Position numbers and translations under genes: made by a program. A model generated the notes under the pieces. It was not told the DNA's origin, searched no databases, and worked only from the letters and a program-made list of their open reading frames with translations. Shown piece by piece: positions 1 through 64,000 of a stretch of DNA of 64,000 bases (within the stretch, counting starts at the first letter, position 1; every line of letters begins with the position of its first letter). Source of the stretch: Prolixibacteraceae bacterium (GTDB taxonomy: Bacteria > Bacteroidota > Bacteroidia > Bacteroidales > Prolixibacteraceae); NCBI GenBank assembly GCA_025210775.1, contig JAOARB010000028.1, forward strand, positions 62,001 through 126,000, written 5' to 3'.

Positions 1-42
1 TTTATCAGAAACAAAAGATTACACTTTAACATAAGGCATAAA

Positions 43-936
43 ATGCTACAAATCATACAACAAGACTTTGACTGTTCTATCTATCAGATAGAATCCACGG
101 ACCACTTAAATGGTTATTTTTTATCCACACCTGAAACACGTCACCTATGCTGTGATCTAACCTTCACTGGGAATAATCTAGAGCATGGATTAAAACAAGC
201 ATTGAGTAGGTCTTTAACCCAACTAAAATATTACGAACTTCTATCACCAGAAGAGAACCAGACCACACTATTGCTTCCTTCCTCATCCTCTTTGGCATTT
301 CCTATAAGAGAGGCACTACAAGAATCTTTTGGATGGAACAGATACAACACCTTTTTTTCATTAGAATCGACCCTACCGCTAACAAAACAGCTATGGATTG
401 TAGACCAAGGTAAAGATGCTAATTCTTTATCGTCATTCGATTCAATGATAAAGAACAGTGGAGACTCGATTGAACAAATGGTATTTTTGACATTTGGCAC
501 CAAACAATATCTTGAAGCAATAAAAGAAAAGGCATTAAAATGGAACGAAGAGAGAGCAAAAAAGATCGAAATTAAAATCTTTTTCTTTGAAGGCGTATTC
601 GAATATACCGAAGATCCTATTTCCCAAGAGATGATCTTTAGTAAAGACCAGGCCAATCTTGCTCCTGAATATGTAGATGCCCATTACTACAGCGAAATAT
701 ATGCCATCGAGAAAGACGCTATAGGATCGTTAGAACAACGTGTATTTACCCCAATGCTTCACCTACAGAATCAAAAAAGATATTGGAACACCCTTATTGA
801 AAAAGCACAAAATGGTTTCACCTATAATGAGGCAGTAAAACAAAAATATCCTTTTATTGATGGCAGTGCTTTTGGCGATATCTCCCTCCAAGAGAAGGCT
901 ACAGAGCAAATAAATAAAATTGAGAAGTTATTATAA
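43..936 (+). CDS. Uncharacterised protein, possible phosphoribosyltransferase-like fold
   Basis: This is a 297-residue soluble protein with no signal peptide or membrane segment that I can see. I do not recognise the family. The centre (about residues 70-170) alternates hydrophobic strands with helices, and the segment LWIVDQGKDANS near residue 117 sits where a phosphoribosyltransferase would have its PRPP loop. That resemblance is weak and should not be used as an assignment. The gene stands alone: it is followed by a good hairpin terminator at 950-990 and then 1.7 kb without genes. Its upstream neighbour lies outside the window. Confidence 0.75.
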   Translation: MLQIIQQDFDCSIYQIESTDHLNGYFLSTPETRHLCCDLTFTGNNLEHGLKQALSRSLTQLKYYELLSPEENQTTLLLPSSSSLAFPIREALQESFGWNRYNTFFSLESTLPLTKQLWIVDQGKDANSLSSFDSMIKNSGDSIEQMVFLTFGTKQYLEAIKEKALKWNEERAKKIEIKIFFFEGVFEYTEDPISQEMIFSKDQANLAPEYVDAHYYSEIYAIEKDAIGSLEQRVFTPMLHLQNQKRYWNTLIEKAQNGFTYNEAVKQKYPFIDGSAFGDISLQEKATEQINKIEKLL

Positions 937-949
937 GTTATATCTGAAG

Positions 950-990
950 ACAGGGCTTGCGCATAATATCGTATAAACAAGCCCTGTTTT
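950..990 (+). terminator. Rho-independent terminator
   Basis: A 10-bp stem (ACAGGGCTTG / CAAGCCCTGT) closes an 18-nt loop and runs into TTTT. It begins 14 nt after the stop codon of the first gene. Confidence 0.75.
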
Positions 991-1151
991 AATATCTGCA
1001 CATTCTCTGAGGCCGTGTCTAATAAAAACCGGGATATTGTATTTTACCCCTAAAAATAAACCAGACTAAGTCTATTTTACATTCCCTTTGAAATTTGCTA
1101 TTCTCAATTTTGATGTTTACACACTTTTTGAGGCGGTGTTCCAAAATAGTA

Positions 1152-1262
1152 TCAATCTAGTTTCTTGGGGTGATATAATAAGGTTTTATCGTCTTGGTTA
1201 TAGATATTGCGGACACTATCGGTGTTGTTGATGTGATAGACACATACAACATAGACTGGAGA
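1152..1262 (-). pseudogene. Possible coding remnant (37 codons including stop)
   Basis: On the minus strand an open stretch between two stops reads SPVYVVCVYHINNTDSVRNI and continues with NQDDKTLLYHPKKLD. It looks protein-like but has no start codon and no partner reading frame nearby. The flanking GAGGC(C/G)GTGT repeats could be ends of a dead insertion sequence. I cannot name the parent family, and chance coding-like sequence is possible. Confidence 0.25.
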
Positions 1263-1543
1263 TCATTTGCATAAAAAGAGGCAGCCCTAAAAGGACCACC
1301 TCCAAACAAACCTAAAAAATAAAAGCACTAGCTATGCTTCCACTAAAGCATAAGCACAATCAGAAATGGCATCACTACCTTCATCTAGATCGTTGGTGTA
1401 GAAAGTATAGAACAATGCCTAAAGTGACTAAAAATCAAAAGGATCCACTATAATTAACCCTTAACTTAATGACATTGAGGGTAAACCCATATGTTTACAC
1501 AACCATCATGCAATATCCAATAAATCAATACAATGAATTAAAT

Positions 1544-1572
1544 GGGCAGACACGCGGGTCGGCCCCTACAAC
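1544..1572. repeat. GGGCAGACAC...GGCCCCTAC dispersed repeat, copy 1
   Basis: A short hairpin-forming unit (GGGC/GCCC arms) resembles the small dispersed repeats common in many bacterial genomes. A second, diverged copy lies at 1940-1968. Confidence 0.5.
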
Positions 1573-1715
1573 GCTTATAATCAATATAAAACACAAAAAT
1601 GATCCTTGTTCGTCCTTTTTGATCCGCACAAATACGTATTAAAATCCTCCTTCACGAAATACACAAAAAATGCATCTATGATGCCCGTGTTAAAATCCAA
1701 CCATCATGCAAACCA

Positions 1716-1886
1716 AATCCCGAAGGGATGACATAATTGTAGAAACAACACACACATTCTCCTCCCTAAACCCTGAAAGGGTGACACAAATATAATTCCA
1801 TGAGGTTATATAATTATGTCACCCCTTCAGGGTTAAGGTCTTGAGGAGTCAATATCTTCTACAAATATGTCATCCCTTCGGGATTT
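1716..1886. repeat. Nested inverted repeats (CCCGAAGGGATGACAT family)
   Basis: Two palindromic words are nested. The outer pair at 1716-1735 and 1866-1885 is a perfect 20-bp inverted match containing CCCGAAGGGATGACA. The inner pair near 1769-1785 and 1818-1834 is a related word, CCCTGAARGGGTGACA. Transcribed, the region would fold into one long hairpin. The two words are variants of one sequence type. Confidence 0.65.
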
Positions 1887-1939
1887 TGCTGATGCAATAA
1901 ATGAAATAATGCAGCTGTAATTCAAACGATAAATAAATT

Positions 1940-1968
1940 GGGCAGACACATGTATCAGTCCCTACCAT
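1940..1968. repeat. GGGCAGACAC-type dispersed repeat, copy 2
   Basis: This is a diverged copy of the unit at 1544-1572. It directly abuts the ACTTTATGGGACAGTGTC end of the next element. Confidence 0.4.
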
Positions 1969-2190
1969 ACTTTATGGGACAGTGTCAAAAAGAAAAACAG
2001 AACTAACATTCAACGTGGATTTAAAGGTACTTTGTCCATGGTTTCTTCATGGTTTGTCCATGGTTCCTCCATCGAAAACCCCTAAATCGATGGACAAACC
2101 ATGGAGGAACCCCCTATTTGATCTATAGAAAACTATACAAAAGGAATTAGATGGAATCTCAATAGACACTGCAACTCTATCCCATAAAGT
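1969..2190. mobile_element. MITE-like element with 11-nt phased CCATGG array
   Basis: The left end is ACTTTATGGGACAGTGTC (1969-1986). An inverted, interrupted version occurs on the right: GACACTG at 2165-2171 and TCCCATAAAGT at 2180-2190. Between them, at 2031-2111, lie two arms of 11-nt units. The left arm is TTTGTCCATGG, TTTCTTCATGG, TTTGTCCATGG, TTCCTCCATCG; the right arm contains their reverse complements. No transposase is encoded. The same left end, the same 44-nt gap and the same kind of array recur at 52042-52204, so this is a dispersed element. Calling it a MITE is inference from the inverted ends and lack of coding. Confidence 0.55.
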
Positions 2191-2666
2191 GAGTAGATTA
2201 TTTTTACACTTTAGACACAACCAGCAACCAATAAGATGAGGGGTAGTAATATCCAATTTTAATGAAAGAAGAGTAGGTAAAAGAAAGAATTTTATTTCCA
2301 ATTATTCTATTTTCAGATAAAAAGACAATCCATCATATTTTACATTTTTGGTTCTATTTAATTCGTTTTCACTCCCCAAAAAAGATTGATTTACACAGAA
2401 AATCCATCTTCAATAGACGATGAACGTTAAAGATTGTGTTAATTAATATGTAACAGTAATATCCTATCACTTTTAGAAAGCCAAGATAAAAGTAGTCATG
2501 GAAGGCCATATCTACATCAGCACCTCAACAGATCATAAATCACTATATAACAAACAGATAATACACCTCAGACACAAAATAAAAAAAGAGTATATTATTA
2601 TCAACAAATGTTTATATCTCCCAACTATTGGCAACTGTTAATATCATGTTAATCCACGTTTACCCA
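2191..2666. other. Gene-free leader upstream of moxR
   Basis: This is AT-rich sequence with no gene I can support. It ends at the promoter of the moxR-bat operon. Confidence 0.5.
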
Positions 2667-2697
2667 TTGCGACAAGCGAAAACAATCGTTAAATTTG
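2667..2697 (+). promoter_or_regulatory. Bacteroidota-type promoter of the moxR-bat operon
   Basis: TTG at 2667-2669, a 20-nt spacer and TAAATTTG at 2690-2697 match the Bacteroidota consensus of TTG and TAnnTTTG. The predicted transcript start is near 2704, about 40 nt before the moxR start codon. Confidence 0.6.
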
Positions 2698-2743
2698 TGG
2701 GAAACAATGAATAAATGAATATTTAATTAAAATTAGATAACAT

Positions 2744-3739
2744 ATGAGTCAAGCTGTAGACATTAAGGAACTAAATGAAAGAATTCAAAAAGAGAGTTCG
2801 TTTGTAGATGTCGTCTCGATGGAGATGAATAAGGTTATTGTAGGACAAGAACATTTAGTAGAATCCTTATTGATTGGTTTGTTATCCGATGGACATATTC
2901 TTTTAGAAGGGGTTCCTGGTTTGGCAAAGACTTTAGCGATCAATACGCTTGCTAATATTGTAGATGCCAATTTCTCCAGAATACAGTTTACTCCTGACTT
3001 ACTTCCAGCCGACCTTTTAGGTACTATGATTTACAGTCAGAAAAACGAAGAGTTTGTAATCAAAAAGGGACCTATCTTCACCAATTTTGTTTTGGCCGAT
3101 GAGATTAACCGTGCTCCTGCCAAAGTACAGTCAGCACTACTAGAAGCGATGCAAGAGCGTCAAGTTACCATTGGGGATGAGACCTACTCACTAGGGAAAC
3201 CTTTTTTGGTGATGGCCACACAAAACCCGATAGAACAAGAAGGTACTTACCCTCTACCTGAAGCACAGGTCGACCGTTTTATGTTGAAGGTAGTCATCAG
3301 CTATCCTAAGAAAGAAGAAGAGAGAGCCATCATTCAGGCCAACCTCCTAAAACAATTTCCAAAGGCAGAGAAGAAGCTGACACCAGAAGATATCTTAAAT
3401 GCGAGAGAAGTTGTTAAGGATGTCTATCTAGACGAGAAAGTGCAACGTTATATTGTCGATATTGTTTATGCTACAAGAGAGCCAGAACATCACGGACTAG
3501 AGAAATATAAAGAGATGATTAGTTTTGGTGCATCTCCACGTGCAAGTATTAGTTTGGCACAAGCAGCCAGAGCTTATGCATTCATCAAACGTCGTGGTTA
3601 TGTAATTCCTGAAGATGTACGTGCTGTATGTCCAAATGTATTGCGTCACCGTATTGGGTTAAGCTATGAAGCAGAAGCCAACAACATCACGACAGAGGAG
3701 ATTGTATCAGAAATCCTAAATACAGTAAAAGTACCATAA
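2744..3739 (+). CDS. moxR: MoxR-family AAA+ ATPase
   Basis: This 331-residue cytoplasmic ATPase shows Walker A GVPGLAKT (56-63), Walker B VLADEIN (116-122), a sensor asparagine in ATQNP (158-162) and the EAQVDRF segment (173-179) typical of MoxR proteins. Family members act with vWA-domain partners as chaperone-like modules that help assemble or activate other proteins. Here it is the first gene of an eight-gene unit ending at 11435, in the usual MoxR, DUF58, vWA, TPR and BatD/BatE order. The length is normal. A good promoter precedes it. The ATP-binding role is firm; the client protein is unknown. Confidence 0.96.
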   Translation: MSQAVDIKELNERIQKESSFVDVVSMEMNKVIVGQEHLVESLLIGLLSDGHILLEGVPGLAKTLAINTLANIVDANFSRIQFTPDLLPADLLGTMIYSQKNEEFVIKKGPIFTNFVLADEINRAPAKVQSALLEAMQERQVTIGDETYSLGKPFLVMATQNPIEQEGTYPLPEAQVDRFMLKVVISYPKKEEERAIIQANLLKQFPKAEKKLTPEDILNAREVVKDVYLDEKVQRYIVDIVYATREPEHHGLEKYKEMISFGASPRASISLAQAARAYAFIKRRGYVIPEDVRAVCPNVLRHRIGLSYEAEANNITTEEIVSEILNTVKVP

Positions 3740-3763
3740 TTAATACCTTGAATATTCTGAAAA

Positions 3764-3786
3764 GGGGGAGGGTTATTTAATCCCCC
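3764..3786 (+). promoter_or_regulatory. GC-rich intercistronic hairpin
   Basis: GGGGGA at 3764-3769 can pair with TCCCCC at 3781-3786 in the gap between moxR and the DUF58 gene. No T-run follows. It may be an RNA-processing or stability element that sets the ratio of MoxR to the downstream products. Confidence 0.35.
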
Positions 3787-3842
3787 ACCCCTACTCTTTA
3801 AAGAAGAAAAAAGGATGTTTAATTTTTACGCGATTTAGGTTT

Positions 3843-4715
3843 ATGGAGACCAATGAGTTACTAAAAAAAGTACGCAAGATTGAAATAAAATCTAGAGGGC
3901 TTTCAAAGAATATTTTTGCTGGAGAATATCATAGTGCTTTTAAAGGACGAGGAATGGCATTCAGCGAAGTTCGAGAGTATCAGTTTGGCGACGATGTGAG
4001 AAATATCGACTGGAATGTTACGGCAAGATATAACAAGCCCTTTATTAAAATTTTCGAAGAAGAGAGAGAATTAACGGTCATGTTGCTTATCGATGTGAGT
4101 GGATCTCGTGAGTTTGGAACGTTAGAGAAATGGAAAAAGAATGTGATTACAGAGATTGCAGCCGTTCTTTCCTTCTCGGCTATTGCCAATAACGATAAGA
4201 TCGGGGTAATCTTCTTTTCCGATAAGATTGAGAAATTTATTCCTCCTCAGAAAGGGAAAAGCCATACGCTTCGTATTATCAGAGAGTTGATTGACTTTCA
4301 ACCAGAGAATAATCAAACGGACATTGCTATGGCTGTTCAGTACCTTAGCAATGTGATCAAACGAAGATGTAGTGCTTTTATCATATCCGATTTTATTGAT
4401 CATCATCAAAATCTTGAGAAAGCTTTAATGATAGCCAATAAAAAGCATGATCTTGCAGCACTTCGTATCTATGATCAAAGAGAAACGGAGCTACCTCCTA
4501 TGGGGTTTGTAAAATTTAAAGATGCTGAGACTGGAGAATATATTTTTGCAGACACCTCTAGCCGTAAGACGAGAGAGCACTATAGCCAATGGTGGAAAGA
4601 GCATTGTCGTAGGACAGAGTACTTATTTACAAAGTCAGGGATTGATTCGGTAGCCATCAATACAGAAGAAGATTTTGTAAGAGCCTTAATCTCTTTATTC
4701 CGAAAAAGGGCTTAG
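3843..4715 (+). CDS. DUF58 domain protein (vWA-like)
   Basis: This 290-residue protein has the DUF58 signature GDDVRNIDWNVTAR (49-62) followed by a vWA fold with a MIDAS-type DVSGS (84-88). It has no signal peptide or membrane helix, so it is probably cytoplasmic. In this family the protein is almost always encoded next to MoxR and is thought to be its direct partner. It lies 103 nt downstream of moxR in the same direction and precedes the membrane-anchored Bat proteins. The exact molecular job is not established. Confidence 0.93.
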   Translation: METNELLKKVRKIEIKSRGLSKNIFAGEYHSAFKGRGMAFSEVREYQFGDDVRNIDWNVTARYNKPFIKIFEEERELTVMLLIDVSGSREFGTLEKWKKNVITEIAAVLSFSAIANNDKIGVIFFSDKIEKFIPPQKGKSHTLRIIRELIDFQPENNQTDIAMAVQYLSNVIKRRCSAFIISDFIDHHQNLEKALMIANKKHDLAALRIYDQRETELPPMGFVKFKDAETGEYIFADTSSRKTREHYSQWWKEHCRRTEYLFTKSGIDSVAINTEEDFVRALISLFRKRA

Positions 4716-4761
4716 TTGAAGCATTGCAATAAAAGTTAGTCATTAAGATTCATATACTTCT

Positions 4762-5853
4762 ATGAAGAATATCGTAAATAAAATATCTATTCTTATCCTT
4801 CTTTGCTTAGTAACGTGGAATGTGTCGGCACAGGACCTACCACAGATAAGAGCCAAAGTAGATACCACCACGATCCTACTTGGAGATCAGATTCACCTAC
4901 GCTATGAGGTGGAGCAGAAAGAGGGGCAATCGTTGGAATTCCCTGCATTCACCGACACTATCGTTTCGAAAATGGAAGTCCTTGGAGATGCAGTAATAGA
5001 CACCATACAAAAGGAAGACAAATCTTTTCTTCGTGCCAGTTATTTAATCACATCGTTTGATTCTGGGGAATATAAAATTCCACGTTTCCCTGTACTTCTT
5101 CAGCAAGCTGAGAAAAAAGACACCCTGTTAACCCCTGCGGTGTCTCTTGTGGTTGCAAACATGAAATTAAAGTCCAAAGACGGGATAATAGATATACAGG
5201 AACCGTATAAGGCTCCTATTACGCTTGCCGAAGTAACACCATGGATTTTAGGTTTTTTAGTTGTAGTCTCTTTGATATTGATTATCCTATATGGAGTTTA
5301 CAGGTATAAAAACAAAAAACCATTCTTTTCTGGTCCATTGGAACCAGAGGAGCCGTATGAAGAGAAAGCAGAACGTCTGCTTAATGCATTAAAAGAACAG
5401 ATACCAGAAGAGAAGCAGCAGGTCAAACCATTTTATGTTGATCTAACGGATATTATTCGAGAATATCTTTCTCACCGCTTTTTGGTTTCGACTCTTGAAT
5501 TGACGACAGATGAGATAATAGACACTCTGCGTAACATAGAACAAACGGCGGAATATAAGCACGAGCTAAAAGATATTGAACAGGTATTAAGATTGGCAGA
5601 CATGGTTAAGTTCGCGAAATATCTTCCAGATGAGAGCGATCATCCAAAACAACTAAATATCTGTTTGTCTTTTGTTGAACAAACCAAACCGAGAAGAGAA
5701 CAAGAAGAAGCGTCTGAAGAGGTAGAATCTGAAGAAGAGAACGTTCCTCAAGACCTATCTAAGGAGGATCTATCGACAGATACAGAGGCCCCTCAAATTG
5801 ACGAAGAAGAGGAAAATTTAATGAAATATGGACCAAAAAATAATCCCGAATAG
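4762..5853 (+). CDS. Membrane-anchored BatD-like protein of the Bat operon
   Basis: The protein has 363 residues. An N-terminal signal peptide ends near VSAQ (residue 24). An extracytoplasmic beta-rich domain (25-155) follows, reminiscent of the BatD repeat, then one transmembrane helix (161-180), a cytoplasmic helical domain (195-310) and a strongly acidic tail (313-363). The same design, with a shorter extracytoplasmic part, is seen in BatD at 8874. It is directly followed by batA with no gap, which implies translational coupling. I infer that it supports the vWA pair at the membrane; no enzymatic motif is visible. Confidence 0.85.
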   Translation: MKNIVNKISILILLCLVTWNVSAQDLPQIRAKVDTTTILLGDQIHLRYEVEQKEGQSLEFPAFTDTIVSKMEVLGDAVIDTIQKEDKSFLRASYLITSFDSGEYKIPRFPVLLQQAEKKDTLLTPAVSLVVANMKLKSKDGIIDIQEPYKAPITLAEVTPWILGFLVVVSLILIILYGVYRYKNKKPFFSGPLEPEEPYEEKAERLLNALKEQIPEEKQQVKPFYVDLTDIIREYLSHRFLVSTLELTTDEIIDTLRNIEQTAEYKHELKDIEQVLRLADMVKFAKYLPDESDHPKQLNICLSFVEQTKPRREQEEASEEVESEEENVPQDLSKEDLSTDTEAPQIDEEEENLMKYGPKNNPE

Positions 5854-6852
5854 ATGATGATGGACCACATTACCTTTGCACATCCGAAAGTATTTTATGG
5901 GGCACTTCTTTTGATACCATATATTGTATGGTATTTTTTAAAAAGAAACCAGATGTCCGCTAGTCTAAAGATCTCTTCTACCAAGAGTCTTGGACAATTA
6001 CCTAAATCATGGAAATATTATGGACGACATCTTGTCCCTATTTTAAATATAAGCACCATATTACTGTTGCTAGCTTGTCTTGCTCGACCACAATCGTTTA
6101 AGAGCTGGGAGAATTCACAAACCAAGGGTATTGATATTGTGATAGCCATGGACGTTTCTAGTAGTATGCTTGCTCAAGATTTTACCCCCAACCGTTTAGA
6201 AGCAGCCAAAGAAGTGGCTCAAAAATTTATTGCAGGTCGTCATAACGACAGAATAGGCTTGGTGGTATTTAGTGGTGAGAGTTTTACGCAATGCCCCTTG
6301 ACGACAGACTATGCCACATTGCAGAACTTATTTCAGAATATCAAAAGTGGCATGATCGAAGACGGAACCGCAATAGGTTCAGGACTAGCTACAGCTGTCT
6401 CTCGTTTAAAAGAGAGCAAAGCCAAGAGTAAGGTAGTCATACTTCTTACAGATGGAGCGAACAACAGGGGAGAGATCTCTCCTGTCACTGCAGCAGAGAT
6501 AGCCAAAACCTTTGGTATTAGAGTATATACGATTGGGGTAGGGAAAAACGGAATGGCCCCATATCCTTTTAATACTCCTTTTGGTATGCAAATACAGCAA
6601 GTACCTGTTAAAATTGATGAGGAGACATTGACTGAGATAGCCAATAAAACATCGGGGAGTTATTTTAGGGCTACAGGAAATGAAAGCCTAAAGCAAGTAT
6701 ACCAAGAGATTGACAAACTAGAGAAATCGAAGATTGAGGTAAAGAAATTCAGTAAGAAAAATGAAGAGTTTGGTCGTTTTGGACTAGGAGCTCTCCTACT
6801 TCTTCTGTTATCAATATTATTAAGGAATACCATTTTCCGTAATATACCTTAA
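5854..6852 (+). CDS. batA: BatA-type vWA membrane protein
   Basis: The protein has 332 residues: an N-terminal hydrophobic segment (13-28), a second helix (60-77), a vWA domain opening with MIDAS motif DVSSS (100-104) and a C-terminal transmembrane helix (about 309-325). This is the standard BatA/BatB layout, with the vWA domain in the loop between membrane anchors. The start directly follows the stop of the previous gene. Three ATG codons in a row make the exact start ambiguous by two residues. The Bat locus was named for aerotolerance in Bacteroides fragilis; the biochemical role remains unclear. Confidence 0.93.
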   Translation: MMMDHITFAHPKVFYGALLLIPYIVWYFLKRNQMSASLKISSTKSLGQLPKSWKYYGRHLVPILNISTILLLLACLARPQSFKSWENSQTKGIDIVIAMDVSSSMLAQDFTPNRLEAAKEVAQKFIAGRHNDRIGLVVFSGESFTQCPLTTDYATLQNLFQNIKSGMIEDGTAIGSGLATAVSRLKESKAKSKVVILLTDGANNRGEISPVTAAEIAKTFGIRVYTIGVGKNGMAPYPFNTPFGMQIQQVPVKIDEETLTEIANKTSGSYFRATGNESLKQVYQEIDKLEKSKIEVKKFSKKNEEFGRFGLGALLLLLLSILLRNTIFRNIP

Positions 6853-6889
6853 CCTCCATATTCCATTTGAAACGATAATTTTTATAGTG

Positions 6890-7939
6890 ATGAATTCATT
6901 TCGATTTGCACATCCAGAATATCTATATCTTTTGCTTCTCATACCTTTTATGGTAGTGGGATATTGGATATGGATACGATATAATAAGAAGCGATTGGCT
7001 AAATTTGGTCATTTCGACTTTATTCAACCATTGATGCCCAATAAGTCCTCTTTTAGGAAAGGATTGATTTTTTCTTTGACCTTAACTTCTGCTACCTGTA
7101 TTATTTTTGCTATAGCACAACCTCAGTTTGGCTCTAAACTACAGAAAGTAAAGAAAGAGGGCATCCAGATTATGGTAGCCCTAGATGTTTCTAACAGTAT
7201 GTTGGCTGAAGATATCCGTCCAAACAGATTGGATAGAGCAAAGATGGCAGTAAGCAAGTTGACAGACAAACTACAATCAGACCAGATTGGATTGATCGTA
7301 TTTGGAGGACAGGCTTATACCCAGATACCCATTACCAGCGACTATTCTTCGGCAAAGATGTTTTTGGCTTCGGTCAACACGCAAATGGTTCCAGTACAAG
7401 GAACCGCAATAGGTGCTGCAATCAATTTGGCAACCAAATCTTTTAACCCTGAATTTACAGGGAGCAAAGCAATCATCGTAATTACCGATGGAGAGAATCA
7501 TGAAGATGATGCCATCGGTGCAGCAACCAATGCAAAAGAAGAAGGCATTCATGTTTTCACTTTAGGTATGGGACTTCCGCAGGGGTCACCTATTCCTATA
7601 CAAAAGAATGGACAACGTCGATTTATTCAGGACAACCAAGGTAAAACGGTGATCTCAAAACTAAATGAACAGATGCTAAAAGAGATTGCCGAAGCTGGTG
7701 ATGGAGGTTATATAAGGGCCAACAATACAAATATTGGTTTGAATTCCATCTTCTCAAAGATCAATAAACTAGATAAAAAAGAGATCGAGACTCGTCAATA
7801 CTCTGAATATGAAGATCAGTTTCCTTATTTTATTGGAGCAGCACTCTTCTTTTTGGTGTTAAGCATGTTGCTTATTGAAAGAAAGAACAAATGGCTAGCA
7901 AAAGTCAATTTGTTTGGTAATGAAGAAAATAGAGCTTAA
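6890..7939 (+). CDS. batB: BatB-type vWA membrane protein
   Basis: This is a paralogue of the preceding gene with the same architecture: two N-terminal hydrophobic segments, a vWA domain with DVSNS at about residues 99-103, and a C-terminal transmembrane helix near residue 318. I place the start at the ATG at 6890; an in-frame GTG sits immediately before it. It is separated from batA by about 37 nt. The two vWA proteins probably form a membrane complex with the TPR protein encoded next, which is inference from conserved gene order. Confidence 0.93.
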   Translation: MNSFRFAHPEYLYLLLLIPFMVVGYWIWIRYNKKRLAKFGHFDFIQPLMPNKSSFRKGLIFSLTLTSATCIIFAIAQPQFGSKLQKVKKEGIQIMVALDVSNSMLAEDIRPNRLDRAKMAVSKLTDKLQSDQIGLIVFGGQAYTQIPITSDYSSAKMFLASVNTQMVPVQGTAIGAAINLATKSFNPEFTGSKAIIVITDGENHEDDAIGAATNAKEEGIHVFTLGMGLPQGSPIPIQKNGQRRFIQDNQGKTVISKLNEQMLKEIAEAGDGGYIRANNTNIGLNSIFSKINKLDKKEIETRQYSEYEDQFPYFIGAALFFLVLSMLLIERKNKWLAKVNLFGNEENRA

Positions 7940-7948
7940 AAGATCGTT

Positions 7949-8818
7949 ATGATGAAAAATATTCTACTATTATTATTTATTCTGGTTGGTTCGCTACAAG
8001 TATCGGCACAACAAGAGCGACGATTGGTTAGGAAGGGAAACGAAACATTCCTTGAAGCTTTTAAGGATAAAAGAAATCAAGATACTGTCAAATATGCCAA
8101 AGCGGAGACCTTTTATAGAAAAGCACTAGAGAAAGATCCAGAGAACCTTCAATGGAAATCAAATCTAGCTAGTGCTATTTTAAAGCAGAAACATCCTAAG
8201 GAAGCTGCAGAAATCTTTTCTGAAGTAGCAGAAGGGATGACTTCTCCTAAAGATAAAGCAAAAGCATATTATAACTTAGGAAATAGCTATCTAGAAGCGA
8301 AGGAACTAGAAAAAAGCATCGAAGCTTATAAGTCTTCTCTACGAAATGATCCAACGGATCTTAACACAAAATACAACCTGACCTACGCTATTAAGAAAAA
8401 GCAAGAACAGGATCAAAAGAAGAAAGAGCAAGACAAAAAAGACCAAAACAAAGATCAGAATAAGAAGGATCAGAATAAAAAAGATCAAGACAAGAAAGAT
8501 CAAAATAAAAAGGATCAGAATAAGAAAGATCAAGACAAGAAAGACCAAAACAAAAAGGATCAGAATAAAAAAGATCAAGACAAGAAAGATCAAAACAAAA
8601 AGGATCAGAATAAAAAAGATCAAGATAAGAAAGACCAAAACAAAAAGGATCAGAATAAAAAAGGTCAGAATAAGCAAAAAGGAGGTCTTGATAAAGAAAG
8701 AGCCAAGGCAATGTTAAAGGCGATGGAAAACAAAGAAAAGAAAACGCAACAGAAGGTCCGTCAAGCTCAGGTGAAGGCTGCAAAAGCAAAAGCTAGAAGT
8801 ATTGAGAAGAAATGGTAA
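7949..8818 (+). CDS. batC: BatC-type TPR protein with a Lys/Asp/Gln repeat tract
   Basis: The protein has 289 residues. A signal peptide ends around residue 21 (VSAQ). TPR-like helices follow (about 45-150), including AYYNLGNSYLEAKELEKSIE. Then comes a long low-complexity tract (about 150-242) built mostly from the 15-residue unit DQDKKDQNKKDQNKK, and a short Lys-rich coiled C-terminus. The TPR part is what BatC shares across the phylum. The tract is encoded by a 45-nt tandem repeat and is likely to vary in length between strains. Its charge pattern suggests a flexible linker or an ionic binding surface. Confidence 0.9.
   Translation: MMKNILLLLFILVGSLQVSAQQERRLVRKGNETFLEAFKDKRNQDTVKYAKAETFYRKALEKDPENLQWKSNLASAILKQKHPKEAAEIFSEVAEGMTSPKDKAKAYYNLGNSYLEAKELEKSIEAYKSSLRNDPTDLNTKYNLTYAIKKKQEQDQKKKEQDKKDQNKDQNKKDQNKKDQDKKDQNKKDQNKKDQDKKDQNKKDQNKKDQDKKDQNKKDQNKKDQDKKDQNKKDQNKKGQNKQKGGLDKERAKAMLKAMENKEKKTQQKVRQAQVKAAKAKARSIEKKW
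8446..8670 (+). repeat. 45-nt coding tandem repeat in batC
   Basis: About four copies of a 45-nt unit encode DQDKKDQNKKDQNKK. The copies differ mostly at silent positions (aag/aaa, gac/gat), which suggests selection on the protein sequence after expansion. Confidence 0.8.
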
Positions 8819-8873
8819 GGTCTTTCAAAAAGTTATATCTATTTTCGTAGTTGATAATATTAAGAGTTAAAAT

Positions 8874-10664
8874 ATGAGTGCTAAAAAACTATCGTTTTTA
8901 CTGCTACTAATACTTACATCGTGGAAAGTATCTGCTGATAGAGTAAAGGTAGAACTTTCAACAGCCAATGTTGCTCGTGTAGGGCAACAGATACGTTTAG
9001 CTATTGCCACGAATGAAGAAGCAGATAAAGTAAAGCTTCCCAACCTATCCCCTTTAGAGGTATTGATGGGACCGATGACCTCCAGCAGTAGTTCTATACA
9101 AATTATCAATGGTAGATCGTCAAGAAATAATTCATACACCTACACCTATATCGTTAGATCATCTAAAGCGGGGATTTTCACCATACCATCGGTAGATGTG
9201 ATCATTAATGGGAAGACCTATAAAACGCAAACCAAGAAGATCGAGATTATTAAAGGAAATGCAAGTGCAAACACCACCTCTTCAGGTTCGGAGATAGAGA
9301 AAAAAGATCTTTTCGTTAAAGTCTTGCTCTCAAGAACAAAAGTAAAAGAAGGAGAAGCGATTCTAGCTACAACAAAACTCTATACAAGGGTTCCAATATC
9401 AGGAGTATCTAATATAGAGATTCCTAGTTTTACGGGGTTTTATACCAAACCAGTAGAGGATATTCGTCGTTTAACACTAAAACAGGAATCCTATAATGAT
9501 GACATATACAATACCGCTATCTTAAATAAGACGCTTCTTTTTCCACAGAAAAGTGGTAAGATAAAGATTGAACCTGCAAAGATTACCGTTCAAGTACAAC
9601 AACGTATTAGAAGATCGCAAGATTTCTTTGATGATTTCTTCAACTCTACACGTACTGTTAGTGTAGATATCAAGAGTCCAACAAGAGTGATACATGCAAC
9701 GGCACTTCCTGCAGCACCACAAAGTTACTCTGGAGGAGTTGGATCATTTGACATATCAGCGTCTATCTCGGATACAAAAGTAAAAGCCAATGATGCCATT
9801 ACTTTAAAGTTAACGATCAAAGGGAAAGGAAATTTATCTTTGGTTACAGCACCAAAACTAAATTTCCCTAGCGATTTCGAGACTTATGATCCTCAAAATA
9901 AGAGTAGTATCAAGGTTACTTCGAGCGGAGAGGTAGGAAATAAGACACTAGAGTATCTTGTACAACCAAGATTTGCTGGGACATTTACGATCCCATCAGT
10001 AGACTTTTCATATTATGATCCAGCCAAAGGCACTTATATAACCAAAAGCACAAAATCTTTTACGATAGAAGTAGCTCCTGGAGAAGAGAAAGCATTGGCC
10101 GTAAGTAGTAATATGAGCAATGTAAATAAAGAGGTTATTAAGACCGTAGGAGAAGACATACGTTTTATCTCGACAGATAAAGTACGTTTTAAAAAGAACA
10201 ATCAATTCTTTGGAACACCACTGTTTTACCTACTATATGTTTTAGCATTAGCCATATTTGTAATTCTTTACCTTCTTAACTTAAAGAAAATAAGAGAGAG
10301 AGAAGATGTTTGGGGAACGAAAAATAAGAAAGCCAACAAGTTAGCTCTTAGACGATTAAAACAAGCAGCAACGCACTTGAAGCAAAATGAGGATGAGAAG
10401 TTCTATGAAGCAATGCTTGTCGCTTTGATGGGTTATTTAGAGGATAAACTAACGCTTCCTAAATCAGAGTTAACCAAAGATACAATAAAAGAGAAACTAA
10501 CAGCCAAACAGGTTGATAGCCAAGATATCGAAGCCCTATCATCACTGATTGATACTTGTGAGTTCGCACGTTATGCGCCATCACAAGATCACAATATCCA
10601 AGAAGAGGTATATAAAAAGGCTTTGAATATTCTTAGTATTATGGAAAAGACGATCAAAAAATAA
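8874..10664 (+). CDS. batD: BatD-type exported protein
   Basis: This 596-residue protein has a signal peptide (about 1-21, ending VSA), a large extracytoplasmic region of repeated beta-sandwich-like domains (22-430), one transmembrane helix (about 443-467) and a cytoplasmic helical domain with Lys/Glu-rich helices. This matches the BatD (oxygen tolerance protein) family in layout and length. It lies between batC and batE in the same direction and within the expected gene order. It is thought to act in the periplasm together with the membrane-embedded vWA proteins. Confidence 0.92.
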   Translation: MSAKKLSFLLLLILTSWKVSADRVKVELSTANVARVGQQIRLAIATNEEADKVKLPNLSPLEVLMGPMTSSSSSIQIINGRSSRNNSYTYTYIVRSSKAGIFTIPSVDVIINGKTYKTQTKKIEIIKGNASANTTSSGSEIEKKDLFVKVLLSRTKVKEGEAILATTKLYTRVPISGVSNIEIPSFTGFYTKPVEDIRRLTLKQESYNDDIYNTAILNKTLLFPQKSGKIKIEPAKITVQVQQRIRRSQDFFDDFFNSTRTVSVDIKSPTRVIHATALPAAPQSYSGGVGSFDISASISDTKVKANDAITLKLTIKGKGNLSLVTAPKLNFPSDFETYDPQNKSSIKVTSSGEVGNKTLEYLVQPRFAGTFTIPSVDFSYYDPAKGTYITKSTKSFTIEVAPGEEKALAVSSNMSNVNKEVIKTVGEDIRFISTDKVRFKKNNQFFGTPLFYLLYVLALAIFVILYLLNLKKIREREDVWGTKNKKANKLALRRLKQAATHLKQNEDEKFYEAMLVALMGYLEDKLTLPKSELTKDTIKEKLTAKQVDSQDIEALSSLIDTCEFARYAPSQDHNIQEEVYKKALNILSIMEKTIKK

Positions 10665-10676
10665 AAGAGATAGAAG

Positions 10677-11435
10677 ATGAAAAAATTAGTTCTATTTACA
10701 TTATCAATAGTGTTCTCTCTATCGCTATTTGCACAAGATCCTTCTGTTGATTTTGAGCAGGCTAATGATCTATACAAAAAGGGAGAATATACCAAAGCAC
10801 TTCAAACCTATCAAAAGATAAACGAACAAGGTTATGAAGAAGCAGAGCTTTATTTTAATATTGGGAACAGTTATTATAAAGAGTCTAATTTCACGTATGC
10901 CATTCTCTATTATGAGAAAGCATTACGATTAGATCCTCGTAATAAAAATATTCAGTATAACCTGAAGCTAGCCAATCAATATATTGTGGATAAGGTAGAA
11001 CCATTGCCTACCGTATTGGTAGTGCGTGTGAAGAATGCAATCATTACATTCTTTAACTCCTCTCAATGGAGTATGATTAGTATTATGCTTTTCTTCTTCG
11101 GTATGGTTGGATTGGCTTTATTTGTCATCTTTGGGAATAGCAGCGGGAGTAAAAAAGCAGGATTTGCCACTGCCTTCTTTGGTATTCTATTTGCGATACT
11201 CTCCTATTTCTTTGCAGAAGATCAATACAAAGCAGAGACACAACATTTGGATGCCATCATTATTCAGCCAAGTGTAACAGTCAAAGGAGCACCAAGTGAT
11301 ACAGGAACAGAACTATTTATTCTCCATGAAGGAATAAAAGTTCACATTACCGATAGTATTCAAGGTTGGAAGGAAGTTAGAATTCCTGACGGTAATACTG
11401 GATGGGTAGAGAATAAAACCATGGAAAGAATATAA
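10677..11435 (+). CDS. batE: BatE-type TPR and SH3-like membrane protein
   Basis: The protein has 252 residues. A signal peptide (1-20) precedes TPR repeats (about 24-105), two transmembrane helices (about 122-150 and 160-182) and a C-terminal bacterial SH3-like domain (about 195-252) with the pattern GAPSDTGTELFILHEG and GWKEVRIPDGNTGWV. SH3-like domains of this type often bind peptidoglycan or peptides outside the membrane. It is the last gene of the operon and is followed 6 nt later by a strong terminator. The start lies 12 nt after batD. Confidence 0.92.
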   Translation: MKKLVLFTLSIVFSLSLFAQDPSVDFEQANDLYKKGEYTKALQTYQKINEQGYEEAELYFNIGNSYYKESNFTYAILYYEKALRLDPRNKNIQYNLKLANQYIVDKVEPLPTVLVVRVKNAIITFFNSSQWSMISIMLFFFGMVGLALFVIFGNSSGSKKAGFATAFFGILFAILSYFFAEDQYKAETQHLDAIIIQPSVTVKGAPSDTGTELFILHEGIKVHITDSIQGWKEVRIPDGNTGWVENKTMERI

Positions 11436-11441
11436 GATTCA

Positions 11442-11479
11442 AAAGAGTGATACTACAATAGAGTATCACTCTTTTTTTT
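11442..11479 (+). terminator. Terminator of the bat operon
   Basis: A 13-bp stem (AAAGAGTGATACT / AGTATCACTCTTT) with a 7-nt loop is followed by an unbroken T-run. It ends the unit that starts at moxR. Confidence 0.9.
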
Positions 11480-11698
11480 ATGAATTCAATTTTTACAAAA
11501 AAAAGATAAAAAATATAACTGAAGTCTATTTACAAATCACCCCCATTCATTAAGGTCAATTAACGTTTTGATTCATTCATCACAATTTTATTTGCATTTT
11601 ATTACATTCTTTCTTGTAACTAAATGATTAATTAAACGTCTTAAGGTTATAGTGAGATAAATATTCAATTTATTTAACCTTAACAATAATCATTTCAC

Positions 11699-13717
11699 AT
11701 GAAAAATAATCGTATTAAGAATCTTTTCTTGGGCGCGATAATTAGTTGTATGGCTCCAGGTTTTGTAACAGCACAAGACATGAACAAAGAAAAGAAACAA
11801 CCAGGTGATTCAAGTTTACCTTCTACATCTGCACAACTAGAGGAATTGATGTCTTATGAAAAAAGTTCATATAAGTATCAAGTAAGTGATTATTTTGCAA
11901 AACCTAAAGTTAGTAGTTTGCAATTCTCTCCTAATGGCAAGTATTTTTCTTATCAAGAGAAAGATGAAAATGGCAAACGTCACGTCTATGTTAAAGATCT
12001 TAAGACAGGAAAAGTAACTAAGGTTCTAGAAGAAGGGAAAGAACTTATTAGAGGATATGGTTGGATTAACGACCATAGACTTATCTATGTACAAGATCAG
12101 GGAGGAAACGAGAACTATCAATTGTATGCTGTTGATTTGGATGGTAAAAATCAAAAAGCATTAACTCCTTTTGAAGGGGTTAGAGTTTCTATTCTAAATA
12201 ACCTAAAAGAACAACCAAACCATATCATCGTAAGTATGAACAAAGACAATCCACAAGTCTTTGAACCTTACAACCTAAATGTTGTAACAGGAGATTTGGT
12301 TAAGCTTTATGAAAATAAAGATCCACAGAAACCTGTAATGGGCTACGATTTTGATAAAGATGGCGTGTTACGTGCCATTACAAGACAGGTAGACGGAACA
12401 GATTATGAGCTATTATATAGACCTTCACAATTGGCTGATTTTAAAGTAATAGTAAAAACAGATTGGACACAAGATTTCCATATCATTGGTTTTGATTATA
12501 GTAAGAAAGATTCTCATCTGGCTTACGTAAAATCTAATCTTGGAAGAGACAAAAGTGCCATTATGCTTTACGATCTTGAAAAAAACAAGGCTGTAAAAGT
12601 GATGTACGAAGATGATACTTTCGATGTAGGTGGTATGTCTCGTTCACGCAAACGTAACTATGAGATTGATTATTTCTATATGAATGGAGAGAAATCGAAA
12701 CTTACTCCTGTTAGTAGAAAATTCAAAAAACTTCATAAGAAATTTACCGCTAAATTTGGGGATAAAGAATTCTCTATCACTGATGTAACAGACGAAGAAG
12801 ATAAGATGTTGATTATCGTTCATAGCGATAAACTATATGGAACTTACTATTCTTACGACGTTAAAAAAGATAAGTTTGAAAAACTTCTTGATCTAATGCC
12901 TCAGCTAAAAGAGGAAGATATGGCAACAATGTTACCAATTAACTTTAAATCAAGAGATGGCTTTACAGTTTACGGATATCTTACATTACCAAAAGTAGCA
13001 GAAAAAGGTCAAAAAGTACCACTTATTGTAAACCCTCACGGAGGTCCTTATGGAGTAAGAGATTCTTGGGGATTCAATCCTGAGACTCAATTATTTGCTA
13101 GTCGTGGATATGCTACCCTACAAGTGAACTATAGAGGTTCTGGAGGATATGGTAAAGAGTTCTATCTAGCAGGAAGCAAACAAATAGGTAGAAACATGCT
13201 TAATGACCTAGAAGATGGCGTAGCTTATGTTATCAAAGAGGGATGGGTAGAAAAAGATAAAGTAGCAATCTATGGAGCTAGTTATGGTGGACTTGCAACT
13301 CTTGGTAGTTTGATAAAAACACCAGATCTATATCGTTGTGGTATTGATTATGTTGGAGTATCTAACTTGTTTACATTTGTTGAATCCTTCCCTGCTTATT
13401 GGAAACCATTCATGAAGCAGTTCTATCAACAATGGTATGATCCAGAAAATCCAGAAGAGAAAGAGATTATGAAGCAAGTTTCTCCAGCATTAAATGCAGA
13501 ACAAATTACAAAGCCTTTATTTGTTGTACAAGGAGCAAACGATCCACGTGTTAACATTAACGAATCAGATCAAATTGTTAAGACATTAAGAGCAAAAGGA
13601 GAAGATATTCCTTATATGGTAAAATATAATGAAGGTCATGGATTTGGACACGAAGACAATCGTATTGAACTATACAAATGTATGATGGGCTTCTTTGCTA
13701 AGAATCTTAAGAAATAA
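11699..13717 (+). CDS. S9-family prolyl oligopeptidase-type peptidase
   Basis: This 672-residue exported serine peptidase has a signal peptide (about 1-26), a beta-propeller region (about 55-400) and a C-terminal alpha/beta-hydrolase domain. The catalytic triad can be read directly: Ser528 in YGASYGG, Asp615 in GANDPRVN and His647 in EGHGFGHED. The layout fits the S9 dipeptidyl-/acylaminoacyl-peptidase branch, which takes short peptides from extracellular protein breakdown. It stands alone between two terminators. Exact cleavage preference cannot be read from sequence alone. Confidence 0.95.
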   Translation: MKNNRIKNLFLGAIISCMAPGFVTAQDMNKEKKQPGDSSLPSTSAQLEELMSYEKSSYKYQVSDYFAKPKVSSLQFSPNGKYFSYQEKDENGKRHVYVKDLKTGKVTKVLEEGKELIRGYGWINDHRLIYVQDQGGNENYQLYAVDLDGKNQKALTPFEGVRVSILNNLKEQPNHIIVSMNKDNPQVFEPYNLNVVTGDLVKLYENKDPQKPVMGYDFDKDGVLRAITRQVDGTDYELLYRPSQLADFKVIVKTDWTQDFHIIGFDYSKKDSHLAYVKSNLGRDKSAIMLYDLEKNKAVKVMYEDDTFDVGGMSRSRKRNYEIDYFYMNGEKSKLTPVSRKFKKLHKKFTAKFGDKEFSITDVTDEEDKMLIIVHSDKLYGTYYSYDVKKDKFEKLLDLMPQLKEEDMATMLPINFKSRDGFTVYGYLTLPKVAEKGQKVPLIVNPHGGPYGVRDSWGFNPETQLFASRGYATLQVNYRGSGGYGKEFYLAGSKQIGRNMLNDLEDGVAYVIKEGWVEKDKVAIYGASYGGLATLGSLIKTPDLYRCGIDYVGVSNLFTFVESFPAYWKPFMKQFYQQWYDPENPEEKEIMKQVSPALNAEQITKPLFVVQGANDPRVNINESDQIVKTLRAKGEDIPYMVKYNEGHGFGHEDNRIELYKCMMGFFAKNLKK

Positions 13718-13744
13718 TAAATAATCACACACATTTCAGAAAAG

Positions 13745-13777
13745 GACTCAATCGTTATAGATTGGGTCTTTTTTTTA
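13745..13777 (+). terminator. Terminator of the S9 peptidase gene
   Basis: GACTCAATC pairs with GATTGGGTC (one G-U pair) around a 6-nt loop and is followed by a run of nine T residues. Confidence 0.88.
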
Positions 13778-14111
13778 TCTCTTCTTATAGCCACTTATTA
13801 ATGATATCATAGTATTGATACAACTCCCAAGCAAGTCTAACTATCGTTCAAATTCGCCTATATTAAATTATTTTTTTTGCCTAGAACACTCCTTTTAATT
13901 TAAGATCTATCCTCTTCTATTTTCTTCAGAAAGTTGATCAATATGTCTATTTTTGAACTACAATTAAACCTGTGTTGACATTTTGGGACCAAATTGTTCA
14001 ACTTTATATATCACAATATTTTTATTCCCAATAGCTTCAACTGAATGGGACACGTTCGATTAATATTAGAACGATATAGCATACAGTAAACAAAAGTAAA
14101 ATTCTATTTTC
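13778..14111. other. AT-rich intergenic region before the AraC gene
   Basis: This 334-nt stretch has no supportable gene and no clear promoter match. It presumably holds the promoter of the AraC regulator. Confidence 0.4.
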
Positions 14112-14942
14112 ATGATGAAAATAAGAATTCGAATTATCATGATCGACAAAAAGAATAAACTACATCCTAAAGAGTACTTCCGTATAGCTCCTTTTAAAAA
14201 ACATATACAGAAGACAAGACCTCATATCCATCATGGGTACCTAGAGATTGTATATCTCTTTAAGGGAACAGGATCACATATTATTGATGATCAAAGTTAT
14301 TCTATGGATAAACCATGTATCTCTATTATAAAAAATGGTCAAGTGCATCATTGGGATCTATCAACAGAGGCTGATGGTTATGTGATATTAATACAAAAGG
14401 ATTTTTTTCCACAATGTAATGATGCGGAATTGGAAGAGTTGGCAGAGAAATTGTCTAGATATGACTATATTGAGATCAAAGAGCCACAGTCAGTAACATC
14501 TCTTTATACAGTTCTAAACAATGAATATCCAACGAATAACCACATATTACTTCATAGTCTATTAAAAGCAATATTCTCAAAAACAGTTGAACATGTCTCA
14601 TTGCCTCAACCAATAAAGAAACATCAAAACGACTATAAGACATTTTTTAATCTGATAGATAATCATGTAGAGAAAGAGAGAACAGTAAGTTATTATGCAA
14701 CTCTGATGCATACAACCCCACAAAATCTAAATTCAATATGTAAGAAATGTGTAGGATTGTCTGCATCTCGTATCATAGCTGATGTAATCATCAAACGCTC
14801 CAAAAGACTTCTTAAATACAGTTCACTATCCGTAAATGAGATATCTTATCAGATGAACTTTAAAGATCCGTCTCATTTTGTTAAGTTCTTTAAACGAATT
14901 ACACAGCAAACTCCCAATGGGTATAGGAAAATGAATGAATAG
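14112..14942 (+). CDS. AraC-family regulator with N-terminal cupin sensor
   Basis: This 276-residue protein has an N-terminal cupin-like domain (about 20-100, with HIHHGYLEIVYLFKG) and a C-terminal AraC helix-turn-helix pair (about 180-276, ending HFVKFFKRITQQTPNGYRK). It is likely a transcription activator. The start is uncertain: an in-frame ATG at 14139 gives a more typical N-terminus. It lies 111 nt upstream of an outer-membrane receptor gene in the same direction and probably controls it; the ligand is unknown. Confidence 0.9.
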   Translation: MMKIRIRIIMIDKKNKLHPKEYFRIAPFKKHIQKTRPHIHHGYLEIVYLFKGTGSHIIDDQSYSMDKPCISIIKNGQVHHWDLSTEADGYVILIQKDFFPQCNDAELEELAEKLSRYDYIEIKEPQSVTSLYTVLNNEYPTNNHILLHSLLKAIFSKTVEHVSLPQPIKKHQNDYKTFFNLIDNHVEKERTVSYYATLMHTTPQNLNSICKKCVGLSASRIIADVIIKRSKRLLKYSSLSVNEISYQMNFKDPSHFVKFFKRITQQTPNGYRKMNE

Positions 14943-15053
14943 TACCATTACTTTTTCATTTGTACCAAAGAATAATAGTTGTGTTTAATTCTTTTGTCTT
15001 AAGAATCTTAATGCCTACAAGAATGTAGACAAAGAAAAAACTAATAAGACAAA

Positions 15054-17585
15054 ATGAAAAGGAAACACCAACTATTCGTTTTGATGATATTTATAACATC
15101 ATCATTATTTGCACAAAAAGGGATTAAAGGTATTGTCAAAGATGGCAATAATGGGGAGACATTGCCATATGTAACAGTACAGGTTCTAAATCAGAACAAT
15201 AAAAATATAGAAGGGGTATTTACCAATAACAAAGGAGAATACCAGACCAAGCTAAGCAAAGGAACCTACCATCTTGTATATAGCTATATTGGATATAAAA
15301 ATGATACACTAAAAAATATCCAGTTATCAACAAACCAAGGGTGGTATACAATACCAACAAAGAGATTATATGCAGCAACACATCAAATCGGAGATGTTCA
15401 AATTGTAGGGAAACAAAATAGTGTCAGGAGTACTCTTGAGAAGAAAAGCTATAATGTAAAGGATTTTGAGACAGCCAAAGGAGGTACGGCCATTGATATT
15501 TTAAATAAGATGCCTTCTATAGACATGGATGCAAATGGTAACATTAGTGTTAGAGGAACCCAAGATTTTATGGTATATATCGATGGAAAACCGACACAAA
15601 TGGAAGCCTCAGTTCTTTTAGGACAGATTGCAGGAGATGCTATTAAATCGATAGATGTTATAACCATCCCTACGGCAAAATATGATGCGCAAGGGAAAGG
15701 TGGAATCATAAATATTGAAACAAAGAAAGGTCATCAAGAGGGGCTTTCTATATCTACTAATGCACTTCTAGGTGGTGCCCCTTGGAGTAATATCACAGAT
15801 AAATATAGTGGTTATAAACTCAATGATCTTCGTTATGGGGGAGGCCTACATGCATCCTATACTAAAGAAAAGATATCTCTATATGGAGGATTTTTTTACA
15901 ACAAGAAAAACGTCAATGGGAAAAGATCTGGAGATGCTAGATTGTTGCAAAAAGACGGATCCTATTATCATATGGTTGCACAAGGAGAAAGACCAGAGTG
16001 GTACGAATATTATACAGGACAACTAGGTGCTGATTATCGTCTTTCAGAAAATACAACCCTATCTGCTTCCTATTTCTACGGAAATAGAAATGATGGAAGA
16101 TCAGCATTTTATGTATATGACACCTTTTATGCTGATCAGAATAAAGAAGCATTGCCATCTGTAGACAAGAATGAGAAGTGGATCTATAACCCCAACACAG
16201 ACAATCGTGATGGAACATTTCATTCTTCTGATCTACATCTGACCCATCAATTTCAGGATGATAGTAAATTGAATATCAATTTTCTTTATGAATATTCTGC
16301 ATTAAATAGAGAGTTGGACAATCGAAACTATGATTTCGACAAAAAGAATGATCAAGTAGATTCTAAAACAGATCATTACAAACAGACAGATAGCACCCCT
16401 CTTCATGCCTATCGTATGAGTATAGATTATGAAAAGATATTCGATAACAAGAATCAATTAACTGTTGGATTTCAACCTCAGAGAATGAGTATTGCAGGAG
16501 ATTTCAGTTATGACACCCTAAATGTTGTATCACAAAAATGGGGAGACTATCGATCACTAGAGAATGGGGTGGATATGAACCGTGATATCTATGCCTTCTA
16601 TGGAGACTATAGAGGAAATGTTGGAGAGCTAGATTATGTGGTAGGATTACGTATGGAGTACACAGATCAAAAGATGCAGATAGATAATCCTGATTATTTT
16701 AATATCTTCGACAGAATTCCATCTTCAGAATATAAGGTTAAACAACTTGATTGGTTTCCATCACTTCATATAGGATACAATATCACCTCTTCAAATACCA
16801 TATCTGCTTCTGCTAGTCGTCGAATTAATCGTCCTGCATTAAAGAATATGGCCCCATTTCTATATCGTAGACATTATGAAGTATACGTTGTAGGTGATCC
16901 TACTTTAGAACCTGAATATCTGACCAATATAGTGCTCCAATATGGATGGAAGAATAAAAGCACCTCTTTTAATATTACAGGTTTCTATAGAGGTACCGAC
17001 AATGCAGTATTCCGAGTAAACACGATATACGATAAGGAAAATGTACTGATACGAAGCTATACCAATTCAGGAAACACAGAGTCTATTGGAGCTGAGCTAA
17101 ACAGTACTATTAAGATCGGAAAGACAGCGGACTTGTTTCTAGGAGGATCGATATACAACTACAAAATCAAGGGTGATATCTTTGGTTACAAAGAGAATAA
17201 CCAAAGCACCAATTGGAGTTTAAAAGGCAATCTTAATCTAAATATTCTACCTTCGCTTAAATGGAGTAGTGATTTTAATGTCAAATCTGCGACTGTAACA
17301 GCACAAGGAGAAAATGAACTTTTTTATCAAGCAAATACCGCTTTAACTTATGATTGTTCTAAAGTGAAAGGACTAGATTTGTCTTTAAGAGTATTAGACA
17401 TATTTAGTTCAAATATCACTGGTTTAAATACTCGTGCATACGATATGTCTGGGAAACAGATCTTTTATCAAGATACAGAATATACCAGAAACGGGCCTAT
17501 TATCGAGGTAAGAATGTCTTATAGATTAAATAAACTTCTCTCTAAAAACAAAAAAGAAAGCACTTTTGGTCAAAAACAATTCTAA
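15054..17585 (+). CDS. TonB-dependent-receptor-like outer membrane beta-barrel protein
   Basis: The protein has 843 residues. A signal peptide (1-20) precedes a CarboxypepD_reg-like domain (about 22-105: GIKGIVKDGNNGETLPYVTVQV), a plug-like domain (about 120-225, with VYIDGKPTQMEA and GKGGIINIETKKG) and a long beta-barrel rich in aromatic residues. It belongs to the outer-membrane beta-barrel family related to TonB receptors but has no SusD partner. The substrate is not predictable. The AraC gene just upstream is its probable regulator. It ends facing the DUF5686 gene across a shared terminator. Confidence 0.9.
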   Translation: MKRKHQLFVLMIFITSSLFAQKGIKGIVKDGNNGETLPYVTVQVLNQNNKNIEGVFTNNKGEYQTKLSKGTYHLVYSYIGYKNDTLKNIQLSTNQGWYTIPTKRLYAATHQIGDVQIVGKQNSVRSTLEKKSYNVKDFETAKGGTAIDILNKMPSIDMDANGNISVRGTQDFMVYIDGKPTQMEASVLLGQIAGDAIKSIDVITIPTAKYDAQGKGGIINIETKKGHQEGLSISTNALLGGAPWSNITDKYSGYKLNDLRYGGGLHASYTKEKISLYGGFFYNKKNVNGKRSGDARLLQKDGSYYHMVAQGERPEWYEYYTGQLGADYRLSENTTLSASYFYGNRNDGRSAFYVYDTFYADQNKEALPSVDKNEKWIYNPNTDNRDGTFHSSDLHLTHQFQDDSKLNINFLYEYSALNRELDNRNYDFDKKNDQVDSKTDHYKQTDSTPLHAYRMSIDYEKIFDNKNQLTVGFQPQRMSIAGDFSYDTLNVVSQKWGDYRSLENGVDMNRDIYAFYGDYRGNVGELDYVVGLRMEYTDQKMQIDNPDYFNIFDRIPSSEYKVKQLDWFPSLHIGYNITSSNTISASASRRINRPALKNMAPFLYRRHYEVYVVGDPTLEPEYLTNIVLQYGWKNKSTSFNITGFYRGTDNAVFRVNTIYDKENVLIRSYTNSGNTESIGAELNSTIKIGKTADLFLGGSIYNYKIKGDIFGYKENNQSTNWSLKGNLNLNILPSLKWSSDFNVKSATVTAQGENELFYQANTALTYDCSKVKGLDLSLRVLDIFSSNITGLNTRAYDMSGKQIFYQDTEYTRNGPIIEVRMSYRLNKLLSKNKKESTFGQKQF

Positions 17586-17698
17586 TGTCTTATCCAAGAA
17601 ATACATTGTACGTTTTTAAAGATGCATTGACATTCCTATTTCTTAATCAACTATTGGATCTTTTAAAGAAGAAATAAGAATTATCATTAAATACCAAT

Positions 17699-17722
17699 AA
17701 AGGGAGCCAATAGGCTCCCTTT
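17699..17722. terminator. Bidirectional terminator between convergent genes
   Basis: A perfect 10-bp stem (AAAGGGAGCC / GGCTCCCTTT) with an AATA loop lies between the receptor gene and the DUF5686 gene. The A/T ends let it work on both strands. Confidence 0.85.
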
Positions 17723-17751
17723 ATTAGTATTAAGAAAAGGTAGTATTGGAA

Positions 17752-20394
17752 TTAGAAGTTAAAATAAACCTTAACACCATATCTTGGGGAAAAGCCTTTT
17801 TCAAATCCAGTATAAACTCCGACTCCTCCCATTAGGAATATATTATCCAAACTATATCCTAGCTCCACATAGTTACTGTGTAAGCTACTCTTTAAATAGT
17901 TCACAGAAAGAGTCTCTTTAATCATGGTATTATTCAATACAGGAAGGTATTTTAAGAACAGATAAGCACTACTATAGTTTGCTTTTGCATGAAAATACCA
18001 ATCCTTCTCATTTAGTGCATAATCATTAGGAATCATAAAACCATTACCTACAGAATTAAAGCCAATTGGTATTTGTTGTGTCCTAAAGCTCTTAAATTCT
18101 GAAAAATGAGAAGCATTCCAGATCTTTCCTCCTTCTACGAAATAAGAGAAACTGTTCTCGTAAGGAGAAGTAAATGTTTGTGATATCGATCCTTTTAGAT
18201 GCATATACTTACTTGAGGTATCTAAGAAGTCACTTGCAATAGCTTGTTTAAAACCGACCTTGAATGTAGGGAAACGAGAGTCTAATAGATATTTTTCTTT
18301 TCGTTTTTTATCAAGTCTATAATATTGTTCTGGTGTATAACTTACCTCAACAGAGTAGCTGCTACTATTTGAATCGCTCAATAAAAAATCTGTTACATCT
18401 GCATTATCTGGTCGGTTCGAGTGATAATCCTGATCTTTCCTAAAGAAAGAGTAGTTTGTGTTATTCTCTACTTTTTTTCGTCTTTCATAATCAACTGATG
18501 CCTCTACAGTTAATCCATTAACAATATCAATCTTATTGCCAATTCTTAATAAATCGGAACGATAATAACGTTTATAGTTATCTTTAAAAAGAAGAGAGGA
18601 AATCGCATCTAGTGGACGAGGCATCTGATTTCCCTCTTTAAAATCAGAGGTAGTTGATCTTACATTCCAATAGAATTGTCCTCTTCTTTTCCAATTGTAA
18701 TCTTTTGTTCCCTCCCAATCAAACATAAATCGTTTCGATGAAAAGCCATAACCAAATTTCAGATTCGAAGAAATATTGTTTTTCCTATCACGAAAATGTA
18801 ATCCACTCCATAGCATCCAACCATCTACAGGGTTAAAGAAATTCTCAAACGTATTGCTTATACCCGAAGAATATAAAGAGATACTATCTTTTTTATTACG
18901 ATAAATATTTAAATAAAATACAGAAACGAGTCCTTTACCAATCTTAAAAACATATTCCTTCTTTTGTTTGGTTGTATCTGCAATACTGTTTAATGAATCT
19001 TGTTGTACTATTGCCTTCTTCTGTTCTAATGTTAAAGGAACAGGTCTATTTTCATTCCAAAATGCTTTTCCTTTTTTAGAAGCCAAAGAGTCTACTTTAA
19101 TCTTATGATGACTCACCACTTCTAAAGATTTCTCAACTTCACCAGATGATTCTCTTTGTGCATTATCAATTTTATCAGATAGCTTAGCAATACGTATTAA
19201 ATCTCGCTTACTAAGCTTCTCTTTATTCATAAGTTCTTCTACTTTCTTTTGCTGTCTTATCACCTTTTCGCTCAACTGCTTTTGTTCTTCTTTTGCTTTT
19301 GCAGCTTGCTCTTTTGCAGTAAAATATTTCTCTAAGAAGAAAGGTCTCTTAAGTTGTTGATTATAGTCCACCTGCTTATATTTTACAGATGCGATATAAT
19401 CTAAATTCACTTTTACACCCATCATATCTACTTTCATTGTCATCTTATGTTGGGTAGGCATATAGATATCCTTTCCCATATCATTAAAAGTCTGATGTAT
19501 TGTAAAAGTTCCATAATACTGGTTATTCTTAAGTTGAACAGAATAAACATTCCAAGTATTATCAAAGATGGCAATCTCTCCTGAAAAACATTTTGGATTC
19601 TTATTTTTAGGTGTCACACGAATCTTATTAACGATACGGTCACCAACTTTAAAATAGCCCAGATATTGAAAGTTATAATAAGACAAAGCACGAGGAGACA
19701 ATGGAGAGTACATATCTGGGATCTCTTCATAAATACTCATATTGATATAATCCATTGGATCGATATCGTCCATTCCCAGATCACTCGTAGAAACAAAATT
19801 CACCGCCTCTACCGTTTGATCGTAATGATCTGGCTGTCTAAATTTCACATGATTAATACTCTCCTGATATAATACATCCCCATCTTTTATTCCTTTCTTA
19901 CCATTTACAGATATGCCTCGAGCAATCCATGCAGGCATTTTAACGATCTTAACTGTTCCAGTCATATAGACATCGGCTTGATAAGATTCGATAACTCTTC
20001 TATAATAAGGGGCCAAAGAAATAGCGTTCTTCATAATCGGAATAGCAGGATCTTTTCCTCCCGAATAAACACGAACTTCTTTAATCTTTATCTCTTCTTG
20101 TTGTAGAACAACCTTCATCTCAGAATCTCGATTTAAGATTATCTCTTTTGTTATATTCTGAAATCCCAAAGAACTAAAAACAAGATGATACTTCCCTTTT
20201 TCTAGAGAAATCTCAAAATCACCATTTAAATTTGCACTAGTACCAGTCTTTAATTCCTTGATGAAAATTGCAGTATAAGGAATAATTTCACCTTTACTGT
20301 CCAGTACTTTTCCCTTAATAGTATGTTTTTCTGCAAAAGAAGAAGAAACAGTAAAAGATATAATTCCAATGAATAAAAGTAGTCGTATTGCCAT
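17752..20394 (-). CDS. DUF5686 and CarboxypepD_reg-like outer-membrane protein
   Basis: This 880-residue protein has a signal peptide (about 1-21, SSSFAEK), a carboxypeptidase-regulatory-like beta-sandwich (about 24-105: HTIKGKVLDSKGEIIP), a central region with a charged coiled coil (about 345-430) and a C-terminal barrel-like region ending in an aromatic residue (YFNF). The family is widespread in Bacteroidota and without known activity. A decayed partial copy of the same gene lies just upstream at 20611-20940, so the locus once held two paralogues. Confidence 0.9.
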   Translation of the reverse strand: MAIRLLLFIGIISFTVSSSFAEKHTIKGKVLDSKGEIIPYTAIFIKELKTGTSANLNGDFEISLEKGKYHLVFSSLGFQNITKEIILNRDSEMKVVLQQEEIKIKEVRVYSGGKDPAIPIMKNAISLAPYYRRVIESYQADVYMTGTVKIVKMPAWIARGISVNGKKGIKDGDVLYQESINHVKFRQPDHYDQTVEAVNFVSTSDLGMDDIDPMDYINMSIYEEIPDMYSPLSPRALSYYNFQYLGYFKVGDRIVNKIRVTPKNKNPKCFSGEIAIFDNTWNVYSVQLKNNQYYGTFTIHQTFNDMGKDIYMPTQHKMTMKVDMMGVKVNLDYIASVKYKQVDYNQQLKRPFFLEKYFTAKEQAAKAKEEQKQLSEKVIRQQKKVEELMNKEKLSKRDLIRIAKLSDKIDNAQRESSGEVEKSLEVVSHHKIKVDSLASKKGKAFWNENRPVPLTLEQKKAIVQQDSLNSIADTTKQKKEYVFKIGKGLVSVFYLNIYRNKKDSISLYSSGISNTFENFFNPVDGWMLWSGLHFRDRKNNISSNLKFGYGFSSKRFMFDWEGTKDYNWKRRGQFYWNVRSTTSDFKEGNQMPRPLDAISSLLFKDNYKRYYRSDLLRIGNKIDIVNGLTVEASVDYERRKKVENNTNYSFFRKDQDYHSNRPDNADVTDFLLSDSNSSSYSVEVSYTPEQYYRLDKKRKEKYLLDSRFPTFKVGFKQAIASDFLDTSSKYMHLKGSISQTFTSPYENSFSYFVEGGKIWNASHFSEFKSFRTQQIPIGFNSVGNGFMIPNDYALNEKDWYFHAKANYSSAYLFLKYLPVLNNTMIKETLSVNYLKSSLHSNYVELGYSLDNIFLMGGVGVYTGFEKGFSPRYGVKVYFNF

Positions 20395-20610
20395 ATGATT
20401 ATTACGTTTGGTTTTCTTAATTGTTATTAATTACAAACTTTATTTCTATCAATATTTGTAATCAAAAGTAAATATATATTACACTCTATAACATCTTATA
20501 ACCAACAATAACATATATATAACACTATGACTATAAACCAATAACATTCACTCAACGTCCAAACATTGAATCACAAAATAAGAAAGCTCCAACAGTTAAA
20601 GGAGAATTAA

Positions 20611-20940
20611 AAATTAAGTCTGTCATCATAAATAGTCATATTCATATAATCCATAGCTTCAAAATTATTTATTCAAACATCAAATGTCGATACCACTTAT
20701 GGTTAAAATGATTCGGTGGAGAGAATTATACATGTATCCTGACTTCGAAAACCTAAAGAGCTGAAAACAAAGCGATAGTCCCCTTTTCTCTATAGTAATA
20801 CTAAAATTACCATTTAAGTTGGTACTACTTCCTGTTTTCAGCTCTTCTATAAAAATAACTGCATTTGGAATTACTTCTCTTAAATCATCGAACACCATTT
20901 GCCTCTAAGAATATACTTATGGGCAAAATTGGATAAAGAA
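20611..20940 (-). pseudogene. Decayed copy of the DUF5686 gene
   Basis: Read on the minus strand in shifting frames, this segment gives FAHKYILRGK, then VFDDLREVIPNAVIFIEELK and TGSSTNLNGNFSITIEKRG, then DYRFVFSSLGFRSQDTCI, then MDYMNMTIYDD. Each piece aligns in order with the intact neighbour (FAEKHTIKGK; VLDSKGEIIPYTAIFIKELK; YHLVFSSLGFQN; MDYINMSIYEE). There are two frameshifts in the beta-sandwich part. The last two pieces are almost adjacent here but about 130 residues apart in the intact protein, which shows an internal deletion. A stop follows soon after. It is a clear relic of a tandem duplication. Confidence 0.8.
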
Positions 20941-20998
20941 AGAATATTTGTTTGGTATCATCTGAATTATTAAAACAGATAACATCCAACATATTACA

Positions 20999-21394
20999 CT
21001 ACCATAAATGCAATAGATAAACAGACTCTACATTATGATTTTTCTTTTTAGCAGCATTAAACTTTAAACTAGATAATTTTGTCTTAAGTAAACATTCCAT
21101 TTCTGGAGAAATTTCTGGATGATAACGATAACATCTAGGAATTCCTTCTTTAGAAATAAGTATATCGACATCAATATTAAGACCACAATTTTCTGCAACA
21201 ATACGTTTAACAAATAGCAACTTCGATTTTGATGCAGTTTGTAATGATGGAACAACATCCCATGCAGTTTTATTTTTCACAAGTAAAGAATCAAAATATT
21301 CAAACTTCTCTTCACAATATGAATCTCTGTTTTCAGAGAATCCAGTATTAGTAAAAAAACAACATAAAAATGCTGTAATTACAATTTTTTTCAT
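20999..21394 (-). CDS. Small exported protein, possible TonB-C-like fold
   Basis: I choose the start at 21394, which gives 131 residues beginning MKKIVITAFLCCFFTNTGFS, a clear signal peptide; the longer open frame to 21466 adds an unlikely N-terminus. The C-terminal half (DVDILISKEGIPRCYRYHPE, then a helix, then LKFNAAKKKNHNVESVYLLHL) has the strand-helix-strand spacing of a TonB C-terminal domain. No membrane anchor beyond the signal is present. The function is unknown and the fold suggestion is weak. Confidence 0.6.
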   Translation of the reverse strand: MKKIVITAFLCCFFTNTGFSENRDSYCEEKFEYFDSLLVKNKTAWDVVPSLQTASKSKLLFVKRIVAENCGLNIDVDILISKEGIPRCYRYHPEISPEMECLLKTKLSSLKFNAAKKKNHNVESVYLLHLW

Positions 21395-21856
21395 ACGAAT
21401 TTCTTTAATCACCGAAAAGTGAAATAGTACACCCATTGCTCTATCAATCAACAATAATAATGCCAAATATCTTTATGAGAACAGTTTACAAAACCACAAA
21501 CACATTTAAAATACAATAATTGTTAATTAAAATCCATCACAAATGTAAAAGAATATTTATATAGAACAATCGCTCGACACCTCAAACTTTATAAATTCTA
21601 TCAATCATTCTTCCTAATGCAATTGTTTTCTATAACGAACACAAATGGCTTTTATTATAACAAAAAAGAACAACGAAAGTCGAAGATTTGAACTATTGAT
21701 AAGAAATTATTAAACAAAATCACATAAAACTCTAAATAAGAACACCTTGCTATAACACATAATATTACTCCATAAGAAACAAATTATTAAAAAACATATT
21801 TAACACAAATTTCCTTTTTAATTAATACGTCGTATTCAACTAATTTTAAATCAAAA
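21395..21856. other. AT-rich intergenic region
   Basis: This 462-nt stretch shows no open frame that I can support and no clear repeat. It must contain the promoter of the small exported protein. Confidence 0.4.
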
Positions 21857-21888
21857 AAAGGGTTGTCATGATAACACGACAACCCTTT
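21857..21888 (-). terminator. Terminator of the beta-barrel protein gene
   Basis: An 11-bp perfect stem (AAAGGGTTGTC / GACAACCCTTT) with a 10-nt loop is followed on the minus strand by a T-run. Confidence 0.85.
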
Positions 21889-21907
21889 CTTTAAAATCTT
21901 TATAGCA

Positions 21908-22489
21908 CTAAAATCTTTTTCCTATGGAGAAACCATAAGAGAAAGCACTAAAACTAAGGTCTTCACTGTACTTATAATCATAAATAATAGAAGGTGCAAT
22001 AGCCCACCCGTTATTGATATGTACTTCGTATTCTATTCCTAGTTTAGAAACCCAAAGTGTTTCTGTCTCTATATCTTTCTTAAATTCAAATTCCACTCCT
22101 GATCCAAATATAATTCCAAAAGATTCAGTAAACTCATATTTTCCAACAGCAATCAAAGCCAAAGCATTAGTTCTTTCATACTCTCTTTCATTATGTTCTC
22201 CATCCACATAATACTCCTCTAGCTCCATATCTGCCATCATTCCAACATCTAGTTTCTTACAAAGATTATAGAAATAATCAAGACCAATAGTTGGTACCCA
22301 TCTCCCTGTACTCTTCTCTTTTGTCTCATGAGAAAAATAAGATCCAGCATTATGTGTAAAACCAGTATATAGGGCCAAAGTATGACGACCATGTTCTGTC
22401 GTTTCTTCTTCATGATGTCCCTCTTGTGCAAAAAGACCTTGTGTTCCCATCACTACACACAATAATAACAAAGCAACATTCTTTATCAT
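21908..22489 (-). CDS. Small outer-membrane beta-barrel-like protein
   Basis: This 193-residue protein has a signal peptide (about 1-21, QGLFAQ), then a His/Glu-rich segment (EGHHEEETTEHGRH, 23-36) and alternating hydrophobic strands ending in KRF, as in 8- to 10-stranded barrels. The His/Glu stretch just after the signal peptide could bind metal, which is speculation. A TATCTTTG promoter-like element lies at 22554-22561. It is a single-gene unit with a strong terminator. Confidence 0.75.
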   Translation of the reverse strand: MIKNVALLLLCVVMGTQGLFAQEGHHEEETTEHGRHTLALYTGFTHNAGSYFSHETKEKSTGRWVPTIGLDYFYNLCKKLDVGMMADMELEEYYVDGEHNEREYERTNALALIAVGKYEFTESFGIIFGSGVEFEFKKDIETETLWVSKLGIEYEVHINNGWAIAPSIIYDYKYSEDLSFSAFSYGFSIGKRF

Positions 22490-22553
22490 AACAAACTATT
22501 ACATTAATAATACAAGTAAACCCCTACTTGCATCCCCATTTAAAAATTGCGTG

Positions 22554-22561
22554 CAAAGATA
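22554..22561 (-). promoter_or_regulatory. Promoter -7 element (TATCTTTG)
   Basis: TATCTTTG on the minus strand matches TAnnTTTG and lies about 65 nt upstream of the start at 22489. No clear -33 TTG is visible. Confidence 0.35.
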
Positions 22562-22614
22562 AATATTATTATAGTTTAATAGGAAATATTAAGGTTAATA
22601 ACTCTAAACTGTAC

Positions 22615-24594
22615 TTACATCTGTATCACTTTTAGTTCCGTTCTTCGGTTAAGTCTCCTACCCTCTTCTGTATCATTACTAGCGACAGATTTTGTATAAC
22701 CATAACCTTTATAAGTGATTCTCTGAGGATCGATTCCTCCATTAACCAAGTATTCTCTTACCACCTTAGCTCTATTAACCGATAGCGTATCATTTAAAGC
22801 CACAGAACCGACCGTATCTGTATGTCCTCCTATTTCAACCGTAAGATGACTATTCTCTTTTAGATAATTACAAACAAAATCAAGTTCACTGTGACTGATA
22901 TCATCAAGTTCATAAGAGTTTGTTTCAAAGAATATATTGTTTAAAATCGTAGTTGCACCTGGTATTATCTTTTTCATCTCAATCAATACTTCATAAGGAT
23001 TCCCGACAGAGTAAAGGTGAGACAAATTAAAATTCTTCGAATAAAAAAGATATCCTTTTGCTTCAGAAGTAAAGCGATAGTTTTTCTGTAAAGGCAAACT
23101 TACAATAAACTCCCCATTATCCTGCCAAGAAGCCAAAACCGCTTCTTTAGATCCATGTACTAGTTCAGCTAATATAATATCCGCACGCAAAGGATTGCGA
23201 GTATCTGCGTCAATCACACGACCATGAACAAAAGAGACAGGATCGGGTTTATTGCTTTTTAAGGGGAAAGCATAAATATCCTTTCCCATCCTATTATCTC
23301 TATCACTAACAAAATAAGCAAACTTACCTGTGGCTCCAACCACAAAGGCTTCATCATTATCAAAAGTATTGATAGGATAACCAATATTGGTTCTTGAGAT
23401 CACCTCTTTTTCCTCATTTAGTCGCGCCATATAGATATCTTTCTTACCCATACTAGGCCATCCATCGGAAGAGAAATAGAGTGTTCGTCCATCGGGATGA
23501 ATAAATGGAGAAGTTTCACTATGCAGTGTATTTACCATTTCATTAAGAGGGGTCACATTTCCAAATATCGGAGCCCCGTTGGCATCATAGTCCGTTCGTT
23601 CAGCACGATAAATATCTGTTCTTCCTTTTCCTCCTTTACGACTACTAACAAAAAACAGATACCTTCCATCCGCACTAATGGTTGGTTGTGATTCCCATCC
23701 ACCAGTATTTACAGGTTTACCTAAGTTGATTGGTGCCGACCATCTATTGTTAGACATTTTAGTTGAGAGATAAATATCACAACTACCTTTCCCTCCTGGT
23801 CTATTACAGGCAGTAAAGAAAAGCAAACGTCCATCAGCAGAAATACATTGTGCCCCTTCATTCTCTGGAGTATTGATAGGATAACCCATATTCTTAGAAC
23901 GAGCCCATTGGTCACAATCTTTCTTCGATTCATAGAAATCCTCTTGAGGAAAAGGATAACGACTTCCAGTAACTGGATTTTTCTTTAAAAGACGAGTAAA
24001 AACAAGCGTAGACTCATCGATACTCAAACTAGGCCAATACTCATCTTCTGCGGTATTAATATTTTCCCCTAAAGAGAAAGGGTCAAAATCCACAGGATGC
24101 TTTAATGCCTCGATTGCAAAAGCACAAGAAGCCCTGCGAAGTCTAACATCTGCCAGAAACAAACTATCACGTTCTTTGGTATGCTGAAGATAATCATCAT
24201 AATGCCCCATGGCACTCTCAAAATCATGCTGCTCTTTCTCAACATTAGCCAAACTCAAAAATACTTTAGGATAACGAACATCTACATCCAGCTCTATCAC
24301 CTTCTCTAGATTCTCCTTCTGTTTCTCTACATTCTTCATGTAATAATAGATCTCCGAAGACAATAAATAAGGAGATATCCAATGAGGGGAATTCTTTGAC
24401 GCTTTCTCCAAAAAGAAAAGCGAACGCTTGAAGCTCTTATTATAGTAGCTCTCCATCGCTTGCTTATAATTCTTTTTAGCACCCGACTTAGAAGCTGAAT
24501 ATTGTCCTTGACAAACCAACGACAGAAACAACAAAGCTACAGATAACAATACCTGTAGCCTCGAGTTATGTTTTTTAAGATAATACATTTTCAT
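22615..24594 (-). CDS. OmpA-family protein with PD40 repeats
   Basis: The chosen start at 24594 gives 659 residues and begins MKMYYLKKHNSRLQ, one base after the aroE stop; longer frames would overlap aroE. A signal peptide is followed by TPR-like helices (about 30-150), PD40/WD40-like beta-propeller repeats (about 170-430, recurring ADGR(L/Y)LFF motifs), a short beta-sandwich (about 440-530) and an OmpA C-terminal peptidoglycan-binding domain (about 540-655: GGHTDTVGS and NRAKVVREYLV). Proteins of this design are outer-membrane or gliding/T9SS-associated. It is the last gene of the DUF368-aroE-OmpA unit. Confidence 0.9.
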   Translation of the reverse strand: MKMYYLKKHNSRLQVLLSVALLFLSLVCQGQYSASKSGAKKNYKQAMESYYNKSFKRSLFFLEKASKNSPHWISPYLLSSEIYYYMKNVEKQKENLEKVIELDVDVRYPKVFLSLANVEKEQHDFESAMGHYDDYLQHTKERDSLFLADVRLRRASCAFAIEALKHPVDFDPFSLGENINTAEDEYWPSLSIDESTLVFTRLLKKNPVTGSRYPFPQEDFYESKKDCDQWARSKNMGYPINTPENEGAQCISADGRLLFFTACNRPGGKGSCDIYLSTKMSNNRWSAPINLGKPVNTGGWESQPTISADGRYLFFVSSRKGGKGRTDIYRAERTDYDANGAPIFGNVTPLNEMVNTLHSETSPFIHPDGRTLYFSSDGWPSMGKKDIYMARLNEEKEVISRTNIGYPINTFDNDEAFVVGATGKFAYFVSDRDNRMGKDIYAFPLKSNKPDPVSFVHGRVIDADTRNPLRADIILAELVHGSKEAVLASWQDNGEFIVSLPLQKNYRFTSEAKGYLFYSKNFNLSHLYSVGNPYEVLIEMKKIIPGATTILNNIFFETNSYELDDISHSELDFVCNYLKENSHLTVEIGGHTDTVGSVALNDTLSVNRAKVVREYLVNGGIDPQRITYKGYGYTKSVASNDTEEGRRLNRRTELKVIQM

Positions 24595-24595
24595 C

Positions 24596-25336
24596 TTATT
24601 GATTCCATATTTCCCATGCTCTTTCAGCCTGTAGATGCAACATCTCCAAACCATTCTTAACCGTCGCTCCCTGTGCCAAACCTTTCTTCATAAAAAGAGT
24701 TTCACTAGGATTATAAACCAAATCATACAACAAATGCTCCTTGCCAATTAGCTCATAAGGAATATCTGGACAACTATCGACATTAGGAGATGTTCCGAGT
24801 GGTGTAGCATTTACAATAACAGTGTGTGACGATAAAATCTCACCATCTAGATCTTCATAACATAAAATACCTTCCGATGCTTTACGAGAAACATAAATAG
24901 GTTCAATTCCCATCTGTTTTAAACCAAAGAAGACTGCCTTTGATGCACCACCAGTACCAAGGACCAATGCTTTTTTATGCGAAGATTTCAATAACGGCTT
25001 AATCGATTCAGAAAAACCATACACATCCGAGTTATACCCCTCTAAACGACATCCATCATTATCTCTTACAATCTTCACCACATTGACAGCTCCAATCTCA
25101 CGAGCTTCATCCGCAATATGATCCAACATAGGCATGATAGCCTGTTTATGAGGAATGGTTACATTTAAGCCACAAATATGATTATCATCGTTTATATATG
25201 ATAAAATACCTGAAGCTTCAGGCAATTCAAAATTACAATACTCGGCATCCAACTGCTCTTTCTCAAATTTATCTGTAAAATAACCTTTAGAGAAAGAGTG
25301 AGATAATGGGTAACCTAACAGTCCATATTTTTTCAT
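24596..25336 (-). CDS. aroE: Shikimate dehydrogenase
   Basis: This enzyme converts 3-dehydroshikimate to shikimate with NADPH in aromatic amino acid synthesis. The start at 25336 gives 246 residues (MKKYGLLGYP), with substrate-binding LSHSFS (11-16), catalytic Lys64 in NVTIPHK, Asp104 in GYNSD and the NADP loop GTGGASKA (127-134). The ATG overlaps the stop of the DUF368 gene (TAATG) and has GGAGGAG 6 nt upstream, a rare Shine-Dalgarno-like site for this phylum. It is slightly short for the family but complete. Confidence 0.95.
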   Translation of the reverse strand: MKKYGLLGYPLSHSFSKGYFTDKFEKEQLDAEYCNFELPEASGILSYINDDNHICGLNVTIPHKQAIMPMLDHIADEAREIGAVNVVKIVRDNDGCRLEGYNSDVYGFSESIKPLLKSSHKKALVLGTGGASKAVFFGLKQMGIEPIYVSRKASEGILCYEDLDGEILSSHTVIVNATPLGTSPNVDSCPDIPYELIGKEHLLYDLVYNPSETLFMKKGLAQGATVKNGLEMLHLQAERAWEIWNQ

Positions 25337-26271
25337 TAGTTCTCCTCCTTTACATTTCCTGCTAATTTTTCTAACAGTACAATAGACAAGACTCCTGCAA
25401 CCATACAAACAGAAGCAATCATAAACTCAGTCGTCATCATGTCAGGCATTAACCATTCATATCCTTCTACGACCTTCTCTCCACTTTTCTTAAGTAACAC
25501 CTCACCTGAAGCATTCAACTTATATATTTGTTCTTTCCAAGGCCAAAGAATACATAATGACCCTAAGATAAAACCCGAAAGAAGAGAAATAGTTTGATCA
25601 TGAAATTTCTTAAACACCCAAGATAAAAGATGAGAAAAGGCAACCAAGCCAATCACAGCACCTAAGGCAACAGGTAAAAGAATGGCCCAATCCAAATTGC
25701 TCACAGAACGAATCATCACCAGCTCATAATTTCCCAGTAAGATCAATACAAATGAGCCTGATAATCCTGGTAGAATCATACTACAAGCAGCTACGACACC
25801 ACAAAGCATCAAATAAAGCATTGAGCTATTCTCTGTAGCTGGAGTCATAAAAGATATCGACAATGCAATGGCTGTTCCCACCAAGAAGGTTATTACCGTT
25901 GGAACAGAACATTTCGTAATCTGTTTCGCCACAAAAAAGACAGAAGCCAAGATCAAGCCAAAAAAGAAAGACCATATATAGGTGGGATAAGCAACAAACA
26001 AAAATTTAAAAAGCTTAGCCAAAGAGATCAAACTAACAAAGACACCTAAAAAAACTGGAATCAATAACTTAAGATTCACTCTCTCTGCGAATCCTTTAAA
26101 ATCTCCGGTAAAGAACATCTTGATAGTCGTAGCATCCACACACTTTATCGCATCAATGATAGGATTAAAAATTCCCGTTAATAGTGCTATAGTTCCTCCA
26201 CTCACTCCCGGTATCACATTGGCTGCCCCCATGGCAATCCCTTTAAAAAACAGAATTATTGACTCTTTCAT
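25336..26271 (-). CDS. DUF368 membrane protein, probable undecaprenyl-phosphate translocase
   Basis: This 311-residue integral membrane protein has about eight hydrophobic helices and the conserved GAANVIPGVSGGT motif (16-28), with a second, related segment near ILPGLSGSFVLILLGNYE. DUF368 proteins (PopT type) have been reported to recycle undecaprenyl phosphate across the cytoplasmic membrane for cell wall synthesis. It is the first gene of a three-gene unit and has a good promoter at 26322-26349. The coupling with aroE appears incidental to function. Confidence 0.9.
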   Translation of the reverse strand: MKESIILFFKGIAMGAANVIPGVSGGTIALLTGIFNPIIDAIKCVDATTIKMFFTGDFKGFAERVNLKLLIPVFLGVFVSLISLAKLFKFLFVAYPTYIWSFFFGLILASVFFVAKQITKCSVPTVITFLVGTAIALSISFMTPATENSSMLYLMLCGVVAACSMILPGLSGSFVLILLGNYELVMIRSVSNLDWAILLPVALGAVIGLVAFSHLLSWVFKKFHDQTISLLSGFILGSLCILWPWKEQIYKLNASGEVLLKKSGEKVVEGYEWLMPDMMTTEFMIASVCMVAGVLSIVLLEKLAGNVKEEN

Positions 26272-26321
26272 CTATATCTTAATCAAATAATATTATATAT
26301 GCTTCAAAATAAAATCTGTAA

Positions 26322-26349
26322 CAAATCTACAGATAACAGAGAAGAACAA
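26322..26349 (-). promoter_or_regulatory. Bacteroidota-type promoter of the DUF368-aroE-OmpA unit
   Basis: On the minus strand TTG (26349-26347), a 17-nt spacer and TAGATTTG (26329-26322) match the consensus. The start codon is about 50 nt downstream. Confidence 0.55.
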
Positions 26350-26474
26350 GAAAAAAAAGACTCTATTTATGTTCATTTTTCATCAATATAGAAGGAACCA
26401 TTCTACTATTATACCATTTTATCTTATTTTTAGATTCTTATTTTTTATGAATACAAGAATCTAAAACAATCAAA

Positions 26475-27092
26475 ATGGTTATCACCCAAATACTCTCTTT
26501 TCTTAGTGCCTCACTTCTTCTTGCACTTATGCCCGGTCCTGACAATGTTTTTGTTTTAACCGAAAGCATCACTAAGGGAGCTAGAAACGGCATCCAAATC
26601 TCGCTAGGGCTCTCTCTAGGAGTACTCATTCATACTACGGCTGTAGCTACAGGAATATCCTTGATTATTTCTCAATCAGAAGTAGCCTTTACCACCATCA
26701 AATTCGCTGGTGCAGGTTATCTTCTCTACCTTGCTTATTTAGCAACACAAGAAAAGCCAATAAAGATGGAAGAGAATAATAAAACAGCCTCGTCCACAAG
26801 CATGCAAAGAATACGCAAAGGCTTTCTTATGAATATCCTTAATCCGAAAGTATCGCTATTCTTTATTGGCTTTCTACCTCAATTTGTGTCACCTAACGGA
26901 TATAGCCCCATGACACAAATGATGATTCTAGGGATACTTTTTATGTTGGTCTCATTTACCACCTTCAGTGGCATTGCCTTGCTCTCTGGTAAAGTAACCC
27001 ACTTCCTTGAAAGACCTCGATTTTGGAACATCACCAAGTGGACCAAATGCATCATCTTTACCTCTCTAGCTCTACTACTGATATTAGGCTAA
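26475..27092 (+). CDS. LysE-family amino acid exporter
   Basis: This 205-residue membrane protein has about six helices and the LysE/RhtB hallmark PGPDNVFVLTESITKGARNGI near residues 20-41, with GAGYLLYLAYLA and FLMNILNPKVSLFF further on. The family exports amino acids or related small molecules. It is a single gene followed at once by a strong terminator. The substrate cannot be assigned. Confidence 0.93.
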   Translation: MVITQILSFLSASLLLALMPGPDNVFVLTESITKGARNGIQISLGLSLGVLIHTTAVATGISLIISQSEVAFTTIKFAGAGYLLYLAYLATQEKPIKMEENNKTASSTSMQRIRKGFLMNILNPKVSLFFIGFLPQFVSPNGYSPMTQMMILGILFMLVSFTTFSGIALLSGKVTHFLERPRFWNITKWTKCIIFTSLALLLILG

Positions 27093-27095
27093 AAA

Positions 27096-27146
27096 AATAA
27101 GCCAAGAGACCATCTTAAAAAGACACTCTCTTGGCTTATTTCTTTT
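27096..27146 (+). terminator. Terminator of the LysE gene
   Basis: A 14-bp perfect stem (AATAAGCCAAGAGA / TCTCTTGGCTTATT) encloses a 17-nt loop and is followed by a broken T-run (TCTTTT). Confidence 0.85.
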
Positions 27147-27281
27147 GATGAACAAGACTTACATTCTAATCATTAGGCAAATACCCAGTAGTACATAAAT
27201 CAATATTAAAGTGATTTTGTCGCAATATCTACATTGTCATAATTTAACTTTACGATTGTTTAAAAGACACATTATCATCAC

Positions 27282-27363
27282 AACAACTTCATATCAACTT
27301 CATTTTATCATAACGCATAAGTGAACTTAATATGAAGTTGATATGAAATTGATATGAAGTTGT
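27282..27363. repeat. 11-nt phased inverted repeat array (ATATGAAGTTG)
   Basis: The right arm (27330-27363) is three 11-nt units: ATATGAAGTTG, ATATGAAATTG, ATATGAAGTTG. The left arm (from 27284) carries the reverse complement of two units, CAACTTCATAT and CAACTTCAT. The arms are separated by about 26 nt. The design (11-nt units in inverted arms) is the same as in the CCATGG arrays near 2.0 and 52.1 kb, with a different word. Confidence 0.65.
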
Positions 27364-27589
27364 AGTGTATTTGATGTGTATTGGACATAAATGGGTAGTG
27401 AACTACATTTGAACTAAATATGGCGTTGTAATAAACATAAGTAGAACAAAGCTTGTTCTATAGAATTACTTATAGACCTTAGTTGTTTAGGAGAAATAAA
27501 CGCAGTACAGAAGATTCGTGCAAAGAATGCAAACGATAAGGAGTAAGTAAAAATTCCAAGCCATAAAGACAAACATAAAATAAGCAATA
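27364..27589 (+). ncRNA. Candidate non-coding transcript ending at a terminator
   Basis: No open frame of note is present. A hairpin (AGAACAAAGCTTGTTCT) lies near 27446-27462, and the stretch ends at a plus-strand terminator-like hairpin. LysE transcription already stops at 27096-27146, so the second terminator implies another short transcript or serves the opposing sulfatase gene. Confidence 0.25.
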
Positions 27590-27625
27590 GGGCCAGAATA
27601 TCGGTAGGTTATTCTGACCCTTTTT
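27590..27625. terminator. Terminator-like hairpin
   Basis: GGGCCAGAATA pairs with TATTCTGACCC (one mismatch) around a 9-nt loop and runs into TTTTT on the plus strand. On the minus strand it could also end the sulfatase transcript, though the T-run is weaker. Confidence 0.6.
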
Positions 27626-27689
27626 AAAAAAGCATATTAGAGACATCGAGCTTTTATGCTTATCTCTATAGACATGGAATAGTTATTTT

Positions 27690-29375
27690 CTAGTGGCGGA
27701 TTTTAGAGCGATCGAAAGCTTCGTTTTCTGCTCCTGGATCATTGTATTCAACAATCTTTTTATCCATAATTTCTTTTAAACGAACCACCTCTTTGCTATA
27801 ATTAGGATCGTTGTATAAGTTTCTTAACTCATTTGGATCATTTTTAAGATCATACAGTTCCCATTCATCTACATCGTTATAGAAATGAATTAATTTATAA
27901 CGTTGTGTACGAACACCATAATGGCGTTTTACCGAGTGCCATGAAGGATATTCATAATAGTGATAGAAAGTAGCATCTCTAAAATTTTGCTCTACTTGTG
28001 GCTTTTGTTCAAAGATAGGACGCATCGATTTTCCCTGAATCTCTTTAGGTATTTTCACCCCTGCATAGTCCAAGAAAGTTGGAGCGAAATCTACATTCAT
28101 CGTAAGAGCATTAGATACCGTATGAGGTTTAATTGCTTTAGGATAACGAATAAGAAGCGGCATTCTATAGCATTGCTCATACATCATTCTTTTGTCAAAC
28201 CATCCATGTTCACCAAGGAAAAAACCTTGATCAGAAGTATAAACCACGATTGTATTATCAAGTTCACCTGTTTTTTCAAGATAATCTAACATCTTTCCTA
28301 CATTCTCATCAAGCGAAGCCAATGTAGAAAGGTAATCACGCATATATAGTTGATATTTATATTTCAATAGAGAGACAGAATCCCATTTTGTTTCTCTAAA
28401 TTTCTTGATACGTTTCGCATAAGCATTTTCCCAGATATCTTTTTGTTCTGGAGTCATTCGACTATACACACGATATAACTTTTCTAAGTCTTGATCACGC
28501 TTGTTTGCTCCGTCTACATCATGCTGTTTTGCATCCTTGATCACATCAAGATCATGGGTACGACCAAACTCTTCTAGTTCTTGACGTGTTGCAATCTTAA
28601 AATCCCAAGCATCCCACATATGGTTTTTGATCTCCATCTCTTGTTGATGAGCTGCAGCACCACGGTTTGCATAGTTATCGGTTAAAGTGGTTGGTTCTGG
28701 GAACACTTTGTCTTCGTACATTCCCATATGACGAGGAGCAGCAAGCCAGTTACGATGAGGAGCTTTATGCTGATAAATCATCGCAAAAGGTTTGTTTTTG
28801 TCGCGTTGTTCTAACCAATTTATCGCTTTACGAGTAATGATGTCCGTCACATACCCATCCTCTTTTACTCTTTTGCCATTTTCAATAAAATCAGGTTGAT
28901 AATAATTACCTTGACCTGGCAGAACGCTATAATAATCAAAACCAGTAGGGGTCGATCCTAAGTGCCATTTCCCAATCATTGCTGTTTGATATCCACTCTT
29001 ACGAAGCAGTTTAGGATAGGTCATTTGTGATCCATCAAAAACATCTGCATTATCTTTAACGCCATTAACATGACTAAATTTACCTGTTAAGATAACTGCA
29101 CGAGAAGGCGCACAAATGGCATTGGTTACATAACAGTTATTAAAACGAGCACCCTCATTGGCAATACGATCCAATGAAGGTGTTTCTATCAGCTTACTAC
29201 CATAGCAACTCATTGCTTGTGTTGTATGGTCGTCAGTCATGATAAAAAGAATATTAGGACGTTTTTGGTCCTGCATATCTCTACGAGTTCCATCTTCTTT
29301 CTTCTTTGTTGCACATCCGATAAGAAGCATCGAACCCAGCAATAAAGACGAAGAGCTTTTTATATTGAGTTTCAT
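27690..29375 (-). CDS. Lipoprotein sulfatase (S1 family, Cys type)
   Basis: This 561-residue alkaline-phosphatase-superfamily sulfatase begins with a lipobox (LLIGC, Cys21), so it is probably anchored in the outer membrane or periplasm. The metal-binding TDDH (47-50) and the active-site motif CAPSR (88-92) are present. Cys88 should be converted to formylglycine by a maturation enzyme that is not encoded here. The N-terminal pattern NILFIMTDDHTTQAMSCYGS resembles glycosaminoglycan N-acetylglucosamine-6-sulfatases (S1_11 type). It lies downstream of a heparinase II/III and a GH88 gene, which supports a role in desulfating uronic-acid polysaccharide fragments. Confidence 0.93.
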   Translation of the reverse strand: MKLNIKSSSSLLLGSMLLIGCATKKKEDGTRRDMQDQKRPNILFIMTDDHTTQAMSCYGSKLIETPSLDRIANEGARFNNCYVTNAICAPSRAVILTGKFSHVNGVKDNADVFDGSQMTYPKLLRKSGYQTAMIGKWHLGSTPTGFDYYSVLPGQGNYYQPDFIENGKRVKEDGYVTDIITRKAINWLEQRDKNKPFAMIYQHKAPHRNWLAAPRHMGMYEDKVFPEPTTLTDNYANRGAAAHQQEMEIKNHMWDAWDFKIATRQELEEFGRTHDLDVIKDAKQHDVDGANKRDQDLEKLYRVYSRMTPEQKDIWENAYAKRIKKFRETKWDSVSLLKYKYQLYMRDYLSTLASLDENVGKMLDYLEKTGELDNTIVVYTSDQGFFLGEHGWFDKRMMYEQCYRMPLLIRYPKAIKPHTVSNALTMNVDFAPTFLDYAGVKIPKEIQGKSMRPIFEQKPQVEQNFRDATFYHYYEYPSWHSVKRHYGVRTQRYKLIHFYNDVDEWELYDLKNDPNELRNLYNDPNYSKEVVRLKEIMDKKIVEYNDPGAENEAFDRSKIRH

Positions 29376-29446
29376 AAATAAATGTATTAAGTTGCGCTAC
29401 TTTGTTTTTATCCCCCCAAAGCAGGAATCATCAATGCGAAATAAAA

Positions 29447-29478
29447 ACCTAGGATAGCACATAAGCACTATCCTAGGT
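29447..29478 (-). terminator. Terminator between lyase and sulfatase genes
   Basis: An 11-bp perfect stem (ACCTAGGATAG / CTATCCTAGGT) with a 10-nt loop is followed by TTTTTATTT on the minus strand. The sulfatase probably has its own promoter or depends on readthrough. Confidence 0.8.
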
Positions 29479-29484
29479 ATGCAT

Positions 29485-31416
29485 TTATAACCTTTTTACT
29501 GAATAATTTTCTTTTGAATTCTTTTTCGATCTCACTTCTATTTTGAAGGATTTCTTTGAGACTTTCACTTTAACCTTAGGTGCAACCATTCCATCATAAG
29601 GATAAACGATGGTATAGAATTCTGTTGTCTGGCCTTTGGTCTTGGGTAATTTAAAAGCCACTCCTTTACGTTTTTTCTCTTTACGATAAGAATAGGAAAC
29701 GGTCAAGTTTTCCTCTTCGACATCAACCGAAGCTTTTGAATTTACGTTTTGCACCAAGATATTGGCTTTCTTTTTATAGAATGAACAAAGTTGTTTCTTT
29801 GTTTTATCGACTTTAGCCTTGCCCTCTTTCACTTGGAATCGAACTCTAGCATCTCCTTGAACCTCTCCATCCAAACGGTCGTAAATCAAGAAAAAACGAT
29901 GATCGACAAAGTAGATCTCTCTATGATGGGTTGAATTTGTATAGCTATCATTATCATAAGAAGCCACCTCAACGTTGCCCATCATCTCCAATTTCTTATT
30001 GTATGATCCAAGTGCAATATCTTTATTGTCAACAGTAAGGGTTTGATGAACAGCACTTTTACGATAAGCCTCTCTTAGTGCTTTCACTTTAGGTCCCCCA
30101 CTATAAACATAGCATCCTGCATCAGGCATCAAAAGAGTCCCCTTGTACATCAATGAGAAAGTACCATTATCAGGTTGACAGTGAAAGTGTCCTGAAGGAC
30201 CCGCTTTCATGATCAATGACAGATCTTTCTTATCCCATCCACTACGCATAGAGAAGAAACCACAATCTTCCATTAATGTAGAAGTAAAAGTTGGCTTAGA
30301 TCCCTTTTTACCATTAGTAGCAAAATAGCGTATCACGTTATTATTAGGGAACATATGAGTCCATTTCTTATAATTCTTCCTCATGCTTGAAGCGCTTGGG
30401 CGCTTGGCATCACCAAACATAGGATAGGTCATATCGGACATTCCCATCTTCACTGTTGCCATAATCATACGTTCAATGGTCGCCTTATAATCTTTAGGGA
30501 ATTCGCTTGCTTGTCCACTCAATTCAGCCATTCGCAAAGCTTTACTAAAGATCTCAATGGTTGCTACATGATAATTCGGAGAAAGTTCATATTGAAAACC
30601 ATCGTTAAAAATCTGTTTCGGAAGTTCTTTTTCAAGAATCTCAATCCCCTCCTTACGCCATTGTGCTGCGTCTTTAAATTCAGGGAAATAGCATCCTGCG
30701 TAGATCATACGTTGTGCTTCAAAAAGAAGGTGGTTACCTTGTGCAGAATAGTTATCTCTTACATGCTGTACTTGCTTATGGTAAAGAGATAAAAAATCTA
30801 AAAGAAAAGAAGCATCGAAATTAGGCGAACCTTTAAAATACTCAAAAAGATTGGTTCCATCCTGAACTCTACGAGCAGTTTCTAATGGACGCCATGCATA
30901 ACGATCAATATCGTGATCTACCCCTTTAGGATTGTCTTTGATCCAATCACGGAATTGGAAGATCCACTCTTTGACCACTTTCTCATCTTTGTTTTGATGA
31001 TAAAGTTTGGCCATAGGTATCCACCAGTACATGCGATTCACTTGCCAACGAATCTCATTATCTTTGATTGGCCAATAGTTCCAATTGATTGTATCACCAT
31101 AATCCAAGCAACCATAACCATAATGAACAAAGAAAAGATGCTTCATTCCATTATGGGCCTTCATGCTATCACTAGAAGAAAATGCATAAGGTTTACTTCC
31201 ATCAACAAAGTCGATATGTTTAACAGAAGAACGATTCTTATAATATTGTGTCAGAAGGACTAGTGCTTTATCATAATCCTTATTTTGGGCTGCCTTTTTC
31301 ACTTTTCGAAGCCCTTTATAGTTCAGGTTGATCTTCGATAACAACTCTTTTTCCTTTGGTTGAGCAAAAAGAACCATAGGAAATAAAAGAGAACAAAGAA
31401 TAAGTATGTGTCTCAT
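29485..31416 (-). CDS. Heparinase II/III-family polysaccharide lyase (PL12-like)
   Basis: This 643-residue exported lyase has a signal peptide (1-19), an alpha/alpha-toroid domain (about 30-370) and a C-terminal beta-sandwich (about 380-640). Candidate catalytic residues are Asn228 in QGNHLLFEAQRM, Tyr282/His283 in SPNYHVATIE and the His of GHFHCQPDNGTFSL near residue 420. These match heparin lyase III-type PL12 enzymes, which cleave the uronic acid linkage by beta-elimination. The adjacent GH88 and sulfatase genes handle the products. Heparan sulfate is a guess; other uronate-containing substrates are possible. Confidence 0.92.
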   Translation of the reverse strand: MRHILILCSLLFPMVLFAQPKEKELLSKINLNYKGLRKVKKAAQNKDYDKALVLLTQYYKNRSSVKHIDFVDGSKPYAFSSSDSMKAHNGMKHLFFVHYGYGCLDYGDTINWNYWPIKDNEIRWQVNRMYWWIPMAKLYHQNKDEKVVKEWIFQFRDWIKDNPKGVDHDIDRYAWRPLETARRVQDGTNLFEYFKGSPNFDASFLLDFLSLYHKQVQHVRDNYSAQGNHLLFEAQRMIYAGCYFPEFKDAAQWRKEGIEILEKELPKQIFNDGFQYELSPNYHVATIEIFSKALRMAELSGQASEFPKDYKATIERMIMATVKMGMSDMTYPMFGDAKRPSASSMRKNYKKWTHMFPNNNVIRYFATNGKKGSKPTFTSTLMEDCGFFSMRSGWDKKDLSLIMKAGPSGHFHCQPDNGTFSLMYKGTLLMPDAGCYVYSGGPKVKALREAYRKSAVHQTLTVDNKDIALGSYNKKLEMMGNVEVASYDNDSYTNSTHHREIYFVDHRFFLIYDRLDGEVQGDARVRFQVKEGKAKVDKTKKQLCSFYKKKANILVQNVNSKASVDVEEENLTVSYSYRKEKKRKGVAFKLPKTKGQTTEFYTIVYPYDGMVAPKVKVKVSKKSFKIEVRSKKNSKENYSVKRL

Positions 31417-31432
31417 TAGTTTTAGTAGTTAG

Positions 31433-31465
31433 AAAAGAGGTGTACCAATAAGATACCCCTCTTTT
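31433..31465 (-). terminator. Terminator of the GH88 gene
   Basis: AAAAGAGG pairs with CCTCTTTT, and the stem extends imperfectly inward (TGTACC / GATACC-like). It sits in the 53-nt gap between the GH88 and lyase genes and may allow partial readthrough. Confidence 0.55.
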
Positions 31466-31469
31466 GTTG

Positions 31470-32663
31470 TTATTTTTTCAATGGCATATTTTTCAACTTT
31501 GCATACTTAACCATTGCATCTAAATAGTAATAGTCTGCATAGTTAAGAGGCACATCAATCTCTGAACTTTTTGGTAGAGCACCAACACTATGCTTAAGAA
31601 CAAACAACGCATTGGTTCCTGGTTCTGCTAAATATTGCTCTGTAGAGAGGCTCTTTAGCATATCCTCAGCATAGTCAAAATAGTTTTGTCCATCTTCGAC
31701 CAACTGACTTAAATCTAATAAAGCAGAAGCGATCACTCCAGCAGCAGAAGCATCTCTTGGAGCATCTGGGATGTTTGGAGCATCATAATCCCAATAAGGC
31801 ACTTTGTCTTTAGGTGTACGTGGATGGCTCATAATAAATTTTGCAATATGTTTTGCTTGCTCTAAATATTTAGGGTCTTTGGTTTGGCTATACATGTAAG
31901 TATATCCATACAATCCCCATCCTTGACCTCTAGACCAAGCAGACTCATCTGCATAACCTTGATAAGTACCTTGAGAGATCATCTTTCCAGTGATGGTATC
32001 ATAGCTTACCACATGATAAGAACTATAATCTTCTCTAAAGTGGTTGTTTATCGTTTTATTCGCATGACTTACACAGATATCTCTAAATTTCTTATCTCCC
32101 CCATTATTGGAAGCCCACATAAGCATCTCTAGGTTCATCATGTTATCTACAATAACAGGATATTGCCAAGGACCGAAATCCCAAGATCTGATGGCCCCTA
32201 CGTTAGGATTAAAACGAGAGCTAAGAGACTCACATCCTTTTAGTATTACCTCTTTATATTTTTCGTTTTTAGTAAGACGGTAACCATTACCAAACGAACA
32301 ATACAACATAAAACCAAGGTCATGAGTATGAGTAAAGTTTTTTATTGGTTCTAAAGCTTCAGTAAGTTTTTCTGCTTTGGTGGCAAGCTCTTTATCTTTT
32401 GATATTTCGTAAGCATACCAAACGGTACCAGGAAAGAAACCACAGGTCCAATCTTTTATTCCTGCGATACGTACCGATCCATCAGGTTCAATAGAACGAG
32501 GGTTTGCACCAGGCTGATATTGATTGGCAGCCAATTTTACTTGTGCGACAGATTTATCTAAAGCACGATAGAACCATGCGTTATTATCCTCCTTTTTTGT
32601 TTGACATCCCCACGTCAGTAAAAGTGCAGAAACAGCAACTAATGACTTAAAAACTCTATTCAT
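31470..32663 (-). CDS. GH88 unsaturated glucuronyl hydrolase (lipoprotein)
   Basis: This 397-residue protein has a lipobox ending at Cys20 and an alpha6/alpha6-barrel. The GH88 catalytic aspartates are probably Asp115 in HDLGFMLYCSFG and Asp173 in IVDNMMNLEML, with WTCGFFPGT near 72-80. The enzyme hydrates the 4,5-unsaturated uronic acid left at the non-reducing end by polysaccharide lyases and releases it. It is the first of three clustered genes (GH88, lyase, sulfatase) and has a good promoter. Confidence 0.95.
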   Translation of the reverse strand: MNRVFKSLVAVSALLLTWGCQTKKEDNNAWFYRALDKSVAQVKLAANQYQPGANPRSIEPDGSVRIAGIKDWTCGFFPGTVWYAYEISKDKELATKAEKLTEALEPIKNFTHTHDLGFMLYCSFGNGYRLTKNEKYKEVILKGCESLSSRFNPNVGAIRSWDFGPWQYPVIVDNMMNLEMLMWASNNGGDKKFRDICVSHANKTINNHFREDYSSYHVVSYDTITGKMISQGTYQGYADESAWSRGQGWGLYGYTYMYSQTKDPKYLEQAKHIAKFIMSHPRTPKDKVPYWDYDAPNIPDAPRDASAAGVIASALLDLSQLVEDGQNYFDYAEDMLKSLSTEQYLAEPGTNALFVLKHSVGALPKSSEIDVPLNYADYYYLDAMVKYAKLKNMPLKK

Positions 32664-32710
32664 CTATTCTTGATTTTAATTAACGATCAATATTTACATT
32701 TTACTTATCT

Positions 32711-32738
32711 CAAAAGTAGACAGGAGCACAATAAACAA
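32711..32738 (-). promoter_or_regulatory. Bacteroidota-type promoter of the GH88 gene
   Basis: On the minus strand TTG (32738-32736), a 17-nt spacer and TACTTTTG (32718-32711) match the consensus. It lies about 48 nt upstream of the start codon. Confidence 0.55.
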
Positions 32739-33442
32739 GATCCAATAATCTACAGAACACTTATAAGAGCCACAAAATATGGTTTAATAATGTTGAATTG
32801 AGTTTTAATTTCGTCAAAACAAAAAACGAATAATCTAACACACAACAAGTTAACACACTACACAATTAAGAACCAATAGACCTACATTAATGATATTTTT
32901 CTATCTCAAATAGAGAAATCAGCGATATAGGTCGTACGAACCAAACAAGAACCAGAATAATTAAGAAGTAAATATTGTGATCATCAACAAAAAATACCGT
33001 CACTACAGGTGGGTACCATTTTACATAAATGACAATAATAGTACAACGAAAAGGATGCAGAAAGTTCAATAGAACGTCCTTTACAAATAGCAATGATAGA
33101 ATATAAACACACTTCTATGTATTGAATACAATAAAAACGATAGATTGAAAAGATACATCTATTGTATGTATCTAGAAAGGTATGAAAAAGAAAACAATTA
33201 TGAAGAGTAACAGTGATATTTCGATATCAATAAAGAGTATACAAAAGGCTGGATATTATTTTTAAATAAAGCTTACAATGGAAAAATAAATACGATGTTA
33301 GGAATAAAGAAAAAGGTAATCGCGAAGAGTTAATTACCAAATAGTGAGGGTATATAAATTAAGAAAAACTTGCCTATAATCCGAAGAAGATAAACAAGTT
33401 CTTTGCTGCATAAATCCAATAAACAAACACTAAGAAACAAGG
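32739..33442. other. Gene-free AT-rich stretch with a 40-nt repeat
   Basis: No intact gene is supportable in about 700 nt. A weak minus-strand open frame near 32887-33093 is very hydrophobic and has no supporting signals. The only clear structure is a 40-nt repeat at 33322-33361 shared with 34608-34647. Confidence 0.45.
33322..33361. repeat. 40-nt direct repeat, copy 1
   Basis: The unit begins GCGAAGAGT and contains CCAAATAGTGAGGGTATA. It matches copy 2 at 34608-34647 at about 35 of 40 positions. It ends 82 nt past the stop of the TPR gene. Confidence 0.75.
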
Positions 33443-34345
33443 CTAATATTTAGCTTTATTCATCCTTTCATATACACGTTTAGGTATTCTACTTTCTTTA
33501 CCTGATTTTCTCATTAGCTCAATATATTTATTATAAGCTTTATGTGCCTTTTGGGTCTTTTTTAATCCCCAGTAAGAATCACCAAGATTAATGTAGGCAA
33601 CAGTTCGTTTCGGAAATTGATTTAGGACCTTATTTAAAATGTATATTGACTCTTTATAATTACCTCCTTTTTCACAGTAATAAGCCATGTCATTATATTG
33701 CTGAACCGTTTGTCTACAGATAGGATACTCATTAAAATAGTAGTCCATACGTGGTATTCGAGGTTTATCAATATTTTTAACTTCACGTATATGATTAAGA
33801 ATAGACTCGAAAGTATTATTAAGCAAAAAACGATCTTTACATACATGGTTAGAATTAAATTGCTTCTTCAGAGTTTTGTAGTTTAAAGACACTATCTCCA
33901 ACGGATTAATAAGATTATACTCGCAATGACTACTATACACATCAAAATCAGTTTTATCTATATATTCAGATGACATTGCTGTCAAAAAAAATTGATCTGA
34001 AATAAATGAAAGATTAAATTCTTCATAATATCCGCCTCTCCCAGTCATTTCCACATTATATACTAGCCTCTTATCTTTATTAATATTAATAAAGACTGTT
34101 ACTAATTCGAAATTCAATTCATTCGTTTCTATTACGTCTTTTATAAAGTTAGAGGTACTAATTTGGTAGCTATCGTTTTTAGTACTAATATAAAACTTTG
34201 ATATACCAGTGTCTGTCATGTAGACTATACTATCAATTTTTGAATCATTATTAAAATCACATCTTCGAACCCAACTATTTTTTCCATGAACAATAGAACA
34301 TAAACAAAAAGGGATTAGGATACTCAATAAAATTCTATTCTTCAT
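33443..34345 (-). CDS. Exported TPR protein of unknown function
   Basis: The protein has 300 residues with a signal peptide (about 1-21, ending VHG). The first part (NSWVRRCDFNNDSKIDSIVYM, about 23-43) has a calcium-loop or FG-GAP-like DxNxDxxxD motif. The C-terminal third (about 205-285) holds tetratricopeptide repeats (YNDMAYYCEKGGNYKESIYILNKVL; AYINLGDSYWGLKKTQKAHKAYNKYI). I do not recognise the whole protein. It lies between the PL8-like lyase and GH88 genes in the same direction and is bracketed by two copies of a 40-nt repeat. Confidence 0.75.
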   Translation of the reverse strand: MKNRILLSILIPFCLCSIVHGKNSWVRRCDFNNDSKIDSIVYMTDTGISKFYISTKNDSYQISTSNFIKDVIETNELNFELVTVFININKDKRLVYNVEMTGRGGYYEEFNLSFISDQFFLTAMSSEYIDKTDFDVYSSHCEYNLINPLEIVSLNYKTLKKQFNSNHVCKDRFLLNNTFESILNHIREVKNIDKPRIPRMDYYFNEYPICRQTVQQYNDMAYYCEKGGNYKESIYILNKVLNQFPKRTVAYINLGDSYWGLKKTQKAHKAYNKYIELMRKSGKESRIPKRVYERMNKAKY

Positions 34346-34607
34346 TTTGTTTCTTTTAAAGCGTTATAATGAGGGTTATTAATAAAAAAGAAGAAATAAT
34401 TGAAAATCGATAATTCATTTATTTTTGGGTTACTAAAAAACAGATATAAACCATGAATATCGACCTTTGGTACAACGAAATTATAATATTTTAACAATAA
34501 TCACAAGAAACTCAAGGCTTGATCTTAACAAGGAATAAATAGAAAAGTTTGATAATTCATCTACAATTACAACGAAATACAGAAATCGTAGTAAAAACGA
34601 TTCTATA
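34346..34607. other. AT-rich intergenic stretch
   Basis: I see no gene or clear regulatory match here. It leads into repeat copy 2. Confidence 0.4.
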
Positions 34608-34647
34608 GCGAAGAGTCAAACCCCAAATAGTGAGGGTATACAAATTA
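34608..34647. repeat. 40-nt direct repeat, copy 2
   Basis: The same unit as at 33322-33361 (GCGAAGAGT then CCAAATAGTGAGGGTATA). It ends 87 nt past the stop of the PL8-like gene, almost the same offset as copy 1 from its own upstream gene. Confidence 0.75.
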
Positions 34648-34673
34648 CGATTGTTTACATTAGAATCAAAAGC

Positions 34674-34711
34674 AAAGCCTCTCAAACAAGAGAACTTGAA
34701 AGAGAGGCTTT
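34674..34711 (-). terminator. Terminator of the PL8-like lyase gene
   Basis: AAAGCCTCTC and GAGAGGCTTT form a 10-bp perfect stem with an 18-nt loop, 23 nt after the stop codon. The T-run on the minus strand is short. Confidence 0.65.
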
Positions 34712-34733
34712 GTTTTGGTATAAGAAATAAGAC

Positions 34734-37700
34734 TTAGTATTTCACTATTTTCTCTATTGTAGGTTCTGATTTTTGATCTTCATACACCTCAACAGAATAG
34801 ACTCCAGCATCAAATCCACTTAAATCAATAGTCGTATTGAAAGTGTAAGCTGGAATATTTTTCACAATGGCACCACAGATGTTTCTCACAACCACTTTGG
34901 CAAGCTTATTTGACTTGCTATTGGAAATAGAGAAGATATCACGAGTGGGATTAGGATACAACTTCATATCTGAAACGATCTCATTATCTACAGCAGTTGA
35001 TTCATCATTACTACCTAGCTTAACTTCTACAGACTTAGCATCGATACATCTAAATGTAAGCACCGTTTGGTTGGTTTCTTTTTCATATCCATCCAATATA
35101 ACCTTACCTTGGGCATTATCTAATAACTCCCAATGGCCCCTTAGTTTAATCGTAACCGTCTGCTCTTGAGAATCGTTCCATAGGTTATCTTCTTTAATTG
35201 ACCACACCTGATAGAAACTCTGATCTTTAGCAAGGAGTCCTAAATCAAGATGTGCCAAAGAGAGATCAATAGACTTATCTCCCTCTTTTACCATAACCAT
35301 GGCATCCGAGTCTGAAAAAGCCAATACTCCTTGGTCTGTTGCAATTTCACCAGCTTTAAACAAAGAGTAAGCATAAGTTTGTTTCTCCTTTGAATATAAA
35401 ATATGGGCAGCACTATTTTGTTGTAACACCTTAAAATAGTCTGCAGGAGCAGCTGCAATCTTATCATTCAAAGGCTTACCATCCAAAGAAACAACATATA
35501 GATAATCATCACCAGCAGGCAAGTTCCCATGGTTAAAATAGATCTTTTCAAAAGAACCTTGGGTATCTTTCTTATCTCTATCGTCACGTGATATTTGCTC
35601 AGCACGATCAACATTTAGATTCTCTGCATCAGGGATATAATAAGCTATCCCACGAGAGTCTTCAATAGTAACAGATCCATTGTTGGTAATCTCGTGATGA
35701 TAATTATTTCCATCATGTGCTGTTCCATCAATCATCGTAGGAACCGAAATATCAGAAAGGTTATTTTGTAACACCGTTGTATGCACTGGGTATCGATCTA
35801 AAGTAGAAGAGATGTTACTCCCCATACAAACAACATAATCACCAAAGAAAGTATACGATTTCTTAGCTCTAAGTGCAATTTTACCACCATTTAATGTACG
35901 AACATCATAGAAACGGAAGCCATACATTCCCATTTGGTTTTGCAACGAAACTCCTCCTGCAAAATAGTCGAAAGTAAAGCGTGCATATTTAAATCCAGCT
36001 TTTAATGTTCTAAGAGGAATAACATACCCCGTAACACCAGGAGTATGACTCCAATCATATCCATTGGCATTCCATCCTGAAGCTTCAGCTGTAGGCATAT
36101 TTAGTTGACTATCATTCGTGCCGATAATCTCCATTGCACCATTAGATTGCTGATAACCAAAGAAATTTTGTTCCCAATTGGTCTCATAATCCCAAACATA
36201 CTTATTAAAACCTTTTACAGTAACCATCTTATCCGCATGACGGTGTACTTGGAAAGCAGCATAAGGGAAAGTTCGGTTACCACTAGTTAAAGAGCGAGGA
36301 GCCAATGGTGTTGTAGTACTAAAATTATTGGCATCGATCCAATTACCGAATCCACCAGAGAAACTAATATTACATTTAACATCTCTAGCCCTCAAATCTT
36401 TCACTCCATCTGTAGTATTCCATAAAGACAAGAAATGAGATTGTAATGAAGTCTTCATTTCACCATCCTCAAGAGCTTCAGTTAAAGAAAGAACAGACAT
36501 GCTGTTATTTAAGAATGAAGAACGTTGGGTAGGGAATCGACCACAAACACCACGAGAGATATCAAATTTATTGGTATAGAAAATATTCGCTAACCAATAA
36601 TTACCAAGGTTCTCTAAAGCAGAACGATTCAATGCATATTTTGTTCCAGCAAGATAGCTTGCCATCTCTGATGCTTCTCTTACACCATCGGCATTATATG
36701 CATTTCCCCAGAAACCTCTATGGTGATATCCAGTATAATCTTTCTTGATCATACCTCCCCATCCTGGAGAATATTGACAAGCTTCACTAATCACTCTGGA
36801 TAGTTCTAGTAGTCGTACCTCACGTTGGTCATCTACAGAAGGCATCATCAAAGTAGTAATTAGTCTATTGCGATAGAAAGTACGCGTAAAGTCGGCATTT
36901 CTACATTTATTGCGATCCATGGTATTCCATCTATTGACATCGAAATCCACCAAACTCCAATTGGTCCACCATTTCATGGTAGCAAGAACCATTGAATAGC
37001 AATCGGCTTTGATCAATTCATCACGCATAAATAAGGCAGAATAGAAATAACCTGTCAAACGAAGGTATACTCCTCCTCCTTTGAATTCAGTAAAACATGA
37101 TGCATTAAATTCTCTTGCATCGACATATTTGAACATATTGATAATTGCATCTCTTACATCATTATTGTGATAGTAAGGGTTGTTTGCATCCTCAATATTA
37201 TAAAGAAGAGAAAGAGGGAACAATACTTCTCCAATCAATTTATGAAGATGTGCTCTATCGGCATCATCGACTTGACTATTATTATCATACTTAAGATAAT
37301 AAGGAGTAAGGGCTGAAGTAATCTGATAATTACCTACCCTAGACATCGCTGTATTTCCACGATCTACTAAATATTGTAAGTGCTTTGCTACCCATTTTTC
37401 AGTAAGTGCAGTTCCTTTTCCAGTGAAAGTAAGCACAACCTTGTCACTAATCTGATCAATAAGACTAAAAGCAGCAATCTTCACCGACCCAACATTGGTA
37501 GCAATGTTATTGTTGTCTCTCACGACATACCATAGACGTTTGGTTGTTGGAAAATTAAAGTTAAAAGCATGTTCAATCTTCCCGTTAGTAAGATGAATAC
37601 TTTTCACCACATTAGCATCACGAAGAATCTGATCGGCAGAAGTATATTGGGTATCATTATCTACTTGATCACTTAGAACATAATATAGGTCCCCTTCATG

Positions 37701-38882
37701 GTTTGTGTTAATAGCCATACGAACAGCATCTGCTGTATGACGACTAAGCACCTTCATATTAACAGAAAGAGAAAGTATTTTTTCATTAGAGGAAACGTCC
37801 ACGGATACATTTCCTGCACCATCTTCTGCATGTAAAACAACTTTGGTTGTTTCCCCTTCAGTAAGACCATTAAAATGAACTATATTATTATTCATCGATG
37901 CTTTATAGTCGACTTGCTGTTGAGCAATCTCTACTCCATTTTGAAGCACTTTAATGGTAACACGAGCATCCTCAGAACAACTATAGTCAACAGAAATAGA
38001 AGACGATGAAGTAATTTGAAATTGGTTAATAGTTAAAGCGGGAGCAGTAACATCGTTATAATTCCATTTTTTCACTGCTTGATCATCAGAAGTAAGAAGA
38101 TAGTTATCCATTGCAACGACTCCAAAAACCCCTGCTTTAGATGAACCCATCTGACCTACAAAAGAGTTAAAAGCAAGAGGATTAGCAAACTCGTATAATC
38201 CATATTCACCAGCAATCTTAGAAGCTTGAGCTGCCACCATAATCAAATCTTTGAAAGCCACCGCTTGTTGTGTTTTATTGAAAACACCACTATTGGCATA
38301 ATAAGCCGTAGCATCTAGAGCAGTTCCATCAATAGCCTTTACCTGAACAGCACCTCTGTTTCGGTCAAAAAGGAAAACTTCACCATTCACTTCAAGAATA
38401 TCTTTAATATTACTGATTCCTTTAGAAACCCCTTTAATGTCTGTCACTGTGTGAATCTTGTTTGCCCCTTGATAAACTTCAAGGAAACTTCCTCCTACCC
38501 AAAGATCACCATTGGCTCTAAGAAGACAAGTAAAAGGTACACATCCCACAGATTGATGAGAAATTCTATCTCCATTAGAGTTGAATTTCACAACCATTTT
38601 ATTTGCACTATCCACACAGTAGATATCTCCATTGCTTGCAACAAAAAGATCGGTAAGATTTGCACCTGCATCAAATTTCGTATTTGCAATAAAAATATTC
38701 TTAGTCCCGGTTGTATAGTCCAACTTAATAATCTTATTAGACCCCTCTATTGCAAGCACTTCATCTTGTAGACGAGCCATAGACCTTAGTCCCGTTATGG
38801 GCTTAGAAGAGTCAAAATTCCAATTCTGAGAGAAAACACTTCCCCAACAGAATAAAAAGACAATGAGTAATAAGTTTTTCAT
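34734..38882 (-). CDS. Large secreted PL8-like polysaccharide lyase with beta-propeller and T9SS domain
   Basis: The protein has 1382 residues. A signal peptide (1-18) is followed by an NHL/SMP-30-like beta-propeller (about 25-285), a fibronectin-III-like domain (about 290-375), a second beta-sandwich (about 378-475), an alpha-toroid domain (about 485-800), beta-sandwich domains (about 860-1290) and a type A T9SS sorting domain (1306-1382, LYPNPT start). The segment DYTGYHHRGFWGNAY near residue 715 and GNRTFP...VHRHADKM resemble PL8 chondroitin/hyaluronan lyases and could hold the catalytic His and Tyr. The PL8-like part is well supported as a class, but the precise substrate is not. Export by T9SS to the surface or medium is expected. 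Confidence 0.85.
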   Translation of the reverse strand: MKNLLLIVFLFCWGSVFSQNWNFDSSKPITGLRSMARLQDEVLAIEGSNKIIKLDYTTGTKNIFIANTKFDAGANLTDLFVASNGDIYCVDSANKMVVKFNSNGDRISHQSVGCVPFTCLLRANGDLWVGGSFLEVYQGANKIHTVTDIKGVSKGISNIKDILEVNGEVFLFDRNRGAVQVKAIDGTALDATAYYANSGVFNKTQQAVAFKDLIMVAAQASKIAGEYGLYEFANPLAFNSFVGQMGSSKAGVFGVVAMDNYLLTSDDQAVKKWNYNDVTAPALTINQFQITSSSSISVDYSCSEDARVTIKVLQNGVEIAQQQVDYKASMNNNIVHFNGLTEGETTKVVLHAEDGAGNVSVDVSSNEKILSLSVNMKVLSRHTADAVRMAINTNHEGDLYYVLSDQVDNDTQYTSADQILRDANVVKSIHLTNGKIEHAFNFNFPTTKRLWYVVRDNNNIATNVGSVKIAAFSLIDQISDKVVLTFTGKGTALTEKWVAKHLQYLVDRGNTAMSRVGNYQITSALTPYYLKYDNNSQVDDADRAHLHKLIGEVLFPLSLLYNIEDANNPYYHNNDVRDAIINMFKYVDAREFNASCFTEFKGGGVYLRLTGYFYSALFMRDELIKADCYSMVLATMKWWTNWSLVDFDVNRWNTMDRNKCRNADFTRTFYRNRLITTLMMPSVDDQREVRLLELSRVISEACQYSPGWGGMIKKDYTGYHHRGFWGNAYNADGVREASEMASYLAGTKYALNRSALENLGNYWLANIFYTNKFDISRGVCGRFPTQRSSFLNNSMSVLSLTEALEDGEMKTSLQSHFLSLWNTTDGVKDLRARDVKCNISFSGGFGNWIDANNFSTTTPLAPRSLTSGNRTFPYAAFQVHRHADKMVTVKGFNKYVWDYETNWEQNFFGYQQSNGAMEIIGTNDSQLNMPTAEASGWNANGYDWSHTPGVTGYVIPLRTLKAGFKYARFTFDYFAGGVSLQNQMGMYGFRFYDVRTLNGGKIALRAKKSYTFFGDYVVCMGSNISSTLDRYPVHTTVLQNNLSDISVPTMIDGTAHDGNNYHHEITNNGSVTIEDSRGIAYYIPDAENLNVDRAEQISRDDRDKKDTQGSFEKIYFNHGNLPAGDDYLYVVSLDGKPLNDKIAAAPADYFKVLQQNSAAHILYSKEKQTYAYSLFKAGEIATDQGVLAFSDSDAMVMVKEGDKSIDLSLAHLDLGLLAKDQSFYQVWSIKEDNLWNDSQEQTVTIKLRGHWELLDNAQGKVILDGYEKETNQTVLTFRCIDAKSVEVKLGSNDESTAVDNEIVSDMKLYPNPTRDIFSISNSKSNKLAKVVVRNICGAIVKNIPAYTFNTTIDLSGFDAGVYSVEVYEDQKSEPTIEKIVKY

Positions 38883-39250
38883 AGATTGATTTTAATAAAT
38901 TTAGAAAGCATAAAAGTGAAACCTTATACTTCAATATTATTATACATAGAGACAACTGAAGAAGTGTCCCCAACTCCTAAAGTAATCTCCAAACGCTTCC
39001 AACTAAAAAGAAGCAATTATTTTACAGTGAAAATATAGTCATTAAAAAAAACCTGTATCTCCACATTTCTCGTTTTCGATATTAATTATGTTGAATTTAA
39101 ACCCACAAATGTAGAATAAAATAACGAAGTAGAAACCATCACAGATAAAGAGCTATTTTTCTGGGATATAGGCATAGAAAATATCGACAAGTATGAACTA
39201 TTACAGCATAAAAAAGCAAAAGCGAGAGTCGTAGATTTCGTGATTAATTA
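38883..39250. other. Divergent intergenic region
   Basis: This 368-nt AT-rich stretch separates the PL8-like gene (minus) from the YggS gene (plus). No hairpin or repeat stands out. It carries both promoters. Confidence 0.4.
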
Positions 39251-39258
39251 TAACTTTG
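39251..39258 (+). promoter_or_regulatory. Promoter -7 element (TAACTTTG)
   Basis: TAACTTTG matches TAnnTTTG. Transcription would begin near 39265, which excludes the GTG at 39266 as a leadered start and supports the ATG at 39290. Confidence 0.4.
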
Positions 39259-39289
39259 ATTTTGTGTGAAAAAATACATTTTGGGAAAC

Positions 39290-39961
39290 ATGAATATTAG
39301 AAGCAGATTACAAAAAATTGAAGAGTCGATACCAGAAAACGTAACGCTCGTTGCAGTATCTAAGACCAAACCAATAGAAGACCTTCAAGAAGCATATGAT
39401 GCAGGAATCCGAATCTTTGGAGAAAATAAAGTTCAGGAGATGTGTCATAAACAAGAGGTCTTACCTAAAGATATAGCATGGCATATGATAGGCCATCTAC
39501 AGAGCAATAAGGTTAAATATATTGCTCCTTTTGTTTCACTTATCCATTCGGTTGATAGTTTTAAGATTCTATCTACAATTAATAAAGAAGCAAAAAAATG
39601 TGATCGTGTTATCGATGTGTTATTACAGATGCACATAGCGGAAGAAGAGACTAAATTTGGACTTACCCCAAAGGAGGTAGAAGAGATTCTTTCTTCAGAT
39701 CAATTTAAGGCATTAGAGCATGTTAGAGTTGTTGGTTTAATGGGAATGGCCACGAATAGTTCAGATCAAGAGAAAGTAAAACAAGAATTTTCAACACTTC
39801 ATGATATTTTTGAGCACTTAGAAAAAACATTTTTCCCTAATTTGAGTTATTTTAATACGATCTCAATGGGTATGTCTTCGGACTATCCTTTAGCTATTGA
39901 GTGTGGCAGTACCATGGTTAGAATCGGAAGTACCATCTTTGGACAACGAAATTATAATTAA
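39290..39961 (+). CDS. yggS: YggS-family PLP-binding protein
   Basis: The ATG at 39290 gives 223 residues of an alanine-racemase-like TIM barrel without the second domain. The PLP lysine is in LVAVSKTKP (about residue 26), followed by FGENKVQEM, WHMIGHLQSNKVKYI and the C-terminal SMGMSSDYPLAIECGSTMVRIGS phosphate-binding segment. Proteins of this family keep pyridoxal phosphate and amino/keto acid pools in balance and have little catalytic activity. A DHOD-like gene follows 34 nt downstream, so the two are probably co-transcribed. Confidence 0.93.
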   Translation: MNIRSRLQKIEESIPENVTLVAVSKTKPIEDLQEAYDAGIRIFGENKVQEMCHKQEVLPKDIAWHMIGHLQSNKVKYIAPFVSLIHSVDSFKILSTINKEAKKCDRVIDVLLQMHIAEEETKFGLTPKEVEEILSSDQFKALEHVRVVGLMGMATNSSDQEKVKQEFSTLHDIFEHLEKTFFPNLSYFNTISMGMSSDYPLAIECGSTMVRIGSTIFGQRNYN

Positions 39962-39995
39962 CCATATTTAGAACGTTACTAAAAGAATAAAAGAT

Positions 39996-40985
39996 ATGAC
40001 AAAGTTATCATGTGAATATATGGGCTTAGAATTAAAAAGCCCTTTTGTAGTTGCTAGTTCTGGATTAACACAATCCATCGATAAGATCAAAGAGTTTGAG
40101 AAACATGGAGCCTCGGCCATTATCATCAAATCCTTGTTTGAGGAACAAATAAGACACGAAGCTCATCATATAACCCAAAAAGAGGCACATAATTTGTCCT
40201 ATCCTGAGGCACAAGAATATATTCATGAGTATACACGTAAAAATACATTAGAGAAACACTTTCAAATTATTTCTCAAGCAAAGAAAGAGGTCTCTATTCC
40301 TATTATTGCTAGCATCAGTTGCATCACAGACAAAGAGTGGACAGATATAGCAAAGAAGGTAGAAGAATATGGAGCAGATGCAATAGAGATCAATGCTTTT
40401 ATCATTCCTACCAGTCGTGAAGAGAGTTCAGAAGATATTGAACAAAAATATATCAACATATTAAAGACAGTGAAGGCAGCAACCAACTTACCTGTTGGAA
40501 TGAAAATAGGTCCACATTACACTAATTTGGTTCGTCTGGTAGATCGTCTAAAAGCATACGGTGCAGCATCAGTTACCATCTTTAACCGATTCTACGAGCC
40601 AGACATTGATATTGAAACGATGAAGATCACCTCTAGTGAGATCTTTAGTAGCTCTTCTGACCTACGTAGATCACTACGTTGGGTAGGAATCATCTCTGGT
40701 TATGTAGAAGGAATTGACATTGCAGCATCTACGGGTATTCATACAGGAGAAGATGTAATCAAACAACTTCTAGCTGGAGCAAAAGTAACCCAACTATGTT
40801 CTACACTATATATCCATGGTCCAGAGCATATAGAGAAAATATCCAAGACACTCGAAAGCTGGATGAACAAATGGAACTTCAAGTCGATAAAAGAGTTTAG
40901 AGGAAGACTCTCTAGTAATCCTGAAATGGATCAGCAAACTTTTGAAAGAGCACAGTTTATGAAGTACTTTTCAGATCATGCTTAA
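39996..40985 (+). CDS. Dihydroorotate dehydrogenase-like flavoprotein
   Basis: This 329-residue TIM-barrel protein of the PyrD family has N-terminal LKSPFVVASSGLTQS and the FMN/phosphate segments VGMKIGPHYTNL, ASTGIHTGEDVIKQLLAGAKVTQLCSTLY. The usual class 1 active-site segment (N-x-S-C-P-N) is replaced by EINAFIIPTSRE near residue 131, so the catalytic Cys is missing. This fits the dihydroorotate dehydrogenase-like group of Bacteroidota whose substrate is unknown. I would not annotate it as pyrD. It ends at a strong terminator. Confidence 0.88.
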   Translation: MTKLSCEYMGLELKSPFVVASSGLTQSIDKIKEFEKHGASAIIIKSLFEEQIRHEAHHITQKEAHNLSYPEAQEYIHEYTRKNTLEKHFQIISQAKKEVSIPIIASISCITDKEWTDIAKKVEEYGADAIEINAFIIPTSREESSEDIEQKYINILKTVKAATNLPVGMKIGPHYTNLVRLVDRLKAYGAASVTIFNRFYEPDIDIETMKITSSEIFSSSSDLRRSLRWVGIISGYVEGIDIAASTGIHTGEDVIKQLLAGAKVTQLCSTLYIHGPEHIEKISKTLESWMNKWNFKSIKEFRGRLSSNPEMDQQTFERAQFMKYFSDHA

Positions 40986-41003
40986 ACCATATATATTAGA
41001 AAC

Positions 41004-41034
41004 AAAAAAGGAGCTTAAATAAGCTCCTTTTTTT
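41004..41034. terminator. Bidirectional terminator
   Basis: A 12-bp stem (AAAAAGGAGCTT / AAGCTCCTTTTT) with an AAAT loop lies between the convergent DHOD-like and S46 genes. Confidence 0.88.
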
Positions 41035-41122
41035 GTTTCCTCGCAAAGGTATCTTAAACGAGAATATATTTTAAAAGTATTTCTTCCCTATAGATCAGTA
41101 ACACGCTAATCAATAAAGAAAA

Positions 41123-43294
41123 TTATTCTACAATATCCATCTCCTCAATTAGATTCGTTGCTCCTGCATATTTATCAATCACAAACAAGACATAGCGTAC
41201 ATCTAAAATAATGTTACGACAGAATCTTGGATCAAACATCAAATCACTCATGGTTCCATCCCAACAACGATCGAAATTAACCCCTATAAGCTCCCCCTTT
41301 ACATTAAGAACGGGGCTACCAGAGTTTCCTCCAGTAGTATGGTTAGAGGCACAAAAAGCAACAGGTAAATTGCCGTTCTTATTTGCATAGACACCATAGT
41401 TTTTCTCTTTATATAGAGCGATCAATTTCTTAGGTGCTTGATAATCGACAATAGACTGTTGACTCTTCTGGTACACTCCTTTTAAAGTCGTAAAAGGAGA
41501 ATAATAGACTCCATCTTTAGGATTATATCCTTTAATCTGTCCATAAGACACACGCATAGTTAGATTGGCATCAGCCATAAATGGTTGATCTCCATTCATC
41601 TCCTGTAGAGCTTTCACATACAACTTCTGTGTTGCACTAATTTTCTCTTTAATATATTGATATTTAAAGAAAGAAGTAAAGACATAAGTTTGATCCATCT
41701 CATATTTCAAATGGAATATTGGATCAGAGGTCAACTTATCTCTATCTTTTCGTTTATACTTACGAATAAATGATTTCGTTGCAGCAGAATCAACAAGGAA
41801 GGATTTATTATATAAACGAGAAGCGAACTTTCCTTTACCAATATAACGAGACACCTTATCCATGCTTTCGCCATAATATTTAGGATCGATATTTTGTTTA
41901 TATAAAACCAATAGTTTCCCTAAAACATTAGCATCTACTTCTGGATCATAATCCTTATAGAATTTATCCAGTTTCTTAATGATATCCTTTTTTTCAACAT
42001 GAAGCCCTTTATCCTTATCATGAATAAATGTATTTAGTATAGAACACAATTCAAAAATATCAGCTCCTCTTTCAACGATCTCTTCATAGAAAACCTGTCG
42101 CTTATGATATGGAACAAATTCATTGTATAGAGAGTCAAAATCAGAAAGGATATGACCATATTTAGCTATCCTATTAGGTTCTTCATTAACCCAAGCTTGA
42201 AACTGCTTTTCTTGTTCTTGTTTTCGTTCTATTGCATGAAAACGAGACAGTCCCAATATCGCTCCTTGCCATTTCTTCCAACCATTTGCAGTACGTGCAT
42301 ATTTAGAAGCATACTGTATATCTACTTTTGGATCTTTATTCATACTCTCTTTCCATGTAGAAAGTTTCAAATCTCTAATGCTTATTCTCGTTGGAAAAGA
42401 AACATTCTGGTACATCGAAATTGCAGGAGAAGGAAGATATAATTGTGTTTTCCCAGGATATCCCATCACCATTGTAGGATCGCCTTCATTTAATTCACCA
42501 AGCTTAATCTTTAAATGATTCTTAGATTGTAGTGGAACATTATCAGCTGAATAATTTGCAGGTGCTCCTTCTTTGGTTGCATAAATACGGAACATTGAAA
42601 AGTCTCCAGTATGTCTAGGCCATACCCAATTATCGGTATCCCCTCCAAACTTACCAATAGAAGAAGGAGGAGCCCCAACTAACCTCACATCCTTATATAT
42701 TTTATAGATATACATAAAATACTGATTCCCATAAAGTATTGGTTTAACCGACACTTCAGTGAATTCATCTTTACTATATTGCTTGATCAATGCATCACAT
42801 CTCTCTTCTATCAGCTCTTTTTGTTTCGATTGATCCTTTAAAGCATCAACCCCTTTAAGAACAATCTGTGAAACATCTTCCATTCGTTCCAAGAAACGTA
42901 CTTTCAATGAAGGTACAGCCAACTCTTCTTTTTGGGAATAAGCCCAAAAGCCATCTTTAAGAAGATTATTTTCCACACTACTCAAAGCTTGGATAGAAGC
43001 ATAACCACAGTGATGATTGGTAAGAACCAAACCTTTAGAAGAGACAATCTCTCCAGTACACCCACCACCAAAGAGAACAACAGCATCTTTAAGGCTAGAG
43101 TGGTTAACATCATAAATATCTTTAGCAGACAACTTAAAACCAAGTTTCTGCAAATCCTGCATATTATACTTCTCTAGCAGTGTAGGAATCCACATCCCCT
43201 CTTCTGCTCTACTCTTTAAAGGGATAGATACTGCGATTAGAAGAAAAAGAGAAATAACCCAATGCAAAGAAACATATCTCTTACAATCCATCAT
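41123..43294 (-). CDS. S46-family dipeptidyl-peptidase, DPP11-like
   Basis: This 723-residue exported serine peptidase has a signal peptide (about 1-30) and a trypsin-like double barrel. The catalytic His lies in LTNHHCGYAS (94-95), the Asp in GGDTDNWVWPRHTGDF and the Ser in TGGNSGSP (about 658). The residue after GVNFD is Arg (about 676), as in DPP11 enzymes that release dipeptides with Asp or Glu in the second position; DPP7 enzymes have Gly there. The specificity call rests on family knowledge. The start overlaps no gene; it lies 2 nt downstream of the methyltransferase gene and is probably co-transcribed with it. Confidence 0.94.
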   Translation of the reverse strand: MMDCKRYVSLHWVISLFLLIAVSIPLKSRAEEGMWIPTLLEKYNMQDLQKLGFKLSAKDIYDVNHSSLKDAVVLFGGGCTGEIVSSKGLVLTNHHCGYASIQALSSVENNLLKDGFWAYSQKEELAVPSLKVRFLERMEDVSQIVLKGVDALKDQSKQKELIEERCDALIKQYSKDEFTEVSVKPILYGNQYFMYIYKIYKDVRLVGAPPSSIGKFGGDTDNWVWPRHTGDFSMFRIYATKEGAPANYSADNVPLQSKNHLKIKLGELNEGDPTMVMGYPGKTQLYLPSPAISMYQNVSFPTRISIRDLKLSTWKESMNKDPKVDIQYASKYARTANGWKKWQGAILGLSRFHAIERKQEQEKQFQAWVNEEPNRIAKYGHILSDFDSLYNEFVPYHKRQVFYEEIVERGADIFELCSILNTFIHDKDKGLHVEKKDIIKKLDKFYKDYDPEVDANVLGKLLVLYKQNIDPKYYGESMDKVSRYIGKGKFASRLYNKSFLVDSAATKSFIRKYKRKDRDKLTSDPIFHLKYEMDQTYVFTSFFKYQYIKEKISATQKLYVKALQEMNGDQPFMADANLTMRVSYGQIKGYNPKDGVYYSPFTTLKGVYQKSQQSIVDYQAPKKLIALYKEKNYGVYANKNGNLPVAFCASNHTTGGNSGSPVLNVKGELIGVNFDRCWDGTMSDLMFDPRFCRNIILDVRYVLFVIDKYAGATNLIEEMDIVE

Positions 43295-43296
43295 GA

Positions 43297-44028
43297 TTAA
43301 CCTTTTCTTCTTAATTTACACAAATAGTCAAAATGCTCCCCTTCATCGAACTTTTCAACAACAAAGTCAGAAGCCTCAACAATATCTCTCATGTTATCTG
43401 GATCTAAGAAAAGCCAGTCGAACTTATCCCCTTTGACATCACCATATTTCATCTGGTAATTTACCACTCCATAATATTTATCACTATTGATATCGACATA
43501 CGCCTCACCATCTTCATCCATAAAAAGATAGATCAAATCAGAAGAATCAAAAACGATACATCCATTAGGATTCAATAACTCTTTGGCCTGCTTTAGAAGG
43601 GTCTTAAATCCATCTAAAGAGCCAGAAATACCGATACCATTCATCAATAGAAGTAATGTGTCATATTTCTGTTTTGGTTGGTAAGTAAAAAAGTCCGCAG
43701 CCTCTACATTCTTAACGCCTCTCATTCGAGCAATCATACAAGCATCAAAAGAAGTATCTAATGCAGTCACATCGTATCCTTTTTGTTGCAAAAGCAAAGA
43801 GTGACTACCAACACATGCTCCCACATCTAAAACTTTCCCCTCACACCATAATAACGCTTTCTTTTCAAGAGATGGCATCATTGTCATATCACGAAAAAAA
43901 TAAGCAGCATCCATAGTTTCATCTTCAGCGATATCCGATATCACTTCTATTAGAGCACTCTTTTTATTCTCCCAAAAATGTTTTACTGCAGCACCAATAG
44001 GATCTTTTTTAACTTGCATATATGTCAT
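43297..44028 (-). CDS. Class I SAM-dependent methyltransferase
   Basis: This 243-residue cytoplasmic protein has the SAM-binding motif I VLDVGACVGSHSLLLQQKG (about 66-84), an acidic residue after beta-2 (ALDTS) and LLLMNGIGISGSLDGF as motif-IV region. The substrate is unknown. It is directly upstream of the S46 peptidase gene with a 2-nt gap, so the two probably share a transcript, though no functional link is apparent. Confidence 0.88.
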   Translation of the reverse strand: MTYMQVKKDPIGAAVKHFWENKKSALIEVISDIAEDETMDAAYFFRDMTMMPSLEKKALLWCEGKVLDVGACVGSHSLLLQQKGYDVTALDTSFDACMIARMRGVKNVEAADFFTYQPKQKYDTLLLLMNGIGISGSLDGFKTLLKQAKELLNPNGCIVFDSSDLIYLFMDEDGEAYVDINSDKYYGVVNYQMKYGDVKGDKFDWLFLDPDNMRDIVEASDFVVEKFDEGEHFDYLCKLRRKG

Positions 44029-44125
44029 AAATTCGGTTCGTACAATTTTAATAATTCAAAAAAGTGAGCACAAAGTAAGCAGAAAATAATAAAATATTCA
44101 CAATAGAAGTCATCACCTTAAATTT

Positions 44126-46201
44126 TTATTTTTTTCTGACCTTAGGTATTTTAAGCATTATGGTAGTCCCTTTTCCTGTATCGCTCTCTAACATGATGTC
44201 TCCACCATTCAAGCTCATAAAAGATTTGCAAACACGAAGACCAAGGCCTGTACCTTTCTCACCCGCTGTCCCTTCTCTAACAACTGGCATATCATTATTA
44301 AACAATTTGTACTGTTCTTTTTTATCAATACCGATACCAAAATCCTGTATAGAAAGCGTAATGTAATTTAAGCTATTATTTGAAATGTAGACTTTCACTT
44401 CACCTTCAGGGAAAGAATACTTTAGCGCATTTCGAAAGATATTTATTAAGACTTTATTAAAGATTCGAGAGTCTATAAATACTTCCACTTCCGGTGAAAC
44501 ATCGAACACAAACTTCACATTCTTATCTTCAATTTCTGAAGCCATCTCACAATAAGCATCATCCACAACATCTAGAAGGTTTTTATTTCCTCTATTAGCA
44601 CGAATTTGACCATTACGAACACGAGACCATGACAACAGATTTGTCAACAGACGCTCCAAGTTATTTACCGACCCATAGATATTTGAAATAAAAGGTTTTA
44701 ACTCCTCTTTAGACAATTCATCATAGTCATATTTAATCACCTCGTTAATACTGATTATCGAAGAAAGAGGACTTCTTAAATCATGGGTAATAATAGAGAA
44801 TACATTATCATTTTCCTTTTTACTATTTTCCAATTCTATTTTTGACTGATACAATGCAGTATTGGTCTCTACATATTTGATATTCAACTCTTCTAGCTCC
44901 TTATTTTGTCGAGAAATATGTTCATTTTTAACCAATAATTGGTCGGTATGTCTGATCTTCAAAATATAACGACGAATAATAAAAACAAATAAGATAATAA
45001 AGCCACATATCAAAAAGAAAAAGATATCTCGCTCCATAGACTTCTGTTTAAGGATAAGCTCCCTTTCCCTACTTTCTGCATCTAACTTAAGACTCTTTTG
45101 AATCACTTTCTGTTTCTCGTAAGAAGCCTCAAAGTTCTGAATATACTCTTGTTTTTGTTTCTGATATCGATCTTGAATAAACTGATTCACCTGTTTATTC
45201 ATTTTCAAAGCATTCTGCCAGTCCTGTGTGTTTTCATATATCTTCTGCATCAGGGTATAGTAGTTTTCTTCTAACCCTAAGTAACCATTCTTTTTTGCAA
45301 TAAAATAGGTCTTACCAGCCGACTCTTTAGCTTTATTCCATAACTGTAAATAGCAATAGATTTGAGCGAAGGTACTATGAGAACTAGCGATGCCATAATC
45401 GTAGCTTACTCGATTAAATATCTTTAATGCATTACGTGCAGATTCTAAAGCATTCTTTGTATCTCCAACTTGGAGATATTCAAGCCCCATATTATTATAG
45501 ACAGAAGCGACATGGGTAAATCTGTTATTCTCTTTGTATAGTTTTACCGCCTTTTTATAATTTAAGATTGACTCATTATGCATGTTTTGCATACTCTTTA
45601 TACGTCCCATAGAGTTAAAAAGAGAAGCATTAAACATCACTTGATCATTGCCATCAACCTTAATATCAAGCGCATCTGTCATAAACAATTCTGCCGAATC
45701 ATAATCATGAATCATTATATAATTCAGTGCGATCTCTTGAAGCAGAACTTTTTGATTATATTGACTTTTTTCTTGTTCTCGGTAATAATCAAGACATTGG
45801 CTTAAATTACTAATAGAGTTACTATACTTATCACTTGAAAATTCTGCAAGAGCAACATCTTCTAGAAGTCGATAATACTGTTGTAGGGTATCGCGAGCAA
45901 CACCATTATCTAAAGCAGAATAGAGATAATCTAACGATTGTGCATAATCCGATTTTTCATAATAGGTACGACCAACAACCCAATCGTAAACGAAGACTGA
46001 ATAGGGAGAGGGACTGGATTGCAATCTTTTATACATCAATAAGCCTTTCAAACAAGAATCGGGCTTTTCTTTTATTTCGTGGTCTGTTAACGACTCTGGA
46101 TCAATTGGAATAACATGATTAGCTGCTACACCAACAGATGCACAGATAACAAAAAAACAAAATATAAATTTAAATTTCACCAATCCTATAACCTTAATCA
46201 T
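44126..46201 (-). CDS. Exported-sensor histidine kinase with TPR domain
   Basis: The chosen start at 46201 gives 691 residues, since a promoter element at 46223-46230 overlaps the longer N-terminus. A signal or membrane segment (about 5-28) precedes TPR repeats (about 35-360, periplasmic), a transmembrane helix (about 393-411), a coiled coil and a HisKA-HATPase kinase core. The phospho-accepting His is in SIITHDLRSPLSS (about residue 473), with the N box NIFRNALKYSF, G1 DFGIGID and G2 GTGLGLRV. No response regulator is encoded next to it, so its partner is elsewhere. Confidence 0.93.
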   Translation of the reverse strand: MIKVIGLVKFKFIFCFFVICASVGVAANHVIPIDPESLTDHEIKEKPDSCLKGLLMYKRLQSSPSPYSVFVYDWVVGRTYYEKSDYAQSLDYLYSALDNGVARDTLQQYYRLLEDVALAEFSSDKYSNSISNLSQCLDYYREQEKSQYNQKVLLQEIALNYIMIHDYDSAELFMTDALDIKVDGNDQVMFNASLFNSMGRIKSMQNMHNESILNYKKAVKLYKENNRFTHVASVYNNMGLEYLQVGDTKNALESARNALKIFNRVSYDYGIASSHSTFAQIYCYLQLWNKAKESAGKTYFIAKKNGYLGLEENYYTLMQKIYENTQDWQNALKMNKQVNQFIQDRYQKQKQEYIQNFEASYEKQKVIQKSLKLDAESRERELILKQKSMERDIFFFLICGFIILFVFIIRRYILKIRHTDQLLVKNEHISRQNKELEELNIKYVETNTALYQSKIELENSKKENDNVFSIITHDLRSPLSSIISINEVIKYDYDELSKEELKPFISNIYGSVNNLERLLTNLLSWSRVRNGQIRANRGNKNLLDVVDDAYCEMASEIEDKNVKFVFDVSPEVEVFIDSRIFNKVLINIFRNALKYSFPEGEVKVYISNNSLNYITLSIQDFGIGIDKKEQYKLFNNDMPVVREGTAGEKGTGLGLRVCKSFMSLNGGDIMLESDTGKGTTIMLKIPKVRKK

Positions 46202-46222
46202 ATTCAAACCTTCATTCGTTAA

Positions 46223-46230
46223 CAAAAGTA
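46223..46230 (-). promoter_or_regulatory. Promoter -7 element (TACTTTTG)
   Basis: TACTTTTG on the minus strand matches TAnnTTTG. Transcription would start near 46217, which supports 46201 as the kinase start codon. Confidence 0.4.
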
Positions 46231-46312
46231 ATATAATTAGAATATAGAATCATTCATTTAACATTTATTTTGATCTTTTTTTATTCCCAAATCGTCATAT
46301 GTTTAATTAAAC

Positions 46313-46348
46313 AAAAAGAGAAGATCCTGATAAGAATCTTCTCTTTTT
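46313..46348 (-). terminator. Terminator of the DsbA-like gene
   Basis: A 13-bp perfect stem (AAAAAGAGAAGAT / ATCTTCTCTTTTT) with a 10-nt loop, 25 nt after the stop codon. Confidence 0.88.
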
Positions 46349-46372
46349 ACAAATCTTTAGTTATAAAAGAAA

Positions 46373-47059
46373 TTACTTCAATTTATCCAAAACAGACTTT
46401 GCAGAAAAGTATCCTTTTCCAAGCACCTCTCTTTTATCTCCATCAACAAGAATCAGTGTTGGATAGGAATTAGAATAGCTCGAACTTATTTCAAACTCTG
46501 TATTTACCTGATCATTAACATCCTTAGAATTCCACATCTGAACAAAAGTATCATGATCTAAGCCCATTTCATCAACAATCTCGATGAAACTATCAAAGCG
46601 ATCAGAACGGATGGCTTTTTCAAAAATACCACGTTGTAGTTTCTCTTTAAACTCCCAAAATTTCTCTGGAGCAATATTTTTCACAATCCACAATGCTTTG
46701 GATGGCTCAAAACTAGAAAAACGGTAGGTTGTATCCATCAAACAAGCGTAATAAGCACTAGAGAAACGCTCTTTTGTTTTAATCACAATACTAGGAGTAT
46801 GCTTTCTTAGTAAGTTATAAAATTCAACGCCTCCTTTTGGTACTTTGTCACCAGTCCACATTCCTCCACAATACACCTCCATAGGCATCTTATCTGCAAC
46901 GCTATCCTTTATCTCTTTTATGGGTTTGATATTTCCATAACACCAAGCACAAACAGGGTCCATTATATATACTAATTTACGCTGATTTTGCTGTGCCATC
47001 GATTGGTTACCTAGTAAAAGAACAAAAAGCAAGACTACTAAAGCAGTTATTTTTCTCAT
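46373..47059 (-). CDS. Exported DsbA-family thioredoxin-like protein
   Basis: This 228-residue protein has a signal peptide (1-22, SMAQ), then a thioredoxin fold with the redox motif CAWC (37-40) in MDPVCAWCYGN and a cis-proline in NSYPTLILVDG. An all-helical insertion fills the middle (about 85-170), as in FrnE/DsbA-like proteins. The signal peptide places it outside the cytoplasm, where it would make or reshuffle disulfides. It is a single gene with its own terminator. Confidence 0.9.
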   Translation of the reverse strand: MRKITALVVLLFVLLLGNQSMAQQNQRKLVYIMDPVCAWCYGNIKPIKEIKDSVADKMPMEVYCGGMWTGDKVPKGGVEFYNLLRKHTPSIVIKTKERFSSAYYACLMDTTYRFSSFEPSKALWIVKNIAPEKFWEFKEKLQRGIFEKAIRSDRFDSFIEIVDEMGLDHDTFVQMWNSKDVNDQVNTEFEISSSYSNSYPTLILVDGDKREVLGKGYFSAKSVLDKLK

Positions 47060-47198
47060 TTTTATTATCTCTTTATGATTAATTAAAGACCTAAAGATCG
47101 TATTTATTAATCATAAAATCCAAACTATTTATATTAAAATAGGAGAATAAATTATAGACACATGATAAAACATTATAAAACAAGACCTTAACACTCTC

Positions 47199-48440
47199 TT
47201 AAGCAACAGAAGAGAAGAACAAGTATCCAACAAAAACAGCTGCAATGATCCCAACGAGATCACAAAGAAGACCATATCCAAGGGCATAACGGCTGTTTTT
47301 TATTCCAACAGATCCAAAATAAACAGCCAAGATATAAAATGTAGTATCTGTTGATCCTTGAAAAATAGAAGAAAGACGTCCAGCAAAAGAGTCGGCACCA
47401 TAATGGTTCATACACTCCACCATCATTCCACGAGCACCACTACCCGATAGAGGCTTCATAAGTGCGGTTGGTAATGCATCAATAAAGCGTATATCTCCGC
47501 CGCAAAGAGAGACCACATATTTAATTCCGTCTAAACAGAGATCTAAAACACCAGAGGCTCGAAATACGCCCACTGCCACCAATATGGCAATTAGATAAGG
47601 GATAATCTTCACAGCGGTATAAAAACCTTCTTTTGCTCCTTCTACGAATGCTTCATATACTTTCACTTTTTTTCTAACTCCGTTAAGCAAGAAAAAGATA
47701 ATAATCAAAAATAATATCCCATTGGCCACAAATGAAGAATAAGAAGCCATACGTTCAGGAGCCACTTGTAAGAATGCATAGACCACACCTGCAATAATAG
47801 CAATACCAGAAAGCAGATAAGCCAAGAGAACAGGGTCCTTAAAATTTAATCGTTGTTTAATTCCAACAGCAATCACCCCAGTCAAAGTAGAACAGAAAGT
47901 AGCAATCATGATCGGAATAAATACATCTGCAGGGAAAAGAGCACCTGCTTGAGCACGATAAACCAGAATAGATATTGGTATAAGCGTCAACCCCGAAGTA
48001 TTTAAAACCAAAAACATAATTTGACTATTCGAGGCCACTTCTTTATTAGGATTACATTCTTGCATTTGTGACATGGCCTTTAATCCAAGAGGGGTGGCTG
48101 CATTATCCAGTCCTAACAAATTTGCTGAAAGATTCATCATTATGGTTCCATATACGGGGTGATCTTTTCCAAGCTCTGGAAACAATCTAGAAAATAGAGG
48201 TGAGAGCACACGGGACAACGATTGAACCATCCCACTCTTCTCTCCAATCTTCATTATCCCCATCCATAGCGATAAAACACCTGTTAGACCAATCGAAATT
48301 TCGAAACCCGTTTTTGCCATTGCAAAGAGTGCATCCATCATGATACTGAAGATATTAAAGTTACCAAATGCAACAACTTGGATGCATCCCCAGATAAATG
48401 CAACTAAAAAAAACATTACCCAAATATAATTCAATGCCAT
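47199..48440 (-). CDS. Nucleoside-recognition (Gate) domain membrane protein, SpmA-SpmB fusion type
   Basis: This 413-residue integral membrane protein has about ten helices and two Gate domains: one near 45-160 (GLTGVLSLWMGIMKIGEKSG, LGLDNAATPLGLKAM) and one near 270-400 (KIIPYLIAILVAVGVFRASG, SGSGARGMM). In spore formers the halves are separate proteins, SpmA and SpmB; here they are fused, as in many non-sporulating bacteria. The transported compound is unknown. It is divergent from the Smr gene. Confidence 0.9.
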   Translation of the reverse strand: MALNYIWVMFFLVAFIWGCIQVVAFGNFNIFSIMMDALFAMAKTGFEISIGLTGVLSLWMGIMKIGEKSGMVQSLSRVLSPLFSRLFPELGKDHPVYGTIMMNLSANLLGLDNAATPLGLKAMSQMQECNPNKEVASNSQIMFLVLNTSGLTLIPISILVYRAQAGALFPADVFIPIMIATFCSTLTGVIAVGIKQRLNFKDPVLLAYLLSGIAIIAGVVYAFLQVAPERMASYSSFVANGILFLIIIFFLLNGVRKKVKVYEAFVEGAKEGFYTAVKIIPYLIAILVAVGVFRASGVLDLCLDGIKYVVSLCGGDIRFIDALPTALMKPLSGSGARGMMVECMNHYGADSFAGRLSSIFQGSTDTTFYILAVYFGSVGIKNSRYALGYGLLCDLVGIIAAVFVGYLFFSSVA

Positions 48441-48592
48441 ATTTTGATTACTTTAAGGTGTTTCGAGACTACTTCTAAGTTACAATTTTATAGCTGGAAA
48501 AGAAATTAAAAAGCGGAATTAAGTTTTATTCCCATCTATTTCTCATCTTTGTAGTCATCTAGACTAAGAAAAAAATAAATATCATATATATC

Positions 48593-49675
48593 ATGAAAAT
48601 ACGTATTGGAGATAGAGTAAAGTTTCTAAACGACATCGGTGGAGGAACAGTCGTTTCCATTGAAAATCCTAAGATGGTTAACGTGGAGAACGAAGACGGA
48701 TTCGAAATCCCTGTGATGGTTGACCAACTAGTAGTGGTTAATGCCATGCAAGAAGCGGACCTTGTAGAGGAAGAAGAAGAGACTACTGTAGCCGTTGAAG
48801 ACGATGAAGATTGGAGATACCAAGAAGAGCTTCCAGAACTAAAAGGATTTGTGGAGATCAATATTCAAGAAGACAACCTTGAACCTGAATATTATATGGC
48901 TCTTATTCCGAATGATGCAGATGCACCAATCAAATCAGGAGTACAAGCTTACCTTGTTAATGATTCAAACCACACCCTTCTATTCCATTTTTCTAGACTT
49001 GACAACCATTACTACGAAACAATCGAAAGTGGTATTCTAGAACCAAACATGCGTTTTAATCTAACTGAGCTAAAAGAGAGAGATTTTGACAAGAAGCCAA
49101 CATTATCGTTCCAAATCATTCCTTTTAGAAAACGCAACAAAGAGCTTCCAGCTTACCTACATAGAGAGGTGACCATTGATCCTGTAAAACTACACAAGAA
49201 AGGAGCTTTTGCGAAAAATGAATTCTTTGCTAAAGAGGCGTATATTCAAAGACTAAATGAAGCTTCTTTTTCGGAAATTGAGAAAGCAATGGAAAACATT
49301 TCTCATAAGGAGATCAAAAAAGCAATACGTCAGCAAGGCGATCTAAAGAAGCCTAAATTGATTATGGGATCTATCGTTCTTGAGAGTCTAGATATGAGAG
49401 AAATTGATCTACATATCGATGAACTAATTGATGACACAGCAGGTCTTTCTAACAGTGAAATGCTTCGTCTTCAGATCGAAGAATTTCACAAACAGATGGA
49501 TAAAGCCATTAAAGACAGAGTTAAAAAGATTGTTTTTATCCATGGAAAAGGAAACGGAACACTAAAAACACAGATCTATAAAGAACATCGTAAACGTTAC
49601 GGTAAATATATGATCCAAGATGCTTCATTCCAGAAGTATGGTTATGGTGCTTCTCTTATCATTCTTCGTAAATAG
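48593..49675 (+). CDS. DUF2027 and Smr domain protein
   Basis: This 360-residue cytoplasmic protein has an N-terminal small beta-barrel (KIRIGDRVKFLNDIGGGTVV, 1-20), an acidic linker (about 55-75), a DUF2027 middle domain (about 85-240) and a C-terminal Smr domain (about 262-358) with EIDLHIDEL, FIHGKGNGTLK and YGYGASLIIL. Smr domains are nucleases or nucleic-acid-binding modules in MutS2 relatives; this group lacks the MutS ATPase. The role is unproven. Confidence 0.9.
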   Translation: MKIRIGDRVKFLNDIGGGTVVSIENPKMVNVENEDGFEIPVMVDQLVVVNAMQEADLVEEEEETTVAVEDDEDWRYQEELPELKGFVEINIQEDNLEPEYYMALIPNDADAPIKSGVQAYLVNDSNHTLLFHFSRLDNHYYETIESGILEPNMRFNLTELKERDFDKKPTLSFQIIPFRKRNKELPAYLHREVTIDPVKLHKKGAFAKNEFFAKEAYIQRLNEASFSEIEKAMENISHKEIKKAIRQQGDLKKPKLIMGSIVLESLDMREIDLHIDELIDDTAGLSNSEMLRLQIEEFHKQMDKAIKDRVKKIVFIHGKGNGTLKTQIYKEHRKRYGKYMIQDASFQKYGYGASLIILRK

Positions 49676-49720
49676 AGAATCTAAATGATCTTAATAGATC
49701 ACTACTAAAAGAGTATACAG

Positions 49721-49753
49721 AAAGAGGCTACCCTTCATTGGATAGCCTCTTTT
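49721..49753. terminator. Bidirectional terminator
   Basis: A 10-bp stem (AAAGAGGCTA / TAGCCTCTTT) with a 12-nt loop separates the convergent Smr and MATE genes. Confidence 0.85.
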
Positions 49754-49797
49754 ATATTGTCGTCATTTCAATCAAAATAACCTATTCTACATCAAAA

Positions 49798-51126
49798 CTA
49801 ACGAGCCACTTTCCCTCGCCACTTATTGGTAAAGAAGTAGCCTCCAGATCCTACTGCACCTAATAACCACGAAATAGGGAAACTCCACCATAATCCTTCG
49901 ATACCATAATGATGAGATAAAAATATCGCAAGAGGAATACGTATCACCCATAAGTTGATTAATGTAATATACATCGGGATTAATGTTGCTCCTGCACCTC
50001 TTAAAAAGCCTATAAAGGAGAACATCAATGAGAAAGCCCAATACATCAAACTACAAATCCACAAGTAGTCATAACCAATGGCGATCACCTCTGGATCAGT
50101 GGTAAACCAAGACATCACTTCCTTTCCAAATAAGAATATCAAAAAAGCAATAAAGACACAATACAAACCGGAATAGATCACCGTATTCTTTAATCCATTG
50201 CGAGCACGTCCTTCGAATCCAGCACCTAAATTTTGTCCAACAAATGAAGACAATCCTGAAGCAAAAGTCAAGGCGGGCATCTTAACAAAAGCATCAATAC
50301 GAACTGCGGCCGTATATGCAGCCACAGTATTGGTTCCGAAACCATTAACTAAACGCATCATAATCATCATCCCAATGGCAACAAATGATTGCTGCAGACC
50401 AGTAGGTAAACCTATGCGAACACACTCCTTAAAAATAGGGATATCAAAAATATACTTACGAAAATTTAGTCGAATAATCTTATGGGTACGATTCAGGTGA
50501 ATGATCGCAGCAATCAACGCCACTGCTTGGGATAAAATAGTTGCAAAAGCAACCCCCTTAACTCCCCATCCAAGAACTACAATAAAAAAGATATCTAACA
50601 CCACATTGAGCAATGTAGAAAATACCATATACTTCAAAGGGGTCTTAGAATCGCCTAATCCTCTCAAAATAGATGAGATTCCATTAAATGAAAAGAATAC
50701 AAACATCCCTGAAAGATAAACTTGGATATAATCGACTGCCGATGATTGTAACTCTGGAGGAAGATCCATCCACCTAAAAACAGTACTTGCCATTGGAATA
50801 CCAATCATAGAGACCAACAAAGAAGCGCCTAAAAAGAAGATAAAAACCGTATCAATGGTCCTTTTTACTTTCGCCTCATCTTTTGCCCCAAAATATTGGC
50901 TTATCACAATTGAAGCTCCAGACCCCACACCAATAATCAATGAGATCAAGGTATATATTATTGGGAAAGATGCCCCCACAGAAGCCAGTGCTTCTTTTCC
51001 AATAAAATTACCTACAATAGCGCTATCAACAACATTATATAAATTTTGGAATATATTGGCTAAAATCAATGGCCATACAAACGTCAATAACAGACGTCCC
51101 TCATTCCCCTTGGTTAAATCTTGCAT
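49798..51126 (-). CDS. MATE-family efflux transporter
   Basis: This 442-residue membrane protein has twelve helices in two related halves, with the MATE features MQDLTKGNEGRLLLTFVWPL at the start, NLYNVVDSAIVGNFIGKEALASVG (about 25-48) and GLPTGLQQSFVAIG in the second half. The family exports drugs or metabolites with sodium or protons. It has a good promoter at 51204-51231. Confidence 0.94.
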   Translation of the reverse strand: MQDLTKGNEGRLLLTFVWPLILANIFQNLYNVVDSAIVGNFIGKEALASVGASFPIIYTLISLIIGVGSGASIVISQYFGAKDEAKVKRTIDTVFIFFLGASLLVSMIGIPMASTVFRWMDLPPELQSSAVDYIQVYLSGMFVFFSFNGISSILRGLGDSKTPLKYMVFSTLLNVVLDIFFIVVLGWGVKGVAFATILSQAVALIAAIIHLNRTHKIIRLNFRKYIFDIPIFKECVRIGLPTGLQQSFVAIGMMIMMRLVNGFGTNTVAAYTAAVRIDAFVKMPALTFASGLSSFVGQNLGAGFEGRARNGLKNTVIYSGLYCVFIAFLIFLFGKEVMSWFTTDPEVIAIGYDYLWICSLMYWAFSLMFSFIGFLRGAGATLIPMYITLINLWVIRIPLAIFLSHHYGIEGLWWSFPISWLLGAVGSGGYFFTNKWRGKVAR

Positions 51127-51203
51127 ATATTTTCAATCCTTCTTGTTTTCATTTTATATACTATACATTAGTTAAGATAACCAAAAATAGCATGACACAA
51201 AAG

Positions 51204-51231
51204 CAAAGGTAACAACATTTACACTAAACAA
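51204..51231 (-). promoter_or_regulatory. Bacteroidota-type promoter of the MATE gene
   Basis: On the minus strand TTG (51231-51229), a 17-nt spacer and TACCTTTG (51211-51204) match the consensus, about 78 nt upstream of the start codon. Confidence 0.55.
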
Positions 51232-51423
51232 TTATTTTTATAACATCTAATTTATGTTGCTCCTTTATTCACCCCTAACCATAGAATGGTCACGTTCTAA
51301 AAAAATGATGTTCAAACATTGGGTATTAAAAAAGCCCCTTTCTAATAACACATTGATTATCTTAATTCCAATATGAAATACATTGAAAAACTACGAACAT
51401 TAGTTGCCACACACTTTGGGATA

Positions 51424-51729
51424 CTATATTGCTACTTTATGAATAGCAAATTCATGACATTGCTTTAAACATCGTCCACACCCAACACAAATGTTTTGAT
51501 TGATCGAAGCTTTCTTATTCCCTTTAATCCGAACCTTCAACCTTCCTTTAAAGGATAACCTTTTCACGGCAATTTCGTTGAGTTCTTTTATATTTATTGC
51601 GTTCTTTGGACATATCTCAATGCACTTTCCACATCCATCACAAGAAGCTTCATTTACGATAAAAACGCCCTCTTTAATACTCAATTCTTTTTCTACTTTT
51701 TTCGCAATCATTCTTTGCTTTAGATTCAT
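51424..51729 (-). CDS. Ferredoxin-like protein with two 4Fe-4S motifs
   Basis: This 101-residue cytoplasmic protein has two four-cysteine motifs: CDGCGKCIEICPKN (about 30-43) and CVGCGRCLKQCHEF (about 82-95). The second lacks the usual proline after the last cysteine (His instead). It has a basic N-terminus and a basic spacer (RLSFKGRLKVRIKGNKKA). It is probably an electron carrier; the partner is not evident from the neighbours. Confidence 0.85.
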   Translation of the reverse strand: MNLKQRMIAKKVEKELSIKEGVFIVNEASCDGCGKCIEICPKNAINIKELNEIAVKRLSFKGRLKVRIKGNKKASINQNICVGCGRCLKQCHEFAIHKVAI

Positions 51730-52041
51730 AAATCAAAAATATTATTCTTAATTACACATCATACTCACTCACTATCGATCTATTTTCATTCACAAGGTGT
51801 TACATTAATAATCTGAACATAAAAACGCATCTTAAGTCTGCCTCTGAACAAGATCAATATCTTAATTAGTGAAAGTAAAACCACAAACAAAAGTAATTGC
51901 ATTCAGAGAGAAAAACACATTTATCCCAATCTAAAATAAAGCAATTCAACGAACCCATAGAAATAGAGTATCAAAGGCAAAAAACATCAAACGAACAGTC
52001 CGAAAAATTACGATTGAAAAGTAAACATAGAGAACTTACAC
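51730..52041. other. Gene-free AT-rich stretch
   Basis: No gene or clear motif is supportable between the ferredoxin gene and the repeat element. Confidence 0.4.
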
Positions 52042-52204
52042 ACTTTATGGGACAGTGTCCTTTATGACAGAAAATTTCCAATCCTAACCTATTTGATAAA
52101 GGGTTGCTCCATGGTTGCTCCATGGTTTCTCCATGGTTTGTCCATCGATTTGGCCATTTCGGTGGAGGAACCATGGAGCAACCATGGACAAACCATGGAG
52201 GAAG
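52042..52204. mobile_element. Second element with 11-nt phased CCATGG array
   Basis: It starts with ACTTTATGGGACAGTGTC (52042-52059), identical to 1969-1986. After exactly 44 nt, as in the first copy, comes an array of 11-nt units: TTGCTCCATGG, TTGCTCCATGG, TTTCTCCATGG, TTTGTCCATCG on the left (52104-52147) and reverse-complement units (AGGAACCATGG, AGCAACCATGG, ACAAACCATGG) on the right (to 52204). The right-hand inverted end seen in copy 1 is not recognisable here. The sequence before the 18-mer (ACTTACAC) recalls insertion-sequence ends, but no transposase is present. Confidence 0.6.
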
Positions 52205-52538
52205 TATGGTGAAAATACGATGTAAAACATCTTTTTATCTCATGTTCTTTTATGGAAAAAACACTTAGTAAAACTTACAAGTTTTACCTCAAGCAAGATC
52301 ATTATGATAATTATAGAATTTAGATAGACTGAAGACCTCTTTGATATTAACCTCTGGAAAAAACACTAGACTTAGTCAAAAAGAAATTAATTTTTCTTGT
52401 CATCTACTTTTTTGAGAGTGGTTCCGATTTGACCAACCAATTAATGAACCGAGTACTTGCCATTTAGCAATAGGAAAAAGGCAATTTTGTGTCTATTTTT
52501 ATATTAATCGAACAAAAAATATCAAATAAAAAATATTT
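52205..52538. other. AT-rich intergenic region
   Basis: This 334-nt stretch shows no supportable gene. It contains the promoter of the next membrane protein gene, but no clear consensus match. Confidence 0.4.
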
Positions 52539-52955
52539 ATGATGCAGATAATTGGAGACAGTTTATATTTGGCAACCATTTTTACTGGTTACCTATTTGG
52601 AGGGATCTATCTGCTTAGATCAAAATGTATGCCTTATCACATTCAAGCACTAGATATGAAATGGGGAGAGGTTCCAAATGAAGTTAAAGTATTGTGTCTA
52701 GCACTTATGCGTGTTGCAGGAGGTGGATATTTGGCCATGGCCTTTTCATTGACATTTCTTTATTATACAGGGGCTATATATTCTTTTGAAGGCAACCTTG
52801 CCTTTCTTGTTATCGGAACGTGTACCACAATCCCCTCGCTTATTGCCACTAAATATGTTCAAAAAAATACCAAAGGGAGACCACCTGTATTACTAGCTTA
52901 TATTACCACATTATTTATATGGATCGGTTTTATCATTAAATTATTTGTAGAATAA
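52539..52955 (+). CDS. Small four-helix membrane protein
   Basis: This 138-residue protein has hydrophobic helices near 8-28, 47-75, 82-102 and 116-136. There is no signal peptide or known motif. I do not recognise the family. It stands alone. Confidence 0.75.
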   Translation: MMQIIGDSLYLATIFTGYLFGGIYLLRSKCMPYHIQALDMKWGEVPNEVKVLCLALMRVAGGGYLAMAFSLTFLYYTGAIYSFEGNLAFLVIGTCTTIPSLIATKYVQKNTKGRPPVLLAYITTLFIWIGFIIKLFVE

Positions 52956-53085
52956 TTGACAATAAGATCATTAATATTCTACCCATAACAGCATAGCGTA
53001 ATGGAGTAAATTATTTCTATCATATAAAGAATCTCTTTCTATTCTATAAGCAAGATAGGATAAAGGTCAAAAGAGATCAAATAAA

Positions 53086-53135
53086 AAAGGAGGCGCCATT
53101 AATTTCATTGTCAAATGAATCAAGGTCCCTCCTTT
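53086..53135 (-). terminator. Terminator of the ovoA gene
   Basis: AAAGGAGG and CCTCCTTT form the closing stem, with a nested TTCAT/ATGAA hairpin in the loop. On the minus strand it is followed by a T-run (TTTTTTATTT). It lies about 90 nt past the ovoA stop. Confidence 0.65.
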
Positions 53136-53225
53136 AATTATTGGTATTTAATGATAGATGTATACCACAACACTGTCTTTATTTTCAAAAGATACACATA
53201 ATATCAATGAAGAACAATGAGTAAT

Positions 53226-55211
53226 CTATTTTTTCTTCCATATAGAGATCGTTAGATTGGCATCTATATCTTGTTTTGTTTCAACAAATTCCCATTCACT
53301 CATCGCATCTGTATCTATTGGATGGTCATCTTCGGGTGGATCTACAAAAACAAGGTAACCGTTCACGACCATTCTACTTGATAATATTCGCAGCCATTCT
53401 TTATAAGAAATTTCATTATCATAACAGCGAACAACTACATGCTGATAGTCTGAAAAGAAAGGCTTCATATTCGCAAAATCGGTCTGGTAGAAAGCAGCCT
53501 TTTCAGAAATATCTATATCGAGAAAATCGTTTAACACAATTTGTTTTTGTTCCTGATCCCAGAAAAGAATATGTTTTTGTTCTTTCATCATAACCCCACA
53601 TCCGATATGCCGTGCAGATCGATCGACACCATGGATATAATGAAAATAACGCATCAATTCGAAAGTAGAACGTCCTGTTGAACATCCAACATCCATGGTC
53701 TTCACTGAAGTTGGATCTTCAAACAAATGACAACATATATCCGTAATAACTTTCTCCTTATAATTCTGAGAAGGTGTCCATTCACAAAGGAGTTTTTCTA
53801 CAACTTCTTTATCATAGACAACAGTCTCCCCTCCTCTCTCCTGTTGGTAGTCTGAGAGAATATATCTAAATCCCGCATGTTGATAGAAGTGTCGACGAAA
53901 AGCATATCGTGCATAACGTGAAGCTTCATTCCCTGTAGAGATCCAAGATCCGCCTTTTATCAGGTTATGCTTATGATCGAAAGTAGGGACTGAGAAATCA
54001 TCATAGATAGGGTGTACTCTAAATCCTTTGTAACCATCTATTGGCGTTTGTGTCCATTGCCATACATTACCAATAACATCGTAAATATTGCCAAAAGCAA
54101 AAGTATTAATTGGACAAGGAGAATGATAATGTTCCAAATTGATATTACCTGGAGCTATAGGCCATTGATAAAGGTCTTCAATCTGCCCTTGTCGATAAAT
54201 AGATTCCCATTGTGCCTCAGAAGGTAGAGCATAATTTTTAGACTCCTTCTTACTCTTCCAACGACAAAAAGCTTCGGCCTCTAAACAGTTGACTTCTACA
54301 GGCCAATCCCATGGCATATCAATCAGTTCAAATATAGTGCGTAATTTCCAATGGTTCTGGTGCATTATCCAAAAACGAGGAGCCATACAATGTTTATATT
54401 TAACCCAGTCCCATCCCTCCTGAGACCAATATTCCTGGGTACTGTAACCTTTATCAATCACAAAAGACAAGTATTCTGAATTAGAGCAGAGATATTTAGA
54501 CACTTGCATCGAAGCCACCCTTTCGACAGATGTTCCATATTCATTGTCCCAGCCATAAGTTGGATAATCTATCGGTTTACCAAGTACCATCTCTGTTCCT
54601 TCAATTTCGACCATCTGATTTACAGGAGGGAAACCATTGGATGGAGCATTTTTCCAAAATTGGACAATCGAAAGATACTCTAATGGCAATTGTCTTATCA
54701 AAACAGAAGAGGTTTCAATATGAATACGTAGATGCTCGATTCCCATCATAACAATCCACATCCGAGAATTCCAGTCAATAGGTAGAGAGAAATTCTCCTC
54801 CATGATGATTTTCTCCACCATACCAAAGACTTTCTTACGATAGTTTCGAACTTCACCTAGTGGAGGCCAATCATAATGTTTCGAATCAAGATCATCCCAT
54901 GACATCTCATCCACTCCGATGGCAAAAAGAGATTCAAATAAAGGATTGATTCTTTCTGAAATAATACCTGAGGCTAAAAACTTATTAACAAAGAAAGAAG
55001 CAGTATGTCCATAATAAAAGATTAATGGATGACGTAGCTCATCGGCTCTTTTATAAAAACCTAATGAATCAGTAATACCAGAATAAAGGGTATCCTCAAC
55101 GGTTACAGCTTCTCTAAAATAATGTAATATATTGTTTCTCGCTTGTTCTATGTCAGTACCATCTAAAGGTACCCCTTTTACAACACTTTGAGATAATAAC
55201 GTTCTCATCAT
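53226..55211 (-). CDS. ovoA: OvoA-type 5-histidylcysteine sulfoxide synthase with methyltransferase domain
   Basis: The protein has 661 residues in three parts. The first is a DinB-like domain with the iron ligands expected from His69 (YYGHTASF) and from His160/His164 in EHLRIHIE. The second is a formylglycine-generating-enzyme-like (EgtB/OvoA) domain (about 195-455, with SEAQWESIYRQG, GNVWQWT and KGGSWISTGNEASRYARYAFR). The third is a C-terminal SAM methyltransferase with DVGCSTGR (507-514). This is the OvoA layout: oxygen-dependent joining of cysteine to histidine and, after a lyase step, N-methylation to ovothiol. The PLP lyase OvoB is not in the window. It is divergent from the helicase/TerD unit. 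Confidence 0.9.
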   Translation of the reverse strand: MMRTLLSQSVVKGVPLDGTDIEQARNNILHYFREAVTVEDTLYSGITDSLGFYKRADELRHPLIFYYGHTASFFVNKFLASGIISERINPLFESLFAIGVDEMSWDDLDSKHYDWPPLGEVRNYRKKVFGMVEKIIMEENFSLPIDWNSRMWIVMMGIEHLRIHIETSSVLIRQLPLEYLSIVQFWKNAPSNGFPPVNQMVEIEGTEMVLGKPIDYPTYGWDNEYGTSVERVASMQVSKYLCSNSEYLSFVIDKGYSTQEYWSQEGWDWVKYKHCMAPRFWIMHQNHWKLRTIFELIDMPWDWPVEVNCLEAEAFCRWKSKKESKNYALPSEAQWESIYRQGQIEDLYQWPIAPGNINLEHYHSPCPINTFAFGNIYDVIGNVWQWTQTPIDGYKGFRVHPIYDDFSVPTFDHKHNLIKGGSWISTGNEASRYARYAFRRHFYQHAGFRYILSDYQQERGGETVVYDKEVVEKLLCEWTPSQNYKEKVITDICCHLFEDPTSVKTMDVGCSTGRSTFELMRYFHYIHGVDRSARHIGCGVMMKEQKHILFWDQEQKQIVLNDFLDIDISEKAAFYQTDFANMKPFFSDYQHVVVRCYDNEISYKEWLRILSSRMVVNGYLVFVDPPEDDHPIDTDAMSEWEFVETKQDIDANLTISIWKKK

Positions 55212-55604
55212 TTCCTATGGATCTATTTTAGTTTCTTACATTATAAGACAATGAACAATCCGTTTTGTTTAGCTATAACCTAACTACAACGATTATTTCG
55301 GGTTTAGAATGACCTTTAATAAATATATTTTAAGGATATCATAAACGATCTATCGACTAAAATAGAACCAGTAGAACACTGTATATTAGGATTTATGAAC
55401 AATGAGTTACAATACGCAACAGTTGTTTCAATACATAATTTTCATTAACTCGTCTGTTAATCTTTAATAAATTTCTTTTTTTACTACTTTTATAATGAAA
55501 TTATCTGTTTAGGAGAAGCATCTAAAGAGATAAAAAGAGAGAGAGAATAGAGTACATATAAAACAAGGAACAATTCAAGAGTCAAAAGCATAATCACTTT
55601 TGTA
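55212..55604. other. Divergent intergenic region of ovoA and the helicase gene
   Basis: This 393-nt AT-rich stretch has no gene. A near-consensus TACTTTTA lies near 55487-55494 on the plus strand, and TTTTG occurs 5 nt before the helicase start. Neither is a full promoter match. Confidence 0.35.
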
Positions 55605-57914
55605 ATGGAAACGATTATATTATCCCAAGAACAAAAAAGTGTGATTCAATTTTCACAGCCAGGAGCCTATGCTATCAAAGGAATAGCTGGAAGTGGAAAA
55701 ACGACAGTCGGACTGCATCGCATACATTTTTTACAGGAGAAATGTGCCCAAGGGGAGAAAATACTTGTAGTCACCTATCATAAGGTATTGACAGATTATC
55801 TTCGTTTTTTGGAGAAAGAACTACTAAAGACAGTAGTTGAAAGGGAGCTTCCTTTCCAAGACAAACTAGATGGTGTACCACTACTTAATGATAAAAATAA
55901 AGATGTAGATATTATCAACATCGATAAGATGATATATCATTTTTATTCGAAATATAGAGAGCGAAAAAGAACGCATCATTATTATAAAAATCTACCAGCA
56001 AGAGCATCTTCTTTTGCAGATATAAATGAGATTTTCCAAAAAGCCTTAAAACAGGCTCAAAACAAATATCCTCAATGCAAGATCCTACAAGGCAATAGTT
56101 ATTTCTTAAAAGATGAAATCGATTACATCAATAATTGTCGAATAGATAATATTAAACATTATCAGATATTTACACGAAAAGGTCGTAATCGTAATGAGGA
56201 GATGAAAAAGACGCTTCTAAAAAAATCACAAACACGAGAAGCAATCTTCTATCTTCGAAGGAAATACAACAATATGTTGATCTTTTCTGGAGGGATGGAC
56301 TTTCCTATCATGCGTCTATTGGCATTAAGAGAAGTATCCGAGAATCCTCCTCATAAATATACCCATCTTATCATCGATGAGTGCCAAGATTTGGATCGTA
56401 CAAGATTGGATTTTCTTAAATTCTTTATCAAACCATCCAAGACCTCATCCGCTACATTCCTATATGATAACACCCAAAGTATCTATAATGGATCTTGGCT
56501 AGGGAGTGGACATGGTTTTAGTTCTTTAGGCATTGATATCCTTGGCAATAGAAGTAGGATATTGAAACGAAATTATCGTACTACTTATGAAATACAGAGT
56601 GCTGCACAAGCACTGATAAAACATAATGGATCCTATACACAAGAGGTAGAACCTGACTTGATCAACAAAGGAGGGATCAAACCATTTTGGGCACATTGTA
56701 AAGATCAGAAACATCATAACGATTATATCGTAGATGTGATTAAAACACAGATAGAAACACTATCTCTACAAGATATTATTGTGGCTACACGCACCAATAA
56801 AGAAGCAGAGGTGATCTATAATACGATCCAAAAAGCAGGTATATCATGTTCGTTTTTTCGCAATCACGATACCGCCTTTGAAGAGAATAGTGTTCGTGTA
56901 ATGACCATTAACAACACCAAAGGTCTGGAGAGTCAGATGGTGATTTTGGCTAACATGATAGATGGTTCTATTCCACGTAAGACCAACGACCAGAATACGA
57001 TATCTCAAGAATTAAGACTATTATATGTAGGAATGACTAGAGCCTCTAAAATGCTTTATATGGTCTCTTATGGTCAAGTATCTCCATTTATTCAGAAGAT
57101 GCCAAAAGAGGTATTTGAAGTTGTTGATTTTAAAGATTATCGTCCATTCTCCCCAATTAAAGATGAGCTTAAAGAACAACTCCATTCATTGGTTGACAAA
57201 CTAATGAAAGAGATTGAAGTTTTTGTAAAGTTGAAATGTTCGTTTCATCACAATGGTTGTTTTCAAACTTGTTACAAGAACCTTATGTATGGAGTGCTAC
57301 GCATGGAACATATCCAAGAGGAAGCTTTCACATTAAAGAACTCTATCGACAACAACACTACTTTAAAGAATCTATATGATGCATTTCTTAAAAGTTGTGC
57401 CCACAAATTGGAAGAGGCTCATCATGAACTAATCTCATTTATTGCTTGTCCTTATCCTATAAAACAGAGAAGAGAGGCGCTGTCGAAACGTTTTGTTCGA
57501 TTTTCTGAAATGTCCATTACTGCAATCTCAACAGCCGAAGATATCTTGGAAGGAAAGCAGGAGGATGATTACGATTATAGTCCTACGCTAGTAAGCTATT
57601 CTAAAGCATTAGAGCTGGAGCTCCATCATCTTTTTGAATATCATAGATTGTTTGATGACCCTTTCTTTGAAGATAAAATCCAAGCCGGGACACAAAGCTA
57701 TAGGTTATTTGATTTCCTTCGTTTCATGCAGACACAAAAAGGTAAATTGTCTGATATCAAGCAATTATTGGATTACATAAACTTCAGAAAGAACCGTAAT
57801 GGAGCTACTCACACGGTATGTATTGACCAATTGCAAGCGTCTCGAATCAGAGACATTCTAATGAAAGAAAACGGTGTATTCGATCTAATCAACCAAACAT
57901 ATGAGTCGTTATGA
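55605..57914 (+). CDS. UvrD-like superfamily 1 helicase with HEPN-like C-terminus
   Basis: The protein has 769 residues. The helicase core holds Q-motif LSQEQ (7-11), Walker A GIAGSGKTT (26-34), motif II IIDECQD (256-262), motif IV-like RNYRTTYEIQSAAQ, motif V MTINNTKGLESQMV and motif VI LLYVGMTRASKMLYM, so ATP-driven strand translocation is very likely. The region after about residue 510 is not part of standard UvrD proteins. It is helical and ends with YSKALELELHHLF (665-677) and RNGATH (731-736), followed by two helices. RNxxxH is the catalytic signature of HEPN ribonucleases, so a HEPN-like domain at about 655-765 is inferred. The stop overlaps the start of a TerD gene (ATGA). Confidence 0.9.
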   Translation: METIILSQEQKSVIQFSQPGAYAIKGIAGSGKTTVGLHRIHFLQEKCAQGEKILVVTYHKVLTDYLRFLEKELLKTVVERELPFQDKLDGVPLLNDKNKDVDIINIDKMIYHFYSKYRERKRTHHYYKNLPARASSFADINEIFQKALKQAQNKYPQCKILQGNSYFLKDEIDYINNCRIDNIKHYQIFTRKGRNRNEEMKKTLLKKSQTREAIFYLRRKYNNMLIFSGGMDFPIMRLLALREVSENPPHKYTHLIIDECQDLDRTRLDFLKFFIKPSKTSSATFLYDNTQSIYNGSWLGSGHGFSSLGIDILGNRSRILKRNYRTTYEIQSAAQALIKHNGSYTQEVEPDLINKGGIKPFWAHCKDQKHHNDYIVDVIKTQIETLSLQDIIVATRTNKEAEVIYNTIQKAGISCSFFRNHDTAFEENSVRVMTINNTKGLESQMVILANMIDGSIPRKTNDQNTISQELRLLYVGMTRASKMLYMVSYGQVSPFIQKMPKEVFEVVDFKDYRPFSPIKDELKEQLHSLVDKLMKEIEVFVKLKCSFHHNGCFQTCYKNLMYGVLRMEHIQEEAFTLKNSIDNNTTLKNLYDAFLKSCAHKLEEAHHELISFIACPYPIKQRREALSKRFVRFSEMSITAISTAEDILEGKQEDDYDYSPTLVSYSKALELELHHLFEYHRLFDDPFFEDKIQAGTQSYRLFDFLRFMQTQKGKLSDIKQLLDYINFRKNRNGATHTVCIDQLQASRIRDILMKENGVFDLINQTYESL

Positions 57915-58519
57915 GCATTGAAATAGATAAATATAAATTTACAATAGGGATCAATTGGGGACCAATAAAAGAGATGGGATGGTTTAATACCGAACAAAAA
58001 ATTCCTGTAGACCTTGACCTTATCTGTTTTGAAATTGACAGAGACGGACTGTTGGTAAATACCCTTAGTTTTGAATTAGAGAAACAGCCATGGGGTAAGC
58101 TTAGTCAAGACGATATGTCTGGGGACTTAAGTGGAGATGATCATAGAGATAACGAATGGATTGAATTTGATCTGGAACCATTAACCTATGGTCATCAACT
58201 TGTTGTTGGGGTAATCAACTATACAGAACAGAGCTTATGTAACATCACTCATTTTGATTATCGTGTCTATACAGGAGAGATCAACCGCCCGAAAGAGATA
58301 TTCTATTATAAAAACATAAAAAGAGAGATCCCTTTGACCTTTGATTCCGAATCAATGATTCTAGGTTGTCTGGAACGTCTAAATGGGACCATTCATTATA
58401 AAGAACTAGAGATCTCTTCACACTATAAAGACCCTATCGGTCTATGGAATGAGATGGAAAAGAGTAGATACATTCAAGATGTGTTGGGTATCATAAGAAA
58501 CCAAATAGATATGTTCTAA
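57911..58519 (+). CDS. TerD-family protein
   Basis: The protein has 202 residues. The N-terminal TerD beta-sandwich (about 8-120) shows VDLDLICFEIDRDG (33-46), which corresponds to the DLDxS strand, and SGDLSGDDHRDNEW (70-83), which corresponds to the acidic calcium-binding loop of TerD. The C-terminal part (about 125-202) is a short extension. TerD proteins bind calcium and act in tellurium-resistance and general stress or phage-response systems. The start overlaps the helicase stop by 4 nt (ATGA), so the two proteins are made together. No other ter genes are adjacent. Confidence 0.87.
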   Translation: MSIEIDKYKFTIGINWGPIKEMGWFNTEQKIPVDLDLICFEIDRDGLLVNTLSFELEKQPWGKLSQDDMSGDLSGDDHRDNEWIEFDLEPLTYGHQLVVGVINYTEQSLCNITHFDYRVYTGEINRPKEIFYYKNIKREIPLTFDSESMILGCLERLNGTIHYKELEISSHYKDPIGLWNEMEKSRYIQDVLGIIRNQIDMF

Positions 58520-58523
58520 AGTA

Positions 58524-58566
58524 CGAGGGAGGAATGGGGTTTTTAATAGAACTCCTCTCCTCTCTT
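58524..58566 (+). terminator. Possible terminator of the helicase-TerD unit
   Basis: An imperfect stem between GAGGGAGG and CCTCTCCTC encloses a T-rich loop. It lies just after the TerD stop. The T-run after it is poor, so the call is weak. Confidence 0.35.
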
Positions 58567-58589
58567 TGTCTATCTATTCTAAATCTAAA

Positions 58590-58608
58590 AATAAGAATTG
58601 CTCTTATT
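58590..58608 (-). terminator. Small hairpin with T-run on the minus strand
   Basis: On the minus strand AATAAGA pairs with TCTTATT around a 5-nt loop and is followed by TTTT. It lies 10 nt past the stop of the small ORF at 58619-58747. Confidence 0.45.
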
Positions 58609-58618
58609 CCAAATATCG

Positions 58619-58747
58619 TCAGGGGATCTTATTATCATCATTTCCTGTATAATTATCATCAAAAAGACTAGAGCTATCAACTCCCACAAGTAACATCTCA
58701 TTTGGTTCTGATTTAGCAAGAAAGATCAATAACTTTTCGTTGTCCAT
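58619..58747 (-). CDS. Putative 42-residue small protein
   Basis: An ATG-initiated frame reads MDNEKLLIFLAKSEPNEMLL then VGVDSSSLFDDNYTGNDDNK and ends at IP. The composition is acidic and protein-like. A terminator-like hairpin follows 10 nt after the stop. It is antisense to the flanking genes and overlaps the promoter-like element of the next AraC gene. I do not recognise it; it could also be the remnant of a longer gene. Confidence 0.35.
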   Translation of the reverse strand: MDNEKLLIFLAKSEPNEMLLVGVDSSSLFDDNYTGNDDNKIP

Positions 58748-58751
58748 TGCC

Positions 58752-58759
58752 TACTTTTG
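58752..58759 (+). promoter_or_regulatory. Promoter -7 element (TACTTTTG)
   Basis: TACTTTTG matches TAnnTTTG. Transcription would start near 58766, so the AraC/GyrI gene should start at 58778 or later rather than at the TTG at 58757. Confidence 0.35.
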
Positions 58760-58777
58760 TGGTCTGTAATAATCACA

Positions 58778-59737
58778 ATGTTAAAGTTTATGAACAACAT
58801 GAAATCCTTTAGGAAGGAATATCTACAACGTATCAACCGAGTGATCGATTATATTGAAAAGAATCTAGATCAAGATCTAAGTTTGGAGAACCTTGCGGAT
58901 ATTGCCCATTTCTCTAGTTTTCATTTCCATCGCATCTTCACCTCATTTACTGGAGAAGCTCTCCATCAATTTATCAAAAGGAAAAGAGTAGAAAAAGCAG
59001 CAAGACTTTTACTTAATAAAACAGAATATCCAATCAATGAGATTGCTTGCGATTGTGGTTTTAACAGTACTGCTGTTTTCTGTCGTAGCTTTAAATCTCA
59101 TTTTGGGATGACAGCACAAACGTTCCGAAAAGAAAGAGCAAAAAACTATAGCAAGAATGATCAATGGCTAAGCAAGAACAGTCAACTACAAGAATCTTCT
59201 ATCGCATACCTTTGTAATATCAATTCAAACAAAAAATGGAAAGATATTATGGAGAATAACATTACCATCAAAAAGATGCCAGCTCTAAATCTGGTTTATA
59301 TACGTCAAATTGGACCATATCACCTTATTGGTCAAGCCTATGATAAACTGTTTAAGTGGGCTAAACCACGTGGACTATTTGATCCTAATAAAACACAAGG
59401 GGTAACTATTTATCATGACGATCCTGAAATTACAGATATTGAAAAAATCCAACATAGCACATGTATCACTGTAGATAAAAAAGTCAATGTTGATGGGGAA
59501 CTAGGATATATGAAACTACCAGCGTGCAAATGTGCAGTAGGTAGTTTTGAAATTGGTATGGAGGAATTCGAAACAGCATGGTCAATTATGTGTGGTTGGG
59601 TAACAGAAAATGGCTACCAAGCAGCCGATATAGCACCATACGAACTATATCATAATCACCATGAAGAACATCCTGAAAGAAAATTTATTGTAGATATATG
59701 TATTCCTATTGAACCAATCTATCTATTTTCAATATAA
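58778..59737 (+). CDS. AraC-family regulator with GyrI-like effector domain
   Basis: An N-terminal AraC double helix-turn-helix (about 10-115 from this start: LSLENLADIAHFSSFHFHRIF, CDCGFNSTAVFCRSFKSHFGMTAQTFRKER) is joined to a C-terminal GyrI/BmrR-like small-molecule-binding domain (about 165-319). This arrangement is typical of Rob/BmrR-like multidrug or stress regulators. Starts at 58790 or 58799 are also possible. It follows the TerD gene by 250 nt and is not obviously part of that unit. Confidence 0.9.
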   Translation: MLKFMNNMKSFRKEYLQRINRVIDYIEKNLDQDLSLENLADIAHFSSFHFHRIFTSFTGEALHQFIKRKRVEKAARLLLNKTEYPINEIACDCGFNSTAVFCRSFKSHFGMTAQTFRKERAKNYSKNDQWLSKNSQLQESSIAYLCNINSNKKWKDIMENNITIKKMPALNLVYIRQIGPYHLIGQAYDKLFKWAKPRGLFDPNKTQGVTIYHDDPEITDIEKIQHSTCITVDKKVNVDGELGYMKLPACKCAVGSFEIGMEEFETAWSIMCGWVTENGYQAADIAPYELYHNHHEEHPERKFIVDICIPIEPIYLFSI

Positions 59738-59839
59738 GATATTAATAACCAATCATTGTGTTGTTAAGTTAAAATATGCAATCAACACCTAATATATGTT
59801 TATATTTTACTGTTTTTCATTTCTATAATTGTAATATTA

Positions 59840-59847
59840 TATATTTG
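59840..59847 (+). promoter_or_regulatory. Promoter -7 element (TATATTTG)
   Basis: TATATTTG matches TAnnTTTG and lies 30 nt before the lipoprotein start. A T-rich stretch sits at the -33 distance. Confidence 0.4.
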
Positions 59848-59876
59848 TGTTAATATCATAATATTAATAACATCTT

Positions 59877-60299
59877 ATGAAAAAATTAAATTTCATTGCA
59901 ATAATACTTTTTGTTATTGCATTACTACCTAGCTGTGCAGTAATTACAGGTGGCAGCTCTTATAATGCACATCTTAATGTTGATGATGAATTTGTAAACA
60001 TATATTACAAAGGAGAAATGATTGGTTCTGGACAAGGAACAGCAGTTGTAAGAAGAAAAGATGCCGACAACCTGACTTTTGTACTAAAAAAAGATGGTTT
60101 TCAAGATCAACAAATCTATTATAACAAAGCCAGTATTAGAGGTTGGAATATTGTAGGTTCTGCTTTCTTCGGAGTTATAGGTATAGCAGTAGATGGAATA
60201 ACAGGAGCATGGTGGAAACCATATGCAAAGGATTCGACAATTGAAAGACATGATTGTAATAATTTCTTCTACCAAATCCATTACGATTCAAAGAAATAA
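59877..60299 (+). CDS. Small lipoprotein with PEGA-like N-terminal region
   Basis: This 140-residue protein has a lipoprotein signal (LLPSC, Cys20), a short beta-rich segment (about 30-88, with YYKGEMIGSGQGTAVVRRKD) that resembles PEGA-type surface domains, and a Gly/Ala-rich hydrophobic stretch (about 90-112). The function is unknown. It is a single gene with its own promoter and a weak terminator. Confidence 0.8.
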   Translation: MKKLNFIAIILFVIALLPSCAVITGGSSYNAHLNVDDEFVNIYYKGEMIGSGQGTAVVRRKDADNLTFVLKKDGFQDQQIYYNKASIRGWNIVGSAFFGVIGIAVDGITGAWWKPYAKDSTIERHDCNNFFYQIHYDSKK

Positions 60300-60322
60300 T
60301 TATTTGTAAAAATCTAGAGAAG

Positions 60323-60358
60323 GAAGAGAGAGACATAAATAGCTTCTCTCTTTCTTTT
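60323..60358 (+). terminator. Probable terminator of the lipoprotein gene
   Basis: An AAGAGAGA stem pairs with TCTCTCTT and is followed by TCTTTTT. Alternative registers are possible because of the repeated AG. Confidence 0.5.
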
Positions 60359-60386
60359 TATCTTGTATGGATACTATATACTGATA

Positions 60387-61394
60387 TTAAACCTCCTCCA
60401 ATATAGGAATACCTAGGCACTCTTTTTGTTTAATAAGTTTCGCCGTTTTTTCTTCTAACGATCCTAAGAACTCATGCACTAAAGTGTCAGGAGCAATGCG
60501 ATCAATAATCTCTTGTAAGAAAGAAGAAGAGAAAGCTTGATGATGATCAATCTTAAAGACATGTTCACTGACTTTGCCATACTTCTCATAAAAGGATAAA
60601 GTCTGAAAATCATTAGGGAAGCCCTCAACAACAGATTCTTTCTGGTAAGTTGCTGATCCACTATAAGAAAGATGTAAGGTCTTTATTCTATCCAGAATCA
60701 CCGTAGGTGTTGTTTCAATCCACTCCAATAATCTATCGGATGCCTCCTGTCGATTTGTAATATCTCCAAAAGCATTCATGAGGTGACCTGTATCCAATAC
60801 AAAATGCCAGTTTTTGAATTCTAGCATCTCCATAAAAGAGAGAGTCTCTTGATGGTCTATAAAGGTTAAGCCTGGCCACCATAGATTCTCTAATGCAATG
60901 GTTACGGGAGGTTCTCCATCAGGATACATGGCAGCTGTTTTATTCAATAACGAAGCAAAAGCACGAAGCACCTCCATATTGGAATAAGTATATTGACGAG
61001 TATAAGAATGCTCCAATTCAACATGACAAGCATGAAGGACGGCATGATGGGCTTGCATTTTTAACGCATTGTTCCACAACATATACATATTTTGACACAT
61101 CTCTTCAGGAGAGGTACCACCACACATATGCTTATAATACCTTTTATCCATCCCTTCATAATAAGACTCTAAAGCTCCTGGTTTCTGATTAAACACATCA
61201 AGCCAAGTCACCCAAAAAGGAAGATGAACACTATATATGGTTTCTTGAGGGTATACTGTTTTTTGATCATAACCAATTAGCAATTCAATACCATGAAGAT
61301 GATGCTTCTTTAGGAAAATGGGAAGATCATTTTCCACATTTGAAAACTGATCGATATCGAACTGATAGTTTGAGAAGTTGATTAACTCTTTCAT
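60387..61394 (-). CDS. Xylose-isomerase-like TIM-barrel protein
   Basis: This 335-residue cytoplasmic protein has the AP-endonuclease-2/sugar isomerase fold, with probable metal ligands in the segments LHACHVELEH, IALENLWW, FVLDTGHLMNAFGD and TLHLSYSG. This places it with sugar-phosphate isomerases/epimerases or related metalloenzymes. The substrate is unknown. A TAATTTTG promoter-like element lies at 61439-61446. Confidence 0.83.
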   Translation of the reverse strand: MKELINFSNYQFDIDQFSNVENDLPIFLKKHHLHGIELLIGYDQKTVYPQETIYSVHLPFWVTWLDVFNQKPGALESYYEGMDKRYYKHMCGGTSPEEMCQNMYMLWNNALKMQAHHAVLHACHVELEHSYTRQYTYSNMEVLRAFASLLNKTAAMYPDGEPPVTIALENLWWPGLTFIDHQETLSFMEMLEFKNWHFVLDTGHLMNAFGDITNRQEASDRLLEWIETTPTVILDRIKTLHLSYSGSATYQKESVVEGFPNDFQTLSFYEKYGKVSEHVFKIDHHQAFSSSFLQEIIDRIAPDTLVHEFLGSLEEKTAKLIKQKECLGIPILEEV

Positions 61395-61438
61395 TTATCT
61401 GACTTTTGCATAGAAGTATATTTCTACTCCTTGAGGGG

Positions 61439-61446
61439 CAAAATTA
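61439..61446 (-). promoter_or_regulatory. Promoter -7 element (TAATTTTG)
   Basis: TAATTTTG on the minus strand matches TAnnTTTG, about 45 nt before the TIM-barrel gene start. No clear -33 element. Confidence 0.35.
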
Positions 61447-61575
61447 AATTTATTTTTTCCATTTATTACAGAGATAAATCTTTATTGTCGTTTTTTCAAT
61501 CTATTTAGAATAGACACACAAATCAATTGTCATTATACCCATGCCTACTTGAGCAATTCTTTATATTCAGACGTA

Positions 61576-62568
61576 TTAAACCGACACATTCATTCTAAAT
61601 TTTTTAGGACTACAACCATATTTTCGTTTAAATGCAGTTGCAAAATGTGATGGATAATTATAACCACACCTACAACCTATTTCACTTACAGTTAAATTAC
61701 TAGTAGCCAATAATCTTTCAGCTAGATTCATTCTATATTCAAAAAGATAACCATAAATGGTATTACCTATTAATTGCTTAAAACCATATTTCAATTTCTT
61801 CTCATTAATACCAACCTGCCTAGATAGTTCATGAATCGAAGGAGGAGTATCTATTGAAGCTACAATACGATCTCTGGCTTCATATATTTTATCTACATCA
61901 TATAATTCCATATGGCAATGACGACACTCTAATAAATCCACTAAAGGTTCAATTTGACATTCTAATAGCTCCTTCACTTTAGATTCTAAATAATCTTCTT
62001 CTCCATTTCCTATTAAAAATGAATTCTGAATTTGTGATATTAACATTTTAATTTTAGGAGTCATGGAAAGGTGTTTATTAGATAATACAGCCTCCTCACC
62101 ATAAAGATGTTTACGATATAATTTTGCTAAAACACAAGGAATCGAATCAAAATATCGTTCTAGATTATTTTCGTCTAAAACAATACCAAAAGATGAGCAA
62201 TACTCATTCAATTTAAAGGAAGTAAAGCTTCTATTAGAACTGGATAAAGACCATATATTATGTGAATTCTCTGCAACCAGACTCTTTTGCATTGAATTAG
62301 AATAAATAGGATTGCCTTGAAGCATAAAATGCATTCCAATAACAGGCGATTGCACCTCTTCTATAATCGCCACTTCTTTATGAAATAAACTATCCCATTT
62401 ATTTATCGTACACAATGAACTTCTTTTTACTGTACATGAAATAAAACCTACTTCATTTTCTTCTTGTACAGTAATATGTTGCTTTCCTCGATCTAAATCT
62501 AATTGTGAATAAAACTTACTATTGGTATTAAGAATCTCATCAACGTGATATGCTACTTTATATCTCAT
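61576..62568 (-). CDS. AraC-family regulator, PchR type
   Basis: This 330-residue protein has an N-terminal sensor region (1-220) and a C-terminal AraC domain (about 232-326: IHELSRQVGINEKKLKYGFKQL, GNTIYGYLFEYRMNLAERLLATSNLTVSEIG, HFATAFKRKYGCSPKKFR). The GNTIYGYL...RM pattern is typical of PchR-like regulators of siderophore receptors. It is divergent from a TonB receptor gene, so it probably controls it in response to its ligand. Confidence 0.9.
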   Translation of the reverse strand: MRYKVAYHVDEILNTNSKFYSQLDLDRGKQHITVQEENEVGFISCTVKRSSLCTINKWDSLFHKEVAIIEEVQSPVIGMHFMLQGNPIYSNSMQKSLVAENSHNIWSLSSSNRSFTSFKLNEYCSSFGIVLDENNLERYFDSIPCVLAKLYRKHLYGEEAVLSNKHLSMTPKIKMLISQIQNSFLIGNGEEDYLESKVKELLECQIEPLVDLLECRHCHMELYDVDKIYEARDRIVASIDTPPSIHELSRQVGINEKKLKYGFKQLIGNTIYGYLFEYRMNLAERLLATSNLTVSEIGCRCGYNYPSHFATAFKRKYGCSPKKFRMNVSV

Positions 62569-62691
62569 TCGCCCCTTATATTAAATTTTAAGTTCTTCAA
62601 ATGAAACATGATATTCAATCGAGAACCTTTCTTTGTATTGTATTTAAAAAGAATAAATAAAAATAAATATAGACACTAAAAATCAACTGTC

Positions 62692-62713
62692 ATATCCCTA
62701 TTAATAGGGATAT
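62692..62713. promoter_or_regulatory. 22-bp perfect palindrome in the AraC/receptor intergenic region
   Basis: Two half-sites ATATCCCTATT meet head to head with no spacer. It lies 23 nt before the receptor start and 124 nt from the AraC gene start. It could be an operator or a 5'-UTR hairpin. Confidence 0.5.
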
Positions 62714-62736
62714 ATATCAAAGAACAATATCATCTC

Positions 62737-64000
62737 ATGAAACAAACTCTTATTATGTTTGTGTTTGCCTTATGCTGTTTCTCTGTTTTTAATACACAGG
62801 CACAAATGGCAGCACCAATCACAGTTAAAGGAACAATCACAGATGCTGATTCGGGAAAACCATTGGAAGGAGTCTCTGTCTTAATTAAAAATCAAAATCA
62901 AGGAACCGTTTCAAATAAAAACGGACACTATGAGATACAATTGAATAAAGAAAAAGAAGAAATAGAGTTTTCCTACTTAGGTTATAAGGTAAAAACGATA
63001 GTACTAAAATATAAGAGTCAAAATATAACAAAAAATATTTCTCTTGTTTTTGAATCAAAACTACTTGATGATGTTACGATATCAGCTAAGTCAGAGTCTC
63101 GAAAAATACGTGAACAAGCTCTTCCTGTATCTGTTATTTCAATGAGTCAACTTCAAGGTACCGTAAGTGATATTAATGATGTTCTTTCCAAGACATCAGG
63201 AGTAAAAATACGTGCCACAGGAGGCGTTGGTAGTGCTTCACGTGTTTCTGTAAGAGGGCTAGAAGGAAAGCGAGTAGGATTCTTTATCGACGGAACCCCA
63301 ATGAGTGACAACATGGATTTTGTTAGTATCAATGATATCCCTGTAGACATGATTGAACGTATTGAAATCTTCAAAGGTATTGTACCAGCAAAATTTGGAG
63401 GTTCCTCAATCGGCGGAGCAGTGAATATCGTTTTAAAAGAATATCCACCAAAGTACCTAGACGCAAGCTATACGATTCAATCTTTCAACACCCACAAGAT
63501 TTCTACTGCCATGAAAACAAACAAAAATGGTATAGAGATGGGAATAGGTGGCTTCTATACTTATTCCGATAATGACTATAAAATGCAACTGCCTCTTCGA
63601 AACAAGTCACAGCACAATAACGATGGTGCACCAATGATCAAAAGAGATCACGATCAATTCAAGAAGATTGTAATTGGTGGAGGTTTCACTTCTAAGAAGT
63701 GGTATTTTGATAAAATAAAAATTGAACCATCTGTTGTTATAAGTAGAAAAGAGATTCAAGGAATAGAATACAATATTCAAAGTGCATACAGTCTTATGAA
63801 TGCCTATTTATGTAATTCTATACTTGAGAAGGATGACTTCTTAATAGACGGATTAGATCTAGACTTTGAAAATGCCTTTACCTATTCATTGTATCAACTT
63901 AGAGACACAGCAATGCTTCGTTATAGTTGGGACATGAAGCCATTAGCACCAATAAGTCAATATGGAGGTGAAATAGGCAAACAACCGAATGATTCATACA
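62737..64000 (+). CDS. TonB-dependent receptor (partial, cut by window end)
   Basis: The ATG at 62737 opens a frame that stays open to the window edge (421 residues seen). A signal peptide (about 1-23, NTQAQ) precedes a CarboxypepD_reg-like domain (about 28-110: VKGTITDADSGKPLEGVSVL), a plug domain (about 120-230: ALPVSVISMSQLQG, RVSVRGLEGKRVGFFIDGTP, IERIEIFKGIVPAKFGGSSI, GGAVNIVLKE) and the first barrel strands. The plug motif is typical of siderophore or metal receptors. The PchR-like gene opposite is its likely regulator. No SusD follows within the window. Confidence 0.93.
   Translation, partial: MKQTLIMFVFALCCFSVFNTQAQMAAPITVKGTITDADSGKPLEGVSVLIKNQNQGTVSNKNGHYEIQLNKEKEEIEFSYLGYKVKTIVLKYKSQNITKNISLVFESKLLDDVTISAKSESRKIREQALPVSVISMSQLQGTVSDINDVLSKTSGVKIRATGGVGSASRVSVRGLEGKRVGFFIDGTPMSDNMDFVSINDIPVDMIERIEIFKGIVPAKFGGSSIGGAVNIVLKEYPPKYLDASYTIQSFNTHKISTAMKTNKNGIEMGIGGFYTYSDNDYKMQLPLRNKSQHNNDGAPMIKRDHDQFKKIVIGGGFTSKKWYFDKIKIEPSVVISRKEIQGIEYNIQSAYSLMNAYLCNSILEKDDFLIDGLDLDFENAFTYSLYQLRDTAMLRYSWDMKPLAPISQYGGEIGKQPNDSY

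Follow-up and report, generated by a model that had tools for sequence, protein, structure and literature searches.

Fusions of SF1 helicases to HEPN domains and operons that join HEPN proteins to TerD were described in conflict systems in 2013 (Anantharaman et al. 2013, PMC3710099). The hallmark of the HEPN superfamily is an Rx4-6H motif with a polar residue after the arginine, accompanied by an upstream acidic residue that typically belongs to an Ex3[KR] motif (PMC3710099). CoCoNuT (CnuHE) resembles the locus reported here in its SF1 (UPF1-type) helicase, HEPN effector and Ter-linked TerY-P genes, and differs from it in having a McrB GTPase core, TerY-P rather than TerD, and the HEPN domain on a separate wHTH protein (PMC11090510). 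TerD has been proposed to bind nucleotide derivatives in conflict systems (PMC7159879). TerD proteins are widespread.

The 64,000-nucleotide stretch of DNA analysed here (the window) is part of a 3.75-Mb draft genome. An SF1 helicase reading frame (55605-57914, + strand, 769 amino acids) is followed by that of a TerD-family protein (57911-58519, + strand, 202 amino acids), and the ATGA start/stop overlap on which the initial annotation based translational coupling is confirmed in the sequence at 57911-57914 (+ strand). The helicase consists of three parts, all on the + strand. An SF1 (UvrD/HelD-like) motor with intact motifs occupies residues 1-505 (55605-57119) and is supported by Pfam, motifs and phmmer. 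A helical linker spans residues 506-639 (57120-57521), supported by ortholog identity and a low-confidence helix prediction. Residues 640-769 (57522-57911) form a probable HEPN RNase domain based on motifs and a PF18735 profile alignment. The divergent neighbor on the - strand (53226-55211) encodes OvoA, a 5-histidylcysteine sulfoxide synthase with a methyltransferase, which matches TIGR04344 with E = 1.8e-191 (636.8 bits against a cut-off of 400) and TIGR04345 with E = 1.6e-21, below the cut-off of that model. The region between ovoA and the helicase gene extends from 55212 to 55604. An AraC-type regulator with a GyrI-like domain is located just 3′ of the TerD gene (58757-59737); this adjacency is not kept in the other genus genomes compared.

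A full-length helicase was found in 4 of 140 genomes of the family, which are all four genomes of the window's genus, at 50-54% identity. No orthologue turned up among the 198 genomes sampled from the order, the 295 and 395 from the class or the 291 from the phylum, nor in the viral contigs, phages or plasmids searched. Helicase and TerD occur together in all four genus genomes with a spacing of -4 to +2 nucleotides. The predicted co-occurrence of the two genes thus holds within the genus, but among the genomes searched the pair is confined to that one genus. Three further genomes from the order gave weak matches to the C-terminal extension, which were attributed to chance. The match examined most closely (L009) is to a surface protein rich in repeats, the one in L008 falls within an adenylate-kinase-like gene, and the third contains in-frame stops.

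Motifs I-VI of the UvrD/Rep/PcrA SF1A helicases are all intact in the motor, with GSGKTT at residue 29, DECQDL at 258, QSIY at 291, NYRTT at 323, TKGLES at 438 and VGMTRAS at 475. The motor matches the Pfam models UvrD_C (2e-21) and UvrD-helicase (8.5e-14), which together with the full motif set bears out the original helicase call. In phmmer alignments to UvrD/PcrA structures, query residues 247-414 correspond to residues 209-373 of 3lfu and query residues 422-489 correspond to residues 551-620 of 1pjr. The gap between 2A and motif V is 8 residues in the query versus about 175-178 residues in PcrA/UvrD (373 to 551). Because query residues 414-422 span positions 373-551 of UvrD/PcrA, the 2B subdomain is absent from the motor. 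The motor is 60-62% identical to its orthologues and the linker is 31-34% identical, making it the fastest-evolving part of the protein; AlphaFold run without an alignment predicted the linker to be helical with low confidence.

PADLOC GajB models also match the motor (1.7e-29), as would be expected of a Gabija-like (GajB) helicase, or of an ordinary UvrD repair helicase that happens to stand beside an unrelated TerD gene. GajB shares an SF1 UvrD-like motor and a place in a defense system with the reading proposed here, but GajB needs GajA, and the GajA OLD-family nuclease is not encoded beside the helicase, whose neighbors are OvoA and TerD. Gabija has no HEPN domain. The missing 2B subdomain, the tight TerD coupling kept in four genomes, and the HSDR_N/S24 helicases that are the nearest kin of the motor also argue against this explanation, which we regard as highly improbable.

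The helicase continues for about 260 residues after motif VI, in line with the 250-residue extension claimed at the outset. The landmarks of the extension are YSKALELELHHLF at residue 665 and RNGATH at residue 731. RNGATH (residues 731-736; 57795-57812, + strand) is the candidate HEPN Rx4H motif. The RNxxxH pattern singled out in the initial annotation is strictly kept as RNxATH in all four genus orthologues, with R731, N732, A734, T735 and H736 invariant. The sequence ELELH (residues 670-674; 57612-57626, + strand) begins 61 residues before RNGATH and would be the counterpart of the HEPN Ex3[KR] motif. It is conserved as ExELH, with E670 and H674 invariant in 4 of 4 orthologues, and the residue at +4 from E670 is thus an invariant histidine, not the lysine or arginine of a typical Ex3[KR]. 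Among the four orthologues, 23% of the columns in the extension are invariant. The best-conserved 11-residue segment of the extension is 726-736 (8 of 11 invariant), and the segment at 667, which covers ExELH, is among the next best. With random placement, 6.6% of trials produce a best segment of 8 of 11, so the density of conservation is weak evidence by itself; the telling point is that the best-conserved segment is located on the predicted HEPN motif. Shared ancestry may account for part of the conservation among the four relatives.

Profile comparisons were used to examine the extension further. A profile of the four sequences aligned with HEPN_RiboL-PSP (PF18735) across 114 columns and scored 22.2; RNxxxH and the acidic residue both line up with their HEPN counterparts in this alignment. 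None of 100 column shuffles (maximum 18.3) and none of 35 unrelated segments (maximum 20.3) reached this score. The hhalign probability for the match is only 4%, and recognized HEPN families find each other no better in the same test. DUF4145 was rejected as the HEPN type; its match was only local and was reached by 6 of 100 shuffles. The HEPN family match that had been expected for the C terminus did not appear in the Pfam, NCBIfam, PADLOC or PHROGs HMMs or in a PDB profile search, and a hit to RE_TdeIII (0.0014, below its cut-off) is noise. HEPN proteins are bundles of four to five helices and act as metal-independent RNases. Structure prediction, which had been put forward as a check, gave an all-helical model of the extension from the single sequence; with a pLDDT of 41 for residues 509-769 and 38 for residues 630-769 the model is uninformative and provides no usable fold.

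The missing library matches, the weak profile probability and the 6.6% of random placements that equal the best-conserved segment would all fit a different helical domain in the extension, or a HEPN-like domain that binds RNA without catalysis; RNxATH would then be coincidental or structural. We consider this quite unlikely, given that the invariant residues fall on both defining HEPN motifs with HEPN-like spacing and that the RiboL-PSP profile score is above all controls. A HEPN domain is the best reading of the helicase C terminus and a likely one; on the strength of the invariant motifs and the PF18735 alignment it is probably right but not proven. The predicted HEPN domain would be of a type that matches no known HEPN family.

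A parallel was found independently in an SF1 helicase (P0005, L005 6001-8373) from a Fusobacterium animalis plasmid, which carries C-terminal ECEIR...RNDLAH. The motifs are 54 residues apart in this protein versus 61 in the window helicase. The two proteins have an SF1 motor and C-terminal HEPN motifs in common, but the Fusobacterium helicase sits on a long tree branch, has an extra C-terminal domain and lacks TerD. A direct match between a profile of the window HEPN-like domain and the Fusobacterium HEPN did not rise above shuffles, and the resemblance of these putative HEPN domains is in motifs only.

Pfam finds nothing in the window TerD-like protein alone, so the earlier description of the TerD call as firm was too strong. 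Membership in PF02342 stands by way of the orthologues. One orthologue matches PF02342 at 8.5e-5, and the four-sequence profile matches, at 1e-22, a TerD paralogue within complete Bacteroidota ter operons that itself belongs to PF02342 (1.1e-40). The common TerD signature is GINWG-I--KG(W)F...VDLD. Residues resembling the TerD Ca2+ loops, as in SGDLSGDDHRDNEW, are largely invariant in the four genus proteins and mark candidate loops. No second TerD was found at or near the locus or elsewhere in the window genome or in one other genus genome (G558); a third genus genome (G560) has two more TerD genes elsewhere. The locus thus differs from a canonical ter operon, in which several terD paralogues lie close to other ter-operon genes such as terC. 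The pairing of one TerD with one probable effector, and no other TerD found in the genome, is a minimal case in which what TerD senses and controls could be tested directly.

The helicase alignment was searched against 84,980 species genomes, and 31 relatives were read in detail. The nearest relatives of the motor (33-35% identity) are helicase-HSDR_N_2-Peptidase_S24 fusions in Planococcus, Clostridium, Desulfosarcina, Ilyobacter and others. A NERD-HRDC gene is immediately upstream of the fusion in two Clostridium loci (L037 4900-8430 and L039 4849-8436), and the S24 domain of the Clostridium fusions suggests self-cleavage or damage sensing. In one Lachnospiraceae genome (L041 8450-10701), a TerD-like gene (183 amino acids, weak profile match of 0.01) is found 1.7 kb 3′ of the gene for a helicase-S24 fusion. 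The sister group in Bacteroidota, Gammaproteobacteria and Cloacimonadota consists of helicases of about 495 residues followed by DarT and mostly then by an ADP-ribosylglycohydrolase. The three genes are tightly spaced and form operons in at least three phyla (L160 6573-10325, L045 5968-9728, L047 5995-9720, L050 5998-9694 and L054 836-4395); two further loci are partial, one cut by a contig end (L049) and one without a clear third gene (L051). PADLOC made no DarT or glycohydrolase call in the loci tested, and the operon could represent a DarT-type toxin system that has yet to be described.

In the tree, the genus helicases are a single clade that arises within the S24 group (94/94); the DarT helicases branch separately (100/99). 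The tails of the 31 relatives that were read closely all lack R[NDH]xxxH. Because of this nesting and the lack of the motif in the relatives, the HEPN-like tail appears to have replaced the nuclease-peptidase tail on an existing motor. The HSDR_N/S24 kin and the DarT sister group indicate one compact motor with exchangeable partners that attack nucleic acids. A broader and tentative proposal, which we hold to be possible but doubtful, is that an unrecognized family of conflict modules is built around the compact SF1 motor, with interchangeable effectors: the HEPN RNase and TerD; HSDR_N and S24 (with NERD-HRDC in Clostridium); and DarT and ADP-ribosylglycohydrolase in several phyla. In the window's genus, the motor, acting with TerD and possibly ovothiol, would couple RNA cleavage to redox stress. 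A single motor that exchanges toxin and nuclease partners from phylum to phylum would be a sign of defense or damage-response systems not yet described.

In every one of the four genus genomes, ovoA adjoins the helicase gene divergently; its reading frame in G559 encodes 466 amino acids and is near a contig end. The initial annotation mentioned neither this constant neighbor nor the other nuclease and toxin partners of closely related helicases. The window and G560 share ovoA, the helicase, terD and the genes to their right, and G560 and G558 share the same three genes and those to their left. The only close relatives common to the window and G558 neighborhoods are ovoA, the helicase and terD. 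Because the outer flanks change between genomes, the three genes constitute a unit that persists through rearrangement. This persistence hints at a functional link, although common descent may explain it. A promoter or operator shared by ovoA and the helicase gene was discarded as a candidate, since no repeat in the intergenic region is kept across the orthologues. Within a few kb of the block, G558 has a McrB-like AAA_5 gene and a gene with weak resemblance to McrC (L022 1-2135); this is a single instance.

A defense-island location, raised with the original description of the pair, was not borne out within the window, where no defense genes surround the two genes. The lack of an island, the presence of the pair in every genus genome and beside ovoA in all of them, and the general association of TerD proteins with oxidative and metal stress are points in favor of a module that does contain a HEPN domain but serves as a housekeeping stress-response or RNA-quality factor, with a redox connection through ovoA, and is not anti-phage. 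We regard this as unlikely, though less so than a non-HEPN extension. Helicase and TerD evolve fast, being 50-55% identical between genomes in which ffh is 95% identical, and toxin and nuclease partners occur in the helicase clade. In the family, ovoA is common without the helicase (45 versus 4 of 140 genomes), and in three inspected of the 45 ovoA-bearing genomes it was not beside a helicase.

The reading we prefer, at a probability of roughly 50%, is a two-protein module with an RNase effector, which stressed or foreign nucleic acid would trigger and in which TerD would be a partner or sensor. The helicase-TerD unit probably acts in the response to stress or to viruses, because it is found in every sequenced genome of the genus and because related motors carry parts that attack DNA or RNA. 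The partners found in the clade favor a role in conflict or damage, as does the rapid divergence of helicase and TerD; the absence of defense genes around the pair in the window and the constant ovoA neighbor leave room for a role in stress. A defense role is an inference. The compact SF1 motor, without 2B, would engage a signal nucleic acid and spend ATP to license or control the predicted C-terminal HEPN endoribonuclease (R731, N732 and H736, with support from E670). TerD, co-translated with the helicase, would bind or gate the complex, and perhaps sense Ca2+ or a small metabolite; ovothiol, if linked at all, could connect the module to redox state. Candidate triggers are phage DNA or RNA, or nucleic acid damaged under (oxidative) stress. 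Once triggered, the module would cleave RNA and growth would halt.

Three features were absent from the literature searched: the unrecognized type of HEPN domain, a compact motor clade whose partners are exchangeable, and the association with ovoA. The SF1-HEPN and HEPN-TerD combinations have been on record since 2013, and the unit described here is a variant of them. Like the earlier systems (PMC3710099), it has an SF1 (UvrD) helicase, a probable HEPN domain with Rx4H, and a coupling of HEPN to TerD. The HEPN domains of the earlier systems belong to DUF4145 and other families and are often accompanied by restriction components, whereas the putative HEPN domain here is at the C terminus of a compact motor, with a lone TerD, beside ovoA. 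The helicase-HSDR_N_2-Peptidase_S24 proteins belong to the same motor clade and have a C-terminal effector-like extension, but theirs is a PD-(D/E)xK-like HSDR_N with S24, not HEPN, and there is no coupled TerD. The helicase-DarT-ADP-ribosylglycohydrolase operons likewise join a related compact motor to a toxin partner that modifies nucleic acids, but they do so with separate genes and through ADP-ribosylation, in contrast to the RNA cleavage predicted here.
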